From a virus, in the IMG/VR virus record IMGVR_UViG_3300023257_000102, positions 1 through 26,052 of that record: DNA of 26,052 nucleotides. One strand, given 5' to 3'. Under the pieces are notes generated by a model. The model did no database searches. It saw only the letters and a list, made by a program, of their open reading frames with translations, and was not told the DNA's origin. Shown here piece after piece: positions 1-26,052 of this stretch. The position numbers and the translations under genes were made by a program. Each line of letters begins with the position of its first letter. The first letter of the stretch is position 1.

Positions 1-1692
1 GGAACATATGATGGTTATAGATTTAGTATTATTCTAAATGATGTTTATTATAATAGTGATAATAATACACCTTATAATGTTAATGGGGTAACTGATTATG
101 ATGGAATTATGAATGTTATTGATGATGGTATTCACGTAATTATAAATGACATATATAAGAATATATTAGTTATAATAAATGTTGGTATAACAATACCAAA
201 TAATAATGGTGAAACATTTAACTATGTGACATTGTTTGGTGAAAAAGATGGGTTATATGATAATAAATATAGAAATGGTGATACTGCATCATCAGATTAT
301 AATAGTAAAAAATTGGTAGCGTCCAATTTCATTAACGCCATGAATTACCCCAATGAAAAATATGGGTTTGATAATTTTGTGAAATATTATCATATTAGAA
401 AAGAAAATGGTGTAACTATCACTAGTGATGGATTTATAAATGGTGAAAATGTAGATATTGATCCACCTTTGATTTTAACTGTGAACAATCCAGATATTAT
501 AAAAATAAAAGACAATTCATACAGAATACAAGTATTAGATAATCCAAATATAAGTAAATTATTTGGAAGAGATTCTATATCAAAAAGATTGAAAAGAATT
601 AACGATGTGTTGAGTGTTAAAATAATACAAAATGAAACACCTGCAGCCACAAAAAATATTTATAGATATTCTGGTTCATACGAACCAATCTTTAAGGATG
701 TTAATCTTTTTCAAGATTCTATTTTTTGTTATACTGGATATGATTCTGGTACAACTGAATCGAGTGGTGCAACAACAAATAATACAACAAACGTTCAATC
801 AATATCAAATGCATCAGGAACACATTTTAATGAAATGACATGGCTAAATACTGAATATGTTTGCAATGAAAATAGAAGCACATATGTTTATAATAGTGTA
901 CCAAGAGTATCTGGAACAACACCATCAGTAGATGAATTTGTTACGGATTCATTGATATGTAGTAATTTTAATTTTAATATACCATCGGGTGCTCAAATAA
1001 CTGGAACAACAATAACAATAAGTAGAAAATCTCATGTCCCAACTGTTGCTGGTGATAGATATGTAAAAGATCATACAGTATCATTTGTAAAGAAAAACAC
1101 ATCAGGAGAATGGTCAGATACTACAATTAATTCAGGATTAACCGATAGTTATTGGTATAATTATAGTGAATTTACAAATGTGACTTATGGGTATAATGAT
1201 ATATTGTGGCCTTGGGATGGTACAATAAACTGGAATTCATCATTGGTAAATAGTAGTAATTTTGGTGTTTTATTAAAGTGTTCAGTTAAAAATGTTATTG
1301 GGTATGCAGTAAACCCACCAATATATGATGTAATGGCTGATGTCAAGTGTGTGAAAGTTACAATTAATTATATTTACAATGAAAAATGGGAATCTTACAC
1401 AAATTCTATATATTTTGATGAAAATGTTAAGTTTGACGATACATTACATAATTTTGGAACTATAGATGAAGTGATTAATTCAAAAGTTAATATAAAAAAT
1501 GAAAAAGTATTAAAATTAGATGATGCTAAATATCCTATTGTGGATCAATTTGGATATGATCATAATAGTAGATTTATTTTTAAATCAGATTGGGATAAAG
1601 ATTTTTATTTGAATACTACAGATACATTTGCAGATGATAGTACAACATATACTGTACCATCAACTAAATCAAAAATTAGTTCTTCCAATTAA
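1..1692 (+). CDS. Large virion (tail/structural) protein, 5' end outside the window
   Basis: The reading frame is open from the first base, so the ATG at 109 is probably internal and the visible part is about 563 residues. The protein is rich in Asn, Thr, Ser and Tyr, with alternating hydrophobic stretches typical of beta-rich phage structural proteins. A segment reading YRYSGSYEPIFKDV (near 658-700) has the look of a conserved structural-protein motif. It is followed by a Thr/Ser-rich beta-sandwich-like stretch (about 740-1375) that looks like an inserted domain, after which the first type of sequence resumes (PIVDQFGYDHNSRFIFKSDW). It ends in TAA 27 bases before the stop of the convergent downstream gene, and no hairpin terminator is visible between them. 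The exact role is unknown; 'structural' is an inference from composition and context. Confidence 0.55.
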   Translation, partial: GTYDGYRFSIILNDVYYNSDNNTPYNVNGVTDYDGIMNVIDDGIHVIINDIYKNILVIINVGITIPNNNGETFNYVTLFGEKDGLYDNKYRNGDTASSDYNSKKLVASNFINAMNYPNEKYGFDNFVKYYHIRKENGVTITSDGFINGENVDIDPPLILTVNNPDIIKIKDNSYRIQVLDNPNISKLFGRDSISKRLKRINDVLSVKIIQNETPAATKNIYRYSGSYEPIFKDVNLFQDSIFCYTGYDSGTTESSGATTNNTTNVQSISNASGTHFNEMTWLNTEYVCNENRSTYVYNSVPRVSGTTPSVDEFVTDSLICSNFNFNIPSGAQITGTTITISRKSHVPTVAGDRYVKDHTVSFVKKNTSGEWSDTTINSGLTDSYWYNYSEFTNVTYGYNDILWPWDGTINWNSSLVNSSNFGVLLKCSVKNVIGYAVNPPIYDVMADVKCVKVTINYIYNEKWESYTNSIYFDENVKFDDTLHNFGTIDEVINSKVNIKNEKVLKLDDAKYPIVDQFGYDHNSRFIFKSDWDKDFYLNTTDTFADDSTTYTVPSTKSKISSSN

Positions 1693-1718
1693 TATTGTAT
1701 TATCAAAATTGAATATGA

Positions 1719-2162
1719 TTATTCTAAATCTGTTAGTTGGTATAAAGATATTTTATTTTTTATTGCGTAACTTATTGTTTCTAAATTACCTAGACTTTCT
1801 CTTAAAAAATCTATATGGACATCATAGATATCCAATCTTTGGTCATATAAAGATAAATCATTTTCTATCATATATAATTTATCTTTACCTTGTAATTTAA
1901 GTGGATATTTTGTTAAATAAAACTCAGTTTTTACTTTTCTTGTTTTTTTAATTAATGGTTTAAATTTAAGTAATTCATAACTCATATATTTTATTTCATC
2001 TGATACTCTTTGTTTCTGACTTAATGCATCGGATTGAAGTTGGATTACTTCATTTGCAGGACAAGTGAGTCTTGTACTTATTGATTTTATGGTATTGTTC
2101 CAGTAATCTTCTCTTTTATTTAATTCTGTTATTAATTCTTTATTGGAATTATCTAAATCCAT
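1719..2162 (-). CDS. uvsY: Probable UvsY-like recombination mediator
   Basis: A 147-aa, charged, apparently all-helical protein, close in length to T4 UvsY (about 137 aa). UvsY loads the UvsX recombinase onto SSB-coated single-stranded DNA. The C-terminal third (YDVHIDFLRESLGNLETIS then YAIKNKI) has the same pattern as the T4 UvsY C-terminus, where a helix with LDFC...LD.IK is followed by FAIK.I. Its neighbourhood supports the call: in T4, uvsY lies beside uvsW, and here a clear uvsW lies about 0.8 kb away, although on the opposite strand. It follows the 237-aa gene on the same strand with a 45-base gap. The match is by pattern and context, not by a search, so another small helical phage protein is possible. 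Confidence 0.5.
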   Translation of the reverse strand: MDLDNSNKELITELNKREDYWNNTIKSISTRLTCPANEVIQLQSDALSQKQRVSDEIKYMSYELLKFKPLIKKTRKVKTEFYLTKYPLKLQGKDKLYMIENDLSLYDQRLDIYDVHIDFLRESLGNLETISYAIKNKISLYQLTDLE

Positions 2163-2207
2163 AATTTTATATTCTTTTTAATTTTTATTGTTTTTTAAAA
2201 AATAAGT

Positions 2208-2921
2208 TTAAATTCTTTCAAAATTTAAATTGAAATAATAATTAAATCTATATTCGTTTGATTTTTTTATTTGATTATATAATATTTGAACAGGTTTTAA
2301 ATTTTCAAATTGATCATTTTTTATTAAAGTATAATCTGTAATTAAATTGATATTATCATATAATGTTTCATCAAAAACAGGATCATATTGAACAAGATCA
2401 GTGTTAAAAATATTATTTGTATTAAGTGATTCATATCTTAAATATAAATCTATATTAGATAATTCATATTTATTTATAACATTTAAATTTATAAAATCAT
2501 ATATTGATAGGTTAATATCATTACTTTTTGTATTTATTGCATTTAATGTTTTAAATGTTCTAGATTCTTTTATTTTAGCAAATAAGTATTCTCTTAAAAT
2601 TTTTTTAATGTTAATTACTATTTCCCATTTAGTGTTGTTTTCCATAGTGAAAATATCTTGTGTTTGTGTATTCATTATATGATTTTCAGACTTAATATCA
2701 GTCAAATCGATTAATATTTCAGTTTCGTTTGTTCGTACATTGTCGATATTATAATTTTGATATCCATCAAAATCGGTATATTGAATAGAATTATTATCTA
2801 TAATTATATTATTTTCTATATTTATAAGTTTAGTACCAAAAAATGATTTAACAGTTTTCATATTTTTTGTACCGTTATCATATTCTACATTGTATTTTTT
2901 AATCATTAGATTATTTTTCAT
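2208..2921 (-). CDS. Unknown 237-aa phage protein, possibly structural
   Basis: No family was recognised. The protein is Asn/Ile/Tyr-rich with no signal peptide or membrane segment. The middle (about residues 95-165) has a helical, more conserved-looking stretch around WEIVINIKKILREYLFAKI, and the rest resembles the beta-rich style of the structural proteins in this window. The start at 2921 is supported by an AAAGG ribosome-binding sequence (2926-2930 on the minus strand), one of the few Shine-Dalgarno-like sites here, and by a TATAAATA box 19 bases upstream. It is transcribed divergently from the uvsW locus and leads into the uvsY-like gene. It could be a detached C-terminal domain of a large virion protein such as the one at 1-1692; that is only a guess from style. 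Confidence 0.5.
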   Translation of the reverse strand: MKNNLMIKKYNVEYDNGTKNMKTVKSFFGTKLINIENNIIIDNNSIQYTDFDGYQNYNIDNVRTNETEILIDLTDIKSENHIMNTQTQDIFTMENNTKWEIVINIKKILREYLFAKIKESRTFKTLNAINTKSNDINLSIYDFINLNVINKYELSNIDLYLRYESLNTNNIFNTDLVQYDPVFDETLYDNINLITDYTLIKNDQFENLKPVQILYNQIKKSNEYRFNYYFNLNFERI

Positions 2922-2939
2922 ATAAACCTTTATTGTTTT

Positions 2940-2947
2940 TATTTATA
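2940..2947 (-). promoter_or_regulatory. T4-like late promoter box TATAAATA
   Basis: Read on the minus strand this is TATAAATA followed by AAAA, identical to the T4 late promoter consensus. It lies 19 bases upstream of the ATG at 2921. The same octamer occurs at nearly the same distance (20 bases) before the other leading minus-strand gene (start 18587), which argues against chance even in AT-rich DNA. Confidence 0.45.
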
Positions 2948-2955
2948 TATAAAAA
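2944..2955 (+). promoter_or_regulatory. Candidate promoter box TATATATAAAAA before the uvsW locus
   Basis: The plus strand reads TATATATAAAAA, 28 bases before the ATG at 2984. It overlaps the minus-strand TATAAATA box, so the 62-base gap between the divergent genes may hold back-to-back promoters. Closely similar boxes precede the genes at 7572, 11019 and 25878. AT-rich background weakens the call. Confidence 0.35.
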
Positions 2956-2983
2956 GTACTTCGATTAAAAATAATTGATATGA

Positions 2984-4027
2984 ATGAAATTTAAATTAAA
3001 TAATAATTCTACTAAATTGATTTTAAAAGAATCAAGTAAAGAAGAATTTAATCAACTTAAATTATATCTTAATAGATATGTTAAGAATTATAGATTTATG
3101 CCCAGATTTAAATTGGGTGTATGGGATGGAAAAATGGATTTTTTTAATAATGGAACTATTGAGTTTGGATTGTGGTATGAAATAATGAAATGTTGTAAGG
3201 AATATGGTTATCCATTTATAATTGAAAATAAAGAATTATTTATAAAAGATAGTACAATTAAAAGAGAAGACATTGTTACATTTTGTGAAGATTTTTACAA
3301 AGATCATAAACAAAAAGATAGTGAAGAACCATTTTTTCCTTATGAACATCAAATAGATGCAATTTATAAATTATTTGTATGGAAATATGGATTGATTGAA
3401 GTTGCTACAGCAGGTGGTAAATCTTTAATATTTGGTACATTTTTATTTTATTATTTAAAAAATGTAAATCCAGATGCCAAATTTTTATTAATTGTACCAA
3501 CTATAAATCTTGTAACTCAATTTTATAATGATATTATGGAATATAATTTAGGGTTTAATAATGATAATAAAATTCCATTAAATATAAGAATTGATGAAGT
3601 TATGTCTCAACAACCAAGAAAATATTTTGGTGAAGATGAACCAAATGTATTTGTGGGAACATATCAAAGTTTAGAAAAAAGAGATAAAAAATGGTTGTCA
3701 CAATTTGAAGTCGTTTGTGTTGATGAATGTTTACACCAAGATACTTTAATTAATATGGGAAATGGGAGTGTAAAAAAAATAAAGGATATTAAGGAAGGAG
3801 ATAAAGTTTATACTGTAAATGAAAAAAATAATAAAAAAGAAATAAGATATGTAGATTTTATCTATAAAAATTTAAGTATTGATGATATTTATGAATTGGA
3901 AATGGAAGATGGAAATATATTGAAAATAACGGGAAATCATAAAATTAGATTAAAAAATAATAAATGGGTTAGGATTGATGAATTAAATTATAATGATGAT
4001 ATTTCAGATTTTAATTTTTATATATAG
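2984..4027 (+). CDS. uvsW: UvsW-like helicase, N-extein (248 aa) joined to the N-half of a split intein (99 aa)
   Basis: T4 UvsW is an SF2 ATP-dependent helicase that unwinds branched DNA and R-loops. Residues 1-100 match its N-terminal domain (YRFMPRFKLGVWDGK beside T4 YRFNPRFRYGNWDGR). Walker A is ATAGGKS (141-147), with IVPT for motif Ia and VGTYQS further on. The sequence VVCVDE (to residue 248, base 3727) is the first half of Walker B; then Cys249 starts the intein: CLHQDTLI is block A, GD.VYTV closes the first block, and GNHKIRLKNNKWVRIDEL is block B. The ORF stops at TAG, so the helicase domain is incomplete and needs the C-part at 5017-5952. There is no Shine-Dalgarno site at the ATG. 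Confidence 0.9.
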   Translation: MKFKLNNNSTKLILKESSKEEFNQLKLYLNRYVKNYRFMPRFKLGVWDGKMDFFNNGTIEFGLWYEIMKCCKEYGYPFIIENKELFIKDSTIKREDIVTFCEDFYKDHKQKDSEEPFFPYEHQIDAIYKLFVWKYGLIEVATAGGKSLIFGTFLFYYLKNVNPDAKFLLIVPTINLVTQFYNDIMEYNLGFNNDNKIPLNIRIDEVMSQQPRKYFGEDEPNVFVGTYQSLEKRDKKWLSQFEVVCVDECLHQDTLINMGNGSVKKIKDIKEGDKVYTVNEKNNKKEIRYVDFIYKNLSIDDIYELEMEDGNILKITGNHKIRLKNNKWVRIDELNYNDDISDFNFYI

Positions 4028-5133
4028 TTGCATTTGCTTAATGAAGTTCCAAAAAAATTAAATAATATGAAAAAGATAATAATTTGCCCAGTTTGTGATT
4101 CAAAGTTTATAAAGAAAACAAAAAATAGACTCATATGTGATTCTTGTAATAAAATATTTTCAGAAAAAACAGCAAAATATAGATTTTTATTAGATAATGA
4201 TTTTGTTATATTGTATGATAATACAAATAATATTATCAAAAATAAAATATTTGATTTAATTTTTGATAAATTAAAAATGAAAATCTTAAATAGAAAAGAT
4301 AAAGATGATAATTTGAAAAAATGGTTGAATGTTTATTATATAGATTATAGTAATTTGTCATTTGAAATTACAATTGAAAATTTTTACAAGTATTTAAAAG
4401 GGGAAAATTTATGTCCAATATGTGGAAATAAAACCAAATTTGTTGGAATATGGAAAAGGAGTGCTTATAATAAATATTGTAGTGACGAATGTAGGTATAA
4501 ATCAATATCAATAAGACAAACAGATGACAATTCAGTGAATAGGATAAAGGATAAACAAAAATGGAAAAAAAATATATCAAATTCAATGAAAGATAAAATA
4601 AAGAATGGTGAATTTATTCCAAATATAACAAATTCGTGGTCTAATTCTAAATGTATTTGTAAAATAGGTGAATATGATGTAGTGTTTAGATCAACGTGGG
4701 AAGCATTTTTTAATTTAGTGAATCCTCATTTAAAATATGAAATTACAATAATACCATATGTGTTTAATAGTGTTGAACATAATTATATTGTAGATTTTAC
4801 AGATATAGATAATAAAATATTATATGAAATTAAACCTGATAGTGAAAGAAATAAAAAATTAAATGTAGTTAAGGAAATTTATTCGTTAGAATGGTGTATT
4901 GAAAATAATTATAAATATATTATAATTGGTAATGATTGGTTTAAGGATAATTTTAATAAATACAAATATTTATTATCTGATAGTGATAAAATCTTTAAAA
5001 ATTTAAAACAATTTGAATGAAAATAAAATCAATAAAAAAAATAGAATATGATGGTGATGTTTATAATTTGAGGATAAAATCGGAGAATGGTAACAATCAC
5101 AATTATTTTGCAAATAACATATGTGTATCTAAT
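3728..5133 (+). mobile_element. Split intein with nested homing-endonuclease gene, inserted in the DECH box of uvsW
   Basis: The N-half is encoded by 3728-4024 (99 codons, first residue Cys) and the C-half by 5017-5133 (39 codons, ending NNICVSN). The next residue is Cys+1 of the C-extein. Joining the exteins gives VCVDE-CHTAKAKT, which restores an intact DECH box matching T4 UvsW NDECHLATGKS; this fixes both splice junctions. The halves lie on separate ORFs in different frames, and the DNA between them is occupied by an endonuclease gene. This is the 'fractured gene' arrangement described for phage split inteins (Dassa and colleagues, 2009). The penultimate residue is Ser, not the usual His. 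Class 1 splicing chemistry (Cys1, block B His, terminal Asn, Cys+1) appears otherwise complete. Confidence 0.88.
4067..5020 (+). CDS. Free-standing homing endonuclease, zinc-finger plus PD-(D/E)xK/Vsr-like type
   Basis: Counting from the ATG at 4067 (317 aa), two zinc knuckles are visible: CPVC...CDSC (Cys7, 10, 24, 27) and CPIC...CSDEC (Cys116, 119, 138, 142). A NUMOD3-like linker follows (MKDKIKNGEFIPNITNSW). The C-terminal nuclease region has FRSTWE (Glu212), YIVDF (Asp243) and YEIKP (Glu254, Lys256), a PD-(D/E)xK-type set. It sits between the two intein halves, so its likely role is spreading the element into intein-free uvsW alleles. The frame continues upstream without interruption to a TTG at 4028, directly after the TAG of the N-intein ORF; which start is used is unclear. 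The stop overlaps the C-intein ATG (ATGA), suggesting coupled translation. Whether it is the Vsr-like/EDxHD family of other fractured genes cannot be settled by eye. Confidence 0.75.
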   Translation: MKKIIICPVCDSKFIKKTKNRLICDSCNKIFSEKTAKYRFLLDNDFVILYDNTNNIIKNKIFDLIFDKLKMKILNRKDKDDNLKKWLNVYYIDYSNLSFEITIENFYKYLKGENLCPICGNKTKFVGIWKRSAYNKYCSDECRYKSISIRQTDDNSVNRIKDKQKWKKNISNSMKDKIKNGEFIPNITNSWSNSKCICKIGEYDVVFRSTWEAFFNLVNPHLKYEITIIPYVFNSVEHNYIVDFTDIDNKILYEIKPDSERNKKLNVVKEIYSLEWCIENNYKYIIIGNDWFKDNFNKYKYLLSDSDKIFKNLKQFE

Positions 5134-5952
5134 TGTCATACAGCCAAAGCAAAAACAGTTCAAACTGTTGTTGGAAAAACTATTGAAACTGCTAAATTTA
5201 GATTTGGTATGTCAGGTACATATCCTCCAGATAATTCTGCTGAGTTATTTACAATAGAAAGTATAACTGGACCATTAATTCAAAAAATCGGTGCTAAAAC
5301 ATTGATGGAAAAAGGATTAATATCTAATGTTAAGATTAAATGTTTAGTATTAAATTATGATGATAAGAAATTTGCAGAGAATGTTTTTACTATTAAGAAA
5401 CACGGTGGAGGTGGAAAGGCTTGGTTATTAGAAAAGGATTATGCTCAACAATCACTTAAAAGAAAACAATTTATTGGTAAATTAATTTCTAAATTTAAAC
5501 ACAATTCTCTTGTTCTTTTTATTAATATAGATTTTGGTACAGAAATGTATAATTATTTTAGAGATAATATACCTGGTGTAGATTTTTATTATATCGATGG
5601 TGGCACAAGTGCTAAAAAAAGAGAACATATAAAACAGTTGATGGAAAAAACTGATGGTGATAATATTAAAGTACTTGTGGCTTCGTTCGGTACGTTGAGC
5701 GTAGGAATTAATATAAAATCTATAACGAATGTTATATTTGCTGATTCGTATAAATCTGATCAAAAGGTTAGACAATCAATAGGTAGAGCACTTAGATTAC
5801 ATAAAGACAAAGAGAAAGCAATTATTTTTGATATTGTAGATAGATTTCACACATCGTTTAAAAATATATTATATAACCACTATATCCACAGAAGAACAGA
5901 AATTTACAAGAAACAACAATATCCCTTTGATGAAATTAAAATTTCATTATAA
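5017..5952 (+). CDS. uvsW: C-half of split intein (39 aa) joined to UvsW-like C-extein (272 aa)
   Basis: Residues 1-39 are the intein C-half: IEYDGDVYNLRI is block F-like and FANNICVSN is block G. From Cys40 (base 5134) the helicase resumes with CHTAKAKT, then FGMSGTYPP (T4 FGLSGSLRDG), the second RecA domain with VASFGTLSVGINIKS (T4 VASYGVFSTGISVKN), and motif VI QSIGRALRLHKD (T4 QTIGRVLRKHGS). The end FDEIKISL resembles T4 FNYVMKTVNL. Extein total is 248+272 = 520 aa, close to full T4 UvsW. The start ATG overlaps the endonuclease stop and has no ribosome-binding site, so translation probably depends on coupling. By itself this piece lacks Walker A and half of Walker B. Confidence 0.88.
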   Translation: MKIKSIKKIEYDGDVYNLRIKSENGNNHNYFANNICVSNCHTAKAKTVQTVVGKTIETAKFRFGMSGTYPPDNSAELFTIESITGPLIQKIGAKTLMEKGLISNVKIKCLVLNYDDKKFAENVFTIKKHGGGGKAWLLEKDYAQQSLKRKQFIGKLISKFKHNSLVLFINIDFGTEMYNYFRDNIPGVDFYYIDGGTSAKKREHIKQLMEKTDGDNIKVLVASFGTLSVGINIKSITNVIFADSYKSDQKVRQSIGRALRLHKDKEKAIIFDIVDRFHTSFKNILYNHYIHRRTEIYKKQQYPFDEIKISL

Positions 5953-6064
5953 ATTTGTTTTTAATTTAATTAAGGAAATTTTATGAAAATGTTTAAATAT
6001 TGGATAAATATTTTTTTTAATTATTATTTTTAGTATATTTAGACAAATATAAAAATTAAAAATT

Positions 6065-6481
6065 ATGAGTAATTTTTTTAAATTCTTAACTAAAATAATT
6101 GTTATTATGTTTATAATATTAACAATACTATTATCAATTATTTTTATTCAAAAATATAGTATTGTTAAAAAAATAGAATATAATGAATTAGTTAGGTCTT
6201 CAGAATTTTATTCAAATCATTTATATAAATCAGGATGGAGTGATGGGTTTGGTGAATACACTCTTAGAAGTTTTGATAGTGGTGCATCGTGGTATGCATT
6301 TGATTATGATACACTTTTGGGTTATGTTGATTCAATTCATCCAGGATTATTAAAACATATTAATGCTTGGGATAATATTACAAAGTTTTGTAAAGAAAAT
6401 GGTCCTATTAATGAAAATAATTTTAAAATATTAGAATTGGATTTAAATGAAGTGGGTATAATTATTGAAGAAAAAGAATGA
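6065..6481 (+). CDS. Small single-pass membrane protein, unknown function
   Basis: A 138-aa protein with one N-terminal hydrophobic segment (about residues 8-29, IIVIMFIILTILLSIIFI) after a short charged lead, with no obvious lipobox or signal-peptidase site. This predicts an N-in anchor with the remaining 110 residues outside the cytoplasm. The soluble part has aromatic, Gly/Ser-rich sequence (SGWSDGFGEYTLRSF) and ends in a charged tail. No family was recognised. It lies between the uvsW locus and the unknown 288-aa gene on the same strand, 112 bases after uvsW, so it may be in the same transcript. A lysis or superinfection-exclusion role is conceivable from topology only. Confidence 0.6.
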   Translation: MSNFFKFLTKIIVIMFIILTILLSIIFIQKYSIVKKIEYNELVRSSEFYSNHLYKSGWSDGFGEYTLRSFDSGASWYAFDYDTLLGYVDSIHPGLLKHINAWDNITKFCKENGPINENNFKILELDLNEVGIIIEEKE

Positions 6482-6540
6482 AAAATATTTGGATATTAGA
6501 AATAAATTGAATAAATTAGAGTTATAATAAAAAATAAATT

Positions 6541-7407
6541 ATGAAATTTAGAGAAATACAAAATAATACAACTTGGATAGTTTATAATAATATTATAAAT
6601 CACAATATGAATTGTTTAGGTAAATTAAAAATACCATTATTTTTAAAGAGATCTTATGCAAAATTAATATCATTTTATCCATTTACAGAAAATCAAGTAG
6701 GTATTTATTTAAATTTAAATTTATCAAAAAGAATACCATTTTTATTAAAACATCTTGTTAAAGTAGGAAGGAAAAATGGATTTAAAAAAAGTTTAATTGA
6801 TAGATTATATCAATTAAAGAATGATTATGATACAAAGAAAAAAAATAAATATTCAACGGTTGAATATACAGATAGAATGATGATGTATTTAGTTTCTAAA
6901 GATTATGATTCAATTTTAGATTTGCATTTAACTAATGATAAAATTTCTACAAGTTATGAAAATTTCGCAGAATATACTAAATTATTAATAAATTATATTA
7001 TTGATGATGAAATAGTTAAAATTAGAAATAACCATAAAGTTTGGAATACAAATAGAATGGCAATGGAAGAAGAAAACCTTATAACAAGACAAACTAGACC
7101 AATTTATGCACCAAGATATGGTAGGATAGAAGTAACAGAAGAACGAATAGAAAAAAAATCAAAATCATTTTTAGATTTAAATATAAAAATGGATAGTTTA
7201 ACTAAAGATGTATCTGAATGGGATATATTTATTGAGGATGAAATTAATAAAAGAATAGATAAAAAGATTAATGAATTAAGTAAATTAGATAAAAAAAAGG
7301 ATCAGAATAAATATTATAATGATTCACCTGTTGATTACCAACAAGGACAAGGTCGTGGTGTAAGGGAAGATAGAGAAGAAGTTTATATTGAACCTTTACC
7401 AGAATAA
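6541..7407 (+). CDS. Unknown 288-aa charged phage protein
   Basis: No family was recognised. The N-terminal 150 residues look globular and mixed helical (KIPLFLKRSYAKLISFYPF), without a membrane segment. Residues about 195-255 form a strongly charged, probably coiled-coil stretch with many Lys, Glu and Asp (ERIEKKSKSFLDLN, DEINKRIDKKINELSKLDKK). The last 30 residues are Gln/Gly/Arg/Glu-rich and probably disordered (YQQGQGRGVREDREE). It is 59 bases after the membrane protein gene and is the last gene before a strong terminator at 7487-7520, so it closes the transcription unit that starts at or before uvsW. Confidence 0.55.
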   Translation: MKFREIQNNTTWIVYNNIINHNMNCLGKLKIPLFLKRSYAKLISFYPFTENQVGIYLNLNLSKRIPFLLKHLVKVGRKNGFKKSLIDRLYQLKNDYDTKKKNKYSTVEYTDRMMMYLVSKDYDSILDLHLTNDKISTSYENFAEYTKLLINYIIDDEIVKIRNNHKVWNTNRMAMEEENLITRQTRPIYAPRYGRIEVTEERIEKKSKSFLDLNIKMDSLTKDVSEWDIFIEDEINKRIDKKINELSKLDKKKDQNKYYNDSPVDYQQGQGRGVREDREEVYIEPLPE

Positions 7408-7464
7408 CAGGAAGCTTATGTGTATTTGTTGTTTAAAATCAACTAAAAAATTTTGAGAATATTT

Positions 7465-7479
7465 TAGGATGCAATCCTA
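7465..7479 (+). other. Small hairpin upstream of the main terminator
   Basis: TAGGAT-GCA-ATCCTA forms a perfect 6-bp stem with a 3-base loop, 57 bases after the stop of the 288-aa gene and just before the larger terminator hairpin. It has no T-run of its own. It may be a transcript-end stabilising or processing structure, or chance. Confidence 0.3.
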
Positions 7480-7486
7480 TTTATCT

Positions 7487-7520
7487 AAAACAGAGGAATT
7501 TTAAATTCCTCTGTTTTTTT
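7487..7520 (+). terminator. Rho-independent terminator after the uvsW-region transcript
   Basis: AAAACAGAGGAATTT is followed almost at once by its reverse complement AAATTCCTCTGTTTT, giving a stem of about 13 usable base pairs with a GC-containing core (CAGAGG), then a run of T (TTTTTTT-G-TTTT). It separates the 288-aa gene from the structural block that begins at 7572. Confidence 0.85.
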
Positions 7521-7543
7521 GTTTTAAGCAACTATGTAATTTT

Positions 7544-7554
7544 TATATATAAAA
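7544..7554 (+). promoter_or_regulatory. Candidate late promoter box before the structural block
   Basis: TATATATAAAA lies 18 bases before the ATG at 7572 and just downstream of a strong terminator, so a promoter is needed here. The wider context (TAATTTTTATATATAAAAGAAAAATATAAA) recurs almost unchanged before the gene at 25878. Confidence 0.45.
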
Positions 7555-7571
7555 GAAAAATATAAAAAAGA

Positions 7572-10328
7572 ATGGCTACACCGCTGTATAAAAGCATGAA
7601 ATCGAGAGGGACTTCATTTTATGCATTTCCTAATGCAATTAAGGATTTCAGTTTAAATAATTTTCAAGATGATATAAAAATAACACCATCTAAATTTATG
7701 TTACTTAACATACCTAAGAGTTATAGTGGCACAACAAGTGATCCAGGTGTATTAGATTTTGTTAAACAATCAACAAATACATATGGGAATAAAGTTTTTA
7801 GTTGGGATCCAGATGGAAATCCAAGATCCAATTATGATTATTCTGCAACATTAGTAGAAGGATTAAGAAATTATGTTGCTAATTGTGATACTGTTTATAG
7901 AGAAAGTAGAGTATCTAGAGAAAAGGATTTTTATAATCCAGTAGAAAATAAAACTCCAACAGAATCTATTTTTTGGAAATGGTGTAGAAAAATGAATATT
8001 ATTGATTTAGAACCAGCAATTCATAAAATTGATTGGGATAAAAATCTTTCAGATTTTCAAAATCCAAATGAATCATCATATACAAATAGAGATTATTTTA
8101 GAAGATATTTATGGAAAGAAAGAGATATAAATATTTATGAAGGTAATATTGTAGATGCAACTACCACACCAGTTATAACTATATCAGAAATTGCTAAATT
8201 TAAAATAGGGGATAAAGTAATTGTTTATGAGACTGGAACAACATTTACATTTATAGATAGTGGTATTTCATATGCAATTGATAATATAACCTTTACATCA
8301 ACAGATACAGAAATTACATTAGATGCAGCAATATCAACATCTGGTGATATTGGTCCAGTTTATGTGAAATTAGATTATCATAAATTAGTTCAATATATAG
8401 GTGATGTGCAAGCTGTTAGTAAAATCCAAACATCGGTTAATAACTACACGGAATTTACCGCAATGATTCCTCCACACGCTGGACAAACACCAACGGTTTT
8501 ATTTGATATTTTTCAAAATACTAATTATTATCCAGGATTGGAATTACCGATATTGGCTGAAGAAATTCAACAAGAAATAAATGGTGCAGAATATTTAAAT
8601 TCACCAATAAGAACAAAACCAAGTGATTACCCTGGATCATATTTTGGATATTTTGATACTGTAGATAAAACATATTCTAATACAACAGGAGATGCAATTA
8701 GATTGAGTGGGAATTATTATGGTGTATTAAAAAACTCCAATGATAATTTAGCTGAAGATACTTATGTTGAAAAGTTAACAGATTTTAATTCTGATAATAT
8801 AGATGGGTTGGCAATTGATTTTAATAGAAAACATTATTTAAAAATGAGCTTACCAGGATCAACTGTTAAGAATTTTGATGAATTTAATGCTATGGTAATC
8901 AATGATGAAGCACCTTCAGATTTTGAATATAATGCTATATTGTGGTATTATGATATTGATGATGGTAGTGGTAGTATCAATACAAATTTATATGGTATAG
9001 AATTTTTAAATAATCCAGATGACGATTTTGGATTAAATGATGATAAAACAATAACTCCCACTAGAAAATTAGTAACTAATTCAGAACAAGATGGTTTATC
9101 TTATATTTATAATTTAAATTTAGATTATAAAGTTGATAATGATATGAGTCCATTGAGATATGATACTACTTCTATTTATAATTTATTTGGTTTTGATTTA
9201 TATAATAATGTAATGGCGAATTATGGAAAATTAAATAGAAATTTTATGACTATAATTGAACAGTTTTTATCTATGAATCAAAAAATAAATGATTTAGAAT
9301 CTATTCTATTTTCACAGACAGATTTAGATGAAATAAAATATAAATTAGATAGTCACGAAGAATTAATAAAATTATATAAAACGAATCAAGTTGTAGATTC
9401 AGATACGATTGAAGTTGAAATTGATTATACTAAAAATTATCCAGCTATTAAATTTAATGCTAGGCAAATTACTTATGATGATATTTATAATTATTATACA
9501 ACAGATATATTTGAATATAATATAGTAAATCAAAATACAGGTTTAACAACAGCAACATATATTATGGCATCAACAGAAGATCCATATATTGGGGTAGTTA
9601 GAAGAGGTAGTAGTTGGAATATCAATGTACCAAATAAAGGTAATACGTTAGTAAATATTTATAGTGATATTGTAAATGAATTAAGTATTACAACAGGTAG
9701 TATTATATTAAATAATGATCTTGCATTTAAACAATCGATGGATATTATAGTAAGAAGTAATATATGTGATAAATTAAATGATTTACAAGTGAATATTATG
9801 TTTGATAATGGAACAGGTATAGGTAAAAAAGAAACATTACTTATGAATGCATTTGATTTACCGATTGATGTTCAGTCATATGATGATACTAATCCAACAG
9901 GTTCAACATTTAATAATTCATATTATTATGATGCATCTACATATATTGATCCTGAACCTGATAGTGTAATCACAGGAACAACAACATCATTTGATTTAAA
10001 TGATGATTTATTTGCTGTTGGTGATTGGGTTTATATTGATGGTTTTAATTTTTCTGGTTCCACTGCAGCAACATCAGGATTAACTATTGATTATTCTGGA
10101 TTATTTTATATAACAGGAAAAACAGGAATTCAAATAACAATAGATTGGGATTCTTCAAATGTTGGAACGATGATAGGAAAACCAATAGTGTTTTATTATA
10201 AAGGCGTAAAAATTAATATATTAAGAATTGATAGTTCTTTAACATCAGATATAAATCATAGATATTTGATGACTAGAAGCTTTTTAACAACAGAATATAT
10301 ACAAAAATTAAATACTCAAAATGATTAG
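7572..10328 (+). CDS. Large tail/baseplate structural protein (918 aa), exact identity unknown
   Basis: The protein is 918 aa, with no signal peptide or membrane segment, and is the first gene of the structural block. The N-terminal part (1-190) and the region about 290-620 look like the body of the protein, including IPPHAGQTPTVLFDIFQNT and a conserved-looking YGIEFLNNPDD. Two stretches, about 190-275 and 800-895, share a beta-module style: a GTT/ATTTP start, then KIGDKVIVYETG or AVGDWVYIDGF, then an 'IT...D' end. They may be related inserted domains. The stop overlaps the next gene's ATG by eight bases, implying coupled translation. Position next to a gp6-like gene suggests a baseplate wedge or tail component (gp7-like would fit the size), but no diagnostic motif was seen. 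Confidence 0.6.
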   Translation: MATPLYKSMKSRGTSFYAFPNAIKDFSLNNFQDDIKITPSKFMLLNIPKSYSGTTSDPGVLDFVKQSTNTYGNKVFSWDPDGNPRSNYDYSATLVEGLRNYVANCDTVYRESRVSREKDFYNPVENKTPTESIFWKWCRKMNIIDLEPAIHKIDWDKNLSDFQNPNESSYTNRDYFRRYLWKERDINIYEGNIVDATTTPVITISEIAKFKIGDKVIVYETGTTFTFIDSGISYAIDNITFTSTDTEITLDAAISTSGDIGPVYVKLDYHKLVQYIGDVQAVSKIQTSVNNYTEFTAMIPPHAGQTPTVLFDIFQNTNYYPGLELPILAEEIQQEINGAEYLNSPIRTKPSDYPGSYFGYFDTVDKTYSNTTGDAIRLSGNYYGVLKNSNDNLAEDTYVEKLTDFNSDNIDGLAIDFNRKHYLKMSLPGSTVKNFDEFNAMVINDEAPSDFEYNAILWYYDIDDGSGSINTNLYGIEFLNNPDDDFGLNDDKTITPTRKLVTNSEQDGLSYIYNLNLDYKVDNDMSPLRYDTTSIYNLFGFDLYNNVMANYGKLNRNFMTIIEQFLSMNQKINDLESILFSQTDLDEIKYKLDSHEELIKLYKTNQVVDSDTIEVEIDYTKNYPAIKFNARQITYDDIYNYYTTDIFEYNIVNQNTGLTTATYIMASTEDPYIGVVRRGSSWNINVPNKGNTLVNIYSDIVNELSITTGSIILNNDLAFKQSMDIIVRSNICDKLNDLQVNIMFDNGTGIGKKETLLMNAFDLPIDVQSYDDTNPTGSTFNNSYYYDASTYIDPEPDSVITGTTTSFDLNDDLFAVGDWVYIDGFNFSGSTAATSGLTIDYSGLFYITGKTGIQITIDWDSSNVGTMIGKPIVFYYKGVKINILRIDSSLTSDINHRYLMTRSFLTTEYIQKLNTQND

Positions 10329-10977
10329 TATAAAAGATATTGAAACATCATTAAAAAAAGTTTTTTCTAACGCATCCATACAATCAATTGATAGTGTATA
10401 TGAAAAAACTAAAAAAGGTTATTCTTTAGTTATAGATTTTAAAAATTTATTTTTGAGTAAAACTAATATAATATTTACTAAATTAATATTTGAAGTAGAT
10501 AAAGACAAAACATATTTGTTATCTAATGATGATAATTTTCAATTTAAATATTTATTTGATATAAATTGTAATTATAAAATTAGAATGTTTAGTAATCTTG
10601 ATGAATTAGAAAAATTAGTATCGTCAATATTTATAGATAATAAATTTGGAGATAATATAAAAATATTATCATCATTTATAAAATCTCCAAGTTCTCTTAT
10701 AAACAATTGGTTTTCAGAAAATGGTGTTAGAAACATATCTATTTATGATGTTAAGATGGATGAAAAATATAAAATAATTCCTTGTAAATCTTTATTTTTT
10801 AGTTTTGCAATAAATTTAAATAATCAAATAGATATTGATTTAACATTAAAAAAGGACAATAATACAAATTATATATTCGATTTTAAGATTTATGATAATA
10901 CAATAAAAGAAGAAAGAGAAAATTTATCAACAATGATTCAAGTTATTGGTGAAACATTAAAAACAAAATATATTTAA
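10321..10977 (+). CDS. Unknown 218-aa protein of the structural block
   Basis: No family was recognised. It is a mixed alpha/beta protein with many Lys, Asp and Asn, no membrane segment, and two internal hydrophobic strands (KLIFEVDKDKTYLL; LFFSFAINLNN). The start codon lies inside the 3' end of the 918-aa gene, an overlap that suggests translational coupling and probably a shared assembly step. It is followed 41 bases later by the gp6-like gene. A baseplate or tail-completion role is inferred from location only. Confidence 0.55.
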   Translation: MISIKDIETSLKKVFSNASIQSIDSVYEKTKKGYSLVIDFKNLFLSKTNIIFTKLIFEVDKDKTYLLSNDDNFQFKYLFDINCNYKIRMFSNLDELEKLVSSIFIDNKFGDNIKILSSFIKSPSSLINNWFSENGVRNISIYDVKMDEKYKIIPCKSLFFSFAINLNNQIDIDLTLKKDNNTNYIFDFKIYDNTIKEERENLSTMIQVIGETLKTKYI

Positions 10978-10991
10978 AATTGATAATTTAA

Positions 10992-11000
10992 TATATAAAA
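10992..11000 (+). promoter_or_regulatory. Candidate late promoter box before the gp6-like gene
   Basis: TAATTTAATATATAAAA ends 18 bases before the ATG at 11019, the same spacing as the box before 7572. AT-rich intergenic DNA makes chance occurrence possible. Confidence 0.35.
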
Positions 11001-11018
11001 AAAATCGAACATAACTCA

Positions 11019-12869
11019 ATGAACAAATTTTTTGATTTTATAGAAATAACATATGATAAATTAGGTAATCAATTAGAATATTGGTTAAAAGATACTTATC
11101 AAAAGTCTGGGAAATTATTTTCACATGCATCACCATCTGGTATGATAATGCATATTCAAAAAATATTATTTTCTAATAATATGGTTTATATAAAGAATTC
11201 CGTGAAACAAATGGATATTGAAACAACAACGAATTCAAGAATAATAATAAATCAGTCTAGAATATCTGGTCATAATCCGAGTAGATCTATATCTGCAAAT
11301 GGTACAATTAAATTAAAATTAAAAGTTGGGATTAATATTTTAAGTAAAATTAAAGGTGGTAAAATTCAAATGATGAATAATACATTGATGAAAAATAAAT
11401 CAAACCAAATGGATTATGTAATTTCTACGGGTGATTCAATAAAAAACATTTATGATGTGAATTCTTATACTGAATTATTTTTTAGTATTAAACAAGGTAA
11501 ATATGAAGAACAGAAATATACTGGTGATGGTAAAAGAAATAAATCTGTAAAAGTTGTGGTTAATAGAAATCAAATAATTGACAATTTTGATTTTTCAGTT
11601 TATTATAATGGGATATCATTGAAGTCTGTTGATAGTTTGTATGATATGTTACCAAATGAAATGGCTTGTTATACAAAAACTGGATTTGATGGTGGATTGG
11701 ATATTTATTTTGGAACAGGTGATTATGGTTTTGTTCCTGAAATTGGTTCAATTATAACTGTTAGATATTTATTAACGGATGGTGCAGATGGAAATATTTT
11801 GAATAATATAGTTAATGATTTTACATTTGAAGATAATGTTTATGATTCAGATGGAAATATAATAAATATGAATGATTTATTTGATATTTATATTCATACT
11901 GATATAAATTTTGGTGTTAATTCTGAAAGTGTCGAATATATGAAATCTGTAATACCTCATGTATCTAGAAATTTCGTATTAGCTTCTCCTGATCAATTTA
12001 TATACCATTTAAAGAGATTAAATTTGTTTTCCAAAGTTAATGCTTTCAATCTTTTAGATGAAAATAATTTCAATAATAATAAATATATTGAGACATTTAT
12101 AAAAGAAACATTTGGTGATACTGTTGATATTGAAAATACAAGAGAACAAATGACTAGATATTTTCCAACAATATATGATAATCAAATATATTTATATTTA
12201 ATTCCAAAAATTAAAAATTATTTTGTTGACGATTACAATTACTTTAATGTTCCATTTGATGTTTTTTATTTAGATGATAACGAGAAAGAAAAAGTGATGA
12301 AATATTTAAGAACAATGGGAATATTAAGTTTAACTACAAATGTTGTAATTATTCAACCGACTATATCATTATATGTTATGAATATTTATATTAGAAGATA
12401 TCAAACAGATGTTAAGGACAATATTAAAAATCAAATAATAGAAATAGTTTCTGATTATTTTGTTAATAATGAAAGATTTGATAGAATAGTTAAATCCGAT
12501 ATTATAAAAACTATTAAAAATCAAATTACATCTGTTGATAGTGTTAATGTAGAATTTATTAGTAAAAAGAATGAAGATTATCATGGAGATGGTTTAAAAA
12601 GCAATAATATTAACCATAATGTATTAGAAGATGAAATAGTGTTAATAAAGGAAAAGAAAATATATAAGAAAACACCATATAATCCAAATGCTGTAATAGG
12701 ATTAGATCCAGTTCAAGGTGATATAGTAGTCGAAAATAATGAATTGCCAATATTAAGAGGTAGTTGGTATGATAGAAATGGTGTATATTACAATGATGTT
12801 CCATCTACAAATGGGTTGAATTCTATTAATATAATTTGGACAGGAACAAATGAAAACAATATAAATTAA
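11019..12869 (+). CDS. Baseplate wedge protein, gp6/baseplate-J-like
   Basis: The 616-aa length is close to T4 gp6 (660 aa), which forms the continuous ring joining the baseplate wedges. The N-terminal region (about residues 35-105) carries ASPSGMIMHIQKILF and GHNPSRSISANGTIKLKLK, a pattern I associate with gp6-like proteins. The C-terminal region (about 440-530: LTTNVVIIQPTISLYVMNIYIRR, then an Ile/Val-rich helix and DSVNVEFISK) looks like the conserved C-terminal domain shared by gp6 and P2 gpJ. The last 70 residues are Gly/Asn-rich and probably extended. The downstream gene starts immediately after the stop. The family call is from memory of patterns; another baseplate protein is possible. 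Confidence 0.55.
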   Translation: MNKFFDFIEITYDKLGNQLEYWLKDTYQKSGKLFSHASPSGMIMHIQKILFSNNMVYIKNSVKQMDIETTTNSRIIINQSRISGHNPSRSISANGTIKLKLKVGINILSKIKGGKIQMMNNTLMKNKSNQMDYVISTGDSIKNIYDVNSYTELFFSIKQGKYEEQKYTGDGKRNKSVKVVVNRNQIIDNFDFSVYYNGISLKSVDSLYDMLPNEMACYTKTGFDGGLDIYFGTGDYGFVPEIGSIITVRYLLTDGADGNILNNIVNDFTFEDNVYDSDGNIINMNDLFDIYIHTDINFGVNSESVEYMKSVIPHVSRNFVLASPDQFIYHLKRLNLFSKVNAFNLLDENNFNNNKYIETFIKETFGDTVDIENTREQMTRYFPTIYDNQIYLYLIPKIKNYFVDDYNYFNVPFDVFYLDDNEKEKVMKYLRTMGILSLTTNVVIIQPTISLYVMNIYIRRYQTDVKDNIKNQIIEIVSDYFVNNERFDRIVKSDIIKTIKNQITSVDSVNVEFISKKNEDYHGDGLKSNNINHNVLEDEIVLIKEKKIYKKTPYNPNAVIGLDPVQGDIVVENNELPILRGSWYDRNGVYYNDVPSTNGLNSINIIWTGTNENNIN

Positions 12870-12870
12870 A

Positions 12871-13395
12871 ATGGATATATGTTTTAATAGTTTTGAAAAA
12901 ATAGATGAAAGTATGCATATAGCTTCTAAAATAAAATTAAGAGATTCTATACATTCTATAGTAATAGATGATTTACAACCAGGAGAAGAAATGGAATTAC
13001 CAATTTTAAGTAAAAAATTATATGAAAAATTTAATATAAAGATATCTGCTGGAATATTAGAACAATTATTATTTATAATGTGGTGGAGAAAAGACGATTA
13101 TACTATTTTTAGAGATAAAGATAGAAAATGGTTAGATGTTTGGCCATGGAAAAAAACCATTGAAAGAAAGAAAAGAATAAAAGATCCACCATTAGGAAAA
13201 TCTAAGAGAAAAATGAAAAAAGAAGAAGACGAAAAAAAACGTCAATTAAATTCTCCATATTATAGGAGAACAATATATCCCACTATTAATCCAACTACAC
13301 ATAATCCAAATAAACATCATTTGAATAAAAATAGTAATATTGATGATGAAGATGATGATATTTATCAAACAAATAGATGGTGGCGAGGTTGGTAA
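12871..13395 (+). CDS. Unknown 174-aa basic protein of the structural block
   Basis: No family was recognised. Residues 1-100 look globular, with a possible small helical domain (LPILSKKLYEKFNIKISAGI, LEQLLFIMWWRKDDY) that could be winged-helix-like. Residues about 100-130 are very basic (KRIKDPPLGKSKRKMKK), followed by a low-complexity His/Asn/Asp tail ending in tryptophans (RWWRGW). The gene starts one base after the stop of the gp6-like gene, so the two are almost certainly co-translated. Confidence 0.55.
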   Translation: MDICFNSFEKIDESMHIASKIKLRDSIHSIVIDDLQPGEEMELPILSKKLYEKFNIKISAGILEQLLFIMWWRKDDYTIFRDKDRKWLDVWPWKKTIERKKRIKDPPLGKSKRKMKKEEDEKKRQLNSPYYRRTIYPTINPTTHNPNKHHLNKNSNIDDEDDDIYQTNRWWRGW

Positions 13396-13410
13396 AAATA
13401 TATATTTAAA

Positions 13411-13668
13411 ATGATAGAAGAATATTCAGAAATAAAAGAATTGTATGATTTAAAACATAGAAACGATAATGAAATTCATACACATTATGATTATGAAACA
13501 AATTTAATTAGAAAAATGTTTTCTAAATATATTTATAGTAATGATAATATGAACACAATGTTAGGATTTTTGAAACAACAATGGATATGGATGATTGAAT
13601 CTGTATTACCAGTTAAAAATTTTTATAATTATACAGTTGGAAAATATTGGAATAAACACAATAGTTAA
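13411..13668 (+). CDS. Unknown 85-aa protein
   Basis: A small helical-looking protein rich in His, Tyr, Asn and Trp, with no signal sequence and no recognised family. It sits in a tight run of same-strand genes (15 bases after the 174-aa gene, 11 bases before the 140-aa gene). A central piece (MLGFLKQQWIWMIESVLP) is amphipathic. Codon use resembles its neighbours. The tight packing is the main reason to believe it is expressed. Confidence 0.5.
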   Translation: MIEEYSEIKELYDLKHRNDNEIHTHYDYETNLIRKMFSKYIYSNDNMNTMLGFLKQQWIWMIESVLPVKNFYNYTVGKYWNKHNS

Positions 13669-13679
13669 TATCCACCAAA

Positions 13680-14102
13680 ATGGGAAAAATAGACCCTAAA
13701 TTTCTTATATATACCTATATGAATGAAGAAAAGAAAAAAGTATCGTTTTACGGTAAGGTTGCTAAAATGCCAGATGATACTATGGCGTCTAAATCTATAC
13801 AATTTTTGGAAAATATAAGAGTTTCTAAACAGAAACTTTGGTATATTTTAATACAGAAACAAGATGATGAACTCCAAATGATTAAATATAATAACAAACT
13901 TGGTGTTGATATGAATATGTTTGTTGAAAAATTAAAGTTGTATTATAATGATAATGAATTAGTAAAAGAACATATTTCTAAATTAGAAATAGATGGAAAC
14001 GATAAATTTTCAATAATCAAAAATATTCCAAAAGTAGAAGTAGGAGGTAAAAAATTAATTTCACTAATAACTGAAGATTTATTAAAACTTTTATATAAAT
14101 AA
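13680..14102 (+). CDS. Unknown 140-aa protein, last gene of the structural block
   Basis: No family was recognised. It is a mixed alpha/beta protein with basic character (SFYGKVAKMPDDTMASKSI, LWYILIQKQDDELQMIKY) and a C-terminal helix (LISLITEDLLKLLYK). There is no membrane segment. It is 11 bases downstream of the 85-aa gene and ends three bases before a perfect palindrome that serves as a shared terminator with the convergent glycosyltransferase genes. Confidence 0.55.
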   Translation: MGKIDPKFLIYTYMNEEKKKVSFYGKVAKMPDDTMASKSIQFLENIRVSKQKLWYILIQKQDDELQMIKYNNKLGVDMNMFVEKLKLYYNDNELVKEHISKLEIDGNDKFSIIKNIPKVEVGGKKLISLITEDLLKLLYK

Positions 14103-14104
14103 AA

Positions 14105-14128
14105 AAAGTGGATAAATTTATCCACTTT
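14105..14128. terminator. Bidirectional terminator between converging genes
   Basis: AAAGTGGATAAA is followed directly by its exact reverse complement TTTATCCACTTT, a perfect 24-base palindrome with A-rich DNA on its left side. It lies between the stop of the plus-strand 140-aa gene and the stop of the minus-strand 524-aa gene. The minus-strand reading runs from the stem into a T-run (TTTTTTT), so termination is stronger in that direction. Confidence 0.75.
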
Positions 14129-14151
14129 AAAATATATTCAACTATTTAACA

Positions 14152-15726
14152 TTATTTAACCCCTAAAACATTAGCTGCTATATCAATTCCAGTATTTCCA
14201 TATGGGTTGATGTTTCTATCATCACTATATCCAATGATATATTTGGCATAAATATCATTATCATCAAATCCTTCATCAACAAAATTTATATGTGGATATT
14301 CCTTTTCTAATAAATCGTTATGTTTTGTGCAACAATATATTAAACAATTGTGTTTTTTTCTAAACTTTTCGACTGATTCTGACCATGAATAACAATATTC
14401 TGTTGAATTAGTATCCAATTTAATAAATACATCTTTATATTTTAAATCGAAATCAACCGAGCTGATATTACCATTATTTAAATCTGTAATTTTAATAATC
14501 CAATTAGTATACCATTTTCTATTTGCAATTGACCATTGATCATTAGACATATCTAAACTATAAACTAATTCATCTTTATCACCATCAATATAATCTACTT
14601 TATATTTAACATTTTTTAAAGGTGATGTTATACTAACTTTTGGACCAGAATGATAATCGATTTTAATTTCAATATCTTTTTCAACTGGTTCTTTATAAAT
14701 AATTTCAGAATTATCATAAATATCAATAATCTTATTTCTCATTGTTTCACTTGTGAAATTTGTTTTTATGTCGATTACATTAAAATAAATTTGTTCAAGT
14801 TTTTTTACAATAACACTCCAGTCATATTTTTTAGATGTTATTAAAGTTTCTTTTTTTAATGAATCATAATTTTCAATTGCAAATTTTAATTTATTAACAA
14901 CATTATCAGTATGTCTTTTTGTTTTAACTAACCCACCTAATTCATCTACACCCGAATATGTTCCAACAATTGGTAATCCACATGATAATGATTCTAATAA
15001 TGTTAAATTTGGATGTCCTGCTTCTAAATCGGATAAGTGTAAAAATATAGTGTGTCGATTATAAATTTCTATTAATTCTTCTTCAGTCGGACTTTTAATA
15101 ATTTCTAATTTATCATATTCTAATAAATCTTTATTAGAATCAAAATATGTATCATTAGATTCTGGACCAACAATAGTTATAGGTAAATCCAATTCTTTAG
15201 CTGATTCAATTGCATATCTAAATCCTTTTCTATCGTTTGTTTCATTAAATAATAACCCATTAGATGCCACACATAATAATTTATGTCCATTTTTTTGATA
15301 ATTTTTATCAACATATAGTTCAGTATCTACACCATGAGGTAGATAGAACAATTTATCTGTGTCATTAAAATAATCTATAAGATATTCAGCATGTGATATT
15401 GATATTATAGATCTTTTCATTGCTTTAAGATTTTCTTTATAACATAAAGATTTTTTACCCCATAAATAAGAGTGATGATCATGTAAAGAATAAATATATG
15501 GTTTTTTTGCTAGATATAAATCATCAAAACCTTGATTTGCAGTGTGTGAATGATATATATCATAATCTTTTTTAAAATCCCATGGCACATCAATATCAAC
15601 TTCATGTCCCAATTTTTCTAATTGAATTTTATAATTCCATATTACTTTTTCAACTGCTCCCCAACCTTTAGGTGGTATTTCTACAATACCTGGATGTAGT
15701 ATTAATATATTAAGTTTTCGTTTCAT
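14152..15726 (-). CDS. GT4 glycosyltransferase with Ig-like domain and truncated heptosyltransferase-like tail
   Basis: Residues 1-310 form a GT-B glycosyltransferase of family GT4 type: N-terminal LILHPG.VEIPPKGWGAVE, DIYHSHTA, LPHGVDTE, and the acidic/nucleotide region EAGHPNLTLLESLSCGLPIVG (235-254). Residues about 350-432 look like a beta-sandwich domain (KVSITSPLKNVKYKV ... RKWYTNWIIKITD). Residues 433-524 (VEKFRKKHNCLIYC, EKEYPHINFVDEG, YAKYIIGY, ANVLGV) resemble the front part of autotransporter O-heptosyltransferases, but the usual Gly-Asp loop is replaced by NSTEYCYSW and the protein stops before the catalytic GT9 half. It follows the 952-aa gene with a two-base gap, so both form one operon. 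Donor and acceptor sugars are unknown. Confidence 0.8.
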   Translation of the reverse strand: MKRKLNILILHPGIVEIPPKGWGAVEKVIWNYKIQLEKLGHEVDIDVPWDFKKDYDIYHSHTANQGFDDLYLAKKPYIYSLHDHHSYLWGKKSLCYKENLKAMKRSIISISHAEYLIDYFNDTDKLFYLPHGVDTELYVDKNYQKNGHKLLCVASNGLLFNETNDRKGFRYAIESAKELDLPITIVGPESNDTYFDSNKDLLEYDKLEIIKSPTEEELIEIYNRHTIFLHLSDLEAGHPNLTLLESLSCGLPIVGTYSGVDELGGLVKTKRHTDNVVNKLKFAIENYDSLKKETLITSKKYDWSVIVKKLEQIYFNVIDIKTNFTSETMRNKIIDIYDNSEIIYKEPVEKDIEIKIDYHSGPKVSITSPLKNVKYKVDYIDGDKDELVYSLDMSNDQWSIANRKWYTNWIIKITDLNNGNISSVDFDLKYKDVFIKLDTNSTEYCYSWSESVEKFRKKHNCLIYCCTKHNDLLEKEYPHINFVDEGFDDNDIYAKYIIGYSDDRNINPYGNTGIDIAANVLGVK

Positions 15727-15728
15727 AT

Positions 15729-18587
15729 TTAATTATTTTCATTTTTATATAAGAATTTACCATTATCACTTAATAATTTAATATTAGATTTATTTATATC
15801 AAAATAATCAGTATCAATAATTTCATTAGTTTCATTATCTATAAAGGTAATTTTTAATTCAATATTATCATTATTTCCTAAAACTATTTTTTTATAAAAA
15901 ATAGTTTCTTTTGTTATTTCCACATTAATAATATCTTCTAAAATATTATTGTTGTATTTTTTAACAACCATTTTTCTGTTATCAATTTTATTACTAGTAT
16001 TTAACCATAAAACTATTTCATCATCTTTATTTTCAACAGGTACAAGTGTTAAATACTCAACACCAGAAAAAAGATTTATATTTCCATTAAATAATTTATT
16101 TTCATCGGATTCTCTAATAATCAATTTATCTTTATAATTTTCTAATTTTTTATAAAAATATCTTTCAAGAAAATTGTCAATATTTAGATTTGTACATTCT
16201 TTATTATAAATTTCACTTGTTCTAGGGTTATCAAATATTTTTAACCATAAATCAACATCAATTATAAAAAATACAGATTTTAGTACATCTAATCCATTAT
16301 CATTAAATTTCATAAAGAATCCTTCTTTATCCTGTTTATCTATATCTTTTATTAAATTATTAATAGTTGATAAATCTTTATTACTAAAAATAAAATCATA
16401 AGTAACATTTACAATTTTATCATAACCTAAAGATTTTGCCAATCTAATAGAATTTTCAATATTGTTTAATACTGCCAAAGATTGATTTAATTTATCAGCG
16501 TTAGATAATTCATTGAGATTTACATCTATTCTATATTTATCGGTTTCATTCCAAAATTTTGTATATAAACTATGTTTAATCATAGGATTATGATCATCAT
16601 AAACACAATATTTTACCATTTTTTGAATATCATTATCTATTGGTATATGTGATGAAATTAAAATATCTTTACCTTTTAATGAATTGATACAATCGATAGT
16701 AGTTTTCTTTTTGATCCCACTATTAATATATGTAGATAATATATATAAATTTTTAGATTCTTTTGGAAATTTAAATTTTTTAGTGAATGACAATTTGTTA
16801 TTTCTGAAGAAATCTACATTAACATATTTCAAATCCTTAAAATGATCTACATTTACCCAAGTGTTAAATTCATTTGAAATATTGACAACTGTTGAATAAA
16901 ATTCAGATTTATTGTCTTTTAATTTTATGTTATATTTAACTGTTTTTGGTGTTGAATTTATTAAATTAAATATCAATTTATTTTCTTCAATATTATAATC
17001 AATATTTATTAGATTATTATCTTTATGAATTTTAGTGTCTTTATGAATTTTTTTATCTTTATCATTAGAAATATATTCTAACCATTTAGTTGTTTCATCC
17101 CAACCATCTGTTCTATATTTAGAAAATAATGTATTTTTAAATGTTTTATTTATAAATAGAAGATATCCTACTATCTTATATTTAATATTATTATCTGACA
17201 TTTCTTTTATGATTTGTTTAATATCAGAAATTATATTATTATCAGATATGTGTATATATTGTTCATTTATAATAATTAAAAAATCAAATAATGAAAATTC
17301 TTTTTCAATTATTTTTCTATATGTTAAATAGTTACTATATTCTTTTGAACCTAAACCATAAACTCCTAATCTATCAATATCATCAGGTCTTATACAATTT
17401 GATTTTGGTGGAATATCATTATAATCAATTATATCGCTTTTAACATAACCAATTTTATTATTAATTAAAACATTTTTTAGTGATTCATTATAATTATTTA
17501 TTTGTACTACTCTAATATTTAATGATTCGTCAATTTTATCAACTTTGGGTATATCTTTAATTTCTAAATTTTTTTCAATTTTTGGAATTATAGAATTTTG
17601 TATGTGATTAGTTATTGAATCGTTTTTAAATAAAAATTCTTTAACTAATTTAGAATCATCAGATAAATCACCAATCATATAAGTACAATCTGGATCATCA
17701 TCATATTTTCCACAATAAACATCTAATGGAAATAAAAATAGAGGAATATCTTCTTGTAATGCTTCTTTAATCACAAGTGGATTCAATTCTTTGTCATATC
17801 TAAACCCTCTTGATGTGAAAAGAAATAAATCACATGCTGTATAAAAATCATCAACATCAGATCTTTCACCCCATATAACACAATTATTTGGTTTGTTTTC
17901 CATAAGAGGTTTCCAATAATGCTCAAAATTTCCAGCTTGATTACCAACAAAATGAAATTTAATTTTTTCATTTTCTAATTCTTTAGCAATTTCAAAAGCA
18001 TATTTTTGGTTTTTTCTTGGTGTAAATAATCCAACATTTAAAATATGTTTATAATTAGGATCTAATCCTAATTTTTTAAGTGCATTGTTTTTATCAACAG
18101 ATGATCTCATTTTTTTATCAACTGGATATTCGACAACTTCAGTTGGTATTCCAAATTTATTAAATTTGAAACAATTGTATTGACTAACAAAAATAAATTT
18201 ATCTGGAAAAAATAATTTATTATCTACAACATAATCTGATGAATGTGTAGTTTCAAATATTTTATATTTTCTATCCTTTTTATAAATTTCTTTTGCAATA
18301 TTATAATCCATAAACATTTCTGGAATTTCTTCCATATGAATTATATCTGGTTTTATATTATTAATAATGTCTAAAATTGCATTTTTATTATCACCTAATG
18401 TGAAGAAATTTTCAGATGGAATTAGATTTTTAATCCTATTTTTTTGAATAATAAAACTATGAGATATATTAGAATATTCTATTACATATATTTCATAATT
18501 ATCTTTTATTAATTCAATTCTTTTTACTAAAACCTGAGGAGCACCACCAGTTGATAAGTGTGGTGTAATAGCTAATAATTTTTTCAT
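15729..18587 (-). CDS. Multidomain glycosyltransferase (GT4 plus GT25-like and further domains), 952 aa
   Basis: Residues 1-345 are GT4-type GT-B: LLAITPHLSTGGAPQ at the N-terminus, GLFTPRKNQ at the sugar-nucleotide domain, and an EX7E motif ELNPLVIKE (Glu267, Glu275). Residues about 358-500 look GT25-like (RVVQINNY at the start; SNCIRPDD then GLGSKEYSNYLTYRKII, resembling the conserved 'GE.GC..SH' region). Residues about 525-610 are a beta-sandwich, 612-840 a further glycosyltransferase-like segment (NLYILSTYIN, KDILISSHIPI, YDKIVNVTYDFIFS), and 845-940 a second beta-sandwich. It leads the minus-strand operon, with a TATAAATA box 20 bases upstream. A short tandem repeat (KIHKDTKIHKD, near 517) marks a linker. 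Confidence 0.75.
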   Translation of the reverse strand: MKKLLAITPHLSTGGAPQVLVKRIELIKDNYEIYVIEYSNISHSFIIQKNRIKNLIPSENFFTLGDNKNAILDIINNIKPDIIHMEEIPEMFMDYNIAKEIYKKDRKYKIFETTHSSDYVVDNKLFFPDKFIFVSQYNCFKFNKFGIPTEVVEYPVDKKMRSSVDKNNALKKLGLDPNYKHILNVGLFTPRKNQKYAFEIAKELENEKIKFHFVGNQAGNFEHYWKPLMENKPNNCVIWGERSDVDDFYTACDLFLFTSRGFRYDKELNPLVIKEALQEDIPLFLFPLDVYCGKYDDDPDCTYMIGDLSDDSKLVKEFLFKNDSITNHIQNSIIPKIEKNLEIKDIPKVDKIDESLNIRVVQINNYNESLKNVLINNKIGYVKSDIIDYNDIPPKSNCIRPDDIDRLGVYGLGSKEYSNYLTYRKIIEKEFSLFDFLIIINEQYIHISDNNIISDIKQIIKEMSDNNIKYKIVGYLLFINKTFKNTLFSKYRTDGWDETTKWLEYISNDKDKKIHKDTKIHKDNNLINIDYNIEENKLIFNLINSTPKTVKYNIKLKDNKSEFYSTVVNISNEFNTWVNVDHFKDLKYVNVDFFRNNKLSFTKKFKFPKESKNLYILSTYINSGIKKKTTIDCINSLKGKDILISSHIPIDNDIQKMVKYCVYDDHNPMIKHSLYTKFWNETDKYRIDVNLNELSNADKLNQSLAVLNNIENSIRLAKSLGYDKIVNVTYDFIFSNKDLSTINNLIKDIDKQDKEGFFMKFNDNGLDVLKSVFFIIDVDLWLKIFDNPRTSEIYNKECTNLNIDNFLERYFYKKLENYKDKLIIRESDENKLFNGNINLFSGVEYLTLVPVENKDDEIVLWLNTSNKIDNRKMVVKKYNNNILEDIINVEITKETIFYKKIVLGNNDNIELKITFIDNETNEIIDTDYFDINKSNIKLLSDNGKFLYKNENN

Positions 18588-18606
18588 TCAAGAATTCTTT
18601 TTTCTT

Positions 18607-18614
18607 TATTTATA
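18607..18614 (-). promoter_or_regulatory. T4-like late promoter box TATAAATA before the minus-strand glycosyltransferase operon
   Basis: Minus-strand reading AATATAAATAAAG contains the exact octamer TATAAATA, 20 bases before the ATG at 18587. Sequence and spacing match the box at 2940-2947 before the other leading minus-strand gene. Confidence 0.45.
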
Positions 18615-18657
18615 TTAAATTATTTCAATAGTTTAGTTTTTTAATAATTCATTTTAA

Positions 18658-18672
18658 TATATAGAATAAATA
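18658..18672 (+). promoter_or_regulatory. Possible promoter box before the tail-fibre gene
   Basis: TATATAGAATAAATA lies 13 bases before the ATG at 18686 and follows TTTTAA as the other boxes do, but the core differs (TATATAGAA). The gap 18588-18685 therefore probably carries divergent promoters. Confidence 0.25.
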
Positions 18673-18685
18673 TAATAATTATTTA

Positions 18686-19414
18686 ATGGGTTTTAGAACA
18701 GATATACTTTCAATAAGCGGTGATACATCAAGAATAATAATAAATAAAACTGGTAATGGTGGAATATTTTCTGATGAAGGTGGTTCATTATCAGTTAATA
18801 ATGATGGAAAACTTATATATACAGAACCAACTGGTGGAGAGTGGTTTATAATTGGACCATCAGGGGGGACAAGTTTATCTGCATTCACATATGAAACAAA
18901 TAATTTGATTATCAAACAAGATGATGGTCAAAATTTTCCTTTAGATTTAACAACAACATTAGATATTAGATATGCTGCGTCAGGTGCAACTGGTACAAGT
19001 GGAACAAGTGGAACAGATGGTACTTCAGGTGTAGATGGAACTTTTTATGGATCATCAGGTACAGATGGTACTTCAGGTACAGATGGTACTTCAGGTACAG
19101 ATGGTACTTCAGGTACAGATGGTACTTCAGGTACAGATGGTACTTCAGGTACAGATGGTACTTCAGGAACATCAGGAAGTAGTGGCACATCAGGGACTTC
19201 AGGAACAAACGGCACAAGTGGAATATCTGGTACATCAGGTATATCAGGTACAGACGGTACATCAGGAACAGATGGTACATCAGGAACAGACGGTATATCA
19301 GGTACATCAGGTATATCAGGAACTTCAGGAACAGATGGCACATCAGGTACTTCAGGAACAGACGGCACATCAGGAACAGATCCACTTGTACCAGCTGTTC
19401 CATTTCCTACGTAG
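18686..19414 (+). CDS. Collagen-like tail fibre protein, N-terminal part (ends at a probable frame break)
   Basis: Residues 1-99 form a fibre-type N-terminal domain ([19 protein letters not shown], then [17 protein letters not shown]), a style I associate with tail fibres of Bacteroidota phages. Residues 100-232 are a collagen-like run of G-T-S, G-T-D and G-I-S triplets. After [14 protein letters not shown] the frame hits TAG at 19412. In the frame one base back, translation is open from within the repeat, continues past this point as [16 protein letters not shown] and joins the ORF at 19513-19953 with no stop. The real product is therefore likely 18686-19953, about 422 aa, broken by a one-base deletion, an assembly error, or a -1 ribosomal frameshift. 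The fibre probably binds the host surface. Confidence 0.7.
18983..19381 (+). repeat. Collagen-like coding repeat, with six perfect 18-base units
   Basis: The region encodes G-X-Y triplets with Thr, Ser, Asp and Ile. From 19058 to 19165 the unit ggtacagatggtacttca (Gly-Thr-Asp-Gly-Thr-Ser) is repeated six times without a mismatch; flanking units are diverged. All three forward frames and the reverse frames stay open across it, which creates false ORFs. Changes in unit number keep the frame (18 bases = 6 codons), so length variation between relatives is expected. Confidence 0.95.
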
Positions 19415-19953
19415 CTCCCGACTCAATATCAATAATAAATAATTCACGTGGAACTGAACAAAGTAGATATTATTGTTCTTTTATACCTGCTTATAATGTT
19501 GCGGATGGTGGTATGACTTTATATTATGATGATAATACTGCTTCAGATTATTCTTTAATAATGGATGCTCCATTTAATGTTGAGTATCAAAATGGATCAA
19601 CCGCAACTGATGGTGTATATGCACAAGATCCAATAATGAGAAGTTTATCATCATGGTATGATGAAGGAACTGGTACTCCATATATAGCAGTTACAGGTTT
19701 AACTGTAGCATCAACTTATAAGTTTACTTTTTTTGGATCAAGAACATCATTTACAGCAGAAGCTAGATATACAATTTCAGGTGGAACATCAGAAGATGGT
19801 ACTTATGTTGATTTAGATTGTAATAGTAATTATTTGAATACAGTATCAGTTAGTAATATTTCACCATCATCTAGTGGTAAAATAGGGTTTTGGACATATT
19901 GGGAAAATAATCAAGCAGTTTTAAATGTATTAGAAATAGAAGAAGGATCATAA
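19411..19953 (+). CDS. C-terminal domain of the tail fibre, in the -1 frame (ATG-initiated ORF from 19513)
   Basis: From the first in-frame ATG (19513) the protein is 146 aa, but the frame is open well upstream and reads sensible protein sequence from 19411, so the ATG is probably internal to a longer fibre gene. The C-terminal 100 residues form a beta-sandwich-like domain: [21 protein letters not shown], then [18 protein letters not shown], and an end [15 protein letters not shown]. The pattern 'V.GL....Y.FTF..S' also occurs at residues 105-126 of the next protein, so the two share a domain of the carbohydrate-binding-like sort. Its stop overlaps the next start (TAATG). Confidence 0.6.
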
Positions 19954-21872
19954 TGAGTAAGATAATACTACATAACGGTAAAACAGTTTTTTGGAATGGT
20001 AAAACATTTTTAGATTTTTCTAATGCTGTATATTCTGGGATATATTTATTTGATTTTGGATCAGATAGTTATAAAACTAATGGAAATTGGAATAATATTA
20101 CATTAACATCACCAAGTTTAACTGATATTGTTGATAATAGTGGATATACATCAACTATTAATATTACAGTCGTGAGTGGATTCACATCTACTGTTAATCC
20201 TGGTTTAGGTGGTTCAGGTTATCCAGATACAGCAACTAGAGATTATTTAGCTGATGATACTAATAATGTATATTATAATGTTTCTGGATTAGATGATGAT
20301 AAAAAATATGATTTTACTTTTTATTCATATGTACCTACTGATCCAGATGATTACACGTATATTGAAATACAAGATAAATTTTTAAAATATCAATATAATT
20401 TAGGTGAAGGTAAAATAATAAATATATCACCTATTAATAATGATATATTAATTAAATTAAATTATGGTGAATCATCAGGTGATGTTTTATTATGTGTAAT
20501 GGTGATGAATGAAAAAATTCCTATTACTTATGAATCTACTAGTATAGATAGCATACAGGTAGTATTTGAAACAGTTCCAACAGAGGATAATATTGGTGTA
20601 ACAAAAACACCATTTAGGTATGATAAACAATATGCATATTCATATTCTTGGGATGATGGTGTTTTAGATCAATACACTTATGGATTTAAATATTTAACTG
20701 GTGGTGTAGCAGGAGATAGTAATTATTATTCAGGTAAAACTTATACTGATGGTTGTGGAAACGATGTCAATTTTAGTGTTGGTTGTGCTATATTTTCATT
20801 AACTAATGCCGGTGTTGATGCTCATGATGGTTCTGCGTCTATGTCATGGGAACAGATGGCAGAAATGTATGATGCTGGATGGGCAATTAATTCACACCAA
20901 TTTCAAGATGGTGCAACAGATTCAAATTATCAGGTTGAACGAAATAGATCTTATGCAAGATTATATTCTTCAGGTTATACTACATCAACACCATCAGGAA
21001 TAACAATAAAAATATTTACACAAAATGCAACTAATTATATGGCACCTACAGTATGGGCAATAACTGGAATGACTAAATTATATTCTTATGAAAATGCTAA
21101 TAATTATCAATGGTTTGGTGCTGGTAGAAATGATCATATGGCAGGTATTGTAGATTGGGATTATATGGATGGAGCATGGAGAATTGGTTTTGATAAATGG
21201 CCTCAAAATGATTTCGGTGTATATAGGTGGAACACTGTTACTGAGTCAGATATGATTTCTAATATGAATCAAGCAACAGGTGCCACAGAAGATAATAAAT
21301 ATCATTCGTGGAAATTTGGATTAACTCATTCTGTTGCAGGTGCAGGAGGTGGATTTGGTTCATTTAATGAATTTATGAATACTATGGATTATCTCGAAGA
21401 TACATATGGATCAAAAGGTAACGATAAATTATGGATGAGTGCTAATCAAAATGTTTATGAATATTTATATGTTCATGGTGTTACAGATGTCGAAACATCA
21501 TTAAATAATAATATTATGGATATTACAATTAGTTCACAAAATACAAATTCAGGCAATACAATACCAGATGATTTAAGAACATATGCTTTAACATTAAAAA
21601 TTACAGGTGCTACAATATCTGATATAATAATAAACGGTGGAACAGGTTGTACATATAATACATCATATGATACTGATACAGGTTTAATAAATCTTAATTG
21701 GATTGGTAATGAAAATCAACCGACTAATTATGATTATGGTGAATATTTTGTTGTAATTGCAGAAAGTAGTGGAACAACTGAAAATAAAGAAGTTGCACAA
21801 GATTATATATGGACATTACAATCTGGTTCATCTGGTAGAACATATTTACAAGATAGGTTGGATTTAACATGA
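19953..21872 (+). CDS. Tail protein with polysaccharide-deacetylase-like (CE4/NodB) domain
   Basis: A 639-aa protein. Residues 1-25 form an N-terminal tip (ILHNGKTVFWNGKTFLDF). Residues about 28-185 form a beta-sandwich similar to the end of the preceding fibre protein (VYYNVSGLDDDKKYDFTFYS). Residues about 225-510 look like a NodB-type deacetylase fold: YSYSWDDG (Asp234, Asp235) as the catalytic motif, GWAINSHQFQDG (His315) as the metal-binding region, and a late strand-helix pair WMSANQNVYEYLY. The second metal-site His of the usual H-x3-H is Asp319, so activity is uncertain. Residues 520-639 are a beta-rich tail. It probably trims or recognises acetylated surface polysaccharide. Translation is coupled to the fibre gene. 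Confidence 0.65.
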   Translation: MSKIILHNGKTVFWNGKTFLDFSNAVYSGIYLFDFGSDSYKTNGNWNNITLTSPSLTDIVDNSGYTSTINITVVSGFTSTVNPGLGGSGYPDTATRDYLADDTNNVYYNVSGLDDDKKYDFTFYSYVPTDPDDYTYIEIQDKFLKYQYNLGEGKIINISPINNDILIKLNYGESSGDVLLCVMVMNEKIPITYESTSIDSIQVVFETVPTEDNIGVTKTPFRYDKQYAYSYSWDDGVLDQYTYGFKYLTGGVAGDSNYYSGKTYTDGCGNDVNFSVGCAIFSLTNAGVDAHDGSASMSWEQMAEMYDAGWAINSHQFQDGATDSNYQVERNRSYARLYSSGYTTSTPSGITIKIFTQNATNYMAPTVWAITGMTKLYSYENANNYQWFGAGRNDHMAGIVDWDYMDGAWRIGFDKWPQNDFGVYRWNTVTESDMISNMNQATGATEDNKYHSWKFGLTHSVAGAGGGFGSFNEFMNTMDYLEDTYGSKGNDKLWMSANQNVYEYLYVHGVTDVETSLNNNIMDITISSQNTNSGNTIPDDLRTYALTLKITGATISDIIINGGTGCTYNTSYDTDTGLINLNWIGNENQPTNYDYGEYFVVIAESSGTTENKEVAQDYIWTLQSGSSGRTYLQDRLDLT

Positions 21873-21955
21873 TACTAATAATAATTATTTTAAATTTGGA
21901 GTATTATCTTGGTGGTTATAAAAATGTGATGTCTGATGAACTTATTAAAAAATAG
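21869..21955 (+). CDS. Possible 28-aa ORF overlapping the deacetylase stop
   Basis: The ATG overlaps the stop of the deacetylase gene (ATGA) and the ORF runs 28 codons to a TAG. The peptide has a hydrophobic start (MILIIIILN) and a polar end (GGYKNVMSDELIKK). The overlap is the kind used by real coupled genes, but the length is too short to judge. The second frame of the same stretch also reads protein-like sequence (TNNNYFKFGVLSWW), so this may instead be a frame-damaged extension of the upstream gene. Confidence 0.2.
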   Translation: MILIIIILNLEYYLGGYKNVMSDELIKK

Positions 21956-21976
21956 ATAATTATATCTATAATTTTT
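21952..21976 (+). terminator. Weak hairpin, possible terminator after the deacetylase gene
   Basis: ATAGATA and TATCTAT form a 7-bp stem around a 4-base loop (21952-21969), followed by AATTTTT. The stem is short and AT-rich, so termination would be partial at best. It lies between the tail genes and the plus-strand glycosyltransferases. Confidence 0.35.
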
Positions 21977-22022
21977 AAACATTTTCTAGTCAATATTATA
22001 TAATAAATAAAAAAACTAATTT

Positions 22023-23615
22023 ATGAAAGATAATTTAGTATTAACTATATCTATAGGTGAATATTATGAAAAATTAGGTAAAGTTACATTACCAAGTATT
22101 AAAAAATATGCAAAGAAAATTGGTGCAGATTTTTCAAATATAACTGAAAATGACCCAAATTATATTACTCAAAAATATAATAAATTTCATATTTATACAC
22201 TTTTGAATAAATATAGAAGAATAATCTATTTAGATATAGATTTAATAATTAGAGAAGATTGTCCAAATCTTTTTGATATTGTACCAGAAACAGAACTAGG
22301 GATGTTAAACGAAGGTAAATATGCCCCTAGAACTGAATATATTGTTCAAGCTTCAGAATATTATAAAGAACCTTTAAAAGATTGGGATGGTAAATTTTAT
22401 AATTCAGGCGTGATGGTTATATCAAGGAGACATAAACAAATGTTTAAGTTACCAAAAGGTATTGATTTTGTTGAAACTGATCAACCATATCTTAATTTAA
22501 GAATATGTAATGATAAAATTGATATGTTTCAATTAGATTATAAATTTAATAGAATGGATATACTTGATAAAATTATAGGTATATCAAGATTAGATTCATA
22601 TATTATGCATTATGCTGGAGCACCAAGAGATCAAATATTTAATGTATTACTCGGTGATATTAAACAATGGGAAATAGATTCACCTGAATATAAATATGAT
22701 CAAAATATTGCAATTGCTGTTTCAGCAGGTATGGGTGATCAACTTTGTGCTGAGCCAGTTATTAGATATACACAAAAAATATATCCAGATGCAAAAATTT
22801 TTATTATTTCACATTTTAAAAGATTATTTGAACATTTAGATATTCCAATTTATGATTATGATGAATGGAAAGGATTGAAAGATGCTGTTCTTACAATGCA
22901 CTCATGTCCAGATGATGAACAGTCTCAAACTGATTTATCTCATGTATTATTTCACCCTACAGATTTTGCATCTTTATCAATGATAAAGAGAACATTACCT
23001 GTTAAAGATAAAACAATAAAAATGAAAGTTGATATTGAAGATGTTTCAAGTATTGTTGATATGTTAAAAGATAAACCATCAGATAAAAAAGTTGTTTTAG
23101 TTCATGCTGGTAAATGGTGGCCTTCTAAAACATTTCCAGTTGAATGGTGGCAAAAAGTAGTAGATAAATTATCAGAAAAATTAACTGTTGTGTTAATTGG
23201 TAAATATATTGAAAATAAGCAAGGTTATCAACCAGTTAAATGTCCAAAAGATGGAATGGATTTTAGAGATATAACATCATTGGGAGAAATGATTGCATTA
23301 ATATCATTATCTAAGGTAACATTGACAAATGATAGTTCACCAGTTCATATTGCAGGAGCATTTGATAATTGGTTAGTTGCAATTCCAACTTGTAAACACC
23401 CTGATCATATGATTCCATTTAGAAATGGAGTTCAAACATATAAAACTAAAGTTTTATATAAAGAATTGTTATTAGATGATTTAGAAATCAGACATACTGA
23501 ATCATATCCTGACAATATAGACAAAGTACCTGATGGTAAAACTTTATATGATTATTTACCTGATGTTGATACTGTTGTAAAAGAAGTATTTGATATTTAT
23601 GATAATGATAAATAA
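22023..23615 (+). CDS. Two-domain glycosyltransferase: GT8-like fused to GT9 (heptosyltransferase-like)
   Basis: Residues 1-225 are GT8-like (GT-A fold): NLVLTISIGEYYEKLGKVTLP at the start, metal-binding LDIDL (Asp71, Asp73), YNSGVMVI, and HYAGAP (His196) as the late metal ligand. Residues 228-530 are GT9-like (GT-B fold): AVSAGMGDQL (236-239 GMGD) is the N-terminal glycine loop, HAGKWWPSKTFPVEWW is the central motif, and LTNDSSPVHIAGA (434-446) is the donor-site motif of ADP-heptose transferases. Both domains look complete, so one chain probably adds two different sugars in sequence. It opens the plus-strand glycosylation run and is nine bases ahead of the next gene. Whether the donor is really a heptose is not shown by the sequence. 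Confidence 0.75.
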   Translation: MKDNLVLTISIGEYYEKLGKVTLPSIKKYAKKIGADFSNITENDPNYITQKYNKFHIYTLLNKYRRIIYLDIDLIIREDCPNLFDIVPETELGMLNEGKYAPRTEYIVQASEYYKEPLKDWDGKFYNSGVMVISRRHKQMFKLPKGIDFVETDQPYLNLRICNDKIDMFQLDYKFNRMDILDKIIGISRLDSYIMHYAGAPRDQIFNVLLGDIKQWEIDSPEYKYDQNIAIAVSAGMGDQLCAEPVIRYTQKIYPDAKIFIISHFKRLFEHLDIPIYDYDEWKGLKDAVLTMHSCPDDEQSQTDLSHVLFHPTDFASLSMIKRTLPVKDKTIKMKVDIEDVSSIVDMLKDKPSDKKVVLVHAGKWWPSKTFPVEWWQKVVDKLSEKLTVVLIGKYIENKQGYQPVKCPKDGMDFRDITSLGEMIALISLSKVTLTNDSSPVHIAGAFDNWLVAIPTCKHPDHMIPFRNGVQTYKTKVLYKELLLDDLEIRHTESYPDNIDKVPDGKTLYDYLPDVDTVVKEVFDIYDNDK

Positions 23616-23624
23616 CGTTGAAAT

Positions 23625-24251
23625 ATGAAATGTAATATTTATACTTTAAATATAAACAATTATTTTCCTGAAATGATGGAAATTACTATACCATTAATGA
23701 AAAAATATGCAAATAAAATAGGTGCAAATTTTGTGGAAATTACAAAACGAAAATTTCCAGATTGGCATATTCATTATGAAAAGATGCAAATCTATGAATT
23801 AGGAATGGATTGTGATTGGAATATATTTTTTGATGGTGATATTTTAGTTAATCCAAATATGTATGATATTACAAAATTAGATATAACAAAAATTTTACTA
23901 AAGGATGGATATAGAGCAGATATAAAATTTACAGATTTTATAAATGATGGTAGAAATATGGGAATATCATCTTGTTTTTTAGCGTCTTCTAAATATTGTC
24001 ATAAAATATGGACACCTTTAAATATAACACCAAAAAATGCAACAAAACAAATTATTACTTCTAATGAAAATAAAAGAAAAGGAATAAATTCTGATTTTTA
24101 TCAAGAAGAATTAGCTTTAAGTTATAATCTTGTAAAATATAATATAGATTTTAATGGTATACCAGAAAACTCATTATTTCATTCTTATGAATCCAATAAA
24201 AAAGAAGAAAAATTAAATGAAATTAAAATTAAATTAAAAGAATGGATATAA
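23625..24251 (+). CDS. GT8-like glycosyltransferase, short form
   Basis: A 208-aa protein paralogous to the N-terminal domain of the upstream fusion: both have a KKYA.KIGA.F motif followed by an aromatic-rich stretch and an acidic metal site. Here the site is FFDGDILV (Asp70, Asp72), a DxD variant with Gly in the middle. The later NSGVM/HYAG elements are not obvious; SSCFLAS (about 111-117) and FHSYESN (about 185-191) may be their counterparts. It lacks a second domain. Its last codons overlap the next gene's start by ten bases, so the two are probably translated together. Sugar specificity is unknown. Confidence 0.65.
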   Translation: MKCNIYTLNINNYFPEMMEITIPLMKKYANKIGANFVEITKRKFPDWHIHYEKMQIYELGMDCDWNIFFDGDILVNPNMYDITKLDITKILLKDGYRADIKFTDFINDGRNMGISSCFLASSKYCHKIWTPLNITPKNATKQIITSNENKRKGINSDFYQEELALSYNLVKYNIDFNGIPENSLFHSYESNKKEEKLNEIKIKLKEWI

Positions 24252-25093
24252 CAGTTATTATTTCAACAAGAGGTAGATATCACACGACACTACCTCTTTG
24301 TTTAATGTCCATATTAAATCAATCATATTCACCAATTGAAGTTATATTAGTAGATGATAATGATGTTAAAGAATTTTATAATATTCCAATTAATAAAGAA
24401 ATTTTAAAATTATTTAAATTAAAAAATATTGATTTTTCATATTTTCATGGAGAATCAAAAGGTCAAGTTTATGCACAAAAAATAGGAATAGATAATTCAA
24501 AAACAGATTGGATATTTAGAACAGATGATGATAATATATTAGAAAGTAATGTATTGGAAATATTATCAGGGAACATAAATGAAAAAGTTGGTGCATTATC
24601 TGGAATCATAATTTCTAACATTTATAATAAATTGAGAAAAATAGAAATACATGGTGATATTTATAATAAAATAGAAGATATTTATTCATCATTTAATATA
24701 CAAATGTGTGGAAATCAAGATAATAAAATTAAAAAAGTAGAACATTTGTATTCTAATTATCTTTTTAAAAAAGATATAATTAAAAGTGATATTACGTTAG
24801 ATTTTTCACCAGCAGGTCATAGAGAAGATACTGTTTTTACTCATGAAATATATAGAAAAGGTTATGATTTAGTAGTAAATCCAAAATGTATTATTTATCA
24901 TTTGAATGAACAAAAAGGTGGAAATAGAACTCATCAAAATGAACAAACAAATATAAATGAAAAGAAATTTATTCAAAAGATGAAAGATTGGGGAGTTATA
25001 CCAAATAAATTAAAAATAGAAAAAGATGAAGATATGATATTTACAATGCGTGGAAATACAAAATATTGGATTTTATCTAAAAATAAAAATTAA
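24242..25093 (+). CDS. GT2-family glycosyltransferase
   Basis: A 283-aa GT-A enzyme with the family's order of motifs: TVIISTRGRYHTTLPLCL at the start, SILNQSYSPIEVILVDDN (VDDN at 37-40, nucleotide binding), WIFRTDDDNIL (DDD 95-97, metal-binding DxD) and a later acidic catalytic-type site GHREDTVFTHEIYRKGY (Glu195, Asp196), followed by NPKCIIYHLN. There is no membrane segment, so it is cytoplasmic and likely acts on a soluble acceptor such as a protein or nucleotide sugar-linked chain. The start overlaps the upstream GT8-like gene, and the methyltransferase ATG follows its stop by one base. Confidence 0.8.
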   Translation: MDITVIISTRGRYHTTLPLCLMSILNQSYSPIEVILVDDNDVKEFYNIPINKEILKLFKLKNIDFSYFHGESKGQVYAQKIGIDNSKTDWIFRTDDDNILESNVLEILSGNINEKVGALSGIIISNIYNKLRKIEIHGDIYNKIEDIYSSFNIQMCGNQDNKIKKVEHLYSNYLFKKDIIKSDITLDFSPAGHREDTVFTHEIYRKGYDLVVNPKCIIYHLNEQKGGNRTHQNEQTNINEKKFIQKMKDWGVIPNKLKIEKDEDMIFTMRGNTKYWILSKNKN

Positions 25094-25094
25094 T

Positions 25095-25636
25095 ATGAAA
25101 AATAGATTTGAATTTTTTACACCATTAATGTGGGAACATGAATATAAACTAATTGAAAAATATTTAGAATCAGATGATATTTTATTAGAATGGGGAACAG
25201 GTAATGGTACTATTTATTTTTCAGGATTAGTAAAAGAAGTTATATCAATAGAACATGATATAGATTGGGTGAACTCTATTCAAAAAACTATTGATGCTTA
25301 TGAAATTGATAATATAATTCTTCATCATGTATCACAACACACACCAGATCCAATTCCTTGTAGATATGAACAGTTTAAAGATTATATTGAATATGCAAAA
25401 ATTAAAAAATTTAAATTTGATAAAGTTTTAGTTGATGGAAGAGCAAGAAAATATTGTGCTAAATCAATTTATGATATAATTGATGATGATGTTATTATTT
25501 TTGTTCATGATTTTAACCATAATGATTATAATATGGTGTTAAATATTATGATATTGTTGAACAACTAACTGAAGGACAAGGAATCGCAGCTTTAAAGAAA
25601 AAGAAAAAAGTTATAGAAGATAATAATTATTATTAG
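25095..25636 (+). pseudogene. SAM-dependent methyltransferase with a one-base frame break
   Basis: I chose the ATG at 25095 because the ATG at 25050 lies inside the GT2 gene. LLEWGTGNGTIYFSGL (motif I, about residues 30-45) and VISIEHD (acidic residue after beta-2) are Rossmann methyltransferase motifs, and FDKVLVDGRARKYCA and DVIIFVHDFNH match motifs IV-V. The frame ends at 25568, but from 25544 the frame one base back reads YYDIVEQLTEGQGIAALKKK and continues to TAG at 25634-25636, which looks like the true C-terminus. One missing A in the AAA run at 25541-25543 would explain it. It may be a sequencing error, a real mutation or slippage. Position suggests it methylates a sugar or peptide product of the glycosylation genes. 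Confidence 0.6.
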
Positions 25637-25646
25637 GATTCATATA

Positions 25647-25684
25647 TTATAATTTTAATATATAAAATAAAATTATAATTTTTT
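25647..25684 (+). terminator. AT-only Rho-independent terminator after the glycosylation genes
   Basis: TTATAATTTTA (25647-25657) and TAAAATTATAA (25668-25678) are perfect inverted repeats of 11 bases around a 10-base loop, followed directly by TTTTTT. Its place 10 bases after the methyltransferase stop fits transcription termination, although the stem has no GC pairs. Confidence 0.6.
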
Positions 25685-25834
25685 ATAAAATCTAGAACCT
25701 TTGCGTATAATTCTACAGGATCAACTTTTTCAAATTTTAAACTCACTGGAAATATATCTTATACAAGACAAGGTGATGGTGCTTCATCAGAATATGAAAT
25801 TATTACTGATACACCATTATTGATAAATATTTAA
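25679..25834 (+). pseudogene. Start-less coding remnant, probably of a structural gene
   Basis: Between two in-frame stops (25676-25678 and 25832-25834) lies an open stretch of 51 codons with protein-like sequence (SRTFAYNSTGSTFSNFKL, TGNISYTRQGDGASSEYE) in the Thr/Ser/Asn style of the virion proteins here. There is no ATG, GTG or TTG near its beginning, and it directly follows a terminator. It is most likely the tail end of a decayed or deleted structural gene; an unusual ATA or ATT start cannot be ruled out. Confidence 0.4.
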
Positions 25835-25853
25835 TTTCTATACTACATAATTT

Positions 25854-25866
25854 TATATATATAAAG
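25854..25866 (+). promoter_or_regulatory. Candidate late promoter box before the last gene
   Basis: TATATATATAAAG within TAATTTTATATATATAAAGAAAAGTATAAA, 12 bases before the ATG at 25878. The whole block is nearly the same as the leader before 7572 (TAATTTTTATATATAAAAGAAAAATATAAA), including the second TATAAA. Confidence 0.45.
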
Positions 25867-25877
25867 AAAAGTATAAA

Positions 25878-26052
25878 ATGCCAGATAGTATAAGTTCCAT
25901 AGATCAAACTTTTAATTATAATAACATTTTTTTTAGAATGTTACATATATCATTAGCTAAAACATTAAATAGAACAATAAGATGGATTAATTATTTTAGT
26001 GATGAAAAAAGGTGTGTTACAGTACCCATATATTTATCATTTGCTGGATCAG
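25878..26052 (+). CDS. 5' end of a probable virion structural gene, cut by the window edge
   Basis: The frame opens at ATG 25878 and stays open to the last base (58 codons). The visible protein starts MPDSISSIDQTFNYNNIFF and continues with a helical, basic piece (RMLHISLAKTLNRTIRWI) and then VPIYLSFAGS. No family was recognised from this short piece. A leader almost identical to that of the structural gene at 7572 and the location after the tail and glycosylation genes support a late structural role. Confidence 0.5.
   Translation, partial: MPDSISSIDQTFNYNNIFFRMLHISLAKTLNRTIRWINYFSDEKRCVTVPIYLSFAGS

Follow-up and report, generated by a model that had tools for sequence, protein, structure and literature searches.

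A viral uvsW helicase gene broken at its Walker B motif by a predicted split intein, with an endonuclease gene in the gap

The broken helicase gene

The window, as we call the whole stretch of DNA analysed here, is a virus record of 26,052 bases whose GC content ranges by gene from 18 to 40%; it has neither a tRNA nor an Rfam match that reaches gathering score. Its list of open reading frames (ORFs) places a UvsW N-half at 2984-4027, an endonuclease at 4028-5020 and a UvsW C-half at 5017-5952, with the following features:

2984-4027, plus strand: UvsW N-half gene, 347 aa, comprising N-extein and intein N-half, with a TAG stop; matches UvsW_N (2e-8), ResIII (2e-11) and intein_Nterm (8.9e-9)
2984-3727, plus strand: N-extein, 248 aa, ending VCVDE; helicase domain 1 as far as motif II, aligned to T4 UvsW residues 18-233
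3728-4024, plus strand: intein N-half, 99 aa, with Cys1 and block B TGNH
4028-5020, plus strand: endonuclease ORF, 330 aa counted from the TTG at 4028; predicted C-terminal PD-(D/E)XK domain and, by eye, N-terminal Cys pairs
4688-4837, plus strand: conserved nuclease residues of the endonuclease ORF (R221, S222, W224, Y244, Y253, I254, D256, F257, E267, K269, P270)
5017-5952, plus strand: UvsW C-half gene, 311 aa, comprising intein C-half and C-extein; its start codon and the TGA of the endonuclease overlap as ATGA
5017-5133, plus strand: intein C-half, 39 aa, with block F VYNL..NHNYFAN and block G CVSN
5134-5952, plus strand: C-extein, starting CHTAKAK; remainder of motif II onwards, with residues 1-244 of 272 aligned to T4 UvsW 234-464

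The break in UvsW lies between E and C of VDE/CH (the slash marks the junction here and below). The Glu codon at 3725-3727 is followed by that of the intein Cys1 at 3728-3730, and the codon of the last intein Asn at 5131-5133 by that of the +1 Cys at 5134-5136; checked to the base at these junction codons, the interval of 3728-5133 given in the original prediction is exact. The endonuclease ORF begins directly after the TAG of the N-half, and its first in-frame ATG is at 4067. That prediction had both the coordinates and the split intein right, but its account of the locus was incomplete, the endonuclease ORF in the gap having gone unmentioned.

Is the broken gene truly uvsW? Against T4 UvsW, the N-extein can be aligned as far as E233 (1rif, E 2.3e-23; 2oca, E 9.6e-23) and the C-extein from C234 (2oca, E 1.2e-21), and the product has the UvsW N-terminal domain and the helicase domains. 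Joined, the exteins align along their length with an intact UvsW from an uncultured phage of 735 kb (locus L005; 61% over 518 columns) and with that of phage VR7 (31% over 484 columns), so that a mismatch to UvsW across DECH, the outcome that would have spoken against a split intein at this site, did not occur. Together with the same three-gene arrangement in distant phages, these alignments bear out the earlier claim that the intein sits at the DECH site of UvsW and that joining the exteins rebuilds VDECH. PHROG families 16259 and 9690, both named 'DNA helicase', span the two halves including their intein parts (E 1.5e-48 and 1.3e-56). At the break site VR7 has NDECH and L005, the closest intact relative, VDEGH; because L005 lacks the Cys at +1, its uvsW could not take up the window intein unchanged.

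The N-half passes the TIGR01445 intein_Nterm profile (E 8.9e-9; 36.2 bits, cut-off 24.5), falls below the cut-off for Pfam Hint (E 2.4e-6; 27.7 bits, cut-off 29.7), and has the DnaB intein 1mi8 among its PDB sequence matches (E 0.001). Against Pfam Intein_splicing both halves lie below the gathering score of 35.8, the N-half at E 4.1e-8 (33.6 bits) and the C-half at E 0.015 (15.5 bits). A contiguous relative, L012, identical to the window intein at 76 of 135 aligned residues (56%), gave a model with pLDDT 91.9 whose Foldseek matches include the NrdJ-1, gp41-1 and DnaE inteins (E 9e-10 to 2e-7). Standard motifs had been claimed for both halves, and this stood for blocks A, B and F and in part for block G: of the class 1 intein residues the window has Cys1, T68..H71, N39 of the C-half and C+1, and in block G a Ser takes the place of the penultimate His (VSN/C). 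This His is common in class 1 inteins and not universal. Among the 93 loci compared below, 73 have Ser at this position, 13 have Ala and only two His, so the Ser need not be a defect, though it may slow Asn cyclisation. The block-B Thr, the block-B His, the last Asn and the +1 Cys are each present in all 93 loci and the block-F His in 90, conservation of Cys1 and of parts of block F not being independent, as these were in the search patterns and Cys1 served as a filter too. With 99 and 39 aa on separate ORFs, the halves show the canonical split, described as two separate polypeptides with an N-part of about 100-120 aa and a C-part of about 35-40 aa (PMC12707363).

Intein dN/dS is a rough figure here, because many pairs are near saturation and a pre-filter of pN<0.3 biases it to low ratios. 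Among the six pairs whose pS falls between 0.05 and 0.30, the ratio reaches 0.34 once and otherwise stays within 0-0.14; across the 25 pairs listed it lies between 0 and 0.70, and its median over 150 pairs is 0.28.

The endonuclease in the gap

The ORF between the halves matches phrog_15427 'endonuclease' (E 1.6e-31) and no Pfam family at E<=0.01. At that threshold 48 of 65 aligned members of its family match Tn7_TnsA-like_N and 18 match NUMOD3, a motif of homing endonucleases, with the Vsr family absent from the Pfam matches tabulated for these 65. A profile of the endonuclease found no PDB sequence at E<=1. An AlphaFold2 model (63 rows) has a mean pLDDT of 86.5, and the best fold match of its C-terminal part is TnsA (Z 9.1 for two entries, over 136 and 123 residues), followed by two mitoribosomal proteins (Z 6.9 and 6.7), Vsr (6.2) and I-Bth0305I (5.9); the best Foldseek match to the model has E 0.031. 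Because two mitoribosomal proteins rank above them, we regard the Vsr and I-Bth0305I matches as weak, and only TnsA appears to stand out in the model comparison. The predicted PD-(D/E)XK fold would be common to the window protein, TnsA, Vsr and I-Bth0305I, but these are only 10-18% identical to it over the aligned part, and the window endonuclease adds an N-terminal Cys-rich part.

Eleven nuclease residues, from R221 to P270, are invariant or at least 90% conserved across the 63 alignment rows. R221, S222, W224, D256, E267 and K269 would fit a PD-(D/E)XK site, with D256, E267 and K269 as the candidate catalytic residues. In Tn7, TnsA is a transposase subunit that works with TnsB and TnsC; the Pfam matches of eight window proteins include no TnsB- or TnsC-type partner gene. 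In Yersinia phage TG1 a relative has a terminase piece on either side.

Recurrence, transfer and contiguous forms

The N-intein with its extein edge, used as a query against 50,697 phage records, matches 30 of them, 14 over 96-99% of its length. These 14 records represent 11 phages, six of Salmonella (S16-like), one of Proteus (PM2) and four Prevotella Lak phages (Lak-B2, B4, B7 and B8), which split uvsW at the same site as the window with an intein of the same family. Five were examined in detail, S16, SEA1, CF-SP2, PM2 and Lak-B2 (code 15), and all five have a split uvsW with the gene order of the window. In S16 and PM2 the features are named 'DNA helicase / hypothetical protein / DNA helicase', and the Lak records are unannotated; S16 and PM2 differ from the window in keeping the penultimate His (AHN) and in their reading-frame overlaps. 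Among bacterial and archaeal genome contigs, 80 stretches fit a pattern in a scan with the N-intein alignment, and as none of them encodes a relative, no link to a host emerged.

Scans of IMG/VR took in 80 of 96 and 80 of 137 relatives, and de-duplication left 110 distinct loci, including the window and three named phages. We compared the 93 with both intein halves at DE/C (89 IMG/VR loci besides the window and the three named phages), leaving out 14 loci with one half missing, two with the intein at another site (L139, L141) and one without a DE/C junction (L153). The intein is split in 85 of the 93 and contiguous in eight. The host gene is a UvsW-type helicase in 84 loci: 60 split with the window-type endonuclease, 16 split without it (a class in which one locus is tentatively UvsW and another, L018, keeps a 92 aa remnant), seven contiguous without an insert, and one contiguous with an in-frame insert that we take, by eye, for a Vsr-like nuclease. 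The other nine interrupt a second helicase family, probably DinG/XPD-like to judge from the Pfam domain Helicase_C_2 and the motif order of L030, the locus on which the Pfam assignment was made, the other eight being placed with it because they match no UvsW and have a similar CH.. junction. The window-type endonuclease is the commonest occupant of the gap (68/93 loci), and in L025, L045 and L097 other ORFs, with no match to it, fill that place. In L025 a stretch of 4.3 kb containing other ORFs separates the intein halves, an arrangement that would leave no cis route; the gaps of L095 and L096 are of the same size and have no endonuclease match. Some uvsW genes have a second break, for which we considered a group I intron and set it aside: Rfam gave no match at E<=0.01 and, at E<=10, only matches far below gathering score.

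Has the intein moved between these genes? Over pairs of 81 uvsW loci, mean identity is 47% for the intein against 31% for the extein, with a rank correlation of 0.58, and at the extreme of the compared pairs S16 and L059 share 63% of the intein and 21% of the extein. A slower-evolving intein could account for such a difference, and we therefore examined silent changes. In the three pairs formed by L049, L055 and L061, intein pS is 0.24, 0.34 and 0.36 and extein pS 0.82-0.86, near saturation; in the two pairs with L061 the exteins are 56-78% identical and the inteins 88-94%. So few silent changes beside near-saturated exteins speak for a recent transfer of the intein, and would be hard to explain otherwise, in what are three of 3160 pairs and a single cluster, nearly all other pairs being too diverged for the test. 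Towards the site, extein identity shows no rise in L061/L049 or L061/L055, so no copied flank is seen there. The intein family is also common to the two helicase families, and copies from the second do not all fall together in the intein tree, which is built on 138 columns and has 34 of 89 inner branches open. One of them, L017, groups with the UvsW copy L023 (99/91), and by plain identity is about equally close to other copies of its own helicase family. We regard transfer of the intein between distantly related uvsW genes as well supported.

The contiguous inteins are interspersed among the split ones in the tree, and L012, L016 and L140 have a Met where split C-halves start, as 76 of the 85 split loci do. 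Such a Met may mark a fusion point; it can also be a pre-existing Met that was used as a start when the gene fractured. The contiguous state requires six changes on the tree against a mean of 6.8 with shuffled labels, no excess over chance, and the branch that unites L140 with split loci (92/94) is not starred. L140 can be compared with L061, which is split and has the endonuclease. Their exteins are 94% identical, and once DNA blocks of 87%, 87% and 94% are matched, 1029 bp of L061 and 103 bp of L140 are left over. A recent fusion in place by loss of the endonuclease was not borne out: the inteins are 71-77% identical, intein pS (0.72) exceeds extein pS (0.55), and the L061 intein resembles that of L049 (90-94% identity), with which its exteins share only 56-66%. 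DNA identity between L061 and L140 drops on each side of the site, to some 0.7-0.86 across a stretch of about 400-600 nt; a simple deletion would account for this less well than an exchange of the site region in one of the two loci. To judge from these alignments, L061 and L140 carry distinct intein alleles in the same place of near-identical genes, and neither is the other in converted form.

These observations could be drawn together by supposing that the UvsW DE/CH intein is one mobile allele that homes between distant uvsW genes, has moved between two helicase families, UvsW and DinG/XPD-like, at the Walker B box, and cycles between a contiguous mini-intein and split forms (with the endonuclease, lacking it, or with other genes in its place), the contiguous L012/L016 and L140 being re-fused. 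We hold this combined reading tentatively, at somewhat below even chances, having lowered it because L061 and L140 differ more in their inteins than in their exteins. Its weak part is re-fusion, for which tree position and the Met are the evidence; the usual direction, according to a review, is the opposite one, from contiguous to split (PMC7765530).

Mechanism, alternatives and precedents

We consider it very probable that the gene for the SF2 helicase UvsW is broken at VDE/CH by a naturally split class 1 intein, with a free-standing homing-type PD-(D/E)XK endonuclease in the gap, and that trans-splicing restores VDECH. The two half-proteins would be made separately and pair through their intein halves, whereupon Cys1, Asn39 of the C-half and Cys+1 would carry out trans-splicing and so restore VDECH and with it the ATPase site. 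Motif II would have to be rejoined for ATPase activity, given the known role of Walker B. The endonuclease would most likely cut intein-free uvsW alleles near the DECH codons, and repair of the break would copy the intein, the endonuclease and the gene break into the cut allele. Splicing, the loss of ATPase activity without it, homing and the homing target are inferred.

Trans-splicing is the best reading of the two halves because no required residue is missing from them and the division falls at the canonical position. Could they instead be relics that splice no longer, the two polypeptides assembling non-covalently like the split NrdA of phage Aeh1? Functional split enzymes do occur in T4-like phages (reviewed in PMC2988022) and the penultimate His is absent, but the splicing residues noted above persist in all 93 loci, none of the 25 pairs listed has an intein dN/dS as high as 1, and a non-covalent assembly would need to re-form motif II, which the break divides, from two unlinked chains; we consider relic halves quite improbable. 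Far less probable still, to the point of being negligible, is a contiguous intein with an embedded endonuclease that appears split through sequencing errors (one stop and one frameshift) or a recoded TAG. The N-half and the endonuclease ORF do share a frame, with a single TAG between them, as that account would have it; however, the frame is shared in 22 of 69 loci, close to the one in three expected by chance, which led us to reject read-through of the TAG, and recoding fares no better, since the window's two other TAG-ending genes would gain only four and six codons before the next stop. The isolates S16 and PM2 are split alike, with overlapping ORFs in differing frames, and in 61 of the 69 split loci with an endonuclease match the endonuclease stop overlaps the C-half start position, an overlap that suggests translational coupling of separate ORFs.

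The role of the endonuclease is a separate matter. A cargo or defence nuclease might have settled in the gap with no part in homing, as the other ORFs in the gaps of L025, L045 and L097 and its nearest solved fold, that of a transposase subunit, would allow. Its standing as the commonest gap occupant, the NUMOD3 matches in its family and the position of its relative between the terminase pieces of TG1 argue against this, and we think it unlikely, if less so than relic inteins. A homing-type endonuclease beside a trans-splicing intein thus remains our preferred account.

Fractured genes, said to have been described by Dassa et al. in 2009, are reportedly conserved genes broken by split intein halves with a free-standing endonuclease ORF between them, the endonuclease family there reportedly being Vsr-like. 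The window locus answers to this definition, with intein halves at the break and an endonuclease ORF between, but differs from the fractured genes of Dassa et al. 2009 in its host gene and site, UvsW DE/CH, and in an endonuclease closer to TnsA than to a Vsr-like family. Pseudomonas phage MIJ3 likewise has a split intein and an endonuclease in a phage replication gene, but the gene is DNA polymerase B, the site another and the endonuclease of the HNH type (PMC6892783). Inteins in the Walker B motif of phage terminases are already known (PMC5050341). At the equivalent E/C of SF2 helicases, Lactobacillus phage Lb338-1 (ADE/C...SHN/CHH) and Vibrio phage K459 (QDE/C...VHN/CHH) carry inteins that, unlike that of the window, are contiguous in a single ORF and have the penultimate His; K459 has an annotated endonuclease downstream of the helicase gene. 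VidaL inteins, considered as a possible helicase case, showed no tie to a helicase in passages of PMC13014065. No report of an intein in UvsW turned up in the searchable portion of the open-licence PMC literature. The arrangement is thus of a known kind, a fractured gene with a split intein, and as far as we searched the UvsW DE/CH site is unreported; the novelty that had been suggested for it holds only in part, since the same split is already present in public phages, for example S16.

These results add UvsW to the set of genes that phages carry as fragments, with split DNA polymerase and terminase as other examples, and, because the break lies within an ATPase motif, recombination and repair should depend on trans-splicing. 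Gene labels in public phages such as S16 can now be revised, and the 93 loci are a source of numerous new candidates for split intein pairs. Since these loci cover two host gene families and include both split and contiguous inteins at one site, they also allow tests of how split inteins spread and how they relate to contiguous ones. The DE/C split intein is common at the UvsW site in phages and, as judged from sequence comparison, appears to jump between distantly related helicase genes.

Contents of the DE|CH gap

In several of the compared loci (L-numbered; carrying the same intein family or a related broken uvsW), other ORFs replace the endonuclease between the split uvsW halves, as seen in L025, L097 and L045. 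Such gaps reach 4.3 kb, and L095 and L096 are grouped with the L025-type gaps by gap size.

L025, 6342-10661: gap between split uvsW halves with other ORFs

A single ORF in L156 (4261-6810) encodes both helicase and intein, at VDE|C...VSN|CHH, and also bears an in-frame insert that by eye resembles a Vsr-type nuclease. L061 (split intein with endonuclease) and L140 (contiguous intein) carry different intein alleles at an identical site among near-identical phage genes. DNA identity between the two is lower over some 400-600 nt flanking both sides of the intein site, a drop of the kind that a conversion tract might leave.

Further hosts and sites of inteins

The intein family of the uvsW DE|CH site has a second host, at VDE|C...N|CH of a helicase assigned as DinG/XPD-like by a Pfam scan on only one, L030, of the nine loci concerned; the endonuclease family of the uvsW gap is also present in eight of them.

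L017, L028, L030, L032, L033, L034, L036, L040, L160: intein family in DinG/XPD-like helicase

Within uvsW itself, L045 (with its close kin L047, L057 and L062) and L064 are further cases: besides the split intein at DE|CH, both L045 and L064 have a contiguous intein at Walker A, as judged by eye. In L139 and L141 a split intein lies at another uvsW site, past motif III (TGTLDGTQ|C...HN|CHKLV in L139). A different ORF separates the halves, that of L139 being HNH-like by eye; the C-half alone is found at this site in L137.

Other features of the window

1719-2162 (-): sub-threshold match to UvsY, E 0.014
18686-19414: collagen-like GTSGTDG repeats (local GC 0.395)

The weak UvsY match adjoins uvsW, and uvsY is likewise near uvsW in phages S16 (split uvsW) and VR7 (intact uvsW). 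The local GC of the repeat region is high for an AT-rich phage, and by eye there are glycosyltransferase-like genes on its flanks.

A second break of uvsW at motif V

VASY|GTFSTG, in motif V, is the site of a second break in uvsW, at loci retrieved by patterns placed around the stop after VASY.

L013, L018, L031, L037, L044, L164, L166, L167, L168, L169, L170: second uvsW break, motif V

The upstream piece closes with a conserved tail of ~45 aa (..FG...IKV...V.LSNG..K.AKDIT.DDDV..W), and the downstream piece shows ..VVIVASY (in L044, VLIATY) followed by a stop. Extra bases, 4 (TGAC) or 7 (TAGGTGC), precede GTFSTG in the +1 frame, directly 3' of a hairpin whose predicted energy, calculated without a shuffle control, is -16 to -21 kcal/mol. 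An Rfam scan of five of these loci gave no match at E<=0.01. Some of the gaps are occupied by an ORF that is HNH-like by eye; that of L044 holds a GIY-YIG ORF. The motif V break of uvsW may be a programmed frameshift, a re-initiation or a gene in pieces.
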